The notes beneath the pieces are model-generated. The model was not told the origin of the DNA. It ran no database searches and saw nothing but the letters and a program-made list of their open reading frames with translations. Position numbers and translations under genes: made by a program. Below, piece after piece: positions 1 through 64,000 of a stretch of DNA of 64,000 nt. The DNA is taken from contig NZ_UIHB01000002.1 of NCBI RefSeq assembly GCF_900476395.1, positions 124,001-188,000 of the forward strand, given 5' to 3'. The stretch's first letter is position 1, and each line of letters starts with the position of its first letter. The DNA is from Xanthomonas euroxanthea. Its GTDB lineage: Bacteria > Pseudomonadota > Gammaproteobacteria > Xanthomonadales > Xanthomonadaceae.

Positions 1-372
1 CACATCGAAGCTCTCGCTGGTGACGTTGTTCTGGATCGCATTGCCCGCCACCGCGCCGGCGGCGGCACCGGCCACGGCCGAGACGTTCTTGTTGCCCTTG
101 CTGCCACCGGTCTCCTTGGAGATCTGGCGCCCGGCCACCGCGCCGACGATGCCGCCGAGCACCGCGCCGGTGCCGGTGGGAGCGCTGCGGGTTGGGCCGA
201 CTTCATCGATGCGGGTCACGATGCCGCAATCCACACAGCGTGCCTGCGGCTGCGAGTAGCCCTGGTCATAGCCGCGGTCGCCGCGGTAGCTGCCGTACTG
301 GGGCTGGGAGGTGGCGCAGCCAACCAGCGTCGCGGTTGCAGCCAGGCCAATGACGAGCAGTCGGGTCTTCAT
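1..372 (-). CDS. Glycine-zipper outer-membrane lipoprotein (3' end missing)
   Basis: The gene is cut by the left window edge; 124 codons are visible. A GGAGAG ribosome site precedes the ATG at 372. The product starts MKTRLLVIGLAATATLVGC, a signal sequence with a lipobox (LVGC), so a lipid-anchored envelope protein is predicted. After a Gly/Tyr/Gln-rich stretch with a CVDC pair comes a glycine-zipper segment (GTGAVLGGIVGAVAGRQ, then VAGAAAGAVAGN), the pattern of SlyB/PcP-type 2TM lipoproteins. Such proteins are thought to support outer-membrane integrity, but no specific function can be read here. Two other glycine-zipper proteins lie in the first 15 kb (3040 and 14629). Confidence 0.85.
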   Translation of the reverse strand, partial: MKTRLLVIGLAATATLVGCATSQPQYGSYRGDRGYDQGYSQPQARCVDCGIVTRIDEVGPTRSAPTGTGAVLGGIVGAVAGRQISKETGGSKGNKNVSAVAGAAAGAVAGNAIQNNVTSESFDV

Positions 373-537
373 GAGGTCTCTCCGGGGTGGTTCGAAAAAG
401 CGGTCAGGGCCGCGGCGACGTCATCCTGTGTTGGTCCGGGTGAACGGTCTGCCAACTGCATCACTCCAGGCTTAACGAAACCCGAGCGTCCTGTTCACCA
501 CCGCGGCAATGCGTAGCGCCTGGGCGCGCGCTGGCGG

Positions 538-966
538 TCAGCGGAAGTCGCGATGACAGGCCTCGCAGGCGTCATTGATCTGTGGCCTGACTGCGGCAAG
601 CGCGGCGCAATCGGCTGGCGGCGTGCGCTGTGCCTGGTCCAGGACGGTGCGCAGGGCGCTGGCATGCTCGCCGAAGCGGCGGTCCTCGCCGATGTCTGGA
701 AAGGCCGGCTCCAGTTCGTCGGCAAGCAGGCGCAACGATTGCAGTCGCGCTCGCTGCCTTGTGAGATTGCAGCCACCATCGGTATCGGGTTGCAGGCCGC
801 GCAGCTGGTAAGCCATCACCTGCATCAGGCTGTCCGGCACCGGGTTGCGCCTGGCCTGCAGCGCGCGCGCCACCATCACCGTGCATACCAGCCCGATCAG
901 GATGCCCAGCACCAGCAGGAAGGCATAGCGGGACGCGCGCGATTGTTCGGTGGGCGGGGCGGGCAT
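538..966 (-). CDS. Small membrane-anchored c-type cytochrome-like protein
   Basis: 142 aa. One N-terminal membrane helix (about residues 12-34) is followed by a helical domain ending in CEACHRDFR, a CxxCH heme-c motif six residues from the C-terminus. A C-terminal heme motif after a helical bundle is the arrangement of cytochrome c'-like proteins, so a periplasmic heme domain tethered to the inner membrane is likely. The start at 966 is preferred over the in-frame ATG at 993 because GGAG lies 8 nt upstream of it. It is divergent from tcdA, with about 75 bp between starts. Redox partner and physiological role are not visible. Confidence 0.7.
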   Translation of the reverse strand: MPAPPTEQSRASRYAFLLVLGILIGLVCTVMVARALQARRNPVPDSLMQVMAYQLRGLQPDTDGGCNLTRQRARLQSLRLLADELEPAFPDIGEDRRFGEHASALRTVLDQAQRTPPADCAALAAVRPQINDACEACHRDFR

Positions 967-1040
967 GGACGGAACTCCGGTGGACGCGGACATCAGTATG
1001 TCGATGGGCGCGCGTTGAGCGGCGCGCGTAAAATAGGCCG

Positions 1041-1871
1041 ATGAAAGCACAATGGCGTGAACGCTTTGCCGGTATCGACCGGCTGTACGGAGTCGGCACG
1101 GTGGAGCGGCTGGCCGCCTGCCGCGTGGCGGTGGTGGGGATGGGCGGCGTGGGCTCGTGGGTGGTCGAGGCGCTGGCGCGTACCGGCGTCGGCCATATCC
1201 GCCTGATCGATGCCGACGACCTGTGCGTGTCCAACACCAACCGGCAGCTGCCGGCGCTGGCCGGGCAGTACGGACGCAACAAGGCGCGCGCAATGGCCGA
1301 ACGCTGCGTGGCGATCAACCCGGAAATCGACGCCGACGCGGTGGAGTCGTTCCTCACCGCCGGCAATATCGAACAGCTGCTCGGCGATGCGTTCGACCTG
1401 GTGATCGATGCCTGCGACAGCTTCCGGGTGAAGGTGGAAACCATCGCCTGGTGCCGCCGACGCAAGTTGCCCTTGCTGACGGTGGGCGCCGCCGGCGGAC
1501 GCACCGATCCCACCCTGGTGCGGGTACGCGATGTCTCGCGCACCGAACACGACGCGATGCTGGCGCTGATCCGCAAGAAGCTGCGCAGCGAGTTCAACTT
1601 CCCCAAGAATCCGCAGCGCTATTTCGGCGTGCCGGCGGTGTACTCGCTGGAGAACGTCAAATACCCGCAGGCCGATGGCAGCGTCTGCGGCATCCGCCCG
1701 CAGCTGGATGCCGACGCCACGCTCAAGCTGGATTGCGGAGCCGGGCTGGGCGCAGCCACGCATATCACCGGCACCTTTGCGTTTGTCGCGGTGGGTAAGG
1801 CGCTGGAGATGTTGCTCAAGCCGAAGGTGGCTGCTGCCAGGCCTGTTGCCGAGGCTGCCTCGGCGGGGTGA
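1041..1871 (+). CDS. tcdA: tRNA threonylcarbamoyladenosine dehydratase
   Basis: 276 aa, close to the family length of about 270. This ThiF/E1-like enzyme uses ATP to cyclise t6A37 of ANN-decoding tRNAs to ct6A. The N-terminal Rossmann region carries the nucleotide-binding glycine loop GMGGVGSW (residues 33-40), followed by the DADD acidic strand and the NTNRQ segment typical of the TcdA/CsdL branch. The N-terminus RFAGIDRLYG also matches that branch rather than MoeB or ThiF. It is a single gene, divergent from the cytochrome gene and convergent with tatD. Confidence 0.9.
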   Translation: MKAQWRERFAGIDRLYGVGTVERLAACRVAVVGMGGVGSWVVEALARTGVGHIRLIDADDLCVSNTNRQLPALAGQYGRNKARAMAERCVAINPEIDADAVESFLTAGNIEQLLGDAFDLVIDACDSFRVKVETIAWCRRRKLPLLTVGAAGGRTDPTLVRVRDVSRTEHDAMLALIRKKLRSEFNFPKNPQRYFGVPAVYSLENVKYPQADGSVCGIRPQLDADATLKLDCGAGLGAATHITGTFAFVAVGKALEMLLKPKVAAARPVAEAASAG

Positions 1872-1911
1872 GTGCGCGCGTTGCCGTGTCATGCGGCAAC
1901 GGGCAGTGCAA

Positions 1912-2679
1912 TCAGGCCGGCAACCCGAACAACCGCCGTGCGTTGGCGGTGGTCTGCGCGGCGATGTGCTCGGCCGCCTCGCCGCGTAGCTGTGCGATGC
2001 AGTCCAGCACCGTGCGCAGGTAGGCCGGCTCGTTGCGTTGGCCGCGGATGCTGGCGTCGGGCTGATCCGGCGCATCGGTTTCCAGCAGCAGCCACTCCAG
2101 CGGCATCGTTGCAACCAGGCCGCGCAGGCGATTGGCGCGCGGGTAGGTCACCGGGCCGCCCAGGCCGATCATGAAATCCAGCTTCCACAATTGCTGCGCC
2201 TGTTCGGGGCTGCCGGCAAAGCTGTGCACCACACCACGCAGGCCGCCCACGGCCTTGATGCGGGCGATGACCTCTTCGGTGGCGCGCCGCGCATGCACGA
2301 TCAGCGGCAGCTCGAAGCGCTTGGCCAGCTGCAGTTGCCCGTCGAAATAATCGCGCTGCGTCTGCGCGTCCAGCCCGTCCAGATAGAAGTCCAGCCCGCA
2401 CTCGCCGATGGCGCAGGGCCGCTCGCGCTCGATCCATTCGGCCAGCAGTTCCAGATGATCGGGACGGTGCTGCTCGAGAAAGATCGGGTGCAGCCCGTAG
2501 GCCGGGTGCAAGCCGGGGGCCTGGGTGCAGACGCTGCGCAGCTGCGGCCAGCTGGCGGCGGTGACCGCCGGGATCACCTGCTGCACGACACCGGCCGCCT
2601 GCGCGCGCGCGATCACCGCGGCGCGGTCGTGCTCGAACTCGCCGGCATCCAGGTGGCAATGGCTATCGACCAGCTGCAT
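1912..2679 (-). CDS. tatD: TatD family metal-dependent deoxyribonuclease
   Basis: 255 aa, normal family length. The amidohydrolase-fold metal ligands are all present: HCH near the N-terminus (VDSHCHLD), the Glu in IGECGLDFY, His in LIVHARRA, His in VVHSFAG and Asp in LLETDAPD. TatD-type enzymes are cytoplasmic 3'-5' nucleases linked to DNA repair and quality control. The start at 2679 overlaps the stop of the upstream small gene by one base (TGATG), so the two are probably translationally coupled. YcfH or YjjV paralogue names are also possible. Confidence 0.88.
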   Translation of the reverse strand: MQLVDSHCHLDAGEFEHDRAAVIARAQAAGVVQQVIPAVTAASWPQLRSVCTQAPGLHPAYGLHPIFLEQHRPDHLELLAEWIERERPCAIGECGLDFYLDGLDAQTQRDYFDGQLQLAKRFELPLIVHARRATEEVIARIKAVGGLRGVVHSFAGSPEQAQQLWKLDFMIGLGGPVTYPRANRLRGLVATMPLEWLLLETDAPDQPDASIRGQRNEPAYLRTVLDCIAQLRGEAAEHIAAQTTANARRLFGLPA

Positions 2680-2894
2680 CAATCGCGGCGCACCGGCGCG
2701 GGCAGCGGCGCCTTGCGCGTCTTCCAGTTGGCCAGCAGCAGCGAGGTCAGGCCGAACAGCAGCTCGTCCAGGAACGGGATCGGATCCGGGAGCGCCAGGT
2801 CGACCAGAAACAGCGCCGCAGCCAGCTTGAACAAGGTGGGGTAGCGCAGCTTGCTGGCCCACTCCAGGGCGCGCGAGGTGATGGGGTTGCGCAT
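2679..2894 (-). CDS. Small inner-membrane protein, DUF6116-like
   Basis: 71 aa. The N-terminus is amphipathic and basic, and a hydrophobic region (about residues 20-55) can form two short membrane segments around a DPIPFLDE turn. The tail is basic (NWKTRKAPLPAPVRRD). It resembles the short DUF6116/YkvA-like proteins of Xanthomonadaceae; this is from memory of the family, and its function is unknown. It is the first gene of a two-gene unit with tatD, which it overlaps by one base. Confidence 0.7.
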   Translation of the reverse strand: MRNPITSRALEWASKLRYPTLFKLAAALFLVDLALPDPIPFLDELLFGLTSLLLANWKTRKAPLPAPVRRD

Positions 2895-3039
2895 GCGAAT
2901 GCTCCGGCTGTTAGAAGCGCATGAAGTAACCGCTAGCTGAACTTAACTGCGGCGTTCATGAGCGAGGGCGTTTTTGTTCAGGGTTCACGTGCTGGAATCA
3001 CGCCGTCAACAACGCGGCGTGTCCGCACGGAGCTGGATC

Positions 3040-3831
3040 ATGAAGAGCAATACGACAACTATACTGGTCGCTGCTGGTGCGTTGCTGGTCGGAGGCGTGG
3101 CCACTGCTGCCTTTATGAACAATCGCCCGTCATCCGGCGATTTCGTCGCCAACGGCGAGCCGGCACCGCGTGGTCTGGAATACGCCGACGTGGTCAAGGT
3201 GGCACCGATCACCGAGCGCGAGCCGCAGTACGCACAGGTCGTCAACAGTGCGGCCATCCGCGAAACCACCACCAGCTCCTCGCCGCGTGAAGTCTGCCGC
3301 GACGTGGTGGTGCAGGAACGTCTGCCCGAGCGCGATGGCAATGTCGGCGGCACCGTCGCCGGTGCGGTGATCGGCGGCCTGCTCGGCAACCAGGTCGGCG
3401 GCGGCAACGGCCGCAAGCTGGCCACGGTGGCCGGCGCGGTCGGTGGCGGCATGGTCGGTAACCGTGTGGACCGTAACCATGTCGGTGGCCGCGTGGTGGA
3501 CCGCACCGAGCGCCAGTGCCATACCGAAAACGCCAATTCGCAGTCCTCGCGCGTGGTGGGCTACGACGTGACCTACCGCAATGCCGACGGCACCACCGGC
3601 ACCATGCGCATGGACAGCAAGCCGGGCGAGCGCATCTCGCTGGGCGATGCCGACAACGTGGTGGCCTACGACGTGACCTACCGTTACGACGGTTTCGAAA
3701 AGACCGTACGCATGAACGACAAGCCGGCCAGCGACCGCCTGCCGGTGGTCGACGGTCAGCTGGTGACCCAGACCGCCTCGACGGCCGGTGACCGCGGCGT
3801 CCGTGTGGATGCGGGCAGCACGCGCCAGTAA
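3040..3831 (+). CDS. Glycine-zipper 2TM-domain envelope protein
   Basis: 263 aa. The ATG at 3040 has GGAG 7 nt upstream. An N-terminal hydrophobic helix (residues 7-25) without a lipobox suggests a membrane anchor or signal. The middle holds a glycine-zipper hairpin (GGTVAGAVIGGLLGNQVGGG, then VAGAVGGGMVGN). The C-terminal part has two copies of a VxYDVTYR segment spaced about 40 residues apart, with 'GTMRMDSKPGERI' and 'KTVRMNDKPASDRL' following them, so the domain looks internally duplicated. This layout is common in Xanthomonadaceae and Burkholderia proteins of unknown function. A strong terminator follows at 3877. Confidence 0.82.
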   Translation: MKSNTTTILVAAGALLVGGVATAAFMNNRPSSGDFVANGEPAPRGLEYADVVKVAPITEREPQYAQVVNSAAIRETTTSSSPREVCRDVVVQERLPERDGNVGGTVAGAVIGGLLGNQVGGGNGRKLATVAGAVGGGMVGNRVDRNHVGGRVVDRTERQCHTENANSQSSRVVGYDVTYRNADGTTGTMRMDSKPGERISLGDADNVVAYDVTYRYDGFEKTVRMNDKPASDRLPVVDGQLVTQTASTAGDRGVRVDAGSTRQ

Positions 3832-3876
3832 ATCGCTGGCAGCCACCCACCCGGGATCGCTGCAGTAGCAAGAAAG

Positions 3877-3899
3877 GAGCCGGCATTGCCGGCTCTTTT
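3877..3899 (+). terminator. Rho-independent terminator
   Basis: An 8-bp perfect stem GAGCCGGC / GCCGGCTC with a 3-nt loop is followed by TTTT. It lies 46 nt after the stop of the glycine-zipper gene. Confidence 0.85.
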
Positions 3900-4002
3900 C
3901 GTTTCCAGGCGCCAACGGTGCATCCCGTGCGCTGCACTGGCGCCGCCATGTCCGGCCGGCAACTGGCTGATAATCGTTGCTTCTCCTGCAGTGGAAGCCG
4001 AC

Positions 4003-5166
4003 ATGCCGGTACGCCCCGATGACCTGTTCGATGTACGCGCGTTGCTGACCGATGAAGAGCGGGCAGTGCAGGATGCGGTGGCGCGCTTCACCGACACGCG
4101 GGTGCTGCCGGCGATCGGCGACGCCTTCGATGCAGGGCGCTTCCCGCGCGAATGGGTGCCGGAACTGGCGGAGCTCGGCCTGCTGGGCGCCAGCCTGCCG
4201 GTACGCGATGGCGGCGCGGGCCTGGGCGCGGTGGCGTACGGATTGATCTGCCAGGAACTGGAGCGCGGCGACAGCGGCCTGCGCAGTTTCGTCAGCGTGC
4301 AGTCCTCGCTGTGCATGTACCCGATCCATGCCTACGGTAGCGACGAACAGCGCCAGCGCTGGCTACCGGAGATGGCAGCGGGGCGTCTGATCGGCTGTTT
4401 CGGGTTGAGCGAAGCCCAGGGTGGCTCGGACCCGGCCGCGATGACCACGCGCGCGGTACGGCAGGGCGATGGCTGGCGCTTGAACGGGTCCAAGATGTGG
4501 ATCACCAACGGCAGCATCGCCGGCATTGCGATCATCTGGGCGCATACCGATGACGGGGTGTGCGGCTTTCTGGTGGAGACCGGCTGCGCCGGCTTCCGTG
4601 CGCAGGACATCGGGCACAAGATGAGCCTGCGCGCGTCGGTGACCTCGGGCCTGTTCCTGGACGATGTCTATGTGCCCGAGCAAATGCGGTTGCCGAACGC
4701 GGCCGGTCTGAAGGCGCCGTTGAATTGCCTCAATCAGGCGCGCTACGGCATTGCCTGGGGTGCGATCGGTGCGGCGGTGGCCTGCCTGCGCGAGGCGCTG
4801 GCCTACAGCGGGCAGCGCATCCTGTTCGGCCGGCCACTGGCGGCCACGCAGAGCGCGCAGATCAAGCTGGCCGACATGGCCCGGCGGATTTCCACTGCGC
4901 AGCTGCTGGCGCTGCAGCTCGGACGCCTGAAGGAAGCCGGCCAGCTGCGGCCCGAACAGATCTCGCTGGCAAAATGGAATAATTGCCGCATGGCCCTGGA
5001 CGTAGCGCGCGAGTGCCGCGATCTGCTCGGCGCGGCCGGCATCACCACCGAGCATGTGGCGATCCGGCATGCGCTGAACCTGGAATCGGTGATCACCTAC
5101 GAGGGCACCGAGACCGTGCATCAGTTGGTGGTCGGGCGTGCGTTGACGGGACTCAATGCGTTTTGA
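4003..5166 (+). CDS. gcdH: Glutaryl-CoA dehydrogenase (acyl-CoA dehydrogenase family)
   Basis: 387 aa. This FAD enzyme oxidises and decarboxylates glutaryl-CoA to crotonyl-CoA in lysine/tryptophan degradation. Subfamily evidence is the block GLRSFVSVQSSLCMYPI and the following YGSDEQRQRWLP, which closely follow the glutaryl-CoA dehydrogenase pattern. Acyl-CoA dehydrogenase signatures also present are FGLSEAQGGSDP, GSKMWITNG and the C-terminal TYEGTE, whose Glu is the expected catalytic base. The start at 4003 matches family N-termini. The following large gene overlaps its end by 11 nt, suggesting coupling, although no pathway link is known to me. Confidence 0.88.
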   Translation: MPVRPDDLFDVRALLTDEERAVQDAVARFTDTRVLPAIGDAFDAGRFPREWVPELAELGLLGASLPVRDGGAGLGAVAYGLICQELERGDSGLRSFVSVQSSLCMYPIHAYGSDEQRQRWLPEMAAGRLIGCFGLSEAQGGSDPAAMTTRAVRQGDGWRLNGSKMWITNGSIAGIAIIWAHTDDGVCGFLVETGCAGFRAQDIGHKMSLRASVTSGLFLDDVYVPEQMRLPNAAGLKAPLNCLNQARYGIAWGAIGAAVACLREALAYSGQRILFGRPLAATQSAQIKLADMARRISTAQLLALQLGRLKEAGQLRPEQISLAKWNNCRMALDVARECRDLLGAAGITTEHVAIRHALNLESVITYEGTETVHQLVVGRALTGLNAF

Positions 5167-7795
5167 CGAGGAGTGGGTGTTGATCGACAAGGATGGAAGG
5201 CGGCGCCTGCGTGGCGTGTCCTGGATGCTCTGCGTGCTGGCGGTGGTTGCGAGCGCGATCGCACCGGCACAGGCCAGCGAGGCGCCGCGCATGGCGCCAC
5301 CACCGGCCTGGGTCATCGCCGATGCGGTGCCCGACAAGGTGCCCGGTGCCAGCGGGTTGCGCTATGAGCTGGTCTCCGATCAGGTCGATCTGACCGGCGC
5401 CGCGCCGCAGGCGTATCGCCGCCTCAGTTACACCGTGCAGCGTGCGAAAAGTCTGGACGAAGCCGGACAGATCTCCATCGATTACCAGCCGCAGTACCAG
5501 CAGCTGGCGCTCAACAGCCTGGAGGTCTGGCGCGACGGCAGGCGCATCGACATGCGCACACAGGCGCACTACGCCCGGTTGCGCCGCGAAAGCGGACTGG
5601 AAGAGGGCCTGATCGATGGCGCGCTGACGCTGTCGATCACCTTGCCGGACCTGCGCGTGGGCGACCGGGTCGACTATGGGGTGACCATCACTGGCAGCAA
5701 TCCGGTGTTCGGCAAGGGTTATTACGACGTGTTCGATGCGCGCTACGGCGTATCGCTGGGCGAGCGCCGGGTGCGCGTGCGGTATCCCGCCGGGATGGGA
5801 TTGCAGTGGCGGGTGAGCGCGCCAGGCTTCAGCCGCAACGTCAGCCGCGCCGGCGACGTGGCGACGCTGGACATTGCAGCGCACGACCTGCCCGCGGTGC
5901 AGGAGGAAAAAGACACCCCGGAGGATGTCGATCCGTATGGCCTGATCGAAGTGTCCACGGCCGGCAATTGGGAAACGGTGGCGGCGTGGGCAGCGCAGCT
6001 GTATCCGCGCGCGTTCAAGGACGCACGCGCGGCCGAGGGCATGGTGCAGAGCCTGCAGCTGCGTAGCGACGACCCGCAGGGCGCACTGCTGCGTGCAGTG
6101 GCCTTCGTGCAGGGCGAAATCCGCTACGTCGGCCTGGACATGGGTGAGAACTCGCACGCGCCGCATACGCCGGAGGTGACGCTGCGCAACCGCTATGGCG
6201 ACTGCAAGGACAAGGCCACGCTGCTGATTGCGCTGCTGCAGCTGGCCGGCATCCGCGCCGAGCCGGTGCTGGTCAGCAGCGACAAGGGCCAGGGACTGGA
6301 TCTGCGCTTGCCCAGTCCGTATGCGTTCGATCATGTGGTGGTACGCGCGCACCTGCCGCAGGGCGAGGTATGGGTGGATGCCACGCGCGATCGCGAAGAG
6401 GGCCCGCTTGCGCAACGGCTGCCGTTGCCGTTCGTGCGTGGCCTGCCGGTGATGGCCGGCCAGCGCGACCTGGTGGCGGTGCCATCGCCGATGCCGACGC
6501 TGCCGCTGATCGAGGTGGAGGAGGAGATCGCGGTGTCGCTGCGCAAGCCGCAGCGCGTGGCGACCTTCAGCGTGGACACGACGTACCGGCAGGGGCGCGG
6601 CGAACGTGTGGCGACCAGTTTCGACGACAACGGCGCGCAGGCGGTCGGCGAACACTATCTGGAATTCATGCAGCAGTACTACACCGCGCTGACCCAGGTC
6701 GGCGTGCCGACCATCGACGCGACCGATCGACTGAACGTACGCACGCACGAGGCCTATCGCCTGGAGTGGCCGGCCGACGAGGGCGACGAAGTCGGCTTCC
6801 CGCTGTTCCAGCTCGGTGAATGGATGGACACCTTGCCCGCCGCGGCGCGCAAGAGCCCGCTGGCACTGGACGGCCCGCGGCTGGCGCGGCAGACCGTGCG
6901 GGTGCGGGTCGATCCGGCGGTGCAGGTGGAGGCCGATACGCAGGTGGTCGCCAACCCCTGGTTCCGCTTCTCGCGCACGGTCTCCATGCACCAGGGACGC
7001 ATCGTCATCGTCGGCGAGTGGCAGCGCCTGTCCGACCGCATCCCCGCCAGCGGCGTGAAGCGTGCGGCCGCCGACATGGAGCGTGCCCGCGACCTGCTGT
7101 ACTTCAATCACGATCTCAAGCCGCATCCGCGCAGACAGCCGCTGGAGATGCACGTCTTCGTCTATCCGCTGGCCGGGCTGCTGGCGCTGGTCGTGCTGGT
7201 GCTGGCATGCCTGGCCTGGTGGCGCGGCGGTGGCCTGGGCGGGATGCTGTTCGATCCGCACACCGTTGCGCAGCGCTTGCACGCGCAGCCCGGTGCGCGC
7301 TGGAGCGCGTGGTGTGTATTCGGCATGGTCGTCGTGCTCTCGAGCTGGATGTGGGTGCATCCGCGGCTGCTGTGGGTGCACGCCATCGCCGTGGTGATCA
7401 TGCTGGCCATCGCGCTGGTGGGCTGCGTGCTGCTGCAGCGGATGCTGCGCTGGATGGGCGGTGTCGCACAGGTCGGTGCGTTGCTGCCGGCGCTGCTGGG
7501 CAGCGCATTGCCATGGCTGGTCTGCCTGCTGGCGGCGCTGGCCGCGCTCGGCGGCGATAGGGTGCTGTTCGGCACCGGCGTGCATGATCCAGCCAGGCTG
7601 GCGCAGCTGGCCATGGCGGTGCTGCTGATGCTGCTGGGCGGGCTGTGGTGGTCGATCGCGGCGGTCCAGGCGGTCGCCGGTGCGACCGGCGGTACACGGG
7701 CGCGTGCCTTTGGTGCGCTGGCATTGACGTTGTCGGTGCTGGGCATGCTGATTGCCGTGCTGGGGGTGCCGGTGGCGCTGGTGGCGATGCGCTGA
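5156..7795 (+). CDS. DUF3857 / transglutaminase-like domain membrane protein
   Basis: 879 aa as drawn. A signal/anchor helix (about residues 24-40) is followed by a DUF3857 domain of beta-sandwich type (about 60-300). A transglutaminase-like domain follows with the Cys in RYGDCKDKATLL, His in AFDHVVV and Asp in WVDATRD, so the triad is intact. A further beta-rich region leads to five or six C-terminal membrane helices (about 670-879). The active domain should face the periplasm. Start is uncertain: GAGGAG at 5168-5173 would serve a TTG at 5180 or GTG at 5177, while the ATG at 5156 overlaps the previous gene. The target is unknown; peptidoglycan or protein cross-links are guesses. Confidence 0.82.
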   Translation: MRFDEEWVLIDKDGRRRLRGVSWMLCVLAVVASAIAPAQASEAPRMAPPPAWVIADAVPDKVPGASGLRYELVSDQVDLTGAAPQAYRRLSYTVQRAKSLDEAGQISIDYQPQYQQLALNSLEVWRDGRRIDMRTQAHYARLRRESGLEEGLIDGALTLSITLPDLRVGDRVDYGVTITGSNPVFGKGYYDVFDARYGVSLGERRVRVRYPAGMGLQWRVSAPGFSRNVSRAGDVATLDIAAHDLPAVQEEKDTPEDVDPYGLIEVSTAGNWETVAAWAAQLYPRAFKDARAAEGMVQSLQLRSDDPQGALLRAVAFVQGEIRYVGLDMGENSHAPHTPEVTLRNRYGDCKDKATLLIALLQLAGIRAEPVLVSSDKGQGLDLRLPSPYAFDHVVVRAHLPQGEVWVDATRDREEGPLAQRLPLPFVRGLPVMAGQRDLVAVPSPMPTLPLIEVEEEIAVSLRKPQRVATFSVDTTYRQGRGERVATSFDDNGAQAVGEHYLEFMQQYYTALTQVGVPTIDATDRLNVRTHEAYRLEWPADEGDEVGFPLFQLGEWMDTLPAAARKSPLALDGPRLARQTVRVRVDPAVQVEADTQVVANPWFRFSRTVSMHQGRIVIVGEWQRLSDRIPASGVKRAAADMERARDLLYFNHDLKPHPRRQPLEMHVFVYPLAGLLALVVLVLACLAWWRGGGLGGMLFDPHTVAQRLHAQPGARWSAWCVFGMVVVLSSWMWVHPRLLWVHAIAVVIMLAIALVGCVLLQRMLRWMGGVAQVGALLPALLGSALPWLVCLLAALAALGGDRVLFGTGVHDPARLAQLAMAVLLMLLGGLWWSIAAVQAVAGATGGTRARAFGALALTLSVLGMLIAVLGVPVALVAMR

Positions 7796-7919
7796 GGCGC
7801 GCCGCCCGCGGCGCACGTAACCGCGGCCACGCCTTGCGGCAGAATCGGCGCAGGGCTTTGCAAAGACTCGCGGGGCTGTGACACTGCCAGCCCCTCGTTG
7901 CTGCCGCGGAGCCAGCCTG

Positions 7920-8564
7920 ATGTCGAGCGTGCGTCCCCCGTTGACCGTCCATGGCATGTCCAGTTCCGGCAACTGCTACAAGGTGCGCCTGCTGCTGGAG
8001 CAACTGGGCAGCCGCTATCACTGGGTCGAGGTCGACAGCGTCGCCGGCGAAACCCGCACGCCTGCGTATCTGGCCATCAATCCCAATGGCAAGGTGCCGA
8101 TGGTGGAACGCGACGACGGCCGCGTGCTGGTCGAATCCAACGCAATCCTGTTCTGGCTGGCCGAAGGCACCCCATATCTGCCCACCGACGCGTGGCAGCG
8201 TGCGCAGGCCCTGAGCTGGATGTTCTTCGAGCAGTACAGCCATGAGCCGTATGTGGCGGTGGCGCGTTTCATCAGCCTGTGGACGCCGCGCGATGCCGCG
8301 CGCCGCGCCGAATTGCCGCAGCTGCGCGCACGCGGCGAGCAGGCGTTGGCGGTGATGGAACAGCATCTGCAGCAGCACCGCTGGTTCACCGGCAGCGACT
8401 ACGGCATCGCCGACATCGCGCTGTTTGCCTACACCCATTGCGCCGAGGACGGCGGCTTCGATCTGGAGCGCTGGCCGGCGATCGGTGCCTGGCTGCAGCG
8501 TGTGCAGGCAGTACCTGGTTTCATCGCAATGCCGGCACCGGCACCCGGCGCGGTGACGGCATGA
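7920..8564 (+). CDS. Glutathione S-transferase family protein
   Basis: 214 aa, normal for a cytosolic GST. The N-terminal thioredoxin-like domain has a SSSGNCYKVRLLL active-site helix, the cis-Pro segment NPNGKVPMVE and the glutathione-binding VESNAILFWLAE. The helical domain ends with a YGIADIALFAYTH N-capping region. The ATG at 7920 has GGAG 8 nt upstream. Substrate is unknown; the class resembles the beta/theta-like bacterial GSTs. asnB begins 31 nt downstream, so co-transcription is likely. Confidence 0.85.
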   Translation: MSSVRPPLTVHGMSSSGNCYKVRLLLEQLGSRYHWVEVDSVAGETRTPAYLAINPNGKVPMVERDDGRVLVESNAILFWLAEGTPYLPTDAWQRAQALSWMFFEQYSHEPYVAVARFISLWTPRDAARRAELPQLRARGEQALAVMEQHLQQHRWFTGSDYGIADIALFAYTHCAEDGGFDLERWPAIGAWLQRVQAVPGFIAMPAPAPGAVTA

Positions 8565-8595
8565 GTGGCATGCGCTGCCGGCAGGAGCACTGACG

Positions 8596-10536
8596 ATGTG
8601 TGGATTGGCTGGACTGCTGCTGGCCTCGCCACGCATGCATGGCGAACAACTCGACGCCCTGGTGCGGCCGATGGGGGCCGCCTTGCGTCATCGCGGCCCC
8701 GACGATGCCGGCACCTGGTGCGATGCGCAGGCCGGCGTGGCGCTTGCGCATCAACGCCTGAGCATCCTGGATCTGTCGCCGCTCGGCCATCAGCCGATGC
8801 GCTCGGCCGATGGCCGTTATGTGCTGGCCTACAACGGCGAGATCTACAACTTCGCGCAGTTGCGCGCGGCCCTGTCCGCGCTCGGGCACCGTTTCCGTGG
8901 TCATTCCGATACCGAAGTGCTGTTGGCGGCGGTGGTGGAGTGGGGGCTGGACGACACCCTGACCCGCTGCAACGGCATGTTCGCGCTGGCGCTGTGGGAC
9001 GAGCGCGACAACTGCCTGTCTCTGGCCCGCGACCGCGTCGGCAAGAAGCCGCTGTACTACGGCTGGGCCGGCGACACGCTGGTGTTCGGTTCCGAACTCA
9101 AGGCGCTGTGGCAGCACCCGGAGTTCGATAACGGCGTCGATCGCAATGCGCTGACCCTGCTGCTGCGGCTGGGCTACATCCCGGCGCCGGCCTGCATCCA
9201 CGAGCGGACCTTCAAGTTGATGCCCGGGCGCGTGCTGCGGCTGGACGCGCAGATGGTGGCGGCCGGCGCGGCGGCGCATCGGCCGGACCAGGCGCAGCAG
9301 CCGTTCTGGAACGCGCGCGAAGCGATGCAGCGCGCACTGGCGGCGCCGTTCACCGGCAGCGATGTGCAGGCCGAGGAACAGCTCGATGCGGTGCTGCGCG
9401 ATGCGGTGGCGCTGCGCATGGTGGCCGACGTGCCGGTGGGCGTGTTCCTGTCCGGCGGCACCGATTCGTCGATCGTCACCGCGATGATGCAGGCGCAGAG
9501 CACCCAGCCGGTGCACACCTTCAGCATCGGCTTCGAAGGCTCGCATCACGACGAGGCGCCGCTGGCGCGCGAGGTGGCCACGCATCTGCACACCGACCAC
9601 ACCGAGCTGTACGTCAGCGGCGCCGATGCGCTGGCGGTGGTGCCGACCCTGCCGGACATGTTCGACGAGCCTTTCGCCGATGCCTCGCAGGTGCCGACCG
9701 CGCTGGTCGCACGGCTGGCGCGTGGCGGGGTGACGGTGGCGCTGTCCGGCGATGGTGGCGACGAGTTGTTCTTCGGCTACGGCCGTTACCAGCGTGCGCT
9801 GCGCAACTGGCGCATGCATGGGCTGGTGCCGGGGCCGCTACGGCGGCTGATGGCGCTGGCGGCACGCCGCAACGGCGAGTCCTCGCGCACCGGTGGCCTG
9901 GCCGCGCTGGTGGCCGAGGCGGGCGCACGCGGCATCGGCGACATCTACCGCAACCGCATTTCGCGCTGGCGCGATCCGGCCGCGGTGGTGCTGGGCGCGA
10001 CCGAGCCCGACAGTTTCTACAGCCTGGCCGACCCGCTGCACGGCTCCGGTACCCCGGCCGACGCGATGATGCTGGCCGACTTTGCCGCCTATCTGCCTGA
10101 CGACCTGCTGTGCAAGGTGGACCGCACCACCATGGCGGTGGGGCTGGAAGCGCGCGCGCCGTTGCTGGACTGGCGCGTGGCCGAGTTCGCCTGGTCGCTG
10201 CCGCTGTCGCTGAAGTACCGCGACGGGGTGAGCAAGTACCTGCTCAAGCGCGTGCTGTGCCGCTATCTGCCCGAGCCGATGGTCTACCGCGGCAAGCGCG
10301 GCTTCGGCGCGCCGGTGAGCGCCTGGCTGCGCGGGGATCTGCATGGCTGGGCCGACGATCTGCTGGCGCACGCCACGCTGGAGCGCGACGGCGTGTTCGC
10401 CGCCGACACCGTGGCCGGGCTATGGCGCGACTTCAATGGCGGCGAGCGCAAATGGCATACCCATCTGTGGACGGTGCTGATGTTTCAGGCCTGGCAGGCG
10501 CACTGGCGCACGCAACGCGCCGCAATCGGCCGCTGA
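8596..10536 (+). CDS. asnB: Asparagine synthase (glutamine-hydrolysing)
   Basis: 646 aa. Cys2 is the N-terminal glutaminase nucleophile (MCGLAG), with RHRGPDD, YNGEIYN and GHSDTE of the class II amidotransferase domain (about 1-200). The synthetase domain has the PP-loop SGGTDSS (residues 286-292), which activates aspartate as beta-aspartyl-AMP. The length and the insert between domains fit the longer AsnB branch, whose members often modify sugars or peptides as well as free aspartate, so the exact product is not certain. It follows the GST gene closely. Confidence 0.9.
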   Translation: MCGLAGLLLASPRMHGEQLDALVRPMGAALRHRGPDDAGTWCDAQAGVALAHQRLSILDLSPLGHQPMRSADGRYVLAYNGEIYNFAQLRAALSALGHRFRGHSDTEVLLAAVVEWGLDDTLTRCNGMFALALWDERDNCLSLARDRVGKKPLYYGWAGDTLVFGSELKALWQHPEFDNGVDRNALTLLLRLGYIPAPACIHERTFKLMPGRVLRLDAQMVAAGAAAHRPDQAQQPFWNAREAMQRALAAPFTGSDVQAEEQLDAVLRDAVALRMVADVPVGVFLSGGTDSSIVTAMMQAQSTQPVHTFSIGFEGSHHDEAPLAREVATHLHTDHTELYVSGADALAVVPTLPDMFDEPFADASQVPTALVARLARGGVTVALSGDGGDELFFGYGRYQRALRNWRMHGLVPGPLRRLMALAARRNGESSRTGGLAALVAEAGARGIGDIYRNRISRWRDPAAVVLGATEPDSFYSLADPLHGSGTPADAMMLADFAAYLPDDLLCKVDRTTMAVGLEARAPLLDWRVAEFAWSLPLSLKYRDGVSKYLLKRVLCRYLPEPMVYRGKRGFGAPVSAWLRGDLHGWADDLLAHATLERDGVFAADTVAGLWRDFNGGERKWHTHLWTVLMFQAWQAHWRTQRAAIGR

Positions 10537-10610
10537 GGCGGCCGCGCTTCACCGGGTATGAGCGCCAGGCTGACTAAAGTCGGGCGCTGATTCCCCAATG
10601 GAGCGTTCCC

Positions 10611-11165
10611 ATGAGCAAGATCACCATCGCCGTGCTGGTCGGCAGCCTGCGTGCAGCGTCCTACAACCGCCAGCTGGCGCACGCGCTGGAGCATCTGGCC
10701 GGCGACAAGGCGGTGTTCGAGTACCTGGAAATCGGCGACATCCCGCTGTACAACCAGGACCGCGACGGTGATTTTCCGGCTGAAGGCACGCGGCTGAAGC
10801 AGCAGATCCGGGCGGCGGATGCGGTGCTGTTCGTGACTCCCGAATACAACCGCTCGATTCCCGGCGTACTCAAGAACGCCCTCGATACCGGCTCGCGTCC
10901 CTACGGTGACAGCGCCTTTGCGGGTAAGCCGGCCGCCGTGGTCGGCATCTCGGTCGGGGCGATCGGCACCGCCACCGCGCAGCAGCATCTGCGCAATGTG
11001 TTGTCGTATCTGGACATGCATGTGCTCGGCCAGCCGGAAGTCTTCCTGCAGTACAAGGACGGGCTGTTCGGGGCCGACAACCAGATTGCCAACGCCGACA
11101 GCCGCAAGTTCCTGCAGGGCTTTGTCGACGCCTTCCTGGGCCTGACCGAACAGTTCAAGCGCTGA
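10611..11165 (+). CDS. NADPH-dependent FMN reductase family protein (ChrR/azoreductase-like)
   Basis: 184 aa. This flavodoxin-fold enzyme has the FMN phosphate loop GSLRAASYNR near residue 11 and the isoalloxazine-binding PEYNRSIPGVLKNALD (about residues 78-93). These are hallmarks of the NAD(P)H:quinone/chromate/azo reductase family. It is cytoplasmic and probably acts in quinone or oxidative-stress detoxification. A spacer of about 75 bp separates it from asnB. Physiological substrate cannot be told. Confidence 0.87.
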   Translation: MSKITIAVLVGSLRAASYNRQLAHALEHLAGDKAVFEYLEIGDIPLYNQDRDGDFPAEGTRLKQQIRAADAVLFVTPEYNRSIPGVLKNALDTGSRPYGDSAFAGKPAAVVGISVGAIGTATAQQHLRNVLSYLDMHVLGQPEVFLQYKDGLFGADNQIANADSRKFLQGFVDAFLGLTEQFKR

Positions 11166-11301
11166 GTTGACCACAGCGGTGGTGCGCCTGGAGGCGGCCG
11201 CCGATGGCGGCCGGTGGTGCGGCGAAAACCCAGGCACCGCAGGCGTCTCGGCGGTTGCGACAGCTGCCGCGTAGAACGGTGATGCACCGGCTGTCCACCA
11301 G

Positions 11302-11310
11302 TTATCCACA
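11302..11310 (+). promoter_or_regulatory. Consensus DnaA box upstream of dnaB
   Basis: TTATCCACA, an exact match to the consensus DnaA-binding 9-mer, lies 78 bp before the dnaB start in the 222-bp gap. A partial match (TGTCCACCA) lies immediately upstream. Confidence 0.55.
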
Positions 11311-11387
11311 GAGTTGTGCATGGTCGTCGGCGTCGCCGATGACTATGCTTCCTGCCTCCGTCTCCCTCGTGTCAGGTCTGTTTGTCC

Positions 11388-12815
11388 ATGTCTGCTCGTC
11401 CTGGTTTCCGTTCCAAGCGCAATCGCGATCGCGACGACGATTACGATCGTCCCGAGCCGCGGCTTGACCAGTTGCGGGTGCCGCCGCATTCGGTCGAGGC
11501 CGAGCAGGCCGTGCTCGGCGGGCTGATGCTGGCGCCGGAGGCGTTCGACCGGGTCAACGACCAGCTGACCGACAACGATTTCTACCGCCGCGATCATCGC
11601 CTGATCTACCGCGCGATTCGCGAACTGAACGAAAAGGACCGCCCCTTCGATGCGGTGACCCTGGGCGAGTGGTTCGAATCGCAAGGCAAGCTGGAACAGG
11701 TGGGCGATGGCGCCTACCTGATCGAGCTGGCCAGCACCACGCCCTCGGCAGCCAATATCGCCGCCTACGCGGAGATCGTGCGCGACAAGGCGGTGCTGCG
11801 GCAACTGATCGAAGTGGGTACCACCATCGTCAACGACGGCTTCCAGCCCGAGGGTCGCGAAAGCGTGGAGTTGCTGTCGTCGGCGGAAAAGGCGGTGTTC
11901 AAGATCGCCGAGGCCGGCGCGCGAGGGCGCACCGACTTCGTGGCGATGCCGGGCGCATTGAAGGACGCCTTCGAAGAATTGCGCAGCCGTTTCGAAAACG
12001 GCGGCAACATCACCGGCCTGCCGACCGGCTACAACGATTTCGACGCGATGACCTCCGGCCTGCAGCCGACCGACCTGATCATCCTGGCCGCGCGTCCGGC
12101 GATGGGCAAGACCACCTTTGCGCTGAATATCGCCGAATACGCCGCGATCAAATCCAAGAAGGGCGTGGCGGTGTTCTCGATGGAAATGTCGGCCTCGCAG
12201 CTGGCCATGCGCCTGATCTCGTCCAATGGCCGCATCAATGCGCAGCGGCTGCGTACCGGTGCGCTGGAAGACGAGGACTGGGCGCGGGTGACCGGCGCGA
12301 TCAAGATGCTGAAGGAAACCAAGATCTTCATCGACGACACGCCGGGCGTGTCGCCGGAAGTGCTGCGTTCCAAGTGCCGCCGACTCAAGCGCGAGCACGA
12401 CCTTGGGCTGATCGTCATCGACTACCTGCAGCTGATGTCGGTGCCGGGCAACAGCGAAAACCGTGCGACCGAGATCTCGGAAATCTCGCGTTCGCTCAAG
12501 GGCCTGGCCAAGGAACTCAACGTGCCGGTGATCGCGTTGTCGCAGCTCAACCGCTCGCTGGAAACACGTACCGACAAGCGCCCGGTGATGGCCGACCTGC
12601 GCGAATCCGGCGCGATCGAGCAGGACGCGGATATGATCGTGTTCATCTACCGCGACGACTATTACAACAAGGAAAATTCGCCGGACAAGGGCCTGGCCGA
12701 GATCATCATCGGCAAGCACCGCGGCGGACCGACCGGTTCGTGCAAGCTCAAGTTCTTCGGCGAATACACCCGTTTCGACAATCTGGCCCACGACTCGGTA
12801 GGCAGTTTCGAGTAA
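11388..12815 (+). CDS. dnaB: Replicative DNA helicase DnaB
   Basis: 475 aa. The hexameric 5'-3' helicase unwinds DNA at the replication fork. The N-terminal domain follows an Arg/Asp-rich lead (residues 8-26) and contains VPPHSVEAEQAVLGG. The RecA-like domain has Walker A ARPAMGKTT (235-243), the SMEMSASQLAMRL segment, Walker B LIVIDYLQLM and the arginine-rich QLNRSLETR. No intein or frameshift is seen. The ATG at 11388 was chosen; an in-frame TTG lies two codons earlier. A DnaA box lies upstream. Confidence 0.95.
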   Translation: MSARPGFRSKRNRDRDDDYDRPEPRLDQLRVPPHSVEAEQAVLGGLMLAPEAFDRVNDQLTDNDFYRRDHRLIYRAIRELNEKDRPFDAVTLGEWFESQGKLEQVGDGAYLIELASTTPSAANIAAYAEIVRDKAVLRQLIEVGTTIVNDGFQPEGRESVELLSSAEKAVFKIAEAGARGRTDFVAMPGALKDAFEELRSRFENGGNITGLPTGYNDFDAMTSGLQPTDLIILAARPAMGKTTFALNIAEYAAIKSKKGVAVFSMEMSASQLAMRLISSNGRINAQRLRTGALEDEDWARVTGAIKMLKETKIFIDDTPGVSPEVLRSKCRRLKREHDLGLIVIDYLQLMSVPGNSENRATEISEISRSLKGLAKELNVPVIALSQLNRSLETRTDKRPVMADLRESGAIEQDADMIVFIYRDDYYNKENSPDKGLAEIIIGKHRGGPTGSCKLKFFGEYTRFDNLAHDSVGSFE

Positions 12816-12917
12816 GCGTCCCGCGTGGTGCCGGGCGGCAATCCGTCGCTGCGGCATCGCGCCATCGTTGCAGCGGCTGGCTTATCCTGCGCGCCTCATC
12901 GTCGCTGCCGAGCTTGT

Positions 12918-14336
12918 ATGTCATACGCCATCGTCTGGTTCCGTCGCGATCTGCGCCTGGAAGACAACCCGGCCTTGCAGGCTGCGCTGGATGCGGGGCA
13001 CCAGCCGATTCCGCTGTATATCGATGCGCCGCACGAAGAAGGCGAGTGGACACCGGGCGCGGCCTCGCGGAGCTGGCGGCATCGCTCGCTTGCGGCACTG
13101 GATGCGGCCTTGCGCGCGCTGGGCAGCGGCCTGGTCATTCGTGCCGGTGACAGCGCGCAGGTACTGGATGAGGTGATCGCGCAGACCAAGGCGGTGGCGG
13201 TGTACTGGAACCGCAAGTACGAGCCGGCCACACAGCCGCGCGATGCGCAGATCAAGCGCAGCTTGTGTGAGCGCGGGATCGAGGTGCACAGCTGCAACTC
13301 CGCACTGCTGTTCGAACCCTGGCAGTTGGCGACGCAGCAGGGCGGCCCGTATAAGGTGTTCACCCCGTTCTGGCGCAACGCACTCACGCAGCTGCAATTG
13401 CCTGCTGCCGCGCCGGCACCGCGCAGCCTGCCGCCGTTGCCGGCGCAAGTGAAGACTGTGGCGGTGGAGACGCTCGGGTTGCTGCCGACGCTGGACTGGG
13501 ACCGGGGCTTCTGGGACCACTGGCAGCCCGGCGAGGCCGGCGCGCACGAGATGCTGGAGATCTTCATCGACGGTGCGCTGTCCGGCTACCGCGAAAACCG
13601 CGACCGGCCCGATCGGGTTGGCACCTCGCAGCTGTCGCCGCATCTGCACTTCGGCGAGATCGCGCCGTGGCGGATCGCCAGCACGCTGGAAGCCAATCGC
13701 AACGCACGCAACGCGGCGGAGATCGACGGCTATATCCGCCAATTGGGCTGGCGCGATTTTGCGTATCACCTGCTGCACCATTTTCCCGATACCACCAACC
13801 AGAATCTCAACCCGCGCTTCGAAGGCTTCGACTGGGCCAAGGTGGACCCGGTCGCGTTGCAGGCCTGGCAGCGCGGCCGCACCGGGATTCCGATCGTCGA
13901 TGCCGGCATGCGCCAGCTCTGGCACACCGGCTGGATGCACAACCGCGTGCGCATGATCGTGGCGAGCCTGTTGTGCAAGCATCTGCGCGTGCACTGGATC
14001 GAAGGCGCGCGCTGGTTCTGGGACACGCTGGTGGATGCGGACCTGGCCAACAACACGATGGGCTGGCAATGGGTCGCCGGTACCGGCGCCGATGCAGCGC
14101 CGTATTTCCGCGTGTTCAACCCGGTCACGCAGGCGGAGAAGTTCGATCCGCAGGCGGCCTACATCACGCGCTGGATACCGGAACTCGGCAAGCTTGCGGT
14201 GAAGGAACGCTTCGCGCCGTGGCTGCATCCGTTGTCCTTGGCGCGTCTGGCACCGGAGTACCCGCGTACGCCGGTCATCGGTCTGGCCGAGGGCCGCGAC
14301 GCGGCGTTGGCGGCCTATGCGAAAACGCGCGGATAA
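12918..14336 (+). CDS. phrB: Deoxyribodipyrimidine photolyase
   Basis: 472 aa, typical of class I CPD photolyases. It uses blue light to reverse cyclobutane pyrimidine dimers. The N-terminal Rossmann domain (YAIVWFRRDLRLEDNPAL) binds the antenna pigment. The C-terminal FAD domain has the substrate/FAD region WHTGWMHNRVRM (near residue 335) followed by WFWDTLVDADLANNTMGWQW and the closing PYFRVFNP. The start at 12918 matches family N-termini. It is a single gene about 100 bp after dnaB. Confidence 0.92.
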   Translation: MSYAIVWFRRDLRLEDNPALQAALDAGHQPIPLYIDAPHEEGEWTPGAASRSWRHRSLAALDAALRALGSGLVIRAGDSAQVLDEVIAQTKAVAVYWNRKYEPATQPRDAQIKRSLCERGIEVHSCNSALLFEPWQLATQQGGPYKVFTPFWRNALTQLQLPAAAPAPRSLPPLPAQVKTVAVETLGLLPTLDWDRGFWDHWQPGEAGAHEMLEIFIDGALSGYRENRDRPDRVGTSQLSPHLHFGEIAPWRIASTLEANRNARNAAEIDGYIRQLGWRDFAYHLLHHFPDTTNQNLNPRFEGFDWAKVDPVALQAWQRGRTGIPIVDAGMRQLWHTGWMHNRVRMIVASLLCKHLRVHWIEGARWFWDTLVDADLANNTMGWQWVAGTGADAAPYFRVFNPVTQAEKFDPQAAYITRWIPELGKLAVKERFAPWLHPLSLARLAPEYPRTPVIGLAEGRDAALAAYAKTRG

Positions 14337-14628
14337 GCACGCGCGCCAGCGCGAAGGCCAACGGTGCTGCGTACTCACCTGAGACCCAAGCTCCGCGCGT
14401 TTCTTTTGCAGGGCTGAACCGTCGCATGCTTGCGCTGCGTCGCTTGCGTGGCACGCGCACGAAGACGATGCAGATATGTAAGGCGCAGTTCGAACGGAAA
14501 ACGTTTTCCTGAATGCAGCACTAGCCAGATGCAGCCGGCGGTCGGTTTCATCATGCGCCAGTCGCGTTGGCCTGTTTATCCTCGCCGACACGATTGAGTG
14601 CCGGATGGTCCGGCCACAGGAGAACACC

Positions 14629-15354
14629 ATGTCCCCAGCAGCCACCAAGAGCCTTGCCGTTGCCCTGGCCAGCGCCATCGCGTTGTCCGCCTGCGCCACC
14701 GGCGGCTCGTATGTGCAGCGCGACCAGTACGGCGAGCAGACGCAACAGCAGAATCGCACCGGCCGCAACGCGCTGATCGGTACTGCGATCGGTGTAGCCG
14801 CTGGTCTGCTGACCGGCGACAGCGCCACCGAGCGTCGTCAGCATGCGATGGTGGGTGCCGGCATCGGCGCGCTCAGCGGCGCGGCGGTTGGCCAGTACCA
14901 GGATCGCCAGGAGCGCGCGCTGCGTGAGCGCACCGCCAACACCGGTATCGAAGTGCAGCGCCAGGGCGACAACATCACCCTGAACCTGCCCGACGGCATC
15001 ACCTTCGACTTCGGCAAGTCTGCGTTGAAGCCGCAGTTCTACAGCGCGCTCAATGGCGTGGCCTCCACGCTGCGCGAATACAACCAGACCATGGTGGAAG
15101 TGGTCGGTCATACCGACAGCGTGGGCAGCGACGCGGTCAATCAGCGTCTGTCCGAAGAACGCGCCGGCGCGGTCGCGCAGTACCTGACCGCACAGGGCGT
15201 GCAGCGCGAGCGGATGGAAACCATGGGTGCCGGCAAGCGCTACCCGATTGCCGACAACAGCACCGATGCCGGCCGCGCGCAGAACCGCCGCGTCGAAATC
15301 CGCCTGATTCCGCTGCGCTCCGAAGGTGCCGGAAACAACACCGGCATGCGTTGA
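14629..15354 (+). CDS. OmpA-family peptidoglycan-binding lipoprotein with glycine zipper
   Basis: 241 aa. AGGAG lies 7 nt before the ATG at 14629. Signal peptide and lipobox (LSAC) come first. A glycine-zipper segment follows (IGTAIGVAAGLLTGD and VGAGIGALSGAAVGQ). The C-terminal OmpA domain (about residues 120-230) has the peptidoglycan-binding pattern HTDSVGSDAVNQRLSEERA and NRRVEI. It resembles the YiaD/OmpA-like lipoproteins that link outer membrane and cell wall. A terminator follows at 15407. Confidence 0.88.
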   Translation: MSPAATKSLAVALASAIALSACATGGSYVQRDQYGEQTQQQNRTGRNALIGTAIGVAAGLLTGDSATERRQHAMVGAGIGALSGAAVGQYQDRQERALRERTANTGIEVQRQGDNITLNLPDGITFDFGKSALKPQFYSALNGVASTLREYNQTMVEVVGHTDSVGSDAVNQRLSEERAGAVAQYLTAQGVQRERMETMGAGKRYPIADNSTDAGRAQNRRVEIRLIPLRSEGAGNNTGMR

Positions 15355-15406
15355 GTGTGCCGCACTGAATCGTGACGAGTCGATTGACGAGCCGCGATGA
15401 GTAAAC

Positions 15407-15437
15407 AAGACGGGCCGCGCAAGCGGCCTGTTTTTTT
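15407..15437 (+). terminator. Rho-independent terminator of the OmpA-like gene
   Basis: A perfect GGCCGC / GCGGCC stem with GCAA loop extends outward through A-U and G-U pairs. It runs into TGTTTTTTT. Confidence 0.85.
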
Positions 15438-15720
15438 GCGCTGCGAATTTTTTTGATCAAGCGCGACGCGTCAGTCTCTTGAGTGCTGTTTTGGCGGGTG
15501 CGGTTCCATTGCGGTTGCGGGAGCCATGGGGCGGAATGGATCCTTCCATGGATGGATTTACGGCGTGCAGGGAGAAGGGAGGGGGAGAGCATCGCGACCT
15601 AGATCAACCGGCTTGAACATTCCATCACCGCAGAAGTTCGGGTTTTGGTCGCCTTTGTGGTGATTGGATGGTGTGGATGCGTCGGGTGCGAAGCTGCCGA
15701 TCTGCGGGTCTTCTGCAGGG
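15438..15720. other. Gene-free intergenic stretch with a decayed repeat copy
   Basis: No open frame here looks coding. Bases 15510-15580 contain TGCGGTTGCGGGAGCCATGG and CCATGGATGGATTTACGGCG. They resemble the flanks of the palindromic element at 16029-16135 (CCATGGACGGATTCACGGCG), so this looks like an older, degraded copy. Confidence 0.45.
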
Positions 15721-15824
15721 CCCTTGCCCGCCCACCATCGCAGGACACGCCGCAAGTACGTCCGTGTAGGCTCTGGCGCGGCATCCATGCCGCTCAAGGT
15801 CCCGCGACGGTGGGCGGGCAAGGA
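15721..15824. repeat. Long inverted repeat in intergenic DNA
   Basis: The arms at 15721-15746 and 15799-15824 are complementary at 23 of 26 positions (core GGTGGGCGGGCAAGG), with a 52-bp loop. The loop holds a near-palindrome around GCATCCATGC. The structure is compatible with a MITE-like or REP-like element or a stable RNA hairpin. Confidence 0.6.
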
Positions 15825-16028
15825 CCTGTCGGGATGGTCGGTGTGCGTGGTTGCAAGCAGGGCACGAGGTGCGCTGAGCGGATCACTCTGGGTCCCATCA
15901 GCTTTTTATCGCCTTCCCATCGCAAACGGGGCGGCCGACAGGCTTTCAACACGTGACCTGCAAACTTCTCACCTGTCTGGCGCAAGCCGAGCGACATGCC
16001 TTCGAGAAGGCAGCCGACCAACTCTCTG

Positions 16029-16135
16029 GTGCGGTGTCCTTGCCGGTTGCGGGCTCCTCGGCGGCATGGATGCCGCCGAGGAGCCTCCATGGACGGATTC
16101 ACGGCGTGTCCCGCAAGCGGTGAGGGCACCGCGCA
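16029..16135. repeat. Nested palindromic repeat element
   Basis: The core is a perfect palindrome of two 16-base arms around GG at 16052-16085 (ggctcctcggcggcat and its complement). Outer arms (16029-16050 and 16111-16135) pair imperfectly. No transposase is present. Its resemblance to the decayed copy at 15510-15580 suggests a dispersed intergenic family. Confidence 0.6.
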
Positions 16136-16176
16136 CTCGACCAACTGGTCTTTTGACTTGCAGTTAGACGCTATCG

Positions 16177-16392
16177 CTAGGCGTTGACCAACGCAGCTTC
16201 GGATCTCCAGACCACGCTAAAGCTCGCGCGTTCGGTCGCTTCAAGATTGCATCGGTCGACAGCGGTGATTCGCCATGACAAAAAGTACCAGCCTGATGGC
16301 ACAGACACTCCTGCAACGATTCGGGATTCGAGATTAGCAGCCAGGACGTTTTCGCTTGTACGGGTAACGTCTCCCCATCGCCCTTGGGGCAC
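16177..16392 (-). other. Doubtful 71-codon ORF in a probable dispersed-repeat relic
   Basis: The frame starts MPQGRWGDVTRTSENVLAAN and ends VVWRSEAALVNA. No ribosome site or domain is seen, and base composition is less GC-rich than in neighbouring genes. I recall similar short frames recurring in Xanthomonas intergenic DNA, which would make this a repeat rather than a gene. That is unverified here. Confidence 0.25.
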
Positions 16393-16443
16393 CTTGTCCC
16401 GAGGGGGCGAGGGTGCTCCGTTAGGCGACTATTCGAGTGCTGA

Positions 16444-17478
16444 CTACGCCGTGACGTTTTCCAGGATGCGCTTGCCTTCTGCACGCAATTGCGCGTCTGC
16501 GCCGACTTCGATCTTCGCATCGTTGTCGGCCTTCTGTGCCGCCAGACGCGCAGGGCACTGCGCCATCATGTAATCCGCATCGAAGTTCATCCGCGTCACC
16601 AGGAAGTCCACGAAGGCGCGCACTTTCGGCGAGACCAGACGGCCGCCGGCGAACACCGCGTTGAAGTCCACCTCCGGCCCGGTCCAACCCGCAAGCACCC
16701 GGCGGACCAGACCCGATTGCACGAATGGCTTGGCCATCACGTCGCCGGTCAGCAGCAAGCCTTCGCCGCATAGCACCGCGCCATTGAGCGCAGCCGGATC
16801 GTTGGCAACCATCAACGGATTGACCGGGAAATCGCGCACATCGCTGCCGTCGCTGAGCGACCAGAAAAAGCGGTTGTTGTGCACGTTGCGGTTCTTGCGC
16901 AGCGCCAGCGTGCGATGGAACTGCAGCTCGTCCGGATGCAACGGCTCGCCATAGCGCTCGATGTAGGACGGGCTGGCGAACACCTGCGTGCGCAGGCTGC
17001 CGAGCTTGCGCGCGACCAGATTGGAATCGGGCAGGGCGCCGACGCGCAATGCCAGATCGGCTTCGCCGCCGATCAGGTCCAGCTTCTCGTTGCCCAGATG
17101 CATGTCCAGCTGGATTTCCGGGTACTGCGCATGGAACTCGCCCAGCAATGGTGCGATCCAGGTGATGCCCAGCGAGTAGGGCACGGTGAAACGCAGCCAG
17201 CCGCGCGGGCCGGACTGCAATTGCCCGACGGCGCTCTCGGCCTCTTCCAGTTCGCGCGCGATGCGCTGGCAGTGTTCGTGGTACACCGAGCCGGCTTCGG
17301 TCAGGCCGATGCGGCGGGTGGTCCGGTGCAGCAGGCGGGCACCCAGGCGGGTTTCCAGCTCCTGCACCTTGCGGCTGACGGTGGTCTTGGGCAGGCCAAG
17401 CGCGTTGGCTGCCGCGATGAAGCTGCCTTGTTCGACCACCTTGACGAAGATCAGGGTGTCGTTGAGATCGTGAGTCAT
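16444..17478 (-). CDS. LysR-type regulator of the adjacent efflux operon (SmeRv-like)
   Basis: 344 aa, longer than the usual 300 or so because of a C-terminal tail. The N-terminal winged helix-turn-helix (FVKVVEQGSFIAAANALGLPKTTVSRKVQELE) is followed by a co-inducer-binding domain. It is divergent from the RND efflux operon, with about 130-350 bp between the starts. This is the position of SmeRv next to smeU1VWU2X in Stenotrophomonas and of MexT beside mexEF-oprN. By analogy it should control the pump operon and itself. The gap contains A/T-rich sequence (17520-17560) where LysR T-N11-A sites could lie; none is clear-cut. Confidence 0.85.
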   Translation of the reverse strand: MTHDLNDTLIFVKVVEQGSFIAAANALGLPKTTVSRKVQELETRLGARLLHRTTRRIGLTEAGSVYHEHCQRIARELEEAESAVGQLQSGPRGWLRFTVPYSLGITWIAPLLGEFHAQYPEIQLDMHLGNEKLDLIGGEADLALRVGALPDSNLVARKLGSLRTQVFASPSYIERYGEPLHPDELQFHRTLALRKNRNVHNNRFFWSLSDGSDVRDFPVNPLMVANDPAALNGAVLCGEGLLLTGDVMAKPFVQSGLVRRVLAGWTGPEVDFNAVFAGGRLVSPKVRAFVDFLVTRMNFDADYMMAQCPARLAAQKADNDAKIEVGADAQLRAEGKRILENVTA

Positions 17479-17607
17479 GGGACTGCCTTCCGGGGGTCAG
17501 GAGGGATTAGACCGCTTACGGGACGATTATTCCCCTAAATCCGGACTAATCAAGTGCTGGTTTGAGGCCTAACTTATGCGCCATCCCCTCCATCCAGGAG
17601 CACGGCC

Positions 17608-17835
17608 ATGTGGTTGTGCAATGTGTTCGGCATGTCGTCCGCCTCCCGTAGCGCCATCGAAGGCGCCTTCGATCCCGTGATTCCGGCGGCGAGAAGCCCG
17701 CGTGCCAGTGTTTCACGTGCATTTTCGACGCCGCCCAGGCGTCAGGCCGGCGGGGCGCCTGCGCAGCGGACCGGACTGTCGGCGCGTCTGGCGCAGCGTG
17801 GCATTGTCCCGATGTCGGGAGTGAAAGTCCCATGA
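17608..17835 (+). CDS. Possible 75-aa leader gene of the efflux operon
   Basis: AGGAG lies 7 nt before the ATG at 17608, and the stop overlaps the next start as ATGA (17832-17835), an arrangement that favours translational coupling. The product (MWLCNVFGMSS...VPMSGVKVP) has no recognisable domain and its composition is Arg/Ala/Pro-rich, so the frame may be accidental. If translated, it could act as a leader controlling translation of the SDR gene. Confidence 0.35.
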   Translation: MWLCNVFGMSSASRSAIEGAFDPVIPAARSPRASVSRAFSTPPRRQAGGAPAQRTGLSARLAQRGIVPMSGVKVP

Positions 17836-18605
17836 CCGGGATGGTCCAATCCGAGACGGCCGTCATCGGCGGCACGGGCGATGTCGGCGCCGGGATCGTC
17901 GCCGCCTTGCTCGATGCCGGGATGCCGGTGCTGGTGATTGGACGCGACACCGCCAAGCTCGACGCGCTGCGCGCGCAGCATGGCAACACACCGCTGCTGG
18001 AGACCTTGCGGGGTTCGGTGGCCGACGACGCCTCGGCGCAGGCGCTGGCCGGCGAACTGGCGCAGCGCCCGCGTCCGCTGGCGGCGGTGATCGCCAGCCT
18101 GGGCAGCCCGCTGAAGGCCGGCCGCCTGCTGGACCGCCCGGTCGCTGCGCTGCGTCGCCGCCTGGAGCGCGACGTGCTGCCGCATCTGGCGGCCGCGCGG
18201 CATCTGCTGCCGCTGCTGGCCGAGGCCGAGGGCGGCGGTCGCTACCTGCTGCTGGGCAGCCCCTGCGCGCTGCGTGCCTGGGCTGCGCACGGCGATACCT
18301 CCGTTGCCGCCGCGGCCACGCGCATGCTCGCCCAGGTCCTGCACGAGGAAGCCAAGCCGTTCGGCGTCCGCGTGCATCTGCTGTCGGTCGAGCAGCCGGT
18401 GTGCACGCCGGGCCGTGCCAAGGATGCGTGTCCGGAATGGATCCGCGCCGTGGATGTCGGCCGCGCCGCAGTCTCGCTGATCGCCGGGCCTGGCCAGCCC
18501 GGGCAAGCCATCGTGACCGTCAGCCGTCGCCCGCACGCCGCTCCATCGGCCGACCGGCTTGCCGGTCTGCATTTTCCCATCCCCACCCGAGAGATCTCCC
18601 CATGA
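17832..18605 (+). CDS. SDR-like protein without catalytic residues (SmeU1-like)
   Basis: 257 aa. The Rossmann start is recognisable (AVIGGTGDVGAGIVAALLDAG). The YxxxK catalytic pair expected after the LLLGSPCA strand is absent; the segment reads GDTSVAAAATRML with neither Tyr nor Lys. It may therefore bind NAD(P) without acting as a classical dehydrogenase. It is the first clear gene of the efflux operon, and its stop overlaps the next start (ATGA at 18602). The position matches smeU1 in the Stenotrophomonas smeU1VWU2X operon. Confidence 0.8.
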   Translation: MTGMVQSETAVIGGTGDVGAGIVAALLDAGMPVLVIGRDTAKLDALRAQHGNTPLLETLRGSVADDASAQALAGELAQRPRPLAAVIASLGSPLKAGRLLDRPVAALRRRLERDVLPHLAAARHLLPLLAEAEGGGRYLLLGSPCALRAWAAHGDTSVAAAATRMLAQVLHEEAKPFGVRVHLLSVEQPVCTPGRAKDACPEWIRAVDVGRAAVSLIAGPGQPGQAIVTVSRRPHAAPSADRLAGLHFPIPTREISP

Positions 18606-19792
18606 CCCCGAACGCCACCCCGTTCCGTTTTCCCTTGCGTACTGTATTGACGGGCGCCGTACTCGCGGTTGTGCTGGCCGGTTGCGGTAGCAAGGCTGCC
18701 GAGACCGGTGCGCCGCCGCCGCCCAGCGTCAGCGTCGCCCCGGTGTTGATGAAGGAAATCAGCCAGTGGGACGAATTCAGCGGCCGCATCGAGCCGGTGG
18801 AAAGCGTCGAGCTGCGCCCGCGCGTGTCCGGTTATATCGACAAGGTCAATTACGTCGAAGGCGCCGAGGTGAAGAAGGGCGATGTGCTCTTCAGCATCGA
18901 CGACCGCAGCTACCGTGCCGAATTCGCCCGCGCCAACGCCGCGCTGGTGCGTGCACGCACGCAGTCCACGCTGGCCCGCAGCGAGGCGGCACGCGCGCGC
19001 AAATTGTCCGACCAGCAGGCCATTTCCACCGAGACCTGGGAGCAGCGTCGCGCTGCCGCCGATCAGGCCGACGCCGATCTGCTGGCCGCGCAGGCTGCGC
19101 TGGATACCGCCAAGCTCAACCTGGACTGGACCCGCGTGCGTGCGCCGATCGATGGCCGCGCCGGACGTGCGATGGTCACCGCCGGCAACCTGGTCACCGC
19201 CAGCGACAGCGCCAGCGTGCTGACCACGCTGGTGTCGCTGGACAAGGTGTTCGTGTACTTCGATGCCGACGAAGGCACCTTCCTGCGTTATTCGCAGATG
19301 GCGCGCAACGGCGAGCGCCCGGATGCGCGCGGTGGCGAGTTGCCGGTGCGCATCGGCCTGGTCGGCGAGCAGGGCTTCCCGCACACCGGGCGCGTGGATT
19401 TCCTGGATAACCAGGTCACCCGCAGCACCGGCACCATCCGCGTGCGCGCAGTGCTGGACAACGCCCAGCGCCAGTTCACGCCGGGCCTGTATGCGCACGT
19501 GCAGTTGCTGGGCAGCGGCCAGTTCAAGGCCATGCTGGTCGACGAAAAGGCCGTGCTGACCGACCAGGACCGCAAGTACGTGTACGTGGTCGACAAGGAC
19601 GGCAAGGCACAACGGCGCGATATCGAGCTTGGCCGCAATGCCGACGGCCTGCGCATCGTGCGCAAGGGACTGGCTGCCGGCGACCGCGTGGTGGTCGATG
19701 GCGTGCAGAAGATCTTCATGCCCGGCATGCCGGTCGATGCCAAGCCCGTTGCCATGGCCACCGCACCGGACAAGCGCACCGCGTCGAACTGA
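18602..19792 (+). CDS. RND efflux periplasmic adaptor lipoprotein (SmeV/MexE-like)
   Basis: 396 aa. The signal peptide has lipobox VLAGC. The membrane-fusion layout is lipoyl/barrel-sandwich halves (VESVELRPRVSGYIDKVNYVEGAEVKKGD and WTRVRAPIDGRAGRAMV) flanking an alpha-helical hairpin (about residues 105-165), then the beta-barrel and membrane-proximal domains. It links the RND pump to the outer-membrane factor. It is preceded by an ATGA overlap with the SDR gene and lies 105 nt before the pump gene. Confidence 0.93.
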   Translation: MTPNATPFRFPLRTVLTGAVLAVVLAGCGSKAAETGAPPPPSVSVAPVLMKEISQWDEFSGRIEPVESVELRPRVSGYIDKVNYVEGAEVKKGDVLFSIDDRSYRAEFARANAALVRARTQSTLARSEAARARKLSDQQAISTETWEQRRAAADQADADLLAAQAALDTAKLNLDWTRVRAPIDGRAGRAMVTAGNLVTASDSASVLTTLVSLDKVFVYFDADEGTFLRYSQMARNGERPDARGGELPVRIGLVGEQGFPHTGRVDFLDNQVTRSTGTIRVRAVLDNAQRQFTPGLYAHVQLLGSGQFKAMLVDEKAVLTDQDRKYVYVVDKDGKAQRRDIELGRNADGLRIVRKGLAAGDRVVVDGVQKIFMPGMPVDAKPVAMATAPDKRTASN

Positions 19793-19897
19793 TTCATCGC
19801 TGCATCGCACCCGTGACCACCGGCCTCGCAACGAGGCCGGCTCGGGCCCGCTGTGCCGCGCCGCCATCCGGCGGCAACCTCTTTCAGGACCACCCCC

Positions 19898-22800
19898 ATG
19901 GACTTTTCCCGTTTTTTCATCGACCGACCGATCTTTGCCGCGGTGCTGTCGATCATCATCTTCGCCGCCGGCCTGATCGCCATGCCGCTGCTGCCCATCA
20001 GCGAGTACCCGGAAGTGGTGCCGCCGAGCGTGCAGGTGCGTGCGGTGTATCCGGGCGCCAACCCCAAGGTCATCGCCGAGACCGTCGCCACGCCGCTTGA
20101 GGAAGCCATCAACGGCGTGGAAGACATGATGTACATGAAGTCGGTCGCCGGCTCCGATGGCGTGCTGGTGGTCACCGTGACCTTCAAGCCGGGCACCGAT
20201 CCGGACCAGGCGCAGGTGCAGGTGCAGAACCGCGTCAGCCAGGCGCAGGCGCGTCTGCCCGAGGACGTGCGGCGCCAGGGCGTGACCACGCAGAAGCAGT
20301 CGCCGACGCTGACCATGGTCGTGCATCTGACCTCGCCCAAGGGCAAGTACGACTCGCTGTACCTGAGCAACTACGCCACCTTGAAGGTCAAGGACGAGCT
20401 GTCGCGCCTGCCGGGCGTGGGCCAGATCCAGATCTTCGGTGCCGGCGATTACGCCATGCGCATCTGGCTGGATCCGGACAAGGTCGCCGCGCGCGGGCTC
20501 ACCGCCAGCGATGTGGTCGCGGCCATCCGCGAGCAGAACGTGCAGGTCTCCGCCGGCCAGCTCGGTGCCGAGCCAATGCCCAACAAGAGCGATTTCCTGC
20601 TCTCGATCAATGCCCAGGGCCGCCTGACCACCGAAGAAGAATTCGGCAACATCGTGATCCGCAGCGGCAACAGCGGCGAGATCGTGCGCCTGTCGGATGT
20701 GGCGCGCCTGGAACTGGGCGCCGGCAACTACACCTTGCGCTCGCAGCTGGACAACAAGAACGCGGTCGGCATGGGCGTGTTCCAGTCGCCCGGTGCCAAC
20801 GCGATCGAGTTGTCCGATGCGGTGCGCGCCAAGATGGCCGAGCTGGAAAAGCAGTTCCCGCAGGACATGGCGTGGTCGGCTGCGTACGACCCGACCGTGT
20901 TCGTGCGCGACTCGATCAGCGCGGTGGTGCATACCTTGCTGGAAGCGGTGCTGCTGGTGGTGCTGGTGGTGATCCTGTTCCTGCAGACCTGGCGCGCCTC
21001 GATCATTCCGTTGCTGGCGGTGCCGGTGTCGGTGGTCGGTACGTTCGCCGCGCTGTACCTGCTGGGTTTTTCGATCAACACGCTGAGCCTGTTCGGCCTG
21101 GTGCTGGCGATCGGCATCGTGGTCGACGATGCGATCGTGGTGGTGGAAAATGTCGAACGCAACATCGAAGAAGGCCTGGCCCCTCTGGCCGCGGCGCATC
21201 AGGCGATGCGCGAAGTCTCCGGGCCGATCATCGCGATCGCGCTGGTGCTGTGCGCGGTGTTCGTGCCGATGGCGTTCCTGTCGGGCGTGACCGGCCAGTT
21301 CTACAAGCAGTTCGCGGTGACCATCGCCATTTCCACGGTGATTTCGGCGATCAACTCGCTGACCCTGTCGCCGGCACTGGCCGCCATGCTGCTCAAGCCG
21401 CATGACGCACCGAAAGATGGCCCATCGCGGTTGATCGACCGCTTGTTCGGCTGGTTGTTCCGTCCGTTCAACCGCTTCTTCAACAGCAGTTCGCACAAGT
21501 ACCAGGGCGCGGTCTCGCGGACCCTGGGCAAGCGTGGCGTGGTGTTCGCGGTGTATGTGCTGCTGCTGGTGGTCACCGGTTTCATGTTCAAGGTGGTGCC
21601 GGGCGGCTTCATCCCGACCCAGGACAAGCTGTACCTGATTGCCGGCACCAAGTTGCCGGAAGGCGCCTCGCTGGAACGCACCAACGAGGTGATCCGTCAG
21701 ATCACCCAGATCGCCTTGCAGACCGAAGGCGTGGACCACGCGATCGCGTTTCCGGGCCTGAATCCACTGCAGTTCACCAATACGCCCAATACCGGCACGG
21801 TATTCCTGACGCTCAAGCCGTTCAGTCAGCGCAGCCGCACGGCGGCGCAGATCAACGCGGAGATCAATGCGCGCATCAGCCAGATCCAGCAGGGTTTTGC
21901 GTTTGCGTTCATGCCGCCGCCGATCCTGGGCCTGGGGCAGGGCTCGGGCTACTCGCTGTATATCCAGGACCGCGCCGGCCTGGGCTATGGCCAGTTGCAG
22001 AGTGCGGTCAATGCGATGTCCGGTGCGATCTCGCAGACGCCGGGCATGCAGTTCCCGATCGGCACGTATCAGGCCAATGTGCCGCAGCTCGATGCCAAGG
22101 TCGATCGCGACAAGGCCAAGGCACAGGGCGTGCCGCTGACCAATCTGTTCGACACGCTGCAGACCTATCTGGGCTCGTCCTACATCAACGACTTCAATCG
22201 CTTCGGTCGCACCTACCAGGTGATCGCCCAGGCCGATGGACAGTTCCGCGACAGCGTCGAGGACATCGCCAACCTGCGCACCCGCAACGATCGCGGGCAG
22301 ATGGTGCCGATCGGCAGCATGGTCACGCTGGGGCAGACCTACGGCCCGGATCCGGTGATCCGCTACAACGGCTATCCGGCCGCCGATCTGATCGGTGAGG
22401 CGGACCCGCGCGTGCTCTCCTCCACCCAGGCGATGCAGACGCTGGCCGGCATGGCGCCGAAGGTGTTGCCCAATGGCATGAACATCGAGTGGACCGACCT
22501 GAGCTATCAGCAATCCACCCAGGGCAACTCGGCGTTGATCGTGTTCCCGATGGCGGTGTTGCTGGCGTTCCTGGTGCTGGCCGCGTTGTACGAGAGCTGG
22601 ACGCTGCCGCTGGCGGTGATCCTGATCGTGCCGATGACCCTGCTGTCTGCCTTGTTCGGCGTGTGGCTCACCGGTGGCGACAACAACGTGTTCGTGCAGG
22701 TAGGCCTGGTGGTGCTGATGGGCCTGGCATGCAAGAACGCGATCCTGATCGTGGAGTTCGCCCGCGAACTCGAAATGCACGGCAAGGGCATCGTCGAGGC

Positions 22801-23068
22801 CGCGCTGGAAGCCTGCCGCCTGCGTCTGCGTCCGATCGTGATGACCTCCATCGCCTTCATCGCCGGCACCGTGCCGCTGGTGTTCGGGCATGGCGCCGGC
22901 GCCGAAGTGCGCTCGGTCACCGGCATCACCGTGTTCGCCGGCATGCTTGGCGTGACCCTGTTCGGGCTATTCCTGACCCCGGTGTTCTACGTGGCCCTGC
23001 GCAAGTGGGTGACGCGTCGCGAACCCGCCGCACCGGCCGCTGTTGCGCACGATCACGTCAAGGCGTGA
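19898..23068 (+). CDS. RND multidrug efflux pump, HAE1 family (SmeW/MexF-like)
   Basis: 1056 aa, normal for HAE1 transporters. The N-terminus is MDFSRFFIDRPIFAAVLSI. There are twelve membrane helices and two large periplasmic loops. The TM4 proton-relay aspartates are in GIVVDDAIVVVENVERN, and a TM10-type Lys is in GLACKNAILIVEFA. It exports hydrophobic drugs from the periplasm/inner membrane using proton-motive force. The order of LysR, SDR, adaptor, pump, SDR and outer-membrane factor matches SmeU1VWU2X. Likely substrates (quinolones, chloramphenicol) are inferred from that analogy only. Confidence 0.95.
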   Translation: MDFSRFFIDRPIFAAVLSIIIFAAGLIAMPLLPISEYPEVVPPSVQVRAVYPGANPKVIAETVATPLEEAINGVEDMMYMKSVAGSDGVLVVTVTFKPGTDPDQAQVQVQNRVSQAQARLPEDVRRQGVTTQKQSPTLTMVVHLTSPKGKYDSLYLSNYATLKVKDELSRLPGVGQIQIFGAGDYAMRIWLDPDKVAARGLTASDVVAAIREQNVQVSAGQLGAEPMPNKSDFLLSINAQGRLTTEEEFGNIVIRSGNSGEIVRLSDVARLELGAGNYTLRSQLDNKNAVGMGVFQSPGANAIELSDAVRAKMAELEKQFPQDMAWSAAYDPTVFVRDSISAVVHTLLEAVLLVVLVVILFLQTWRASIIPLLAVPVSVVGTFAALYLLGFSINTLSLFGLVLAIGIVVDDAIVVVENVERNIEEGLAPLAAAHQAMREVSGPIIAIALVLCAVFVPMAFLSGVTGQFYKQFAVTIAISTVISAINSLTLSPALAAMLLKPHDAPKDGPSRLIDRLFGWLFRPFNRFFNSSSHKYQGAVSRTLGKRGVVFAVYVLLLVVTGFMFKVVPGGFIPTQDKLYLIAGTKLPEGASLERTNEVIRQITQIALQTEGVDHAIAFPGLNPLQFTNTPNTGTVFLTLKPFSQRSRTAAQINAEINARISQIQQGFAFAFMPPPILGLGQGSGYSLYIQDRAGLGYGQLQSAVNAMSGAISQTPGMQFPIGTYQANVPQLDAKVDRDKAKAQGVPLTNLFDTLQTYLGSSYINDFNRFGRTYQVIAQADGQFRDSVEDIANLRTRNDRGQMVPIGSMVTLGQTYGPDPVIRYNGYPAADLIGEADPRVLSSTQAMQTLAGMAPKVLPNGMNIEWTDLSYQQSTQGNSALIVFPMAVLLAFLVLAALYESWTLPLAVILIVPMTLLSALFGVWLTGGDNNVFVQVGLVVLMGLACKNAILIVEFARELEMHGKGIVEAALEACRLRLRPIVMTSIAFIAGTVPLVFGHGAGAEVRSVTGITVFAGMLGVTLFGLFLTPVFYVALRKWVTRREPAAPAAVAHDHVKA

Positions 23069-23111
23069 GTGCGTCATTCCCAACCCCCATTCGCAGTAGA
23101 AGGACATTGAA

Positions 23112-23843
23112 ATGAGCAACCACAAGATCGCATTGGTCACCGGCGCCACCCGAGGTATCGGCCTGGAAACCGTCCGGCAGCTGGCCCAGGCCGGCGTGCA
23201 CACGCTGCTGGCAGGCCGCAAGCGCGACGATGCCGTCGCCGCCGCACTCAAGCTGCAGGCCGAAGGCCTGCCGGTGGAAGCCATCCAGCTCGACGTCAAC
23301 GACGACATCAGCATCGCCGCGGCGGTCGGCACGGTGGAACAGCGTCACGGCCACCTGGACATCCTGATCAACAACGCCGGCATCATGATCGAGGACATGC
23401 AGCGCACCCCGTCGCAGCAGAGCCTGGAGGTGTGGAAGCGGACCTTCGACACCAACCTGTTCGCGGTCGTCAGCGTCACCAAGGCGTTCCTGCCGCTGCT
23501 GCGTCGTTCGCTGGCCGGACGCATCGTCAATGTGTCCAGCATGCTTGGCTCGCTGACCCTGCATACCCAGCCCGGCTCGCCGATCTACGACTTCAAGATT
23601 CCCGCCTACGACGCCTCCAAGAGCGCGGTCAACAGCTGGACGGTGCATCTGGCCCATGAGCTGCGCGACACCGCCATCAAGGTCAACACCGTGCATCCGG
23701 GCTACGTCAAAACCGACATGAACGGCGGTGGTGGCGAGATCGAGGTAGAGCAGGGCGCGCACAGCAGCGTGCAGATGGCGCTGCTCGACGCGCACGGCGC
23801 CACCGGCAGCTTCACGCATTTGGGAGAAGTGTTGCCATGGTAA
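23112..23843 (+). CDS. Short-chain dehydrogenase/reductase (SmeU2-like)
   Basis: 243 aa, classical SDR. It has the cofactor loop TGATRGIG, structural NNAG, catalytic Ser in NVSSMLGS and YDASK as the YxxxK pair, so unlike the first SDR of this operon it should be active. The cofactor-loop Arg and the AGRKRDD segment suggest NADPH preference. It lies between the pump and the outer-membrane factor and overlaps the latter by 7 nt. Substrate is unknown. Confidence 0.9.
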   Translation: MSNHKIALVTGATRGIGLETVRQLAQAGVHTLLAGRKRDDAVAAALKLQAEGLPVEAIQLDVNDDISIAAAVGTVEQRHGHLDILINNAGIMIEDMQRTPSQQSLEVWKRTFDTNLFAVVSVTKAFLPLLRRSLAGRIVNVSSMLGSLTLHTQPGSPIYDFKIPAYDASKSAVNSWTVHLAHELRDTAIKVNTVHPGYVKTDMNGGGGEIEVEQGAHSSVQMALLDAHGATGSFTHLGEVLPW

Positions 23844-25261
23844 GAAACCTTCTGAGCGTGGCACTGGCCGCGCTGGTGCTCAGCGGTTGCGCGGTCGGGC
23901 CGGATTACCGGCCCGACCCGCCGGCCGCGGTGACCTTGCAGGGCGCGCAGGACGCGGCCTTCAGCGCCGAATCGCCGGTCGGCAACTGGTGGTCGCAGTT
24001 CGACGACCCGGTGCTGGAACAGTTGGTGCGCGATGCCTTGTTCGCCAACCACGATCTGCGCATCGCCGTGTCGCGCGTCAAGCAGGCGCGTGCGGTGTTC
24101 GTCGAGCGTCGCCTCGACCAGGCCCCGCACATCACCGCGCAGGGCAGCTTCGATCGCCGCGAGCAACAGCAGGTGGTCGCCGGCAACCAGCGCTTCCTCA
24201 CCGAGCAGACCACCCTGGGGCTGGATGCGGCCTGGGAGCTGGATCTGTTCGGCCGTCAGCGGCGCGCCTCCGAAGCGGCACGCGCGGATCTGGAAGCCGA
24301 GCAGGCCGGCCTGCTCGACGTGCAGGTCACCGTCGCTGCCGAAGTGGCGCGCAACTACTTCGAGTTGCGCGGCACGCAGAAGCAGCTGGAGGTTTCCAAG
24401 CGCACGCTGACCAACCTGCACGACACCCAGCGGCTGACGCAGACGCGTTGGGACCTGGGCGCGGGCAGCGAGCTGGATGTGCAGAGCAGCCTGGCGCGGT
24501 TGAAGGCGATCGAGGCGGACATCCCGTTGCTGGAAACCGCCGAAGCGCAGTACCGCCATCGCCTGGCGGTGCTGCTCGGCCAGCCGCCCAATGCCCTGGA
24601 TGCCACCCTGGTGGCGCGCACCACGCCGGCGTTCGCACGTGCGTTACCGCTGGGCGATACCGCCGGATTGCTGCGTCAGCGCCCGGACGTGCGCAGCGCC
24701 GAACGTCGGCTGGCGGCGGCCACCGCGCAGGTCGGCGTAGCCACGGCCGACCTGTTTCCGCGCATCAGCGTCAGCGGCTTTGTCGGCTTCCTGTCCGGCG
24801 ACGCGGCCAGGCTGACCGAGGGCAGCGGCAAGGCCTGGTCGATCACCCCGTCGATCAGTTGGGCGGCATTCGACTTCGGCACCGTGCGTGCACGCCTGCG
24901 TGCCAGCAAGGCGCAGGCCGACGGCGCGTTGGCGCAATACCAGCAGACGGTGTTGCTGGCGCTGGAAGACACCGAGAACGCCTTGATCGGCTACGGCCGC
25001 CAGCAGGCGCGCCTGGCGATCGTGGTGGAGCAGGCCAATGCGGCGCGGCGTGCCGAACAACTGGCGCAGATCCGCTACCGCGAGGGCTCGGAAGACTTCC
25101 TGACCCTGCTGGACGCACAACGCACCCAGTTGGCCGCCGACGATGCATTGGCGCAGGCCGAAGCAGCGGTCAATGTCGGTGTGGTCGGTGTGTACAAGGC
25201 CTTGGGCGGCTGGAAGCAGGACCAGGCGCCTGCAGCACCGGTGGCAGTGCTCGATCGCTAG
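23837..25261 (+). CDS. Efflux outer-membrane factor lipoprotein (SmeX/OprM-like)
   Basis: 474 aa. Signal peptide with lipobox LSGC, then the NodT/OprM family start (VGPDYRPDPP and NWWSQFDDPVLEQLV). Two similar helical/barrel repeats follow, with QRPDVRSAERRLAAATAQVG and an ATADLFPRIS segment typical of the trimeric channel. It forms the outer-membrane exit duct for the pump encoded upstream. It is the last gene of the operon, followed by a GC-rich hairpin. Confidence 0.93.
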   Translation: MVRNLLSVALAALVLSGCAVGPDYRPDPPAAVTLQGAQDAAFSAESPVGNWWSQFDDPVLEQLVRDALFANHDLRIAVSRVKQARAVFVERRLDQAPHITAQGSFDRREQQQVVAGNQRFLTEQTTLGLDAAWELDLFGRQRRASEAARADLEAEQAGLLDVQVTVAAEVARNYFELRGTQKQLEVSKRTLTNLHDTQRLTQTRWDLGAGSELDVQSSLARLKAIEADIPLLETAEAQYRHRLAVLLGQPPNALDATLVARTTPAFARALPLGDTAGLLRQRPDVRSAERRLAAATAQVGVATADLFPRISVSGFVGFLSGDAARLTEGSGKAWSITPSISWAAFDFGTVRARLRASKAQADGALAQYQQTVLLALEDTENALIGYGRQQARLAIVVEQANAARRAEQLAQIRYREGSEDFLTLLDAQRTQLAADDALAQAEAAVNVGVVGVYKALGGWKQDQAPAAPVAVLDR

Positions 25262-25572
25262 GCAGGCATGCGGGGCGGCGGTCAGGTCGCCCCGCAGTCT
25301 CACTCGGAGACGTAACCGTCTGGCGCGGCTGACTCCCTGATGGACCGCCGGCGGGCGAGTGCGGCCAGGGCTCGCCATCGGCAAGCATCACCGGTACCCG
25401 CCGGTTGCCGGGTTGCCTGATGGCTGTTCGCCAGCCGTGTGAGCCACTGTCAGCTGCGCCGGCCTGCGACAAGCGGCGCCGACGCGTTGTCGGCTGTTGG
25501 CCAACGCGGTGCCGGGATCTCAGCACCGAGCCGGTGTGCCCACTGACCAGGCGCTGAGACGACGGCCTGCGC
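25262..25572. other. Gap after the efflux operon with a GC hairpin
   Basis: Bases 25270-25277 and 25288-25295 form a perfect 8-bp stem (GCGGGGCG / CGCCCCGC) with a 10-nt loop, but no T-run follows. It may be a transcript end or processing site. I see no gene in the remaining 270 bases. Confidence 0.45.
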
Positions 25573-26547
25573 TCAGTCGGCCACCCGTACGCTGTCGCGG
25601 CCGCCGTTCTTGGCCAGATACAGCGCGGCATCGGCCCGCGAGAACCAGTCCTGCCAATGCGTCTCGCCATCGTGGCGCGCCGCGCCCAGCGATACCGTGA
25701 TACGGCCACCCGGGCCGCGCAGACCGTTGCGGATCACCTTGCGCAGGCGTTCGGTGGCCGCTTCCAGTTCCTGCAAGGAGCCGGCACGCAACAACACCAC
25801 GAATTCTTCGCCGCCGAAGCGGAACACCTGATGCGGCTCGCGCACTTCGAAACGCAGGATGGTGGCCAGATCCGACAGCGCGGCATCGCCTGCGGCATGC
25901 CCGTACAGATCGTTGACCTCCTTGAAATGGTCCAGATCCAGGATGATCAGGCTGTTGAGCCGTTCATGCGGCTGGCGCCGATCGATCTGGTGGGTGAGCG
26001 CACGCTCGAGCATGCGTCGGTTGGGCAGGCCGGTCAGCGCATCCAGCGAGGCCAGTTCTTCCAGATGCACGCGGTCGTCCTGCATGCGCAACGAAAACGC
26101 ATAGCCCACCGCCAGCGTCACCACCGTCACCACGACCGTCGACACGCCCTGGCCGGGGCTGACGATCAGGCCAGGCAACAGCAGTAGTGCCGCCAGCAGC
26201 GGCAGGCTCAGCAGCACCGCGCGTTGCGGGCCGCACAGGAAGTAGTTGGTGGCCAACACCGGAAACAGCCAGGGCAGGGCACCATCGCCGCCGGTCCAGC
26301 AGGCCACGAGACAGCCACCGACGTTGATGGAGGCCAGCCACACGCCACCAGCGCCAGTGCGTTCGGCATCGCGCATCCTCCAGCCCCGCCATATCGCAAA
26401 CATACCGAGCGAGGCGGTGATGAGGCAGGCCAGCGCCTGACCGGTGATGGCCAGGTACACCGCATAAAGGCAAAGCAACAGCGCGGTGATCGGCCCCAGC
26501 GTCTTGACGATGCCGAGGCGGAAATCCCGCCGCAGGTGGAGGATCAC
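25573..26547 (-). CDS. Membrane-bound diguanylate cyclase (GGDEF)
   Basis: 324 aa from the GTG at 26547. About six hydrophobic helices (residues 12-165) precede a GGDEF domain that starts at ASLDALTGLPNRR. The active site is GGEEF (RFGGEEFVVLL) with the upstream DLDHFKEVND metal/substrate segment, so c-di-GMP synthesis is expected. The inhibitory I-site RxxD is replaced by REPH, so feedback inhibition is probably weak. Start is uncertain: the frame stays open to 26739, and an ATG at 26664 is possible, but its sequence before 26547 looks non-coding. Confidence 0.82.
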   Translation of the reverse strand: MILHLRRDFRLGIVKTLGPITALLLCLYAVYLAITGQALACLITASLGMFAIWRGWRMRDAERTGAGGVWLASINVGGCLVACWTGGDGALPWLFPVLATNYFLCGPQRAVLLSLPLLAALLLLPGLIVSPGQGVSTVVVTVVTLAVGYAFSLRMQDDRVHLEELASLDALTGLPNRRMLERALTHQIDRRQPHERLNSLIILDLDHFKEVNDLYGHAAGDAALSDLATILRFEVREPHQVFRFGGEEFVVLLRAGSLQELEAATERLRKVIRNGLRGPGGRITVSLGAARHDGETHWQDWFSRADAALYLAKNGGRDSVRVAD

Positions 26548-26713
26548 AGGGAAGGTTCTATAGGAGTCGGCATCATTATCGGCGGAGCCTTGCGAAAGTT
26601 GAGCGTGCACGCGCCGCGGCAACGGGTAGGAAAATGAAGCGTTGCCGGGCCGGGCTTCGCACATCCTTGACGGCCTAGCCGCAACCGTAGCGTCTTTGTC
26701 GTCGGAGTCTGCC

Positions 26714-26947
26714 ATGCCCACACGCGAAGAACTCGACACGCGCCTGGATGCGCTGCAGGACGAACTGCCGCAGCTGTCCGCCGATGAGGACGCGGATTTC
26801 GACTACCTCGATTTCCAGGCGCGTGCCCAGGCCCTGCTGAGCAGCGCCGCGGCCGAGGACGCAGCCTATGTGCGGACCCGTGTGGATGGCATGCTGGCGG
26901 GCGCTGGCCTGATTCCTACCGATGAGGATGGGCAGAGCTGCACGTGA
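26714..26947 (+). CDS. Small acidic hypothetical protein
   Basis: 77 aa. GGAG lies 6 nt before the ATG at 26714. The protein is acidic and helical (REELDTRLDALQDELPQLSADEDADFDYLDFQARAQALL) with no membrane segment or known motif. It sits between two diguanylate cyclase genes that are both on the opposite strand. Function is unknown. Confidence 0.65.
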   Translation: MPTREELDTRLDALQDELPQLSADEDADFDYLDFQARAQALLSSAAAEDAAYVRTRVDGMLAGAGLIPTDEDGQSCT

Positions 26948-27045
26948 TTGCTGCTCTGCCCAACCAAGCCGCCTGCATCGCAGTCGGCCGGGGCGGCGCG
27001 AAGGTGGGGCTGCAGGCGCAGCCCCAATGCTGGTAACGGCGTGGC

Positions 27046-28743
27046 TTACCGTGTGGCCGACGCGCCGGCACTGACCACCTGATTGCGTCCGGCCTGCTTG
27101 GCGCGGTACAGCGCCTCGTCCGCGCGCCGCAGCAGCTGCGCCATGTTGCCTGCATGCTCGGGAAAGCTGGCCGCGCCGAACGATGCACTGACCTTCGGCA
27201 ACGAGACGCCATCGGCCATGACCTGCAGGGACTCGATGCCGGCGCGCAGCTTCTCGGCCATCCGGCAGGCGGTCGCCAGGTCCACTTCCGGCAGGATGAT
27301 CGTCAGCTCTTCGCCGCCGTAGCGGCAGCAGATGTCTTCGCCGCGCGTCTGCGCCAGCAGGAATTCGCCGATCGCCGCCAGGACGCGATCACCGCCGCTG
27401 TGGCCGTGCAGGTCGTTGAACTGCTTGAAGTGGTCCACATCCAGCATCAGCACCGACAAGGGCTGTACCCGTCGCGTGCAGCGCGCCAGTTCGTGATTGA
27501 GCGCCTCTTCGAGATACCGGCGGTTATACAGTCCGGTCAACGGATCGCGGATGGACTGTTGCCGCAGCGTTTCGCGCAGACGCAGGTTGTGCAGCGCCAG
27601 CGACAATTGTTCGGCCGCTGCCTCGGCCACGGTCAACGAGGCCAGGTCGCGCGGATCCTCGCTGCGCAGCGCCAGCATCCCCAACTGCGTGCCCTGTGCC
27701 GACAACGGGATGCAGACGGTGCTCGCGTGCGCCGGAAGATTGGCGCCGACGTGCTGGCAGAGCATGCCCTGGCTGGCGTCTTGCACCACATGCGTGCGAT
27801 CGCGGCGCAAGGCCCAGCAGGTGTCCGGCGCGATGCTGGCGTTGTCGTCGTCGGCCATCGTGCCCCAGGCCACCACCTGTTCGGCACGATCGCGCGAGGC
27901 GCGCAGCAGATAGACCGCACCGGCCGCGCCCGGCACCAGCGGCGCGATCGTGCGTGCGGTGATTTCCAGTGCTTCCTCGGCATCGCGGCAGTTCTGCAGC
28001 AACCCCGAGTAACGCGCCAGCGCCTCCAGTCCCGCCGACGTGCGTTCGAGTGTGGCGAACGATTCGATCAGGCGCTCGCTGGTCGTGCTGGCGGCGTCCT
28101 CGGCCCGCACGCGCCGTTCCAGTTCGCGTGACAGCAGCCGGTAGGCCACCAACATCACCAGCAAGCCGCTGAAAATCCCGACCACCGTGACCCACAGCAC
28201 CCACTGCGCACTGCGCGTGTTGGTGTCATTGCGCTTCACCAGTTGCTGGCGCTCCAGTTCCGTCATGACCTGCACCTGGCGGCGCAGCGAAGACGAGGTC
28301 TGGAACACGCCACGTGCGATCGAGGCGCGCGCCCCATCCAGGCCCTGCTTGCGGTAGCTGTGCAACAGGTCGTCGATCTGCGTCAGGCGAATGTCCACCA
28401 GGCGTCCAAGCTCCACGACATGGCGCCGCTGTACCGGGTTGTCCTGCACCAGGGCGTCCAGCCGCACGATGCGCTCGGGCAGTCGCCCGATCGCATCGGC
28501 GTACACCCCGAGAAACGCTTCGTTGTCGGTCAAGACATAGCCGCGCACCGACGACTCCGCCGACAGCATTCCGGCCTGGATCTCGTCGATGCTGGCGATC
28601 ACCTCCTGCGTGTGCGTCACCCAGCCGGCGTCGGACAGCGAACGCTGCGTGGTCAAATACCCGCCTATGCCGATCAGGACGAAGATCATCCCGCCGAGCA
28701 ACAAGGCGCCGGCAGCGTGGCGTTTTGCTTTCTTGGTCAACAC
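27046..28743 (-). CDS. Diguanylate cyclase with CHASE3-like sensor, GAF and GGDEF domains
   Basis: 565 aa from the GTG at 28743 (upstream GGGGAA). Layout: a membrane helix (residues 13-32); a periplasmic helical domain with the CHASE3-like ESSVRGYVLTDNEAFL; a second helix (about 180-203); a GAF-type region (about 255-390); and a GGDEF domain from DPLTGLYNRRYLEE. The active site is GGEEL and the inhibitory site RGED (RxxD) is intact five residues before it. It should therefore make c-di-GMP under feedback control, unlike its neighbour at 25573. The periplasmic signal is unknown. Confidence 0.88.
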   Translation of the reverse strand: MLTKKAKRHAAGALLLGGMIFVLIGIGGYLTTQRSLSDAGWVTHTQEVIASIDEIQAGMLSAESSVRGYVLTDNEAFLGVYADAIGRLPERIVRLDALVQDNPVQRRHVVELGRLVDIRLTQIDDLLHSYRKQGLDGARASIARGVFQTSSSLRRQVQVMTELERQQLVKRNDTNTRSAQWVLWVTVVGIFSGLLVMLVAYRLLSRELERRVRAEDAASTTSERLIESFATLERTSAGLEALARYSGLLQNCRDAEEALEITARTIAPLVPGAAGAVYLLRASRDRAEQVVAWGTMADDDNASIAPDTCWALRRDRTHVVQDASQGMLCQHVGANLPAHASTVCIPLSAQGTQLGMLALRSEDPRDLASLTVAEAAAEQLSLALHNLRLRETLRQQSIRDPLTGLYNRRYLEEALNHELARCTRRVQPLSVLMLDVDHFKQFNDLHGHSGGDRVLAAIGEFLLAQTRGEDICCRYGGEELTIILPEVDLATACRMAEKLRAGIESLQVMADGVSLPKVSASFGAASFPEHAGNMAQLLRRADEALYRAKQAGRNQVVSAGASATR

Positions 28744-28898
28744 CGTGTTTCCCCGACACTGATTGTCTAGTAGAGGCCGATGCAAGTCGCGTGCCTATGC
28801 TTCACTTCGCTTGCCAGTCAGCTGCGGGACGGGCTCAAGGTCGCTCCTGCGGCGGCACAGCGATATGCTTTACGCTCGTCATCGAGCCGGGCAACAGA

Positions 28899-29147
28899 TT
28901 GGTCATTTTTCTAGGTAGCTATCAATTGACCTGCCGCGCTGCCCGGGGCGATGGCCCGAGCCCCGGCTGGGTTGCCGACTGGCAGATCGCCCAGATCGGT
29001 GCCGGAAGCGCCGGCGACCGGGCAGGCAGCGCACTTTCTGCCACGTTTCCCGACCACCGCAGCGCCATGGCGGCCGCTCGCGTCGCCGGCATGGTGACGC
29101 TGGAGGCCATGCACGCCGAAGCGCAACGACAGCTCGAACCCGCCTGA
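28899..29147 (+). CDS. Possible small hypothetical protein
   Basis: Up to 82 aa from a TTG at 28899; the frame is open from further upstream, including an ATG at 28797. The C-terminal half (GWVADWQIAQIG... RSAMAAARVAGMVTLEAMHAEAQRQLE) has the look of short proteobacterial proteins with a beta-rich start and a closing helix. No ribosome site is evident and the 5' part looks non-coding, so it may be a remnant. Confidence 0.35.
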   Translation: MVIFLGSYQLTCRAARGDGPSPGWVADWQIAQIGAGSAGDRAGSALSATFPDHRSAMAAARVAGMVTLEAMHAEAQRQLEPA

Positions 29148-29258
29148 GCGCAGGTGCTGGTGCGCATGGTCGCATCGGCCAAGCCAGCACCAGACAGGCT
29201 GGCATGCGGTTTGCTCCAGCCCTGGACAACGCTGGGGAGCGTCTTGGACGGAGGCGAC

Positions 29259-29429
29259 ATGCAAGAACCCAACAAAAGTGCCCTGGTCCTGTTGCAACAG
29301 GAAGCCACCGAACTGCTTGCGCTCTTCGACCAACTGCGTGGCGATGCGGCACCGGCACACGAGCCAGTCAACGTCGTTGCGGACGGACCTGCCGGGCGCA
29401 CCGAACAGACCGCCCACGTCAGTAATTGA
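29259..29429 (+). CDS. 56-aa hypothetical protein
   Basis: A strong GGAGG lies 4 nt before the ATG at 29259. The product begins MQEPNKSALVLLQQEATELL, a short amphipathic helix, and ends in a polar Ala/Pro/Thr-rich tail. No family is recognised. The ribosome site is the main argument for a real gene. Confidence 0.45.
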   Translation: MQEPNKSALVLLQQEATELLALFDQLRGDAAPAHEPVNVVADGPAGRTEQTAHVSN

Positions 29430-29693
29430 CGCATCCTGCCGGCGTGCACTCACGCGTGGCGCACGCGCGGCCGATGCGTGGCAAGTTCCCGGCGGGCGTA
29501 GGGAGAAGGCGTGAAAGACCCGCGCGCTGGAGGGTAGGCGCACGCCGCAGGCGTTCGACGCGTGCACCAGCACCGGCGCAATTTTCGGCCTGTCTTGTGT
29601 CCGCATCTGGCAACGGCTGGCGCGGCAGCCTGTCAGCGCCAGTTGGCGGCAGATCACGCGGTCTCCAGAGCCGGCGGTCCGGTATCGCCCATG
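29430..29693. other. Gene-free stretch on the 3' side of ssrA
   Basis: No convincing ribosome site, motif or repeat is present. Although the 3' side of ssrA is a common island attachment point, I see no integrase and no duplicated ssrA end here. Confidence 0.4.
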
Positions 29694-29734
29694 AAAAAGG
29701 CCGGGAGCCCTCTGCATCGAGGAGTCCCGGCCTT
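29694..29734 (-). terminator. Terminator of ssrA
   Basis: On the minus strand a 10-bp stem (AAGGCCGGGA / TCCCGGCCTT at the two arms 29725-29734 and 29697-29706) ends in a T-run. It lies 26 nt beyond the tmRNA 3' end. Confidence 0.85.
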
Positions 29735-29759
29735 AGTCGGTCGTCTTAGGACCGTTGTT

Positions 29760-30156
29760 TGGTGGAGGTGGGCGGAATCGAACCGCCGTCCGGAAGCACT
29801 CCATCCCCAGCACTACATGCTTAGCCCTCCGTTAGATCTCATTCCCAGGCAGCACGGTTGGCAAAGCGCACCTGGAAACCAGCCTGCTTTATCTAACCGG
29901 TAGCTGACAGGCAGCCACTACCGATGGTTCCGTGATAATGACCCTACACCTACGAGCACGGGCACAAGTAGGTTCGGGGGTTCGCCTTAGGCGGCTGTAG
30001 AACTACAACTAAAGCCAATTAAGCGGCGATAGCGAAGTCCGAACCGTAGTTGTCATCGTTGGCAACTAAAAGTTTGCTGCTGGATTAACGAGGAAAGCTG
30101 CCCCCTCGGCATGCGCCAAGCGACTTCGCGACCCCCGTCGAAACCAGTGCACCCCC
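29760..30156 (-). ncRNA. ssrA: tmRNA (SsrA)
   Basis: About 397 nt. The 5' end GGGGGTG (30156 downward) pairs with CACCTCC just before the 3' CCA at 29760, forming the tRNA-like acceptor stem. A T-arm with GGTTCGATTCC lies next to it. The tag reading frame at 30063-30019 (minus) is ANDDNYGSDFAIAA followed by TAA; its AA end is the ClpXP/ClpAP degron. With SmpB it rescues ribosomes stalled on broken mRNAs and tags the product for proteolysis. The smpB gene is 2.7 kb away on the same strand. Confidence 0.97.
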
Positions 30157-30185
30157 GGGGAAAGCATCAAAACGCTGACCTGATC

Positions 30186-30214
30186 AGTGTAGGGATCGGG
30201 GCGCCTTGTCACAA
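30186..30214 (-). promoter_or_regulatory. Sigma-70 promoter of ssrA
   Basis: Minus-strand TTGTGA (30214-30209) and TACACT (30191-30186) are separated by exactly 17 bp. Transcription would begin near 30179, leaving a short leader removed from the mature 5' end at 30156. Confidence 0.65.
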
Positions 30215-30289
30215 GTGGTGAGACGTGCGGCGCTTACAGTGGCTTCAGTCCTATCGGACGGAATAGTCTGGTAATCAAGGAGAGAAGCG

Positions 30290-32746
30290 ATGGCGACAGG
30301 CAAGCCCCCCCGTTCGCGGCAGGCACGTAGCGTCCCCCGCAAGCGCGCACCAGGTGTCGATGCAGCCAAGCCTCGGCGCGCAGCCACGGCCCCGCAGCAG
30401 GAGGCGCAGGACACCACGCTGACACGCGTGCAGGGCAAGGCGCGCACGGTGATCTACATCCATGGCATCGGCAACAAGCCGCCGGCCGAGGTGTTGCGCT
30501 GTCAGTGGGACAAGGCCTTGTTCGGGCGGCCGATGGGCGAGCGCACGCGCCTGGCGTATTGGGTCAATCGCGAGCGCTATCCGGTTGCCGAACCCGGCAA
30601 TTGCGATGCGCGCGATGTCGGCCCGGCGCTCAATCAGAGCGTGCAGCGCGCCTTGAGCACGCTCGGGCTGGTGCCAGGCGAGCAGGACCTGCATCTGCTC
30701 GCCGACGCCCTGGCGCAGAGCGAGCAGGAGCGCAGCGATCTGCATCGGTTGCTGGACGAGCTGGACGCCGCGCCCGCCATGCCGGCAGCCGGCGAGGTGC
30801 AGGCCAAAGGTCCGATCGATGCGATCAACCGGGTGTTGCTGCGGCTGATCTCGGCCGCGCTGCTGCAGGACGTGCACGATTTGTTCTTCGTGCCCGAGCG
30901 TGCAGCGTTGATGCGCGACAGCCTGGTGCAGCGCCTGCGCTCGGGGGGCGGGCCGTTCGTGGTGGTCGCGCACAGCCAGGGGTCGATGATCGCCTTCGAC
31001 GTGCTGCGTCAGCTCCAGGCTGCCGAGTGCGAGGTCAGCCTGTTCCTGACCCTGGGCTCGCCCCTTGGCCTGCCGCAGGTGCGCAGCATGTTCAAGCGCT
31101 GGACCGGCACGCGCAAGCTGCCGTTTCCTCTGTGCGTGCGGCGCTGGATCAACGTCGCCGATACGCGCGATCCGATCGCGCTGGATCCGGATCTCAGCGA
31201 CGACATCGCCAATGCGAAGGGACGGTTCGAAAACCTCTCAGGCGCGCGCTTGAACCCGGACTGGCAGCACAATGCGCATTCGGGTTCGGGCTACCTGTCG
31301 ATCCCGCAGGTGCGTGCGGCGGTGCGCGAGGCGGTGGGCGTCGGTTTCGATCAACCGGTGTCCAATGCCGTGCTGATCAAGGATCTCAGCGAGCAACTGG
31401 AAGCGCATGGCGCCGAGTACCGGCACGAGGTGCTCATCGAGCTGGATCGGCGGGTGTCGGGCGATGATCCGGCCGGCACGCGTGCGCTGCTGCTGGCGCA
31501 ACTGCGCCAGGCCGCTGCAGGCACCACCGGCTTGAGCGGCGAAGCGCTGGACGAGGCGATCGCGCTGGAAGATGGCCTGCAGCGGTTTGTGTCGGCACGG
31601 CTGACGCGGTTCGAGATCGAATCGCTGCAGGACCGCTACCGGGCATTGGGATTCCGGCGCATGTGGCGCGATGCCGGCAAGCGCGCGTTGATCAACGTGT
31701 CCGGCAACGTCCTGCATGCCGATGCGGCGCGCACTGCGTATCGCGCACGCGGCCAGCAGATCGGCTGGGCAGTGCTGGACACCGGTATCGCGGCCAGTCA
31801 TCCGCATTTCTTCGCAAAGGGCGAGCGCGACACGGTGGTGGCGCAATGGGATTGCACGCGCCGCGGCGCAGCCAAGCGACTGACACGCGCTGACGGCGAT
31901 GCCTTCGCCCGGCTGGATCGGCACGGGCACGGCACGCATATCGCCGGGATCATCGCCGGCCAGAGCCGCGCGGTGATTGCCGACGCGCAGGGCAACCCGG
32001 GCAAGCCGCTGGAGTTCGCCGGCATGGCGCCGGATACCCAGCTCTACGGTTTCAAGGTGCTGGACGATGCCGGCAACGGCCGCGATTCGTGGATGATCAA
32101 GGCGGTGCAGCAGGTGGCGGCAATCAACGAGCGTGCCGGCGAGCTGGTCATCCACGGCGTCAATCTGAGCCTTGGCGGTTACTTCGATCCGGAGAGCTAT
32201 GGCTGCGGTTTTACGCCGCTGTGCAACGAGCTGCGGCGGCTATGGCGGCAAGGCGTGCTGGTGGTGGTGGCCGCCGGCAACGAGGGCCTGGCGTGGTTGA
32301 TGGGCAACGACGGCGATGCATATCCGGCCAACATGGATCTGTCGATCAGCGACCCGGGCAATCTGGAAGACGCCATCGTGGTCGGCTCGGTGCACAAGAG
32401 CAGCCCGCACAATTACGGCGTGTCGTATTTTTCCTCGCGCGGGCCGACCGCCGATGGTCGCGGCAAGCCGGACGTCGTGGCGCCGGGCGAAAAGATCCTG
32501 TCGGCCTATTACGACTTCGACCCGAACGACCCGGCGAGCCTGATGGTGGAGATGAGCGGCACCAGCATGGCCGCACCGCACGTCTCCGGCGTGCTGGCCG
32601 GATTCCTCTCCGCACGCCGCGAGTTCATCGGCTTCCCGGACCGGGTCAAGCAACTGATGCTGGACACCTGCACCGACCTGCAGCGCGATCGCTATGTGCA
32701 GGGCAGGGGGGTGCCGAATTTGATGCGGATGCTTGGGGCGACGTGA
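30290..32746 (+). CDS. Alpha/beta-hydrolase fused to subtilisin-type (S8) serine protease
   Basis: 818 aa. AAGGAGAG precedes the ATG at 30290. The N-terminus (1-50) is strongly basic with no signal peptide, so a cytoplasmic location is inferred. Residues about 50-340 form an alpha/beta-hydrolase: IYIHGIGNKPP, nucleophile motif AHSQG with Ser229, Asp around DTRDPIALD and His in HNAHSGSGYL. A helical linker spans about 345-480. Residues about 485-815 are a subtilase with Asp497 (VLDTG), His547 (HGHGTH), oxyanion Asn664 (AAGNEG) and Ser759 (SGTSMAAPH), all intact. No pro-domain is recognisable. It sits on the opposite strand between ssrA and smpB. Substrates are unknown; it may cut or deacylate intracellular targets. 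Confidence 0.88.
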   Translation: MATGKPPRSRQARSVPRKRAPGVDAAKPRRAATAPQQEAQDTTLTRVQGKARTVIYIHGIGNKPPAEVLRCQWDKALFGRPMGERTRLAYWVNRERYPVAEPGNCDARDVGPALNQSVQRALSTLGLVPGEQDLHLLADALAQSEQERSDLHRLLDELDAAPAMPAAGEVQAKGPIDAINRVLLRLISAALLQDVHDLFFVPERAALMRDSLVQRLRSGGGPFVVVAHSQGSMIAFDVLRQLQAAECEVSLFLTLGSPLGLPQVRSMFKRWTGTRKLPFPLCVRRWINVADTRDPIALDPDLSDDIANAKGRFENLSGARLNPDWQHNAHSGSGYLSIPQVRAAVREAVGVGFDQPVSNAVLIKDLSEQLEAHGAEYRHEVLIELDRRVSGDDPAGTRALLLAQLRQAAAGTTGLSGEALDEAIALEDGLQRFVSARLTRFEIESLQDRYRALGFRRMWRDAGKRALINVSGNVLHADAARTAYRARGQQIGWAVLDTGIAASHPHFFAKGERDTVVAQWDCTRRGAAKRLTRADGDAFARLDRHGHGTHIAGIIAGQSRAVIADAQGNPGKPLEFAGMAPDTQLYGFKVLDDAGNGRDSWMIKAVQQVAAINERAGELVIHGVNLSLGGYFDPESYGCGFTPLCNELRRLWRQGVLVVVAAGNEGLAWLMGNDGDAYPANMDLSISDPGNLEDAIVVGSVHKSSPHNYGVSYFSSRGPTADGRGKPDVVAPGEKILSAYYDFDPNDPASLMVEMSGTSMAAPHVSGVLAGFLSARREFIGFPDRVKQLMLDTCTDLQRDRYVQGRGVPNLMRMLGAT

Positions 32747-32902
32747 GGAATCGGGAGTGGGGAATCGGGAATCGTAAAAGCGCGATGCTTCTCACGGATC
32801 CAGCAATGCCCGCGTCTTTAACTAACGTGAGGTCAACGCAGCTGAGATCAACGCAGTGAGCCTGCCCAGCTCTTGCGATTCTCCATTCCCGATTCCCCAC
32901 TC
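32747..32902. repeat. Inverted pair of GGGAATC-type heptad arrays (locus A)
   Basis: The left array 32747-32774 and right array 32876-32902 share 18 perfectly complementary bases (32755-32772 with 32885-32902), bracketing about 112 bp. The left arm begins directly after the protease stop, and the right arm reaches the smpB stop codon. The structure could serve as a bidirectional 3'-end hairpin for the two convergent genes. Confidence 0.75.
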
Positions 32903-33404
32903 ACGCGTCGCGGTTATGCCGCCGCATCACGCGCTGCTTGTCGCGCTGCCAGTCGCGGTCCTTGGCGGCGTCGCGCTTGTCGTGGTTCTGCTTGCCCTTG
33001 GCCAGTGCGATTTCCAGCTTGACCTTGTTGTTGCTCCAGTACAGCGCGGTGGGCACCAGGGTGTAGCCGTCGCGTTCGACGCTGCTCAACACCTTGTCGA
33101 TCTCCCGGCGGTGCAGCAGCAGCTTGCGGTCGCGGCGTTCCACCGGCACGGTGTGGCTGGAGGCCTGGATCAGCGGGGTGATCTGCGCGCCGATCAGGAA
33201 GATCTCGCCTGAACGCACGTAGGCGTAGCCGTCGATGATGTTGGCGCGACCGGCGCGGATCGCCTTGACTTCCCAGCCCTGCAGCGCCAAGCCGGCTTCG
33301 TAGCGCTCTTCCAGGTGGTATTCGTAGCGCGCACGCTTGTTCAGCGCGATGGTTTTCGTGGCCGTCGCGCCGTTTGCTTTATCCTTGGCTGGTTTCTTGC
33401 TCAT
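32901..33404 (-). CDS. smpB: SsrA-binding protein SmpB
   Basis: 167 aa, typical length. SmpB binds the tRNA-like domain of tmRNA and places it in the ribosomal A site. Family blocks are present: RARYEYHLEERYEAGLALQGWEVKAIR, NIIDGYAYVRSGEIFLIG, and the basic tail RDWQRDKQRVMRRHNRDA needed for decoding-centre contact. It is divergent from ratA (61 bp between starts), an arrangement widespread in gammaproteobacteria. Its partner ssrA is in the same window. Confidence 0.97.
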   Translation of the reverse strand: MSKKPAKDKANGATATKTIALNKRARYEYHLEERYEAGLALQGWEVKAIRAGRANIIDGYAYVRSGEIFLIGAQITPLIQASSHTVPVERRDRKLLLHRREIDKVLSSVERDGYTLVPTALYWSNNKVKLEIALAKGKQNHDKRDAAKDRDWQRDKQRVMRRHNRDA

Positions 33405-33464
33405 GCCGCTATTGTCGCCGATTCGGCGTCATCAAACGATCTTCTGTCTTTCACAAGTTAGCGA

Positions 33465-33896
33465 ATGCCTACCATCCGTCGCAGCGCCCTGGTCGAACAC
33501 AGCGCCACCCGCATGTTCGACCTGGTCAATGATGTTGCCGCCTATCCGCGCCGTTTCGGCTGGTGCGATGCTGCGCAGGTGCTTGAACAGGACCAGGCGC
33601 ACATCGTTGCGCGGCTGGATCTGGGGCTGGGATCGTTCCGCACCTGGTTCACCACCGAAAACATGCTCGAACGCCCCGAGCGCATCGTCATGCATCTGCG
33701 CGACGGGCCGTTCAAGCGGCTGGAAGGCCTGTGGGAATTCCAGTCGCTGGGCGAGAACGCCTGCAAGGTCAGCCTGACCCTGGAAGTGGAAACCAGCTCG
33801 CGGCTGTTGGGTCCGGCGCTGGCGCTGGGCTTCCAAGGCCTGGCCGACCGCATGGTCAACGATTTCGTGCGAGTCGCCGATCGCGGCGACACCTGA
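33465..33896 (+). CDS. ratA: RatA/COQ10-like START-domain protein
   Basis: 143 aa, typical length. The polyketide-cyclase/START fold begins MPTIRRSALVEHSATRMFDLVNDVAAYPRRFGWC, a strongly conserved family block. E. coli RatA was described as a toxin blocking 70S assembly, while the eukaryotic relatives (COQ10) bind ubiquinone; which applies here cannot be told. It is followed two bases later by rnfH, so the two form an operon. It is divergent from smpB, as in other gammaproteobacteria. Confidence 0.92.
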   Translation: MPTIRRSALVEHSATRMFDLVNDVAAYPRRFGWCDAAQVLEQDQAHIVARLDLGLGSFRTWFTTENMLERPERIVMHLRDGPFKRLEGLWEFQSLGENACKVSLTLEVETSSRLLGPALALGFQGLADRMVNDFVRVADRGDT

Positions 33897-33898
33897 GC

Positions 33899-34174
33899 AT
33901 GCGCGTCGACGTCGTGCTGGCCTGGCCGGACCGCTGCAGTTCGGTGTCGCTGGACCTGGCCGAGGGCGCCACCGTGGCCGAGGCGATTGCCGCGTCCGGT
34001 CTGGCGCCGGACCGACCACCCGCGGCGCAGGCGATCCATGGGCTGATTGCGCGCGCGGATCAGGTGCTGCGCGACGGCGATCGGGTCGAACTGCTCAGGC
34101 CGCTGCTGCTGGATCCGAAGGACGCGCGGCGTCGCCGTGCCGGACCGAGCAAAAAAACCGGTCCCAGCAAGTAG
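33899..34174 (+). CDS. rnfH: RnfH family ubiquitin-like protein
   Basis: 91 aa. Small beta-grasp protein (MRVDVVLAWPDRCSSVSLDLAEGATVAEAI, DRVELLRPLLLDPKDARRRRA) of the RnfH/UPF0125 family, also called RatB. It is nearly fused to ratA, with a 2-nt gap. Some gammaproteobacteria carry a paralogue in the rnf operon; the function of this chromosomal partner of ratA is not established. Confidence 0.9.
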   Translation: MRVDVVLAWPDRCSSVSLDLAEGATVAEAIAASGLAPDRPPAAQAIHGLIARADQVLRDGDRVELLRPLLLDPKDARRRRAGPSKKTGPSK

Positions 34175-34367
34175 CGGCTTGTCAGGACCGCGATGCATGT
34201 GCGCGTGATAGCGAACTGTTCCGGTAGCAGGTCAGCGGCGTGAACGCACCCGACGGCCTGGACCGGCGCAGGGTGATGCAAAACATCTGACTGAAAGCCC
34301 CATCTATCGGCAGCTGGCTCGGCACCGTCGTCCGTGATCAACCGCGTCGTTTCGACCAGGCAAATAA

Positions 34368-34397
34368 AAAACGCATCCTTTCAAAGGGATGCGTTTT
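34368..34397 (-). terminator. Rho-independent terminator of bamE
   Basis: An 11-bp perfect stem (AAAACGCATCC / GGATGCGTTTT) with an 8-nt loop has T-runs on both strands. It can terminate bamE and possibly rnfH transcripts. The bases between 34175 and 34367 show nothing else. Confidence 0.88.
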
Positions 34398-34443
34398 CTG
34401 ATTTGACCGACTCAGACGACCGAAAGACCGCCGAGCAAGCGCA

Positions 34444-34839
34444 TCAACGGCCGCGCTGCTTCTTCTTGTCGCGGGCCAGATTGCGGCCGAACTGCTTGGG
34501 CGCCGACTTGGCCAGCTGCTCGTCCTGCGACGGGAAATAATCGCCTTCCCAGCGCACGACCTGCTCGTTTTCGAAGAACACCGTGAAGTTCTTGATCTCG
34601 GTACGCGCCAGACGGTCCACGCGCTGGGTGGAGGTGTAGTCCCAGCGCTGCGAATGGAACGGATCGGGAATCGAGGGGGTACCCAGCAACGCGCTGACCT
34701 GCTGCTTGCTCTGGCCTACCTGCAGTTGCTCCACGGCATTCTGTTTGATCAGATTGCCCTGGTAGATCGGCTGCTTGTAGATGATGCCGCAGCCAGCGGT
34801 GGAAAGAGCAACGGCGGCGACCAGCAGGAGATTACGCAT
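34444..34839 (-). CDS. bamE: Outer-membrane assembly lipoprotein BamE (OmlA/SmpA)
   Basis: 131 aa. Signal peptide with lipobox STAGC, then the BamE core (YQGNLIKQNAVEQLQVGQSKQQVSALLGTPSIPDPF and W..Y). BamE is a subunit of the BAM complex that inserts beta-barrel proteins. The C-terminal basic tail (RNLARDKKKQRGR) is longer than in E. coli. In Xanthomonas this gene is known as omlA, located divergent from fur as seen here (104 bp between starts). A strong terminator follows at 34368. Confidence 0.94.
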   Translation of the reverse strand: MRNLLLVAAVALSTAGCGIIYKQPIYQGNLIKQNAVEQLQVGQSKQQVSALLGTPSIPDPFHSQRWDYTSTQRVDRLARTEIKNFTVFFENEQVVRWEGDYFPSQDEQLAKSAPKQFGRNLARDKKKQRGR

Positions 34840-34943
34840 CGGGGATTAAGTGCTGAGGAAATCACGCCGATGATACACTCCCGCCGGTCGCCGCGACCCG
34901 TTTGATGGCAGCTGGCGCTAAATCGCCAATGAACGGAGAACAT

Positions 34944-35354
34944 ATGGAAACCCACGACCTGCGCAAAGTCGGGCTCAAGGTGACCCATCCGCGGATGCGG
35001 ATCCTGGAATTGCTCGAGCAGAAGAGCAACCAGCACCACCTCAGCGCAGAAGACATCTATCGGCAGCTGCTCGATCATGGCGACGAAATCGGTCTGGCCA
35101 CGGTCTATCGGGTGCTGACCCAGTTCGAGGCTGCCGGCCTGGTGCTGAAGCACAATTTCGAAGGCGGCCAGGCGGTCTATGAGCTGGATCGCGGCGGCCA
35201 TCACGACCATATGGTGGACGTGGACACCGGCCACGTGATCGAGTTCGAGAGCGAAGAGATCGAGGCCTTGCAGCGTCAGATCGCCGCCCAGCATGGCTAC
35301 GAGCTGGAAGAGCACTCGCTGGTGCTGTACGTGCGCAAGAAGCGCCCGCGCTGA
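34944..35354 (+). CDS. fur: Ferric uptake regulator Fur
   Basis: 136 aa. GGAG lies upstream of the ATG at 34944. The winged-helix DNA-binding domain (LKVTHPRMRILELLE, AEDIYRQL, IGLATVYRVLTQFEAAGLV) and the metal-binding GGHHDHMVDVDTGHVIEF are present. It represses iron-uptake genes with Fe2+ as co-repressor. No cysteine occurs anywhere in the protein, so the Cys4 structural zinc site of E. coli Fur is missing. It is divergent from bamE and followed by a TTCG-loop hairpin. Confidence 0.95.
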   Translation: METHDLRKVGLKVTHPRMRILELLEQKSNQHHLSAEDIYRQLLDHGDEIGLATVYRVLTQFEAAGLVLKHNFEGGQAVYELDRGGHHDHMVDVDTGHVIEFESEEIEALQRQIAAQHGYELEEHSLVLYVRKKRPR

Positions 35355-35381
35355 CGGCAAGCCAGTGGCATTGCGGCAACG

Positions 35382-35405
35382 ACAAGGCGGCTTCGGCCGC
35401 CTTGT
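35382..35405. terminator. Hairpin between convergent fur and recN
   Basis: A perfect 10-bp stem ACAAGGCGGC / GCCGCCTTGT closed by a TTCG tetraloop. The T-run after it is weak (GCGTTTG). It probably serves fur and perhaps recN from the other side. Confidence 0.65.
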
Positions 35406-35464
35406 GCGTTTGCAGCCATCGGCTGCCCGGCCACCCCGAGCTTGCCGACGCCACGCCCATCTGC

Positions 35465-37129
35465 TCAGGCGCTCTGCAGCAGCTTGCGTGCCGCCGCGCG
35501 GGCTTCCTTGCTGACTTCTACCCCGCCCAGCATGCGCGCCAGTTCTTCCTGGCGGGCCTGCGGGCCGAGCAGTTCGACCGCGCTCTGGGTCATGCCGTCC
35601 ACCGGCGCCTTGCTGACCCGATAGTGCGCATGGCCCTTGGCGGCCACCTGCGGCAAGTGGGTCACGCACAGCACCTGGCGCTCTTCGCCCAGGGCGCGCA
35701 GCTTCTGCCCGACGATGTCCGCCACCGCGCCGCCGATGCCGGAATCGACCTCGTCGAAGACCATGGTCGGCACGCTGTCCAGACCGAGGGCGGCGACCTC
35801 GATGGCCAGTGAAATCCGCGACAGCTCGCCGCCGGAGGCGACCTTGCGCAATGCGCGGGGTGGCTGCCCGGCATTGGCGGCGACCAGGAATTCCACCCGC
35901 TCGGCGCCATTGGGATCCGGGCGCAGGGTGTCCTGCGGCTGCAGCTGGATCAGGAACTGCCCGCCGCCCATGCCCAGCTCGCCGATCAGCGTGGTGGTGG
36001 CGGCCGACAGGGCCTCGGCAGCGGCCGTGCGGCTGGCGCTGAGGGTGCTGGCTGCACTGCGCCAGACGCCGATTGCCGCCTCGATGTGCTTTTCCAGCTG
36101 CTGCAGGCGCTCGTCGGCGCCGCGCAGGCTTTCCACTTCCAGGCTCATGCGCTCGCGCTGGGCGGCCAGCTCGTCCGGGGTGACGCGATGCTTGCGCGCC
36201 AGATCGTGCAGGCGGCCGAGCCGGCGCTCCATCGCCTCGAACTGGGCCGGGTCGGCCTCCAGGTCGTCGCGCACGCGGTCGAGCAGGGCCAGCGCCTCTT
36301 CGATCTGGATGACCGCGCTGTCCAGCAGCGCATCGACCTCGCCCAGGCGTGGCTCGTGCTCGGCCACGCGCGCCAGGTCGTGGCGGCTGTCCTGCAGCAG
36401 GCCCAGCGCGCAGGCGCCGTCGTCGCCATTGAGCTGCAGGGCCACGCTGTCGCAGGCGCCGATCAAGGCGGTGGCATGCGCCTGGCGGCGGTGATTGACG
36501 TCCAGCGCGGCGATCGCGGCCGGGTCCAGGTCCTCGCGTTCCAGTTCGCCGAGCTGGTGTTCCAGGAAACCGATGCGGTCGGAGACATCGCCTTGCGCGG
36601 ACAGCGCGTCGCGCTCGTCCAGCAGGGCCTGCCAGCGCTGGCTGGCCTGGCGCACCTGCTCGCGCTGCGCGCCGTTGCGGGCATAGGCGTCGAGCAGGGC
36701 GAGCTGGCTGTGGCGGGCCATCAGGGCCTGGTGTTCGTGCTGGCCATGGATCTCCACCAGCCGCGAAGCCAGTTCCGCCAGTTGCGAGGAGGTCACCGGG
36801 CGGCCGTTGATCCAGGCACGCGAGCCGCCATCGGCACGGATGACCCGGCGCAGCTGGCATTGCGCATCGTCGTCGAGTTCGTTGTCCGACAGCCAGGTCA
36901 GGCCGGGGTGCTGGGGCGGCAGCTGGAATTCGGCCGACAGTTCGGCGCGGTCGGCGCCGTGGCGGACCACGCCGCTGTCGGCGCGCAGCCCGGACAGAAA
37001 GCCCAGGGCGTCCACCATCAGCGACTTGCCGGCGCCGGTTTCGCCGGAAACCACGGTCATGCCTGGCCCGAATTCCAGTTCGGTGGCGCGGACGACGGCG
37101 AAATCCTTGATGGAGAGGTGTCTGAGCAT
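35465..37129 (-). CDS. recN: DNA repair protein RecN
   Basis: 554 aa, normal for this SMC-like ATPase of double-strand-break repair. The start at 37129 gives the family N-terminus MLRHLSIKDFAVV. Walker A is SGETGAGKS (about residues 29-37). A long coiled-coil region spans about 160-365, the signature is ASGGELSRISLAIE, and Walker B/D-loop is MVFDEVDSGIGG. It is divergent from hrcA (116 bp). I looked for, and did not see, a LexA palindrome in the gap. Confidence 0.95.
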   Translation of the reverse strand: MLRHLSIKDFAVVRATELEFGPGMTVVSGETGAGKSLMVDALGFLSGLRADSGVVRHGADRAELSAEFQLPPQHPGLTWLSDNELDDDAQCQLRRVIRADGGSRAWINGRPVTSSQLAELASRLVEIHGQHEHQALMARHSQLALLDAYARNGAQREQVRQASQRWQALLDERDALSAQGDVSDRIGFLEHQLGELEREDLDPAAIAALDVNHRRQAHATALIGACDSVALQLNGDDGACALGLLQDSRHDLARVAEHEPRLGEVDALLDSAVIQIEEALALLDRVRDDLEADPAQFEAMERRLGRLHDLARKHRVTPDELAAQRERMSLEVESLRGADERLQQLEKHIEAAIGVWRSAASTLSASRTAAAEALSAATTTLIGELGMGGGQFLIQLQPQDTLRPDPNGAERVEFLVAANAGQPPRALRKVASGGELSRISLAIEVAALGLDSVPTMVFDEVDSGIGGAVADIVGQKLRALGEERQVLCVTHLPQVAAKGHAHYRVSKAPVDGMTQSAVELLGPQARQEELARMLGGVEVSKEARAAARKLLQSA

Positions 37130-37245
37130 GGGGTCGAGTGTGAACGCTTTGGGGAAGCTTAGGGTGGGAGCGGCGGGCAGGGAATAAGACGCTTGCCAAC
37201 CGCAGGGCCAGACATTATCTATGCCCAGTCTCACCGGATGATCCC

Positions 37246-38298
37246 ATGCGCGCGTCACAGTCCCCAACGCTCGACCCCCGCGCTCGCCAGCTGCTGCGGA
37301 CGCTGATTGCCCGCTATATCCGCGACGGCGAGCCGGTGGGCTCCAAGACGCTGGCCCAGCACGCAGGGCTGGACGTCAGCCCGGCCACCATCCGCAACAT
37401 CCTGGCCGACCTGGAGGATGTGGGGCTGCTCAGCTCTCCGCACACATCGGCCGGGCGGGTGCCCACCGCGCACGGGTACCGGGTGTTCGTCGACAGCCTG
37501 GTGCAGATGCAGCCGCCCGGCGAGGAAGAAGTGCGACGCCTGCGCGCGGAGCTTGCCAGCGGCAACGGCACCCAGTCGCTGCTGGGCAGTGCCTCGCAGA
37601 TGCTGTCGGCGATGAGCCATTTCGTCGGCGTGGTCAGCGCGCCGCGGCGCGAGCAGTTCGCGTTCCGGCACATCGACTTCGTGGCGCTGGACGCGCGGCG
37701 GGTGCTGGCGATCCTGGTGTTTGCCGACAACGAGGTGCAGAACCGGGTGATCGAGCCGCGCCGGGCCTACGAGCCGGCCGAGCTGGAGCGGGTGGCCAAT
37801 TACCTCAATGCGCAATTTGCCGGGCGCGCGCTGGCGGACATCCGCGCCAGCCTGTTGCGCGAGTTGCGCCTGGCCAAGAACGAGATGGAGCAGTTGCTGG
37901 CGCACAGCGTGGACCTGGCCAGCGAGGCGCTGGTACCGGCCGATGCCGACGACATGGTGATGGCCGGGCAGACCCGCCTGATGGGCGTGCAGGACCTGTC
38001 GGACCTGGACCGGCTGCGCGAGCTGTTCGAGGCCTTCGCCAGCAAGCGCGAGATCCTGCAGCTGCTCGAACGCACCATCCAGGCGCCGGGCGTGCGCATC
38101 TTCATCGGCGAGGAGACCGGCATGGTGTCGCTGGACGACGTCTCGCTGGTCACCGCGCCGTACGCCGCCAATGGCCAGGTGCTGGGCGTGCTGGGCGTGA
38201 TCGGGCCCAAACGCATGGCCTACGACCGGGTGATTCCGCTGGTGCAGACCGCCGCCCAGGTGCTGGGCGCGGCGATGGAGCCGCCCGGCACGCGATAA
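37246..38298 (+). CDS. hrcA: Heat-inducible transcription repressor HrcA
   Basis: 350 aa. The winged-helix N-terminus (ARQLLRTLIARYIRDGEPVGSKTLAQHAGLDVSPATIRNILADLEDVGLL) is diagnostic. The C-terminal part holds GAF-like and dimerisation segments (VRIFIGEETGM and VLGVIGPKRMAYDRVIPLV). HrcA represses chaperone genes through CIRCE elements and needs GroEL for activity. No CIRCE inverted repeat is visible upstream of hrcA, grpE or dnaK here, so its target probably lies elsewhere, for example at groESL. Confidence 0.96.
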   Translation: MRASQSPTLDPRARQLLRTLIARYIRDGEPVGSKTLAQHAGLDVSPATIRNILADLEDVGLLSSPHTSAGRVPTAHGYRVFVDSLVQMQPPGEEEVRRLRAELASGNGTQSLLGSASQMLSAMSHFVGVVSAPRREQFAFRHIDFVALDARRVLAILVFADNEVQNRVIEPRRAYEPAELERVANYLNAQFAGRALADIRASLLRELRLAKNEMEQLLAHSVDLASEALVPADADDMVMAGQTRLMGVQDLSDLDRLRELFEAFASKREILQLLERTIQAPGVRIFIGEETGMVSLDDVSLVTAPYAANGQVLGVLGVIGPKRMAYDRVIPLVQTAAQVLGAAMEPPGTR

Positions 38299-38325
38299 GC
38301 GGCAACGATCGATACGATCATTTTG

Positions 38326-38352
38326 CTTGAAACGCGCGCGCGCGCCCACATA
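38326..38352 (+). promoter_or_regulatory. Sigma-32 (heat-shock) promoter of grpE with alternating CG spacer
   Basis: The -35 CTTGAAA (38326-38332) and -10-like CCCACATA (38345-38352) are separated by 12 bp. The spacer is pure alternating CG (38333-38344). Position is about 45 bp before the grpE start. Confidence 0.7.
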
Positions 38353-38397
38353 CGGGGTGACGTTGGGGCGGGCGTTCCGCTTGCCCGGGAACTGCAC

Positions 38398-38916
38398 ATG
38401 AACCAAGACCACCCCGAATTCGACTCCGAAGACCTGTCCCAGAACCCACCCGAGACCGATCCGCTCAAGGCCGAGATCGAATCGCTGCGCAGCGAGATCG
38501 CGCTGGTCAAGGCCGATGCCCTGCGCGAGCGTGCCGATCTGGAGAACCAGCGCAAGCGCATCGCCCGCGATGTCGAGAACGCGCGCAAGTTCGCCAACGA
38601 AAAGCTGCTGGGCGAGCTGCTGCCGGTATTCGACAGCCTGGACGCCGGCCTGACCGCGGCCGGCACCGAGCCCAGCCCGCTGCGCGATGGCCTGGACATG
38701 ACCTACAAGCAGCTGCTCAAGGTTGCGGCCGATAACGGCCTGACCCTGCTCGACCCGGTCGGCCAGCCGTTCAACCCGGACCAGCACCAGGCCATCAGCC
38801 AGGGCGAGGCCGAGGGCATCGCCCCGGGCCACGTGGTGCAGGTGTTCCAGAAAGGCTATCTGCTCAACGAGCGTCTGCTGCGCCCGGCCCTGGTGGTCGT
38901 GGCCAAGCACGACTGA
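38398..38916 (+). CDS. grpE: Nucleotide exchange factor GrpE
   Basis: 172 aa. An acidic N-terminus is followed by a long coiled coil ([35 protein letters not shown], about residues 22-60) and the beta-domain signature [43 protein letters not shown]. It releases ADP from DnaK. The start at 38398 follows the sigma-32 promoter. A perfect GC hairpin lies just after the stop. Confidence 0.96.
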
Positions 38917-38922
38917 ACCGTG

Positions 38923-38946
38923 GCGCCCGGCTGAACTGCCGGGCGC
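38923..38946. promoter_or_regulatory. Intercistronic hairpin between grpE and dnaK
   Basis: A perfect 9-bp stem GCGCCCGGC / GCCGGGCGC with loop TGAACT, and no T-run. It could attenuate read-through or protect the grpE 3' end. Confidence 0.55.
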
Positions 38947-38975
38947 ATGTGCGAAACGCAGATTCGTGCAGGTGG

Positions 38976-39003
38976 CTTGAACACCTGCGCACCACCCCCA
39001 CAT
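38976..39003 (+). promoter_or_regulatory. Sigma-32 promoter of dnaK
   Basis: CTTGAAC (38976-38982) and CCCCACAT (38996-39003) are separated by 13 bp, close to the heat-shock consensus. Position is about 55 bp before the dnaK start. Confidence 0.75.
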
Positions 39004-39058
39004 CTCAGCCAGACCCGGCGTCGCCGGACACAGCTAAAGAATCATCAGGAGCGTATCC

Positions 39059-40987
<1,929 letters not shown>

Positions 40988-41127
40988 GTGGGGAATAGGG
41001 AATCGAGAATGGGAGGAGCGGTGCTGCGGCATCGCTCCTTCCCGTTGTCTGATCCTTCCACTTTCGATTGCGATTTACTGAGGATGTACGCTTTGAACGA
41101 TTCCCGTCTCCCGATTCCTGATTCCCT
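40988..41127. repeat. Inverted pair of heptad arrays between dnaK and dnaJ (locus B)
   Basis: The left array 40988-41014 (GGGGAATAGGGAATCGAGAA) and right array 41098-41127 are imperfect complements. An inner hairpin AGGAGCG / CGCTCCT lies at 41014-41039. The right arm ends 3 nt before the dnaJ ATG and so overlaps the dnaJ ribosome-binding region. Confidence 0.7.
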
Positions 41128-41130
41128 GTC

Positions 41131-42258
41131 ATGAGCAAACGCGATTACTACGAAGTGCTGGGCGTTGCCCGTGGCGCCAGCGACGAGGAGCTGAAGAAGG
41201 CGTATCGGCGCTGTGCGATGAAGCACCACCCGGACCGCAATCCCGGCGACGCTGCTGCCGAAGCGATGTTCAAGGAGTGCAAGGAAGCCTATGAGGTGTT
41301 GTCGGACGGCAATAAGCGCCGCGCCTACGATGCGCACGGCCACGCTGCATTCGAGCACGGCATGGGCGGTGGTGGCGGGCCGGGTGGCCCGGACATGGGA
41401 GATATCTTTGGCGATATCTTCGGCAATATTTTCGGCGGTGGCGCCGCCGGTCCGCGCGCTGCGCGACGTGGTGCCGACGTCGGCTACGTGTTGGAACTGG
41501 ATCTGGAAGAAGCCGTTGCCGGCATCGAACGCCGCATCGAGATCCCGACCCTGATCGAGTGCGAGCCCTGCCATGGCAGTGGTTCGGAAGACGGCAAGGT
41601 GGAAGTGTGCGGGACCTGCCACGGACGCGGCCAGGTCCGCATCCAGCGCGGCATCTTCGCCATGCAGCAGAGCTGCCCGCATTGCGACGGGCGCGGCACG
41701 CTGATCCAGAATCCGTGCAAGACCTGCCACGGCGCCGGTCGCGTGGAAGAAGACAAGGTGCTGTCGATCAAGGTGCCTGCCGGCGTGGATACCGGCGACC
41801 GCATCCGTCTGGCCGGCGAAGGCGAAGCCGGCCCGGCCGGCACGCCGCCGGGCGATCTGTATGTGGAAGTGCGCGTGCGCGAGCATGCGATCTTCCAACG
41901 CGACGGCGACGACCTGCATTGCGAAGTGCCGATCCGTATTTCGCAGGCGGCGCTGGGCGACACCGTGCGCGTGGCCACCCTGGGCGGGGAGGCGGAAATC
42001 CGCATTCCCGCTGAAACCCAGACCGGCAAGCTGTTCCGGTTGCGTGGAAAGGGCGTGCGCTCGGTGCGTAGCCGCAGCGAAGGCGATCTGTATTGCCGCG
42101 TGGTGGTCGAAACGCCGGTGAACCTGACCGCCGACCAGCGCGAGTTGCTGCAGCAGTTCGAAGCCACGTTCACCGGTGAGGATGCACGCAAGCATTCGCC
42201 CAAGTCGGCCACCTTCATCGATGGCGTCAAGGGCTTCTGGGATCGGATGACGTCCTGA
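41131..42258 (+). CDS. dnaJ: Co-chaperone DnaJ (Hsp40)
   Basis: 375 aa. J domain (1-70) with HPD at residues 33-35, a Gly-rich region (about 72-110), four zinc-finger repeats ([32 protein letters not shown]), then the substrate-binding C-terminal domains. It stimulates DnaK ATPase and presents unfolded substrates. Its start lies 3 nt after a heptad array; no clear GGAG is present because the array occupies the usual site. Confidence 0.97.
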
Positions 42259-42262
42259 GGCT

Positions 42263-42305
42263 GGGAATCGGGAATCGGGAATCGGGAATCGGGATCGGGG
42301 AATCG
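42263..42305. repeat. Tandem GGGAATC heptad array (locus C)
   Basis: Four exact GGGAATC units in tandem are followed by GGGATC and GGGGAATC. No clear opposing arm is found. It lies immediately after dnaJ. Confidence 0.75.
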
Positions 42306-42612
42306 TAAGAGCGGTGTGGCCGGAGCGGTGCGCCATTTTGGCGATTCGGGATGTGCGGGAGCGGATGAATGCTCCCGAATGTCCGGAAAGTTGAATGACT
42401 AAGCGAGGTTCTCCAGACGAATGCCGGCCCCGGGGCCGGCATTCGCGTTCTTGCGGCAGGAGCCCGCGCAGATCGGAGGCGATATCGACTGCTGCCAGTG
42501 CACGGACCGGCCTGGCGAGAACTGGCTTGGCGGCGGTAGGCGTTGCGGCGAGCGGACGACGGTTGCGTCGATCGACGGTGGGCGCGCCGTGGCGCTGGCG
42601 TAAAATGCTGCG
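42306..42612. other. Gene-free stretch upstream of pdxY
   Basis: Apart from the palindrome at 42418-42445, no gene is supported. The frame running into pdxY from 42543 has no ribosome site and looks like a shadow. Confidence 0.4.
42418..42445. terminator. Perfect 28-bp palindrome, probable terminator of dnaJ
   Basis: The two 14-base halves (CGAATGCCGGCCCC and its complement) meet with no spacer, so the RNA form would have a tight loop. Only a short T stretch follows (GCGTTCTTG). Termination, processing or protein binding are all possible. Confidence 0.5.
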
Positions 42613-43521
42613 ATGAACAATGCCCCCGACAGTCATCTGGTCCACGGCCGCCGCCAGCGTCCGGATGGTCCTTCGCCGATCGATGTGATCTCGGTCCAGT
42701 CGCAACTGGTCTACGGCCATGCCGGCAACAGCGCGGCGGTGCCACCGCTGCGTGCGCTGGGCCTGCGGGTGGCGGAAGTGCCGACCACGCTGCTGAGCAA
42801 TGCGCCGTTCTACGCCACCTTGCGCGGCCGCATCCTGCCGGCCGACTGGTTGGCCGACCTGCTGCTGGGGGCGAGCGAGCGCAGCCTGCCGCAGCGTGCC
42901 CGCATGCTGGTTTCCGGCTATTTCGGCAGCCTGGCCAATGGCGAGGCGTTTGCCGACTGGCTGGAGCAGACCCTGCCGCAGGCCCCGCAACTGCGTTATT
43001 GCCTGGATCCGGTGATCGGCGACACGCACACCGGCCCGTATGTCGAACCCGGACTGGAGCGCGTGTTCGCCGAGCGGCTGTTGCCGCATGCCTGGCTGGT
43101 GACGCCGAATGCGTTCGAGCTTGGGCGACTGACCGGTTTGCCGAGTCTGGAGCAGGACGATGCCGTCGTTGCCGCGCGCGCATTGCTGGCGCGCGGCCCG
43201 CAATGGGTGCTTGCGCACAGCGTGGCCGGTGCGGCCGGTGAGCTGGTGACCCTGGCGGTCAGCAACACGGCGGTGTATCGCTGGGCCACGCCGCATCTGC
43301 CGGTGGATGTGGCCGGCACCGGCGATGTGCTGATGGCCTTGCTGATCGGGTTCCTGCTGCGCGATATGCCGTTCGAGCAGGCGGTGGGGCATGCGCTCAG
43401 CGGCGTGCATGGTGCACTGGAAGCCACATTGGATGCAGGCGTCGAGGAGTTCGATGTGCTGGCCGCCGCACCAGCCGCACTTGCGGCTGCCCCGCGTTTT
43501 GCGCTCGAGCGACTGGCATGA
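42613..43521 (+). CDS. pdxY: Pyridoxal kinase PdxY
   Basis: 302 aa. This ribokinase-fold enzyme phosphorylates pyridoxal for vitamin B6 salvage. The N-terminal VISVQSQLVYGHAGNSAAVPPL, the DPVIGD block and the catalytic VAGTGDVLMALL (Asp base) identify the PdxK/PdxY group. An extra N-terminal stretch of about 22 residues precedes the usual family start. The stop overlaps the tyrA start by 4 nt (ATGA). PdxY versus PdxK cannot be settled by eye. Confidence 0.9.
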   Translation: MNNAPDSHLVHGRRQRPDGPSPIDVISVQSQLVYGHAGNSAAVPPLRALGLRVAEVPTTLLSNAPFYATLRGRILPADWLADLLLGASERSLPQRARMLVSGYFGSLANGEAFADWLEQTLPQAPQLRYCLDPVIGDTHTGPYVEPGLERVFAERLLPHAWLVTPNAFELGRLTGLPSLEQDDAVVAARALLARGPQWVLAHSVAGAAGELVTLAVSNTAVYRWATPHLPVDVAGTGDVLMALLIGFLLRDMPFEQAVGHALSGVHGALEATLDAGVEEFDVLAAAPAALAAAPRFALERLA

Positions 43522-44645
43522 TGGCGCAGCCGGTGGTCGGCATCGTCGGCATCGCCGGTGCCTACGGACGCTGGCTGGCGCAGTTTTTGCGCACGCGCCT
43601 GGGGCTGGAGGTGATCGGCTTCGATCCGGCCGGTGACGGCGACATGGACGAGGCCACCTTGGCGCAGCGTGCAGACGTGCTGATCTTTTCTGCGCCGATT
43701 CGCCACACCGCCGCATTGATCGCGCGTTATGTGGACCTTGCCGGCCCGCGTGCCGCGTCGCAGTTGTGGATGGATGTCACCTCGATCAAGCAGGCGCCGG
43801 TTGCCGCGATGCTGGCATCGCCGGCCGAGGTCGTCGGCCTGCATCCGATGACCGCACCGCCCAAATCGCCCACCTTGAAAGGGCGGGTGATGGTGGTCTG
43901 CCAGGCACGGTTGCAGCAGTGGTCGGCATGGGTGCAGATGCTGTGCACCGCGCTGCAGGCCGAGTGCGTGTACGCCACGCCCGAGCACCACGACCGCGTG
44001 ATGGCGCTGGTGCAGGCGATGGTGCACGCCACCCATCTGGCGCAGGCCGGCACCTTGCGCGACTACGCGCCGCTGCTGGGCGAACTGCGCGCGCTGATGC
44101 CGTATCGCTCGGCCTCGTTCGAGCTGGATAGCGCGGTGATCGCGCGCATCCTCTCGCTCAATCCGGCGATCTATGAAGACATCCAGTTCGGCAACCCGTA
44201 CGTGGGCGAGATGCTCGACCGGCTGTTGCTGCAGCTGCGCGAATTGCGCGCGCTGGTCGCGCAAGGCGACGATGCGGCGCGCGCGCGGTTTCGCGCCCGG
44301 TTTCTGGACGACAACGCGCAGGCGCTACGCGGCGAGTCGCTGGCTGCGGGCAACTACACCTATGAGCGCGTGGGCTACCTGCTGGCCGACCTCACCGAGC
44401 CGTTGACCGTGAGCGTCTACCTGCCGGAAGACCAGCCCGGTTCGTTGCGCGCGCTGTTGCATGTGTTCGAGCAGCATGGGGTGAATCTGTCGTCGATCCA
44501 CTCGTCGCGCACGCCGGTGGGCGAGCTGCATTTCCGCATCGGGTTCGAGCCGGACAGCGATCGCGCGGCGCTGGCGCAGGCAGCCAGCGACATCGACCGC
44601 AGCGGCATCGGGCGGGTGCTGGAGCGTTCCGATCGCACCGGGTAG
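43518..44645 (+). CDS. tyrA: Prephenate dehydrogenase with C-terminal ACT domain
   Basis: 375 aa. The N-terminal NAD domain GIVGIAGAYGRWLAQFLR has the GxGxxG-like loop and a downstream acidic FDPAGD. The catalytic region contains VGLHPMTAPP, where the conserved His is expected. The helical domain spans about 165-285. The C-terminal ACT domain (LTVSVYLPEDQPGSLRALLHVFEQHGVNLSSIHS) suggests allosteric control by tyrosine or phenylalanine. No chorismate mutase domain is fused. It overlaps pdxY by 4 nt. Confidence 0.9.
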   Translation: MMAQPVVGIVGIAGAYGRWLAQFLRTRLGLEVIGFDPAGDGDMDEATLAQRADVLIFSAPIRHTAALIARYVDLAGPRAASQLWMDVTSIKQAPVAAMLASPAEVVGLHPMTAPPKSPTLKGRVMVVCQARLQQWSAWVQMLCTALQAECVYATPEHHDRVMALVQAMVHATHLAQAGTLRDYAPLLGELRALMPYRSASFELDSAVIARILSLNPAIYEDIQFGNPYVGEMLDRLLLQLRELRALVAQGDDAARARFRARFLDDNAQALRGESLAAGNYTYERVGYLLADLTEPLTVSVYLPEDQPGSLRALLHVFEQHGVNLSSIHSSRTPVGELHFRIGFEPDSDRAALAQAASDIDRSGIGRVLERSDRTG

Positions 44646-44794
44646 CCACGATCCACCGCCGGCCTGAGCCTGAGCGATGCCGATATCGCGGCGTGCGGCC
44701 TGCGGCGATCCCATGTTGGCTGACTGAACCGCATGCGATGAACCCAGGGCGATACCGATGTGGCCGGGCACGACGCCGAGTGCTTGCCACAGCG

Positions 44795-44842
44795 TTTCAT
44801 CCACACAGGGTGTGGATGAAACCTGCACAAGCATGTGGATAA
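44795..44842. promoter_or_regulatory. DnaA-box cluster
   Basis: A perfect 12-bp inverted repeat (44795-44806 / 44810-44821) holds two TCATCCACA sites, each one mismatch from the DnaA box. An exact box TGTGGATAA (minus strand) lies at 44834-44842. Three sites in 48 bp lie in the 261-bp gap after tyrA; the rest of the gap shows no gene. Confidence 0.55.
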
Positions 44843-44906
44843 CCGCGTGCAGCCCTTGCACTGCAAGGGTTGCCGACCGGGTGGTCAAAAAATGACCAGC
44901 GTCATC

Positions 44907-45119
44907 TCAGGACGTGGACAGCCGTAACTCGCCACCATCGGTGATGAAGCGCTGGCCCTGCCGCTGCAGGCGGCGGCCATCGGGGAGTTCGTAGCGTGGC
45001 GCAGCGCGCGACTGCATCTGGGCTTGCTGCCCGTTGCGGGATTCGGGCTCGTCGCGGAATTCGATGATGACGTAGGACTCGCCATCTGCACCGATTGCGG
45101 GAAATTGCCGGAACGACAT
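44907..45119 (-). CDS. Small hypothetical protein
   Basis: 70 aa. GGAGG lies 5 nt before the ATG at 45119. The product MSFRQFPAIGADGESYVIIEF...YELPDGRRLQRQGQRFITDGGELRLS looks like a short beta-rich protein with two strand-pairs. No membrane segment or known catalytic motif is seen. Similar small proteins (YELpDGR...G..F...G..L) are frequent in proteobacteria and unassigned. Confidence 0.7.
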   Translation of the reverse strand: MSFRQFPAIGADGESYVIIEFRDEPESRNGQQAQMQSRAAPRYELPDGRRLQRQGQRFITDGGELRLSTS

Positions 45120-45269
45120 ACGCACCTCCGAAAGAATCAGGGACGTCGTGCGAGCTGCCAGGGATCGCACCACCGGCGCCGGGCCGGCCGAAGCGAGCAT
45201 GCGCAGGCAGGTGTTACCCGGGCGTCATTGCGCGATGCGGCAAGTTTGGCGAGCCAACCGGCAGCGCGT

Positions 45270-46673
45270 TCACCGGCTCAGCTGCAACGCATCCCGATCG
45301 GCCGTCGCCGCCGCCAGCTCCGCACGCGCCGAGGCAATGCGCGCCTGCGCATCGATCAGGCGCACACGGGCATCGTTGGCGGTTTCCTCGCGCTGGTTGA
45401 CCAGGAAGAAATCGCCCGACCCCAGCTCGAAGCGGCGGCGCTCGGCGGCTGCCAGACGGTCGGCCAGGGCGCGTTCTTCGTCGGCGATCTTGGCCAGCCG
45501 TTCGGCGGCGGTGAGCGAGATGACGATCGACTCGACTTCCACCGTGATCTGGTCGCGCAGGTAACGGCTGCGCTGATCCAGCGCCTCGATCTCGGCGCGT
45601 GCTTCGGCGACCCGGCCCTTGGCGGCGCGGTTTTCCAGCGGCACGCTGAAGCGGAAGCCGATGATGGCATCGGTCGGCGAGCGGTTCGGGCCGCCGACAC
45701 CGGGCGCCCCGAGGTCCTTGCTGACCTCGAAACTCACATCCAGGCGTGGCTTGAGGTCGTTCTGCGCCAGCATCAGCCGCGCGGTGGCCTGATCGATGCG
45801 GGTCAGCACCGCGCGGTAATCGGGGCGCTCCACCGGTGCGGTGATCTTGCTGGCGCCGGCCAGACCTTCCAGCGCCGACGTATCGGCCGGCAGGCGTTCG
45901 GTGGACACGATCAACGGCATTCCCGCTTCATCGCGCAGGTACAGCGACAAGGCATTGGCAGCGTTGGCGAAGTCCTGCTCCGAGCGCACCACCAATGCGC
46001 GTCGGCGGACCAGGTTCTGGTCGTTTTCGGTCAGCAGGATGGTGGGCCGCGCACCCAGTGTCACCTGCCGGGAAATCGCATTGCGGCGCTGCTCGGCCAG
46101 CTGCAGCAGGTCGTTGTACGCGCGCAGCTTCAGGCCGGCCGCGACCCAGCTCTGGTAGGCGTCCACTGCGCGGCGTTGCACACCGATGGCGACCATTTCC
46201 GCTTCGTATTGCGCGACATCGATATCGGCACCGGCAACGCTGCGGCGAGTGCGGCGCTCGTCGACCACCCGGTCGCGCAGCAGCGCATACAGCGCGCCGA
46301 CCTTCACTTCGCCGCCGCGGTCGGTGTAGGACTTGTCTTCGTAGACCGGGAAGGACCCACGCGAGGAGCGGTAACCACCGTAGTAATAGCCGCCGTTGTC
46401 GTCGAACGGGCGCTTGACGGTGCTTTCGATCGCGCTGCCGTCGTAGTAGCCGGCCTCGCGCGAGCGGCCGTCGATATCGAACACGGTGTCGAACGCGCCA
46501 TCGGCCGAGATGCCCTTGCCTTCGGCCTGGCGGACCTTGGCCAGCGATTCGATGATCTGCGGAGAAGCGCGGGCAGAGGAGCGCAGCACTTCATCCAGCG
46601 TCAGCGCGGTGGTCTGGGCGGCAACCACGCCCGGTACGAGCGCGACCAGCAGGACGACAAGACGGCGGATCAT
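45270..46673 (-). CDS. TolC-family outer-membrane channel protein
   Basis: 467 aa. A signal peptide (MIRRLVVLLVALVPGVVAAQ) is followed by TLDEVLRSSARASPQIIE, the typical start of TolC repeats. Long helices (about 140-240 and 360-460) and barrel strands fit a trimeric outer-membrane duct. It is the third gene of a minus-strand unit with an HlyD-like adaptor and an ABC-like membrane protein, and its ATG overlaps the adaptor stop (ATGA). Together they look like a type I secretion or export system; the cargo is unknown. Confidence 0.87.
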   Translation of the reverse strand: MIRRLVVLLVALVPGVVAAQTTALTLDEVLRSSARASPQIIESLAKVRQAEGKGISADGAFDTVFDIDGRSREAGYYDGSAIESTVKRPFDDNGGYYYGGYRSSRGSFPVYEDKSYTDRGGEVKVGALYALLRDRVVDERRTRRSVAGADIDVAQYEAEMVAIGVQRRAVDAYQSWVAAGLKLRAYNDLLQLAEQRRNAISRQVTLGARPTILLTENDQNLVRRRALVVRSEQDFANAANALSLYLRDEAGMPLIVSTERLPADTSALEGLAGASKITAPVERPDYRAVLTRIDQATARLMLAQNDLKPRLDVSFEVSKDLGAPGVGGPNRSPTDAIIGFRFSVPLENRAAKGRVAEARAEIEALDQRSRYLRDQITVEVESIVISLTAAERLAKIADEERALADRLAAAERRRFELGSGDFFLVNQREETANDARVRLIDAQARIASARAELAAATADRDALQLSR

Positions 46674-47761
46674 TTCTTGCCGGTCTCGTCGTCTTCGGAC
46701 TTGCCGGCCGACGCCGGCTTGGCCTTGCCCTCATCCTGCGTCGTCGTCGCCGACGGGCGGCGGCCGAACTCCAGCGGGAAATTATTGAGCTGGCGCCACA
46801 GTTCGTAGCCCACCTTCACCGTTTCGCCCTGTACCCAGCCGCGCACCTTGCCGCCCTGGCGGGCGAATTCCTGCGCCGGCCAGGCCGGCTTGCCCGGCTG
46901 CGGTTCGACCAGGATGCGGAACAATCCGTCGGGTGCGGCATTGGGGTCGATGGCGCGGACGCGACCATCGAACATGCCGTGCGCCACCGACGGCCAGCCG
47001 CTGAACTGGATCGCCGGCCAGCCTTCGAACTCCAGCCGCACCGGGCGACCGGGGCGGATCAGCGGCACGTCGCGGCCGTCGATGTACAGCTCGACCGCGC
47101 GTTCCACCCGCTCCGGCGCGATCACCGCCAGCACCGTGCCGGGCGAGACCATCGCGCTGCCGCTGGCGGCGTTGAGCTGCTGCACGCGGCCATCGCGCGG
47201 TGCGCGCACCAACTGCGCCGACTGACGGTTCAACTGGATGTCGATGCGGGTCAGCTTGGCACGCGATTCGGCCAGCTTGGCATCGGCTTCGGCCACCTTG
47301 ATCTGGGTCAGTTCGTAGTCGCGGCGGCCGGCCAGGCCTTCGGCGAGCAGCTGGCGGCTGCGTTCCACATCGATACTGGCGACCGCGCGCGATTGCTGGA
47401 TGGCGCTGATTTCCGCCGCCACCTGCGCACGCTCGCTGGCAAGACGGGCCAGCAGGTCCGGGTCGAGGTCGCCGACGCGGGCGATCGGGTCGCCCTTGGC
47501 GACGTGCTGACCATCGTGTACATACCAGCGCTCCACCCGGCCCGGCACGAAGGCGGTGACCTGTTGCTGGCGGTCACCCGGGTCCAGCGCCACCACCTGG
47601 CCCTTGCCGCTGGCGGTCTGCACCCAGGGCGCGAACGCCAGGATGGAACCGGCGATGGCCACGCCGATCAGCAGCATCCACGCCAACACCTTGGCGATGC
47701 TGGGCGGGCGCATGGATGCCAGGGTGGGGAAGTGCGCGATCCGGTCAGAGGCGTGCTGCAT
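46670..47761 (-). CDS. HlyD-family membrane-fusion (adaptor) protein
   Basis: 363 aa. One N-terminal membrane helix (about residues 22-42), then biotinyl-lipoyl halves (VTAFVPGRVERWYVHDGQHVAKGDPIARVGD and LVRAPRDGRVQQLNAASGSAMVSPG) flank a helical hairpin of about 75 residues. A beta-barrel and a polar C-terminus follow. It bridges an inner-membrane transporter and TolC. It overlaps the ABC-like gene by 17 nt and the TolC gene by 4 nt, so the three are translated together. Confidence 0.88.
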   Translation of the reverse strand: MQHASDRIAHFPTLASMRPPSIAKVLAWMLLIGVAIAGSILAFAPWVQTASGKGQVVALDPGDRQQQVTAFVPGRVERWYVHDGQHVAKGDPIARVGDLDPDLLARLASERAQVAAEISAIQQSRAVASIDVERSRQLLAEGLAGRRDYELTQIKVAEADAKLAESRAKLTRIDIQLNRQSAQLVRAPRDGRVQQLNAASGSAMVSPGTVLAVIAPERVERAVELYIDGRDVPLIRPGRPVRLEFEGWPAIQFSGWPSVAHGMFDGRVRAIDPNAAPDGLFRILVEPQPGKPAWPAQEFARQGGKVRGWVQGETVKVGYELWRQLNNFPLEFGRRPSATTTQDEGKAKPASAGKSEDDETGKK

Positions 47762-49433
47762 CGTCGGCCTCCTGCGTGGATGCGATCAGGTCGGCGCGCG
47801 TGGCGTAGCGCTGCTGGCGCTCCGGTTCCAGGCGGAACCAGCCATCCAGGGTGATGTCCTCCGGCCGGCCGGTGCACAGCAGGACCGTGGTGCCGGCCTG
47901 CTTCAGCTGCCGCAGCACCCGGGTCAGGCGTTCGGCCGGCAGCAGGTCGTACAGCTGTGACAGCATCAGCACGCGCGGACGCACCAGCAATGCGTTGGCC
48001 AGTTTCAGCGCCATCACTTCGCCGATCCACAGCGGGTAGCCGGAGGCGGCAAGCCGGGTGTCCAGGCCTTGCGGCAGCGCGGCGATGCGCGCGCGCAGCC
48101 CCACCGTATCGATGGCTTCGAGCATCGTCTCGGAGGTCACCTCGGCCGAGGCCATCGACAGGTATTCGCGGATGGTGACCTCGACGATGGTTGGCCGATC
48201 GAGCACGGTCACTTCAGAGCGCAGCAGGTACATGTCGAAGGTGGCCATGTCGGCGCCGCCGACCATCACCAGCCCGCGGTCCGGGACGACGTGGCGCTTG
48301 AGCACCATTGCCAGCAGACGTTCGGCGCCACCGTCGGCCAGCGTCACCAGTTGTTCGCCGGCCTCCAGCGCGAAATCGAAGCGCGCCCCCTCGATCACCA
48401 CCCCGTCCAGGCGCACGGCACTGTTGCCGGGGATCTTGCCCGCGGCAGCCACCGGGCGCTCCTGCGGAATGGCATACAGCACCGACAATTCCTCGGCGCT
48501 GGCCACCAGGTCGTAGAACACGTCCAGGTAGGTGCCCAACTGCGCGATGCCGTAGAACACCGCGCTGAGGATCAGCTCGGCGGCCACCAGCTGGCCGATC
48601 GACAGTTCGCCACGCAGGATCAGGCTGCCGCCCAGTGCCAGCAGCGCCGCGCTGGCGACCGCGTAGGTGAGCAGGAACGCCACCGTCTGGGTGAAGGTGT
48701 AGCGGAAATGGCGCCGATGCCGGGCGACGTAGGTGGCGGTCACCGCTTCGGAGCGCTCCATCGCGAAGTTGAGATGGCGGCTGGATTTGTAGAAGCCGTT
48801 GGAGCCACCCACGCTTTCCAGCCAGTGCGCCGCGTTGTGCTTGGCGTGGCTCAGTTCCACCGCCGAGCGGATCGAGCCGCGCGACCAGATCATCCAGATC
48901 GCGAAGATGATCAGCAGCAGCAGCGCGTTGAAGCCGAGGAAGAACGGGTGATAGAAGCTGGTGACGATCAGGCCCACCGCCGATTGCAGCACGATGGTGA
49001 AGGCACCGACGGCCAGGCTGGGCACCGCTTTTTGCACGACCACCAGATCGAAGTAGCGGTTGAACACGTCGCCACGGTTCTGGTCGGCGAAGAACGGGTT
49101 TTGCGCATGCACCGCGCGCACGGTGATTTCCGCCACCACCCGCGCAAACAGGCGGCGCTCGAACAGCGCCATCATCCACACCCGCATCGCGCTGAGCGCC
49201 GCCACCAGCAACAGCAGGCCCAGCAACAGGCTGGACAGGGTCCACAGCGGAGTGGGCAGCGCGGTGTTGGCGACGCTGTTGATCAGCAACTGCACCGAGA
49301 TCGGCGTGGCCAGCGACAGCAGGCTGATCGCGACCCCGTACACCATGGCCAGGCGCACATAGGGCATGTCCGGCCCGACGATCTCCGCCAGCCAGGCTCC
49401 CGCTTCCCGCCATCCGATCTGCTTGCCCGCCAT
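47745..49433 (-). CDS. ABC-exporter-like protein with a degenerate ATPase domain
   Basis: 562 aa. Six membrane helices (about residues 25-310) match the type I secretion ABC exporter fold, and a C-terminal domain (about 338-540) aligns in layout with an ABC ATPase. Its motifs are gone. The Walker A position reads TLADGGAERLL (no GxxGK[ST]), the LSGGQ position reads SGYPLWIGEVM, Walker B reads LMLSQLYDL (no DE), and the H-loop reads LLCTGRPED. No N-terminal peptidase domain is present. ATP hydrolysis is therefore not expected from this chain alone. The frame is intact, which argues for a conserved non-ATPase role. Confidence 0.85.
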   Translation of the reverse strand: MAGKQIGWREAGAWLAEIVGPDMPYVRLAMVYGVAISLLSLATPISVQLLINSVANTALPTPLWTLSSLLLGLLLLVAALSAMRVWMMALFERRLFARVVAEITVRAVHAQNPFFADQNRGDVFNRYFDLVVVQKAVPSLAVGAFTIVLQSAVGLIVTSFYHPFFLGFNALLLLIIFAIWMIWSRGSIRSAVELSHAKHNAAHWLESVGGSNGFYKSSRHLNFAMERSEAVTATYVARHRRHFRYTFTQTVAFLLTYAVASAALLALGGSLILRGELSIGQLVAAELILSAVFYGIAQLGTYLDVFYDLVASAEELSVLYAIPQERPVAAAGKIPGNSAVRLDGVVIEGARFDFALEAGEQLVTLADGGAERLLAMVLKRHVVPDRGLVMVGGADMATFDMYLLRSEVTVLDRPTIVEVTIREYLSMASAEVTSETMLEAIDTVGLRARIAALPQGLDTRLAASGYPLWIGEVMALKLANALLVRPRVLMLSQLYDLLPAERLTRVLRQLKQAGTTVLLCTGRPEDITLDGWFRLEPERQQRYATRADLIASTQEADDAARL

Positions 49434-49507
49434 TCGATTTCCGTTGATGAGTTCAATGAAGCATTGACGAGTTGCAGTTGGCGAACAAGGCAGCAGCGCT
49501 TATTCGA

Positions 49508-49528
49508 CGCATAGGATTTTCCTATGCG
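49508..49528. promoter_or_regulatory. Palindromic operator of OxyR-site geometry
   Basis: Perfect 9-bp arms CGCATAGGA / TCCTATGCG around TTT. It contains ATAG-N7-CTAT, the spacing of an OxyR half-site. It overlaps the stop of the LysR gene and lies about 75 bp upstream of the ABC-like gene. Confidence 0.55.
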
Positions 49529-50421
49529 GCCACCGCACGCAGAAGATCGGCAATCAGCCCGAAGGCCGGCGCGCGTCCCGCGCCTTGCCGCCACAGCAGA
49601 CCGATCTCCCTATAGTAGCGTCCGCCTTTGATCGGCCGTACGACAACATCGTCGCCCTCGCGGATTTCCTGGCGCACATACAGGTCTGGCAGTAATGCAA
49701 GACCCATGCCCATCCCGGCCATCTGGCGGATCGCATCCAGGCTGGTGCCTTCGTAATCGCGCAGGACATTGGCGCCGACGTCCATGGCGATCGCCGCGAC
49801 CTGTTCGGCCAGGCGGTATTCGGGCATCAGGGTGAGCAGGTTGGCGCCGCGCAGATCGGCCGGCGTGATGCAGGCCTTGGCACGCAGGGGGTGATCGGCG
49901 GCCATGGTCACGTGCAGCGGTTCGCGGAACAGCCGCTCGCTGTGCAGGCCGCGCCCGGCCACCGGCAGTTGCGCCAGGATCAGGTCGTGCACGCCGCTGG
50001 CCAGGCCGCTGGCGAGCACGGTCGGCAGGCCTTCGCGCACGTGCACGCGCAGTGCCGGGTGTTCGCGATGCAGGCGCGCGACCAGGCTCGGCATCAGGTA
50101 GGCGCCCAGCGTGGGCGACACGCCCAGCCGGATGGTGCCGATCAAGGTGTCGGCCGAGGTGGCGCGGACGTCTTCCAGATCGGCCACGTCCAGCAGGATG
50201 CTGCGCGCGCGATCGAGCAGGTCGCGCCCCAGCGGCGTCAGGATGGCCGGCACGCCACGCTCGAACAGCGCGGCGCCGACGATGGTTTCCAGCGCACGGA
50301 TCTGCTGCGACAACGACGGTTGCGACACACCCATCTGCTCGGCGGCGCGGGTGAAGCTGCCGGTGTCGGCGAGCGCGACGAAATAACTGAGCTGGCGAAT
50401 GGTGGTTCTGGGGCGGGGCAT
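49522..50421 (-). CDS. OxyR-like LysR transcriptional regulator lacking the redox cysteines
   Basis: 299 aa. The helix-turn-helix is LSYFVALADTGSFTRAAEQMGVSQPSLSQQIRALE. The effector domain follows OxyR in pattern (GVSPTLGAYLMPSL, TSLDAIRQMAGMGMGLALLP). The OxyR peroxide-sensing pair is absent: the expected region reads YRLAEQVAAIAMDVG, and the only cysteine is in KACITPADL. A non-peroxide ligand is therefore more likely. It lies between an intact ABC exporter gene and the export trio, all on the same strand, and probably controls one or both. Confidence 0.88.
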   Translation of the reverse strand: MPRPRTTIRQLSYFVALADTGSFTRAAEQMGVSQPSLSQQIRALETIVGAALFERGVPAILTPLGRDLLDRARSILLDVADLEDVRATSADTLIGTIRLGVSPTLGAYLMPSLVARLHREHPALRVHVREGLPTVLASGLASGVHDLILAQLPVAGRGLHSERLFREPLHVTMAADHPLRAKACITPADLRGANLLTLMPEYRLAEQVAAIAMDVGANVLRDYEGTSLDAIRQMAGMGMGLALLPDLYVRQEIREGDDVVVRPIKGGRYYREIGLLWRQGAGRAPAFGLIADLLRAVAA

Positions 50422-50488
50422 GCGGGATGTCGTCAGGGGTGGGGCGCGTGGGGGCGCAGGGGCGGCCCGGGCCGCTGCCGCGGACACC

Positions 50489-50510
50489 CCGGCATGACAG
50501 CACATGCCGG
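50489..50510. promoter_or_regulatory. Inverted repeat upstream of the LysR gene
   Basis: CCGGCATG / CATGCCGG separated by 6 nt, in the 102-bp gap between the ABC exporter and the LysR gene. It could be a transcript-end hairpin or an autoregulatory site. No T-run is present. Confidence 0.4.
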
Positions 50511-50523
50511 TGTCACCCAGGCG

Positions 50524-52293
50524 TCACTGATCGATGAACTGCAGCCGCGCCAGTTCGGCGTACAGGCCGCCTTCGGCGATCAATTGCGCATGCGTGCCCT
50601 GCGCGACGATGCGGCCGGCCTCCATCACCACGATGCGGTCGGCCTTGAGCACGGTGGCCAGGCGATGGGCGATGACCAGCGTGGTGCGGCCTTCCATCAA
50701 GCGGTCCAGCGCCTGCTGCACCGCGCGTTCGCTCTGCGCATCCAGCGCGCTGGTGGCCTCGTCCAGCAGCAGGATCGGCGCGTCCTTGAGCAGGGCGCGC
50801 GCGATCGCCACACGCTGTTGCTGGCCGCCCGACAGGCGCGTGCCGCGTTCGCCGAGTTCGCTGGCGTAGCCCTGCGGCAGGGCGCGGATGAACCCATCGG
50901 CCTCGGCGGCCGCCGCGGCGGCTTGCACCTCCGCGTCGCTGGCGTCCAGACGCCCGTAGCGGATGTTGTCGGCGGCGCTGGCGGCAAACAACGTGGGTTG
51001 CTGCGGCACCAATGCAATCCGTTCGCGCAGCAGCACCGGGTCGGTCTGGCGCAGGTCCACCTCGTCGATGCGCAGTCTGCCGCTGACCGGGTCGTGGAAG
51101 CGCAGCAACATCGCCAGCACCGTGCTCTTGCCGGCACCGGAGGGCCCGACCAGCGCCACGGTTTCGCCCGGATGGACATGCAGGTCGAAGCCGTCCAGCG
51201 CCGGCGCATCGGGGCGCTGCGGATAATGAAATACCACCTGGTCGAAATGGATCGCACCACGCAGCGGCTGCGGCAAGGGCTGCGGCGTGGCCGGCGCGAC
51301 GATCGCCGGCTGCTCGTCGAGCAATTCGCCGACCCGGCCCATACCGCCGGCCGCGCGCTGCAACTCGTTCCAGACCTCGGCCAGCGCACCCACCGAGCCG
51401 CCGCCGATCAGTGCGTACAGCACGAACTGTCCCAGCGTGCCGGGCGTCATGCGTCCGGCGATCACATCGTGCGCGCCCAGCCACAGCACACCGACGATGG
51501 CGCCGAAGATCAGCATGATCGCCACCGCAGTGACCATGGCCTGGGTGCGGATGCGCAGCCGCGCGGTATCGATCGCGGCGAACAGGGCCTGGCTGAAACG
51601 CTGGCTCTCGTAGCGCTCGCGCGCATGCGCCTGCACGGTGCGCACCGCGCCCAGCGTTTCGGCCGCCAGCGTGTTGGCATCGGCCACGCGGTCCTGGCTG
51701 GCGCGCGAGATCTTCTGCAGGCGGCGTGCGCCCAGCACGATCGGCAGCACCGCCAGCGGAATGCCGATCAGGGTGAAGCCGGCCAGCCGCGGGCTGGTGA
51801 CGAATAGCATCACCATGCTGCCGATCACCGTGACCGAGCTGCGCAGCGCCACCGACATGGTGGTGCCGATCACCCCGCGCAGCAGCTCGCTGTCGGCCGA
51901 CAGCCGCGACACCAGCTCGCCACTGCGGCTGCGATCATGAAAGCCGGCGTCCAGCCCGATCAGATGCGCATACAGGCGGCCGCGCAGATCGGCGACCACC
52001 TTTTCGCCCAGCAGCGCGACGAAATAGAAGCGCGCGGCCGTTGCCACCGCCAGCACCACCGCCACGGCGAACAGCAGCGCGAAGGCGTGGTTGATCTGCG
52101 AGCCGCCGGAAAACCCATGGTCGATCATCTGCTTGACTGCCGCCGGCAAGCTCAATGTGGCGGCCGAGGAAATGGCCAACGCGATCAGCCAGGCGGCGAA
52201 CAGGCCACGCTGGCGCTGCACGAACGGCCACAGGGTGCGCAGGCTGCCAAGCTTCCGCAATGGGTTGGGCCTGGCGGCGGCTGGCTGGTTCAT
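50524..52293 (-). CDS. ABC exporter, fused membrane and ATPase domains (MsbA-like)
   Basis: 589 aa half-transporter. Six membrane helices (about 30-320) are followed by a complete ATPase domain: Walker A GPSGAGKS (383-390), signature LSGGQ (487-491), Walker B ILLLDE (507-512) and the H-loop His in IAHRLATV (543). It should homodimerise or pair with another half. Substrate is unknown; lipid or drug export is typical of the group. It overlaps the YigZ-family gene upstream by 4 nt (ATGA). Confidence 0.92.
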   Translation of the reverse strand: MNQPAAARPNPLRKLGSLRTLWPFVQRQRGLFAAWLIALAISSAATLSLPAAVKQMIDHGFSGGSQINHAFALLFAVAVVLAVATAARFYFVALLGEKVVADLRGRLYAHLIGLDAGFHDRSRSGELVSRLSADSELLRGVIGTTMSVALRSSVTVIGSMVMLFVTSPRLAGFTLIGIPLAVLPIVLGARRLQKISRASQDRVADANTLAAETLGAVRTVQAHARERYESQRFSQALFAAIDTARLRIRTQAMVTAVAIMLIFGAIVGVLWLGAHDVIAGRMTPGTLGQFVLYALIGGGSVGALAEVWNELQRAAGGMGRVGELLDEQPAIVAPATPQPLPQPLRGAIHFDQVVFHYPQRPDAPALDGFDLHVHPGETVALVGPSGAGKSTVLAMLLRFHDPVSGRLRIDEVDLRQTDPVLLRERIALVPQQPTLFAASAADNIRYGRLDASDAEVQAAAAAAEADGFIRALPQGYASELGERGTRLSGGQQQRVAIARALLKDAPILLLDEATSALDAQSERAVQQALDRLMEGRTTLVIAHRLATVLKADRIVVMEAGRIVAQGTHAQLIAEGGLYAELARLQFIDQ

Positions 52294-52892
52294 GCGGCTT
52301 CCGGTGATGAGAGATGGACACGGTTGCGAGTGGCGTCGCACAGGCGTGTTTTCAAGCTGGCCAGTTGATCGGCAGGCAGTTGCACGCGCAGCGCGGCGCC
52401 CTGCGCGTCGAAACGTTCATCCAGCTTGTCGGCGCGGAAGGCGCTCAAGGCAGCATGCACCACGCCCAGGTCGTCGAACTGACACTGCAGATCAAGCAGC
52501 GACAACGCAATCAACGGCTGTCGCGTCGCCAACCGCAGGCATTCGGCTGCGGTGCCGCCGTAGGCACGCACCAGACCGCCCGCACCGAGCTTGATGCCGC
52601 CATACCAACGGGTGACCACCACGACCACGCGGTCGTAGCCCTGGCCATCGATGGCCGCGAGGATTGGCCGCCCGGCGGTGCCGCTGGGCTCGCCATCGTC
52701 GCTGGACCGGTAGTCCTGCCCGTAGCGATAGGCCCAGCAATTGTGGGTGGCATCGGCGACGGACACGCGCTGCACGATCTCCAGCGCCTGCGCGGGAGAG
52801 TCCAGTGCCGCAGCATTGGCCACAAAGCGACTGTGCTTGATGTCCAGGCTGTGGTGCGCGTCAGCGGCGAGGGTATCGAGCATCGTCGCCAT
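52290..52892 (-). CDS. yigZ: YigZ/IMPACT family protein
   Basis: 200 aa. The N-terminal UPF0029 domain contains the diagnostic blocks SRFVANAAALDS, THNCWAYRYG, SSDDGEPSGTAGRPIL and TRWYGGIKLGAGGLVRAY. The C-terminal domain is ferredoxin-like. Relatives include yeast YIH1/IMPACT, which modulate Gcn2; the bacterial role is not settled. Start at 52892; an alternative ATG lies three codons in. It overlaps the following ABC exporter start. Confidence 0.9.
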   Translation of the reverse strand: MATMLDTLAADAHHSLDIKHSRFVANAAALDSPAQALEIVQRVSVADATHNCWAYRYGQDYRSSDDGEPSGTAGRPILAAIDGQGYDRVVVVVTRWYGGIKLGAGGLVRAYGGTAAECLRLATRQPLIALSLLDLQCQFDDLGVVHAALSAFRADKLDERFDAQGAALRVQLPADQLASLKTRLCDATRNRVHLSSPEAA

Positions 52893-53045
52893 TCTATGCG
52901 AGCCGGTCGTGCCGGACGCTGCGGCCGTCGTGACTGCCGTTGCAAGCCGGCAGATCGAGGGTGTTCGATGATGCATTGAGACGGGCTGGGCGCGCGATGG
53001 GCGCGCGCAGTCCCCGGGGGTGCGGTGAGCGCAGGCGCTGCCGTT

Positions 53046-53639
53046 TTATACCAGGGTGGAGCGGCGCTTCTCGTCGATCCACTTGGAGGCCTGCGCCGGC
53101 GTGTAGTGCTGCATCCACTCCAGCATCTGCTCGATGTCGGCGCCGTACCACAGGTCGGTGCGCTGGTCCGGATGCAGGAAGCGCTCTTCCACCATGCGGT
53201 CGATCATGCCGATCAGCGGCGCGTAAAAGCCTTCGATATCCAGAAACGCACAGGGCTTGTTGCCGATGCCCAGCTGCCGCCAGGTCAGCATCTCGAAGAT
53301 CTCTTCCATGGTGCCGAAGCCGCCGGGCAGGGCGACGAACGCATCGGACAGCTCGAACATGCGCATCTTGCGCGCATGCATGGAGCCGACGATTTCCAGC
53401 GTGGTCAGCCCACGGTGCGCCACTTCCCAATCGGCCAGCTGCTGCGGAATCACGCCGGTCACCTCGCCACCGGCTGCCAGCACCGCATTGGCCACGGTGC
53501 CCATCAGGCCGACGTTGCCCCCGCCATACACCAACCGCAGTCCCTGCTCGGCGATGCGCTGCCCCAACGCAGTGGCACGCTCGGCGTAGGCGGGTTTGTT
53601 GCCGGCATTGGAGCCGCAGTAGACGCAGATGCTTTTCAT
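53046..53639 (-). CDS. LOG-family nucleoside 5'-monophosphate phosphoribohydrolase
   Basis: 197 aa. The Rossmann-like fold has MKSICVYCGSNAGNKPAYAE, the GGGNVGLMG loop and the catalytic LPGGFGTMEEIFE (PGGxGTxxE). This family releases free bases from cytokinin riboside monophosphates (plant LOG) or acts on AMP/IMP. In a plant-associated bacterium cytokinin activation is plausible but not shown. An inverted heptad-repeat pair separates it from lpd upstream on the same strand. Confidence 0.9.
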   Translation of the reverse strand: MKSICVYCGSNAGNKPAYAERATALGQRIAEQGLRLVYGGGNVGLMGTVANAVLAAGGEVTGVIPQQLADWEVAHRGLTTLEIVGSMHARKMRMFELSDAFVALPGGFGTMEEIFEMLTWRQLGIGNKPCAFLDIEGFYAPLIGMIDRMVEERFLHPDQRTDLWYGADIEQMLEWMQHYTPAQASKWIDEKRRSTLV

Positions 53640-53644
53640 GGGAA

Positions 53645-53790
53645 CGGGAATCGGGAGTTGGGAATAGGGAATGGGTCGAAGCACAGCGGAAGCCAGAACG
53701 CATGACGCCGGACCTAAGTCCGGCGTCAGCATGAGGAGTGAGGTAATGGGAATGCTTCTACGATTCCCGATTCCCCACTCCCGATTCCCG
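53645..53790. repeat. Inverted pair of heptad arrays with nested hairpin (locus D)
   Basis: Arms 53645-53672 and 53763-53790 pair at 26 of 28 positions. A perfect 11-bp hairpin TGACGCCGGAC / GTCCGGCGTCA with loop CTAA sits inside at 53703-53728. It lies between the lpd stop and the LOG-family start. Confidence 0.8.
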
Positions 53791-53792
53791 GC

Positions 53793-55238
<1,446 letters not shown>

Positions 55239-55241
55239 TCA

Positions 55242-55370
55242 CGGGAATGGGGAGTAGGGAATGGGGAATCGCAACAGCGCATGCGCCGCTCGCGTCCCAT
55301 CCGAGTCAAGGCGGGAATGGAGCGGTCGATGGGTGCTTGCCCATTCCCCAATCTCCATTCCCGATTCCCG
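55242..55370. repeat. Inverted pair of heptad arrays between sucB and lpd (locus E)
   Basis: Arms 55242-55269 and 55343-55370 are complementary at roughly 23 of 28 positions. On the minus strand the structure would form in the sucB-lpd intercistronic RNA, between the sucB stop and the lpd ribosome site. Confidence 0.75.
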
Positions 55371-55374
55371 GCTC

Positions 55375-56595
<1,221 letters not shown>

Positions 56596-56637
56596 TCGGG
56601 GAGCGTCCTAGGGTTTTCGTTCTTTGGGGAAGAGGAG

Positions 56638-59466
56638 TTATTCAGCGACTTGGTCGTTGAACGGATTGAGTAGCGCATCGGCGACCAGCTTCTGCTGTTC
56701 GACGATGTGGTCGGCCATATGGCCGGCGGCAGGCGAGGGCGAACGGGCACGGCCGGCGTAATGCAGGCTCTGGCCGCTGGCCAGGCAGAAGTTCAGGTGG
56801 TGGCGGATCTGATACCACGCACCCTGGTTCTGCGGTTCTTCCTGGCACCACACCACGTCGGTGGCGTTGGCATAGGCCTTGAGCTCGGCGGCCAGCTGCG
56901 CACGCGGGAACGGATACAGCTGCTCCACGCGCAGGATGGCGACGTCGTCCTGGCCACGCTTGGTCTGGTCTTCGAGCAGGTCGTAATAGACCTTGCCCGA
57001 GCACAGCACCACGCGCTTGACCTTGCGGGCATCGGCCTTGGCGTCGGGGATCAGATGCTGGAACTCGCCCTCGGCCAGTTCTTCCAGGCTCGACACCGCC
57101 AACTTGTGGCGCAGCAGCGACTTGGGCGTCATCACCACCAGCGGCTTGCGGGTGGTCATGCGCATCTGCCGGCGGATCATGTGGAAGCACTGCGCCGGGG
57201 TGGTCGGCACGCAGACCAGCATGTTCTCCAGCGCGCACAGCTGCAGGAAGCGCTCCAGACGCGCGGAGCTGTGCTCCGGGCCCTGGCCTTCGTAGCCGTG
57301 CGGCAGGAACAGCGACAGGCCCGCGATGCGGCCCCACTTGGCTTCGCCGGCGGCGATGAACTGGTCGATCACCACCTGCGCGCCGTTGGCGAAATCGCCG
57401 AACTGCGCTTCCCAGATGCAGAGCGCATTCGGGTCGGTGGTGGAGTAGCCGTACTCGAAGCCCATCACCGCTTCTTCGCTGAGCAGCGAGTCGATGATGG
57501 TGGCGTCCTCGGGGTTCTGCACCAGCTGGCGCAGCGGCAGGTAGTAGCTGTCGGTCTTCTGGTCATGCAGGATCGCGTGACGGTGGAAGAACGTGCCGCG
57601 ACCGGCGTCCTGGCCGACCAGGCGCAGCTTGTGGCCTTCGGCCAGCAAGGTGGCGTAGGCCAGGTTCTCGGCAAAGCCCCAGTCGCCGGCCTGGTCGCCG
57701 GCGGCCATCTTGACGCGGTCTTCGTAGATCTTGGCCACGCGGGCATGCAGCTCCACGCCTTCCGGGATCGTGGTGATCAGCTTGGCCAGACGATCCAGCT
57801 GCTCGCGCTTGACGCGGGTGTCGACCGGATCGGCAGCGGTGCCGACCAGGTACTTGGACCAGTCGATGGCGAATTCGTCCGGCTTGCGTGTCGCCAGCTC
57901 GGTGGTGTATTCGCCCGAATCGAGCTTGTTGCGGTAGCCGTCGACCAGCGCCTTGGCCTCGTCGGCGCTCAGCACGCCGTCGCTTTCCAGCTTGGCGGCG
58001 TACAGCTCGCGGGTGGTCTTGTGCTTGCGGATGGTCTGGTACATCACCGGCTGGGTCGCTGCCGGCTCGTCGGCCTCGTTATGGCCCCAACGGCGGTAGC
58101 AGACCAGGTCGATGACCACGTCCTTCTTGAACTGCTGGCGGAATTCGTAGGCCAGCTTGGACACGAACATCACCGCATCCGGGTCGTCGCCGTTCACGTG
58201 GAAGACCGGTGCGCCGATCATCTTGGCCACGTCCGTGCAGTACAGCGTGGAGCGGGCGTCGTCGCGGGCGCTGGTGGTGAAACCGATCTGGTTGTTGACC
58301 ACGATGTGCACGGTGCCGCCGACCGCGAAACCGCGCGCCTGCGACATCTGGAACAGCTCCATCACCACGCCCTGGCCGGCGAATGCGGCATCGCCGTGGA
58401 TCAGGATCGGCAGCACGGTCTTGCGCTCGGCATCGCCGAAGCGTTCCTGGCGCGACCGCACGCTGCCGACCACGACCGGGTCGACGATTTCCAGATGCGA
58501 GGGATTGAATGCCAGTGCCAGATGCACCTGCTTGTCGCCACCGACCGCGATGTCGGCCGAGAAGCCCATGTGGTACTTGACGTCGCCGGTGTGCGCGCGG
58601 TCGTCGTGGGCGTGCTCGAACTTGCCTTCGAACTCGTCGAACAGCTTGCGCGGGTTCTTGCCCAGCGTATTGACCAGCACGTTGAGGCGACCGCGGTGGG
58701 CCATGCCGATCACGATGTCCTTGACCTGATCGTTGCCGGACTGGCGAATGATCTCGTCCATCATCGGGATCAGCGCGTCGCCGCCTTCCAGCGAGAAGCG
58801 CTTCTGGCCGACGTACTTGGTGTGCAGGTAGCGCTCCAGGCCTTCGGCGGCGGTGAGCCGCTCCAGCGTGCGCTTGCGGCTGGCCGCGTCGCCGGCGATC
58901 TTGCCGCCGGCATCTTCCAGGCGCTTGTAGATCCACTGGCGCTGGTCGAACTCCTGGATGTGCATGAACTCTGCGCCGATGGTGCTGGCGTAGGTCGCCT
59001 TCAGGCGGGTCAGCAGATCCTTCAGCTTCATGCGCGGCTGGCCGCCGACGCCGCCGGTGCTGAACTCACTGTCCATATCCGCCTGCGACAGGCTGTGGAA
59101 TGGCAGGTCCAGATCGGGCGGGTTGACCGGCGGGGTCAGGCCGAGCGGGTCGAGCCGCGCGCCGAGGTGACCACGCGCACGATAGGCGGTGATCAGGCGG
59201 CCGACGTTGCGCTCGCGCTCGTCACTGGCGCCTGCGCCGGTTCTGGCATTGGCGGCCTGTTTGGAGGCGGCGAGGATGTGGGCAATGGCCGCCGAGTGCG
59301 GCACATCACCGGCATCGCGACCCTTGAAGCCATCGAAATAGCTCTTCCACTTCGGGTCGACACTGTCCGGGGCGACGAGGTACTGCTCGTACAGATCCTC
59401 GATATAGGCGGCGTTGCCGCCGGCGAGCTGCGATGACTGTGCGAACTGCTTTAGGAGATTATCCAC
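56638..59466 (-). CDS. sucA: 2-oxoglutarate dehydrogenase E1 component
   Basis: 942 aa from a GTG at 59466, giving the family-like start (V/M)DNLLKQFAQSSQLAGGNAAYIEDLYEQYL. A frame extension to 59541 has no family support. Thiamine-diphosphate enzyme blocks include MAHRGRLNVLVN, GDAAFAGQGVVMELFQMSQ, VNNQIGFTTS and the C-terminal EEPQNQGAWYQIRHHL. It decarboxylates 2-oxoglutarate and succinylates SucB. It is the first gene of the sucA-sucB-lpd set; no strong ribosome site precedes the GTG. Confidence 0.95.
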   Translation of the reverse strand: MDNLLKQFAQSSQLAGGNAAYIEDLYEQYLVAPDSVDPKWKSYFDGFKGRDAGDVPHSAAIAHILAASKQAANARTGAGASDERERNVGRLITAYRARGHLGARLDPLGLTPPVNPPDLDLPFHSLSQADMDSEFSTGGVGGQPRMKLKDLLTRLKATYASTIGAEFMHIQEFDQRQWIYKRLEDAGGKIAGDAASRKRTLERLTAAEGLERYLHTKYVGQKRFSLEGGDALIPMMDEIIRQSGNDQVKDIVIGMAHRGRLNVLVNTLGKNPRKLFDEFEGKFEHAHDDRAHTGDVKYHMGFSADIAVGGDKQVHLALAFNPSHLEIVDPVVVGSVRSRQERFGDAERKTVLPILIHGDAAFAGQGVVMELFQMSQARGFAVGGTVHIVVNNQIGFTTSARDDARSTLYCTDVAKMIGAPVFHVNGDDPDAVMFVSKLAYEFRQQFKKDVVIDLVCYRRWGHNEADEPAATQPVMYQTIRKHKTTRELYAAKLESDGVLSADEAKALVDGYRNKLDSGEYTTELATRKPDEFAIDWSKYLVGTAADPVDTRVKREQLDRLAKLITTIPEGVELHARVAKIYEDRVKMAAGDQAGDWGFAENLAYATLLAEGHKLRLVGQDAGRGTFFHRHAILHDQKTDSYYLPLRQLVQNPEDATIIDSLLSEEAVMGFEYGYSTTDPNALCIWEAQFGDFANGAQVVIDQFIAAGEAKWGRIAGLSLFLPHGYEGQGPEHSSARLERFLQLCALENMLVCVPTTPAQCFHMIRRQMRMTTRKPLVVMTPKSLLRHKLAVSSLEELAEGEFQHLIPDAKADARKVKRVVLCSGKVYYDLLEDQTKRGQDDVAILRVEQLYPFPRAQLAAELKAYANATDVVWCQEEPQNQGAWYQIRHHLNFCLASGQSLHYAGRARSPSPAAGHMADHIVEQQKLVADALLNPFNDQVAE

Positions 59467-59646
59467 GATGGTAAGTCGGGTCTGCTGTGGGGATGATTGT
59501 GCGGAAGCGGCAGGGCGAGATGCCCCATCGGTCGGTCTCAAATCTCGAAAAATTATACCCCCTTGCGCCAGTGAGGGGGCGTCTGCAAGCTGACCGAGCG
59601 GGTAGGTGCGGCCGCCTGGCGCCCAGGTGCGAAAGGCGCTGCGGTC

Positions 59647-60570
59647 TCAGATGCCGAGTGCGCGCGGTTCGTTCCAGAGCGCGCTGCGCTCCCATATCTG
59701 CGCGAATTCGCGCTCCAGCTGGCGGCTGCGCGCCGCGCCCGACAGCCAGGTTTCGCCATCGTCGAAGCGATGGCCTGTTGGACGAAAGTAGTAGGCGTCA
59801 TCGCCCACCACATAGGCCGACGCATAGCTGCTGTCGACCGGATCGCTGACCGCGCGGAAGCGGAACACGCTGGGCAGGCGCTGGGCCAGCCGCAGCAGCG
59901 CGCTGCTGCTGGCGCTGGCAATGGCGGTGTCCTGCACCAGCACCTGCACGCGCTTGTCGTGGCGGGCGGTGGCGAAGCGGCGCAGCGCATCGAGCACTGC
60001 GGCGTTGTCGAACAGCGGCGGATCCAGTGCCCGCGTATAGATCAGGACCTGGCGGCGTGCGGCGCACAGCAGGCCGGTGGTGGCGGCCTGCGCCGCGCGC
60101 AGGTCGTCCACCGCCATCGGGCCGTCGAGACGGCGGTGCAACGGCCCGTCAGGCCGATCGCCCGCCGTTGCGGCGCGATCGGGATGCGGGTCGGAAGAGG
60201 TGTCCGGCAGGAAGCCCAGGCGTGCGAACACCGCCCCCGCATCTGCATTGACGCGGGCCCGTAGGCCGGGCCAGCCGCGTTGTTGCGCGGTGGCGACGGC
60301 GGCTGCGAGCAACTGGTCGGCCAGGCCGCGGCGGCGCCAGCCCGGCAGGATGCCGAGCCTGTCGATGCGCCGATCCGCGGTCAGTCGCACCGAGCCGATC
60401 AGCTGGCCGTCCTCGCTGCGCAGGGCCAGGTGCAGGCTGAGCGGGTCCAGTGCGTCCCATTCGGCAGCGCCGCTGTCGCCGCTGCCGCAGGCCAGGCGCA
60501 GCGCACGCAGGGCCGCGGCGTCGGACGCCGGGTCCAGCGAGACGATCTGCGGGCCGGCCTGGGGGCTCAT
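59647..60570 (-). CDS. GNAT acetyltransferase fused to a C-terminal DUF7931-like domain
   Basis: 307 aa. Residues about 8-140 are a GNAT fold with an acetyl-CoA loop near LPGWRRRGLADQLLAAAV and the NADAGAVFARLGF closing segment. The C-terminal half (about 150-300) has IYTRALDPPLFDNAAVLDALRRFAT and VQVLVQDT, a phospholipase-D-like pattern I associate with DUF7931 from memory; no HKD motif is seen, so catalysis there is doubtful. The start overlaps the stop of the upstream ribosomal oxygenase gene (ATGA). Substrate is unknown. Confidence 0.82.
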   Translation of the reverse strand: MSPQAGPQIVSLDPASDAAALRALRLACGSGDSGAAEWDALDPLSLHLALRSEDGQLIGSVRLTADRRIDRLGILPGWRRRGLADQLLAAAVATAQQRGWPGLRARVNADAGAVFARLGFLPDTSSDPHPDRAATAGDRPDGPLHRRLDGPMAVDDLRAAQAATTGLLCAARRQVLIYTRALDPPLFDNAAVLDALRRFATARHDKRVQVLVQDTAIASASSSALLRLAQRLPSVFRFRAVSDPVDSSYASAYVVGDDAYYFRPTGHRFDDGETWLSGAARSRQLEREFAQIWERSALWNEPRALGI

Positions 60571-62069
60571 GCGCGGTTGTCGGACCCGTCGTCGCCAGCG
60601 TCCGTTGCCGCGTCGTCGGCGAGCTCGCTGTCGTCGTCCTGGTCGGCGTCGGCAGCTGGTTCGTCCTCATCAGCCTGGGTCGGGCCGTCGGCGGTATCGG
60701 CGACCTGCTCGACGTCGGCCTCCGCGTCGATCTCGTCGTCTGCATCCGGCGCGTCGGCCTCGGCGTCGTCCTGGTCTGCCGACAGGCTCAGGCCATGGGC
60801 CTGGTCGTCGTCGATGTCCTGGATGTCGTCTTCCGCGTCCTCGTGGGCGCGCTGGTAGTGGCCCTGCGCCAGCAGCTCCAGCACCACCTCGCGGCCGCGG
60901 TTGGACAACTGCGCATACAGCGTGCCGTCGATCTCTTCGGCCGCGGCCAGGCGCGCGGCGTCCTTGGCCGACAGCGCGAACTCCAGGCCGCTGCAGAACA
61001 GGGTGGCGCCACGCTTGGCGCGCCGCCAGGCCAGCCGCGACCAGGGGTGACGGTGCAGCAGCACGCCTTCTTCCAGCGCCTGCTCGACCGCCTCGCGCGG
61101 GATCGGTTCGGGGGCCGGCACCACGTCGCCGGAGGCGCGGTAGGTGGTCATGAAGCGGCCGAACCAGTCGCCCAGCCGATCCGGGTCGTTCATGCGCAGG
61201 GCGTTGAGCGCTTCGACCACGCGGTTCATCGCGGTGACGTCGATCTCGTACGGGTCGGCCGGCACCTTGAGGTCTTCGTCGTGATAGCGCACGGCCTCGT
61301 CGGCATCGGCGATCAGCGTATCCAGATAGTCGCCGATCAGCTCGGCCGACGACGGCGCGCGGGTGCCGATGGAGAAGGTCAGGCAGGCGTCCTCGGCCAC
61401 GCCGTGGTGCGGCACCAGCGGCGGCAGGTACAGCATGTCGCCCGGGCCCAGCACCCAGTCGTGGGTGGGCTTGAAGTCGCGCAGCAGCTTGAGCTCGACA
61501 TCGTCGCGGAACGCCAGCGGCGCGGCCTTGCGGCCCTGTTGCGCGCGGGCGTCGATCTGCCAGCGGCGGTGGCCCTGGCCCTGCAGCAGGAAGACATCGT
61601 AATGGTCGACATGCGCGCCGACCGAGCCGCCGGTGGCGGCGAAGCTGATCATGATGTCGTCGATGCGCCAGCGCGGCACGAAGCGGAACTGTTCCAGCAG
61701 CGCGCGCACGTCGGCGTCCCACTTGTCCACGTCCTGTACCAGCAGGGTCCAGTCATGGTCGGGCAGGCCGGGGAAGTCGGTTTCCTGGAACGGGCCGGTG
61801 CGTACGTCCCAGCCGTCGGTGGCGCGGTCGTGGCTGATCAGGCGTGCCAGCACGCCGTCCTCGCAGGCCAGGCCGGCCAGGTCTTCGGGCTGCAGCGGGG
61901 ACTGGAAGTCCGCAAACGCGTTGCGGATCAGCAGCGGGTGCTTGTGCCAGTAGTTGCGCAGGAAGCGCTCGACCGGCATGCCCAGGGGCTGGTCGCCGGT
62001 GGCGTGGACCTCGAAGGGCAGCGGCGCGCCTTTCCTGGCGGCGATCTTTTTTGCGGCGGTCTTTTTCAT
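60567..62069 (-). CDS. roxA: Ribosomal protein L16 arginine hydroxylase-like JmjC cupin with acidic tail
   Basis: 500 aa, versus about 373 for E. coli YcfD/RoxA. The JmjC/cupin domain has the Fe(II) ligands His153-x-Asp155 (GAHVDHYDVF) and a distal His at 221 (LVPHHGVAED), so 2-oxoglutarate-dependent oxygenation is expected. A winged-helix-type C-terminal region follows (about 310-405). Residues 408-500 are an added tail with 40 Asp/Glu among 93 residues and a single Arg. The N-terminus is basic (MKKTAAKKIAARKG). It overlaps the GNAT gene by 4 nt. Confidence 0.88.
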   Translation of the reverse strand: MKKTAAKKIAARKGAPLPFEVHATGDQPLGMPVERFLRNYWHKHPLLIRNAFADFQSPLQPEDLAGLACEDGVLARLISHDRATDGWDVRTGPFQETDFPGLPDHDWTLLVQDVDKWDADVRALLEQFRFVPRWRIDDIMISFAATGGSVGAHVDHYDVFLLQGQGHRRWQIDARAQQGRKAAPLAFRDDVELKLLRDFKPTHDWVLGPGDMLYLPPLVPHHGVAEDACLTFSIGTRAPSSAELIGDYLDTLIADADEAVRYHDEDLKVPADPYEIDVTAMNRVVEALNALRMNDPDRLGDWFGRFMTTYRASGDVVPAPEPIPREAVEQALEEGVLLHRHPWSRLAWRRAKRGATLFCSGLEFALSAKDAARLAAAEEIDGTLYAQLSNRGREVVLELLAQGHYQRAHEDAEDDIQDIDDDQAHGLSLSADQDDAEADAPDADDEIDAEADVEQVADTADGPTQADEDEPAADADQDDDSELADDAATDAGDDGSDNRA

Positions 62070-62174
62070 GATGTCACGGGTCCGACAGGAGGGCCGGCGC
62101 TGTGCGGCCGGCGGAGTGGCTTATTGTCGCCCAGCCCGCCATGCGATGCCTTGCTGGCTGCTGTGGCGGAGATT

Positions 62175-62402
62175 TCAGTGCACCTGTGCCTGCCATGCGT
62201 GGCCGGCATGCACGGGGGATGCCGGCATCGGCGGGTCAGTGGATGGCGAGCTGGCTGTCGCTGGGCGAAGGCACCGATGCAACCGTGTGGTCGACACGCC
62301 TGCCAGCGCTTGCGACGCGGCAGCGGTGGAAGCGGCAGCGGCCTGCCTCCCGCAGGCGACCGATGCCAGCAGGGACACGGACAGCAGTGAGCGCAATGCC
62401 AT
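62175..62402 (-). CDS. Possible small exported protein
   Basis: 75 aa. A strong AGGAGGAG precedes the ATG at 62402. The N-terminus MALRSLLSVSLLASVACGRQ is a clear signal sequence, with AxA-like sites at about residues 21-25; the Cys context is a poor lipobox. The remainder is Ser/Thr/Ala/Pro-rich. Another reading frame from about 62305 ends in a protein-like SDSQLAIH, so a frameshift or old start is possible. It lies between purB and roxA on the same strand. Confidence 0.45.
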   Translation of the reverse strand: MALRSLLSVSLLASVACGRQAAAASTAAASQALAGVSTTRLHRCLRPATASSPSTDPPMPASPVHAGHAWQAQVH

Positions 62403-62461
62403 GGCACTCCTCCTGACGGCTGGATGGAACGTCGCGATGCCGGTCGTTGACTGCCGCTGGT

Positions 62462-63865
<1,404 letters not shown>

Positions 63866-64000
63866 CTACGCCGCCCCGGCGCCGGCTTCGCCGATCGGCC
63901 GCACCGTGATCGCCTGGATCCGGTGCCCGGCCATGCGCCGCACCGTCAATGCGTGGCCGTCCAGTTCCAGGGTCTCGCCTTCTTCGGGCAGCCGCTGCAG
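63866..64000 (-). CDS. C-terminal end of a CorC/HlyC-type transporter-associated protein (5' part missing)
   Basis: The last 44 codons are visible: LQRLPEEGETLELDGHALTV then RRMAGHRIQAITVRPIGEAG and the end. This is the pattern of the CorC_HlyC domain (RLPxxGExxxxxGxxxxVxxxxxxRI) found at the end of CBS-domain membrane proteins of the CorB/CorC/TlyC group, involved in Mg/Co transport. The rest lies beyond the right window edge. Confidence 0.7.
   Translation of the reverse strand: MQRLPEEGETLELDGHALTVRRMAGHRIQAITVRPIGEAGAGAA

What the first reader, a model, noticed from the sequence alone, without database searches (positions are those of the whole stretch)
30290..32746. Two complete serine-hydrolase domains in one apparently intracellular protein
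An alpha/beta-hydrolase with its Ser229 motif (AHSQG) and a subtilase with all catalytic residues (Asp497, His547, Asn664, Ser759) are joined by a helical linker. There is no signal peptide and no recognisable pro-domain, so something other than secretion must control the protease. The hydrolase domain may be a sensor, a lid, or a second activity on the same target. Placement on the opposite strand between ssrA and smpB suggests insertion into the trans-translation locus. A protein-quality-control or anti-phage role are both open guesses.
Basis: partly seen in the sequence, partly recalled or inferred. Interest (0 to 1): 0.75.

Follow-up and report, generated by a model that had tools for sequence, protein, structure and literature searches.

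The report
Fused lipase-like and subtilisin-like enzyme
Xanthomonas bacteria carry, beside their ribosome-rescue genes, one protein that joins a lipase-like enzyme to a protein-cutting enzyme; its relatives elsewhere are mostly two-gene pairs, some of them near antiviral-type genes, so it may be a self-contained emergency switch in which the cutter controls the other enzyme.

Summary
In detail: an 818-aa frame at 30290-32746 joins an N-terminal alpha/beta-hydrolase (S229, D294/D299, H330) to a C-terminal S8 subtilase (D497, H547, N664, S759), without a visible signal peptide. It lies between ssrA and smpB. 35 of 35 genomes of the genus carry it (broken in 5); both domains are under purifying selection. 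Five divergent full-length fusions sit elsewhere. The fused hydrolase has relatives that stand alone (11 of 11 read). The subtilase belongs to a clade whose unfused members are followed by a second hydrolase gene in 18 of 20 loci read: an alpha/beta-hydrolase (10) or an MBL-fold protein (8; the three scanned resemble LmuA/Avs1a), with patatin or Tle1-like lipases near five of the latter. Best reading: a single-chain protease-hydrolase pair working like the trypsin- or caspase-activated nuclease pairs of antiviral immunity (Tuck et al. 2025), subtilase as trigger, lipase-like domain as latent effector. Pairing is shown; activation, substrate and phage defence are inferred. Core vertical inheritance, no linked sensor and no PADLOC hit for several partners and neighbours count against a classical defence system. 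New variant of a known kind.

The parts
30290..32746 (+). Fused alpha/beta-hydrolase-subtilase gene, 818 aa
   Evidence: ORF; 35 of 35 genomes of the genus carry it, 5 broken; purifying selection in both domains
30290..30433 (+). Poorly conserved basic N-terminal tail, residues 1-48; no signal peptide seen
   Evidence: (dN/dS 0.15-0.92 in 11 Xanthomonas comparisons)
30437..31339 (+). Alpha/beta-hydrolase domain, about residues 50-350: H58-G59, S229, D294/D299, H330
30590..30814 (+). Least conserved stretch of the hydrolase (about residues 101-175), between an early strand and the nucleophile elbow; possible cap or gate (inference)
31565..31714 (+). Conserved pre-catalytic block, residues 426-475; possible pro-domain (inference)
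   Evidence: no Pfam inhibitor hit
31745..32743 (+). Subtilase (S8) catalytic domain, residues 486-818: D497, H547, N664, S759
29760..30156 (-). ssrA (tmRNA), flanking landmark, not part of the system as far as shown
32901..33404 (-). smpB, flanking landmark

Best explanation
The protein is the single-chain form of a protease-hydrolase pair. Shown by sequence: the subtilase belongs to a distinct clade whose unfused members are nearly always followed at once by a second hydrolase gene, and here a (different) lipase-like alpha/beta-hydrolase is fused in front of it. Inferred: the alpha/beta-hydrolase is a latent effector that attacks membrane lipids or another ester once released, and the subtilase is its dedicated switch. 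The subtilase is itself held back by its pre-catalytic segment and/or by its assembly state. An intracellular danger signal (phage infection or another stress) triggers it; it cuts its own chain, in the hydrolase cap or in the linker, and unleashes the hydrolase to stop growth or kill the infected cell.
For: (1) Pairing: 18 of 20 unfused-clade loci read have a second hydrolase gene directly downstream, alpha/beta-hydrolase in 10 and MBL-fold in 8; the gap is 7-38 nt in the 17 measured. 0 of 7 readable subtilase loci outside the clade have one. (2) The MBL partners scanned (3 of 8) match PADLOC LmuA at 1e-46 to 1e-52 and Avs1a at 1e-28 to 1e-37, the kind of nuclease that a protease activates (PMC12799240: abstract, Results, Discussion, legends). 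(3) Lipase-type genes recur near MBL loci: patatin in L115 and L117 (Pfam), L071 (annotation, one gene away), L114 (fragment); Tle1-like in L067. (4) Partner type follows the subtilase trees: 2 changes for three partner types (unpaired rows not counted), 3 for four groups with the outgroup, each the least possible; near copies help this. (5) Both catalytic sets conserved and under purifying selection. (6) SIR2, TIR, FRG or CBASS-like genes near 5 of 25 loci. (7) Precedents: caspase-alpha/beta-hydrolase pairing and rare S8 domains beside trypsin and NucA nuclease domains in conflict systems (PMC7159879, passages); alpha/beta-hydrolases read as membrane-lipid effectors (PMC8195603, passages); subtilisin-like HET-Q2 likely cutting gasdermin HET-Q1 (PMC12881547, passages).
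Against: In Xanthomonas the gene is core and vertically inherited at one site, unlike mobile, patchy defence systems. No sensor gene is recognised there. PADLOC has no match for the type-B partner of L066 or the Tle1-like protein of L067, nor for any of 8 proteins scanned from the divergent-fusion and broken loci, the SIR2-like one included. The neighbour count has no background rate, most neighbours were not scanned, and a control locus outside the clade (L204) also has a CHAT-domain gene upstream. The fused and type-B hydrolases are not shown to be homologous (phmmer none; hhalign probability 22.9, E 0.0009). The fused hydrolase's relatives stand alone without a subtilase (11 of 11 loci read), so it need not be a zymogen. 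Five of 35 genus copies are broken and one relative keeps only the hydrolase (L077), so the gene is dispensable. No usable model shows a gate or pro-domain. With an outgroup the fused clade branches before both unfused groups, so descent from the alpha/beta-hydrolase-paired branch is not shown.
Confidence: 0.42

Rival explanations
1. Housekeeping intracellular protease: the subtilase is the working enzyme (turnover of particular proteins under stress) and the hydrolase domain is a regulatory or targeting module, perhaps sensing lipid or acyl molecules. The core, vertical distribution reflects physiology, not immunity.
For: 35 of 35 genomes of the genus carry it at a fixed site with low dN/dS; no recognised sensor or mobile gene beside it; intracellular subtilisins are among its PDB matches.
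Against: The hydrolase keeps a complete catalytic set in all 12 aligned fusions, so it is more than a scaffold. Relatives elsewhere are on plasmids with pro-effector-type partners. The gene is broken in 5 of 35 genomes.
Confidence: 0.27
2. Reverse order: the protease is the effector (broad degradation of cell or phage proteins) and the alpha/beta-hydrolase is the trigger, for example by binding or turning over a lipid or nucleotide-linked signal.
For: Domain order hydrolase-first places it like a sensor; partner hydrolases are interchangeable (alpha/beta type B, MBL) on a conserved subtilase.
Against: In the tested trypsin- and caspase-nuclease pairs the protease is the trigger (PMC12799240); the MBL partners scanned here belong to that effector kind.
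Confidence: 0.13
3. A non-classically exported enzyme acting on the plant host or on competing bacteria.
For: The genus is plant-associated (general knowledge); the N-terminal 48 residues are basic and variable.
Against: No signal peptide seen; divergent members start directly with the hydrolase strand and lack the tail; the same gene sits in Pseudoxanthomonas.
Confidence: 0.06
4. Protein quality control linked to trans-translation.
For: Fixed position between ssrA and smpB.
Against: Five divergent fusions are elsewhere (L072-L076) and 5 of 16 non-carriers have smpB and ssrA 83-260 nt apart; nothing but position links them.
Confidence: 0.05

Closest known systems
Gated nuclease-protease pairs (HamM/HamA, Avs1a/Avs1b, CanC/CanA; Tuck et al. 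2025, PMC12799240)
   Same: Protease encoded with a second hydrolase; 8 unfused loci of the clade have MBL partners, and the 3 scanned match LmuA/Avs1a profiles.
   Different: Protease is a subtilase, not trypsin-like or caspase; in the window the partner is a fused alpha/beta-hydrolase; no sensor gene recognised beside it. [quoted passage not shown] neither 'subtilase' nor 'subtilisin' occurs in its main text; its supplement was not seen, so the MBL-subtilase pairs may be in it.
Caspase-alpha/beta-hydrolase pairs of VMAP/MoxR-vWA conflict systems, and S8 domains beside trypsin and NucA domains (Kaur et al. 2020, PMC7159879, passages seen)
   Same: Peptidase always next to an alpha/beta-hydrolase gene, predicted to operate together; an S8 domain in one chain with a nuclease effector.
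   Different: Caspase rather than subtilase in the alpha/beta-hydrolase pairs, separate genes, embedded in NTP-dependent systems; the S8 case is with a nuclease, not an alpha/beta-hydrolase.
HET-Q2/HET-Q1 of Podospora (PMC12881547, passages seen)
   Same: A subtilisin-like protease likely releases a membrane-attacking cell-death protein by cleavage.
   Different: Fungal; the target is a gasdermin, not an enzyme; not fused.
IetAS (IteS/IetS) subtilase of anti-phage defence
   Same: S8 fold; weak profile match.
   Different: 33.1 bits against a cut-off of 900.

Membership tests
S8 subtilase | Asp, His, Ser triad and oxyanion Asn in the S8 domain | tested here: met
   Pfam 1.7e-45; D497, H547, N664, S759 invariant in A2 (16 rows) and A3 (20 rows)
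S8 subtilase, secreted type | Signal peptide | tested here: not met
   hydropathy only, 13 proteins (7 fused, 6 unfused); no fused one has a hydrophobic N-terminus; two unfused ones (L113, L068) have moderately hydrophobic stretches
S8 subtilase, secreted type | I9-type pro-domain | tested here: inconclusive
   no Pfam or PDB sequence match; conserved block 426-475; model unusable there
Alpha/beta-hydrolase superfamily | Oxyanion glycine, nucleophile elbow with Ser, then acid and His in order | tested here: met
   G59, H228-S229-x-G231, D294/D299, H330 in 12 of 12 fused and 11 of 11 stand-alone relatives; H58 is invariant in the 16 fused rows but not among the stand-alone ones
Alpha/beta-hydrolase superfamily | Three-dimensional fold | tested here: inconclusive
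   model poor overall; fold search switched off
Gated nuclease-protease pair | MBL-fold nuclease encoded with the protease | tested here: not met
   none among the neighbours scanned; present in 8 of 20 unfused relatives
Gated nuclease-protease pair | Protease cuts and activates the partner | not testable with these tools
   needs biochemistry
AVAST type 1 / Lamassu / Hachiman | STAND NTPase, SMC-like LmuB or HamB helicase in the operon | tested here: not met
   Pfam of 9 neighbours: GGDEF (2), SmpB, Polyketide_cyc, Ub-RnfH, BamE, FUR, SMC_N, one without a match. The SMC_N protein (35465-37267) I take for the core gene recN (recalled). The window's neighbours were not scanned with PADLOC
IetAS | IteS profile score above cut-off | tested here: not met
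   33.1 bits against 900
Subtilase-hydrolase pair clade defined here | Subtilase clade membership plus adjacent or fused hydrolase | tested here: met
   trees, loci

The most novel reading that the evidence does not exclude
A new class of proteolytically switched immune effector: subtilases paired, and in xanthomonads fused in one chain, with lipase-like alpha/beta-hydrolases or MBL nucleases, so that one polypeptide carries protease switch, zymogen and effector. Xanthomonas would keep it as a core, sensor-free abortive-infection or stress-death protein at the ssrA-smpB site.
Probability: 0.28. Interest if true: 0.85.

Novelty: new variant of a known kind. Interest (0 to 1): 0.6.

Why it matters
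If right, subtilases join trypsin-like proteases and caspases as switches of latent hydrolases in bacteria, and the partner can be a lipase-like enzyme as well as a nuclease. The fusion is a natural one-to-one version that can be tested with two point mutants of one gene in a laboratory strain. It also suggests looking for immune-like death proteins among core genes outside defence islands.

Tried and rejected
Structure: one AlphaFold job on 21 close sequences gave mean pLDDT 40.9 and is not used as evidence for folds.

Pro-domain: residues 351-500 against the PDB and ten pre-catalytic segments against Pfam gave no subtilisin inhibitor domain; I keep it as a guess only.

Homology of the fused hydrolase with the type-B partner hydrolase: not shown (phmmer; hhalign probability 22.9, E 0.0009).

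Membership in AVAST, Lamassu or IetAS: rejected for the window gene (see membership test). PADLOC's 'subtilase' model PDLC03014 matches at 236.8 bits, but the tool does not say to which system that model belongs, so I draw no system name from it.

Prophage cargo: considered because ssrA is a common attachment site (recalled). The gene lies on the 5' side of ssrA and is shared by the whole genus sample. Of 23 phage records with a match none covers 80% of the query, and the 20 listed match only within residues 438-815. Two IMG/VR contigs (L127, L128) end at this gene, most simply host flank of proviruses; not followed up.

First tree reading (fused clade nested among alpha/beta-hydrolase-paired subtilases) was weakened by the rooted tree: the groups stay separate, their branching order is unresolved. 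Four rows (L116, L119, L120, L125) were left out of the second tree as long, partial or unpaired; L120 was only the second piece of a gene split in two frames.

Unread rows and dependence: of 23 plasmid records with the unfused clade I read 13; the other ten are Rhizobium records that I took for near copies from the listing. The 20 loci are not independent: L124-L126 lie on one plasmid, L119 and L120 on another, and several Rhizobium loci are close kin. The controls were 8 plasmid hits chosen by me from the 40 listed, mostly much larger subtilases. In L208 the gene runs off the stretch, so 7 are readable, in L205 and L210 for only 199 and 229 nt; that collection's gene table is incomplete.

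Literature: ten searches listed no paper whose title or shown abstract concerns a subtilase-alpha/beta-hydrolase pair or fusion. Two lists were cut (20 of 136, 20 of 55); the library lacks most subscription journals, and supplements were not available.
Full report
1. The observation. The open frame at 30290-32746 is as described: 818 codons on the + strand between the tmRNA gene (29760-30156, -) and smpB (32901-33404, -; Pfam SmpB 2.5e-56). The C-terminal part is a subtilase (Peptidase_S8 494-800, E 1.7e-45; best PDB matches 9ues and 3afg at 1.6e-23 and 3e-23). The N-terminal part reaches no Pfam cut-off, but by motif it is an alpha/beta-hydrolase. In 16 aligned fused proteins (the window's and 15 relatives) H58-G59-I60, H228-S229-x-G231, T254-x-GSPLG, D294, D299 and H330 are invariant. 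A profile of the domain finds relatives in 15 other genomes of a class sample (16 of 274 with the own genome, E <= 1e-8). The 11 of these loci that I read encode stand-alone proteins of 282-343 aa that share G59, H228-S229-x-G231, GSPLG, D294, D299 and H330 in 11 of 11.

2. Cellular place. By hydropathy none of the seven fused proteins checked has a hydrophobic N-terminus, and two divergent fusions (L074, L076) begin directly with the first hydrolase strand; no dedicated signal-peptide predictor was run, and two of six unfused proteins have moderately hydrophobic N-terminal stretches (L068, L113). The first 48 residues are a basic, poorly conserved tail: dN/dS 0.15-0.92 in 11 comparisons within Xanthomonas, against 0.05-0.17 for the hydrolase and 0.05-0.09 for the subtilase; three more distant comparisons gave 0.26-0.39 and 0.19-0.31 for the two domains. 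The protein is most likely cytoplasmic, and both domains are maintained.

3. Distribution and address. 75 of 395 genomes of the family match at E <= 1e-30, in 9 of 54 genera. All 35 genomes of the genus do; in 5 the gene is broken by a stop, frameshifts or an insertion. Of 33 named loci (Xanthomonas, Pseudoxanthomonas), tmRNA was found beside the gene in 32; smpB lay on the other side in 7 of the 8 of these that I printed. Of 20 unnamed loci taken from the family, tmRNA was found in 13 and smpB in 14; both are missing from L072-L076, the most divergent fusions, which are full length and 41-50% identical. In 16 non-carriers tmRNA was found within 1.5 kb of smpB in 7, with a gap of 83-260 nt in 5. 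The simplest history is one insertion between smpB and ssrA in an ancestor of Xanthomonas and Pseudoxanthomonas, then vertical descent with repeated loss. Outside the family, samples of 369 class and 398 phylum genomes gave four other carriers of the subtilase clade at E <= 1e-60, none of them fused.

4. The unfused relatives. Plasmid searches with the window protein and two clade members led to 23 plasmid records of the clade. I read 13 of them plus the four chromosomal cases, 20 loci in all. In 18 of 20 a second hydrolase gene follows the subtilase (gap 7-38 nt in the 17 measured, start codons as annotated or chosen). In 10 it is an alpha/beta-hydrolase of another family (type B; HGW, GHSFG and a late His invariant). 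In 8 it is an MBL-fold protein. The three MBL proteins scanned match PADLOC LmuA (1e-46 to 1e-52), Avs1a and RTasMBL and NCBIfam Avs1a below its cut-off (140-152 bits against 420). A patatin-like phospholipase lies near four MBL loci (L071 by annotation, one gene away; L115 and L117 by Pfam; L114 as a fragment) and a Tle1-like lipase near one (L067). Two loci have no such partner: L116, with an M48 peptidase gene upstream, and L119, a doubtful, long-branched member. The loci are not independent (three lie on one plasmid, two on another). As a control, 0 of 7 readable plasmid subtilase loci outside the clade have such a partner; these are mostly much larger proteins, so the control is not closely matched. 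The type-B partner of L066 and the Tle1-like protein match no PADLOC model.

5. Phylogeny. In a tree of 35 subtilase domains the fused proteins are one group (100/100), and fused plus alpha/beta-hydrolase-paired rows are split from MBL-paired and unpaired rows (98/97). With five distant phage subtilases as outgroup and four awkward rows removed, fused, type-B-paired and MBL-paired rows are each one group (92/89, 75/66, 100/100), but the fused group branches first. So partner type follows descent, as expected if protease and partner function together; near copies contribute to this, and which arrangement is ancestral is open.

6. Neighbourhood. Genes of kinds met in antiviral systems lie near 5 of 25 loci (the 20 and L072-L076): cyclase, E2 and TIR genes (L068, annotation), SIR2 (L118, L120; L076 directly downstream, just under the Pfam cut-off), TIR (L125) and FRG (L118 by annotation; L120 by Pfam). 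L073 has a TrbL/VirB6 conjugation gene nearby. Against this: most neighbours were not scanned, there is no background rate, PADLOC matched none of 8 proteins scanned from the divergent-fusion and broken loci, and one control locus also has a CHAT-domain gene upstream. The window locus has no such neighbour among 9 proteins scanned. One stand-alone relative of the fused hydrolase overlaps a gene with a TPR-S sensor domain (L194).

7. How it probably works. Tuck et al. (PMC12799240; abstract, Results, Discussion and legends read) show that trypsin-like and caspase proteases activate a latent MBL nuclease, with cuts in loops that gate its active site, in otherwise unrelated antiviral systems, and state that nuclease homologues also pair with other protease families. 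Kaur et al. [quoted passage not shown] Alpha/beta-hydrolases in such systems are read as membrane-lipid hydrolases (PMC8195603, passages). A subtilisin-like protease, HET-Q2, is the likely cutter of the fungal gasdermin HET-Q1 (PMC12881547, passages). Set against these, the subtilase clade described here looks like a further protease used in the same way, with an MBL or lipase-like partner, and the Xanthomonas protein like its one-chain form. Shown: catalytic residues, pairing, fusion, selection. Inferred: that the subtilase activates the hydrolase, that the hydrolase harms membranes, that phage or stress is the trigger. The least conserved part of the hydrolase (about 101-175) lies between an early strand and the nucleophile elbow and would be a natural gate or cap; this is untested.

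8. What speaks against it. The gene is core and immobile in its genus, no sensor is recognised beside it, relatives of the fused hydrolase stand alone in all 11 loci read, type-B and fused hydrolases are not demonstrably related, defence-type neighbours are few and uncontrolled, and no usable structural model was obtained. A housekeeping protease with a lipid-responsive regulatory domain remains the main rival.

9. Verdict. Observation confirmed; interpretation partly supported; new variant of a known kind (protease-hydrolase pairs), interesting because it is testable in a laboratory strain with two point mutants. Ten literature searches listed no paper on this pair or fusion by title or shown abstract; two lists were cut, the library is incomplete and supplements were not seen.

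Noticed in passing
L087 6829-12975 (same genome as L062): The gene is interrupted by a roughly 6-kb insertion with two ORFs that look like IS21-type istA/istB and one ORF whose start resembles a type III effector of the genus; these labels are recalled, not tested.
   Followed up: partly
L076 4209-5276 and 7937-10498: The divergent fusion is followed 3 nt downstream by a SIR2-like gene (Pfam 1.9e-4, just under cut-off) and preceded by an 853-aa ORF without Pfam or PADLOC match.
   Followed up: partly
L194 3-2367: A stand-alone relative of the fused hydrolase overlaps a downstream gene with a TPR-S (sensor) domain, a possible separate two-gene system.
   Followed up: no
L127 and L128 (IMG/VR contigs): Two predicted viral contigs carry 99% and 95% identical copies and end exactly at this gene, suggesting proviruses near ssrA with host flank included.
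   Followed up: no
window 29760-30156 and loci: tmRNA tags are long and variable in most Xanthomonas-named loci (ANDDNYGSD[F/Y/H/S/L]AIAA) and ANDDNYGSDFALAA in some other loci of the family, but ANDDNYALAA in others that have the same neighbouring gene.
   Followed up: no
L118 2488-11390; L120 2790-8206: Two Rhizobium plasmids share an FRG - subtilase - MBL order followed by a SIR2 gene (in L118 after a DUF3616 gene); L118 has a second MBL-like gene upstream. Possible larger defence cassette.
   Followed up: partly
L077 5115-6215: One relative keeps the hydrolase part (366 aa) next to smpB but has lost the subtilase part.
   Followed up: no
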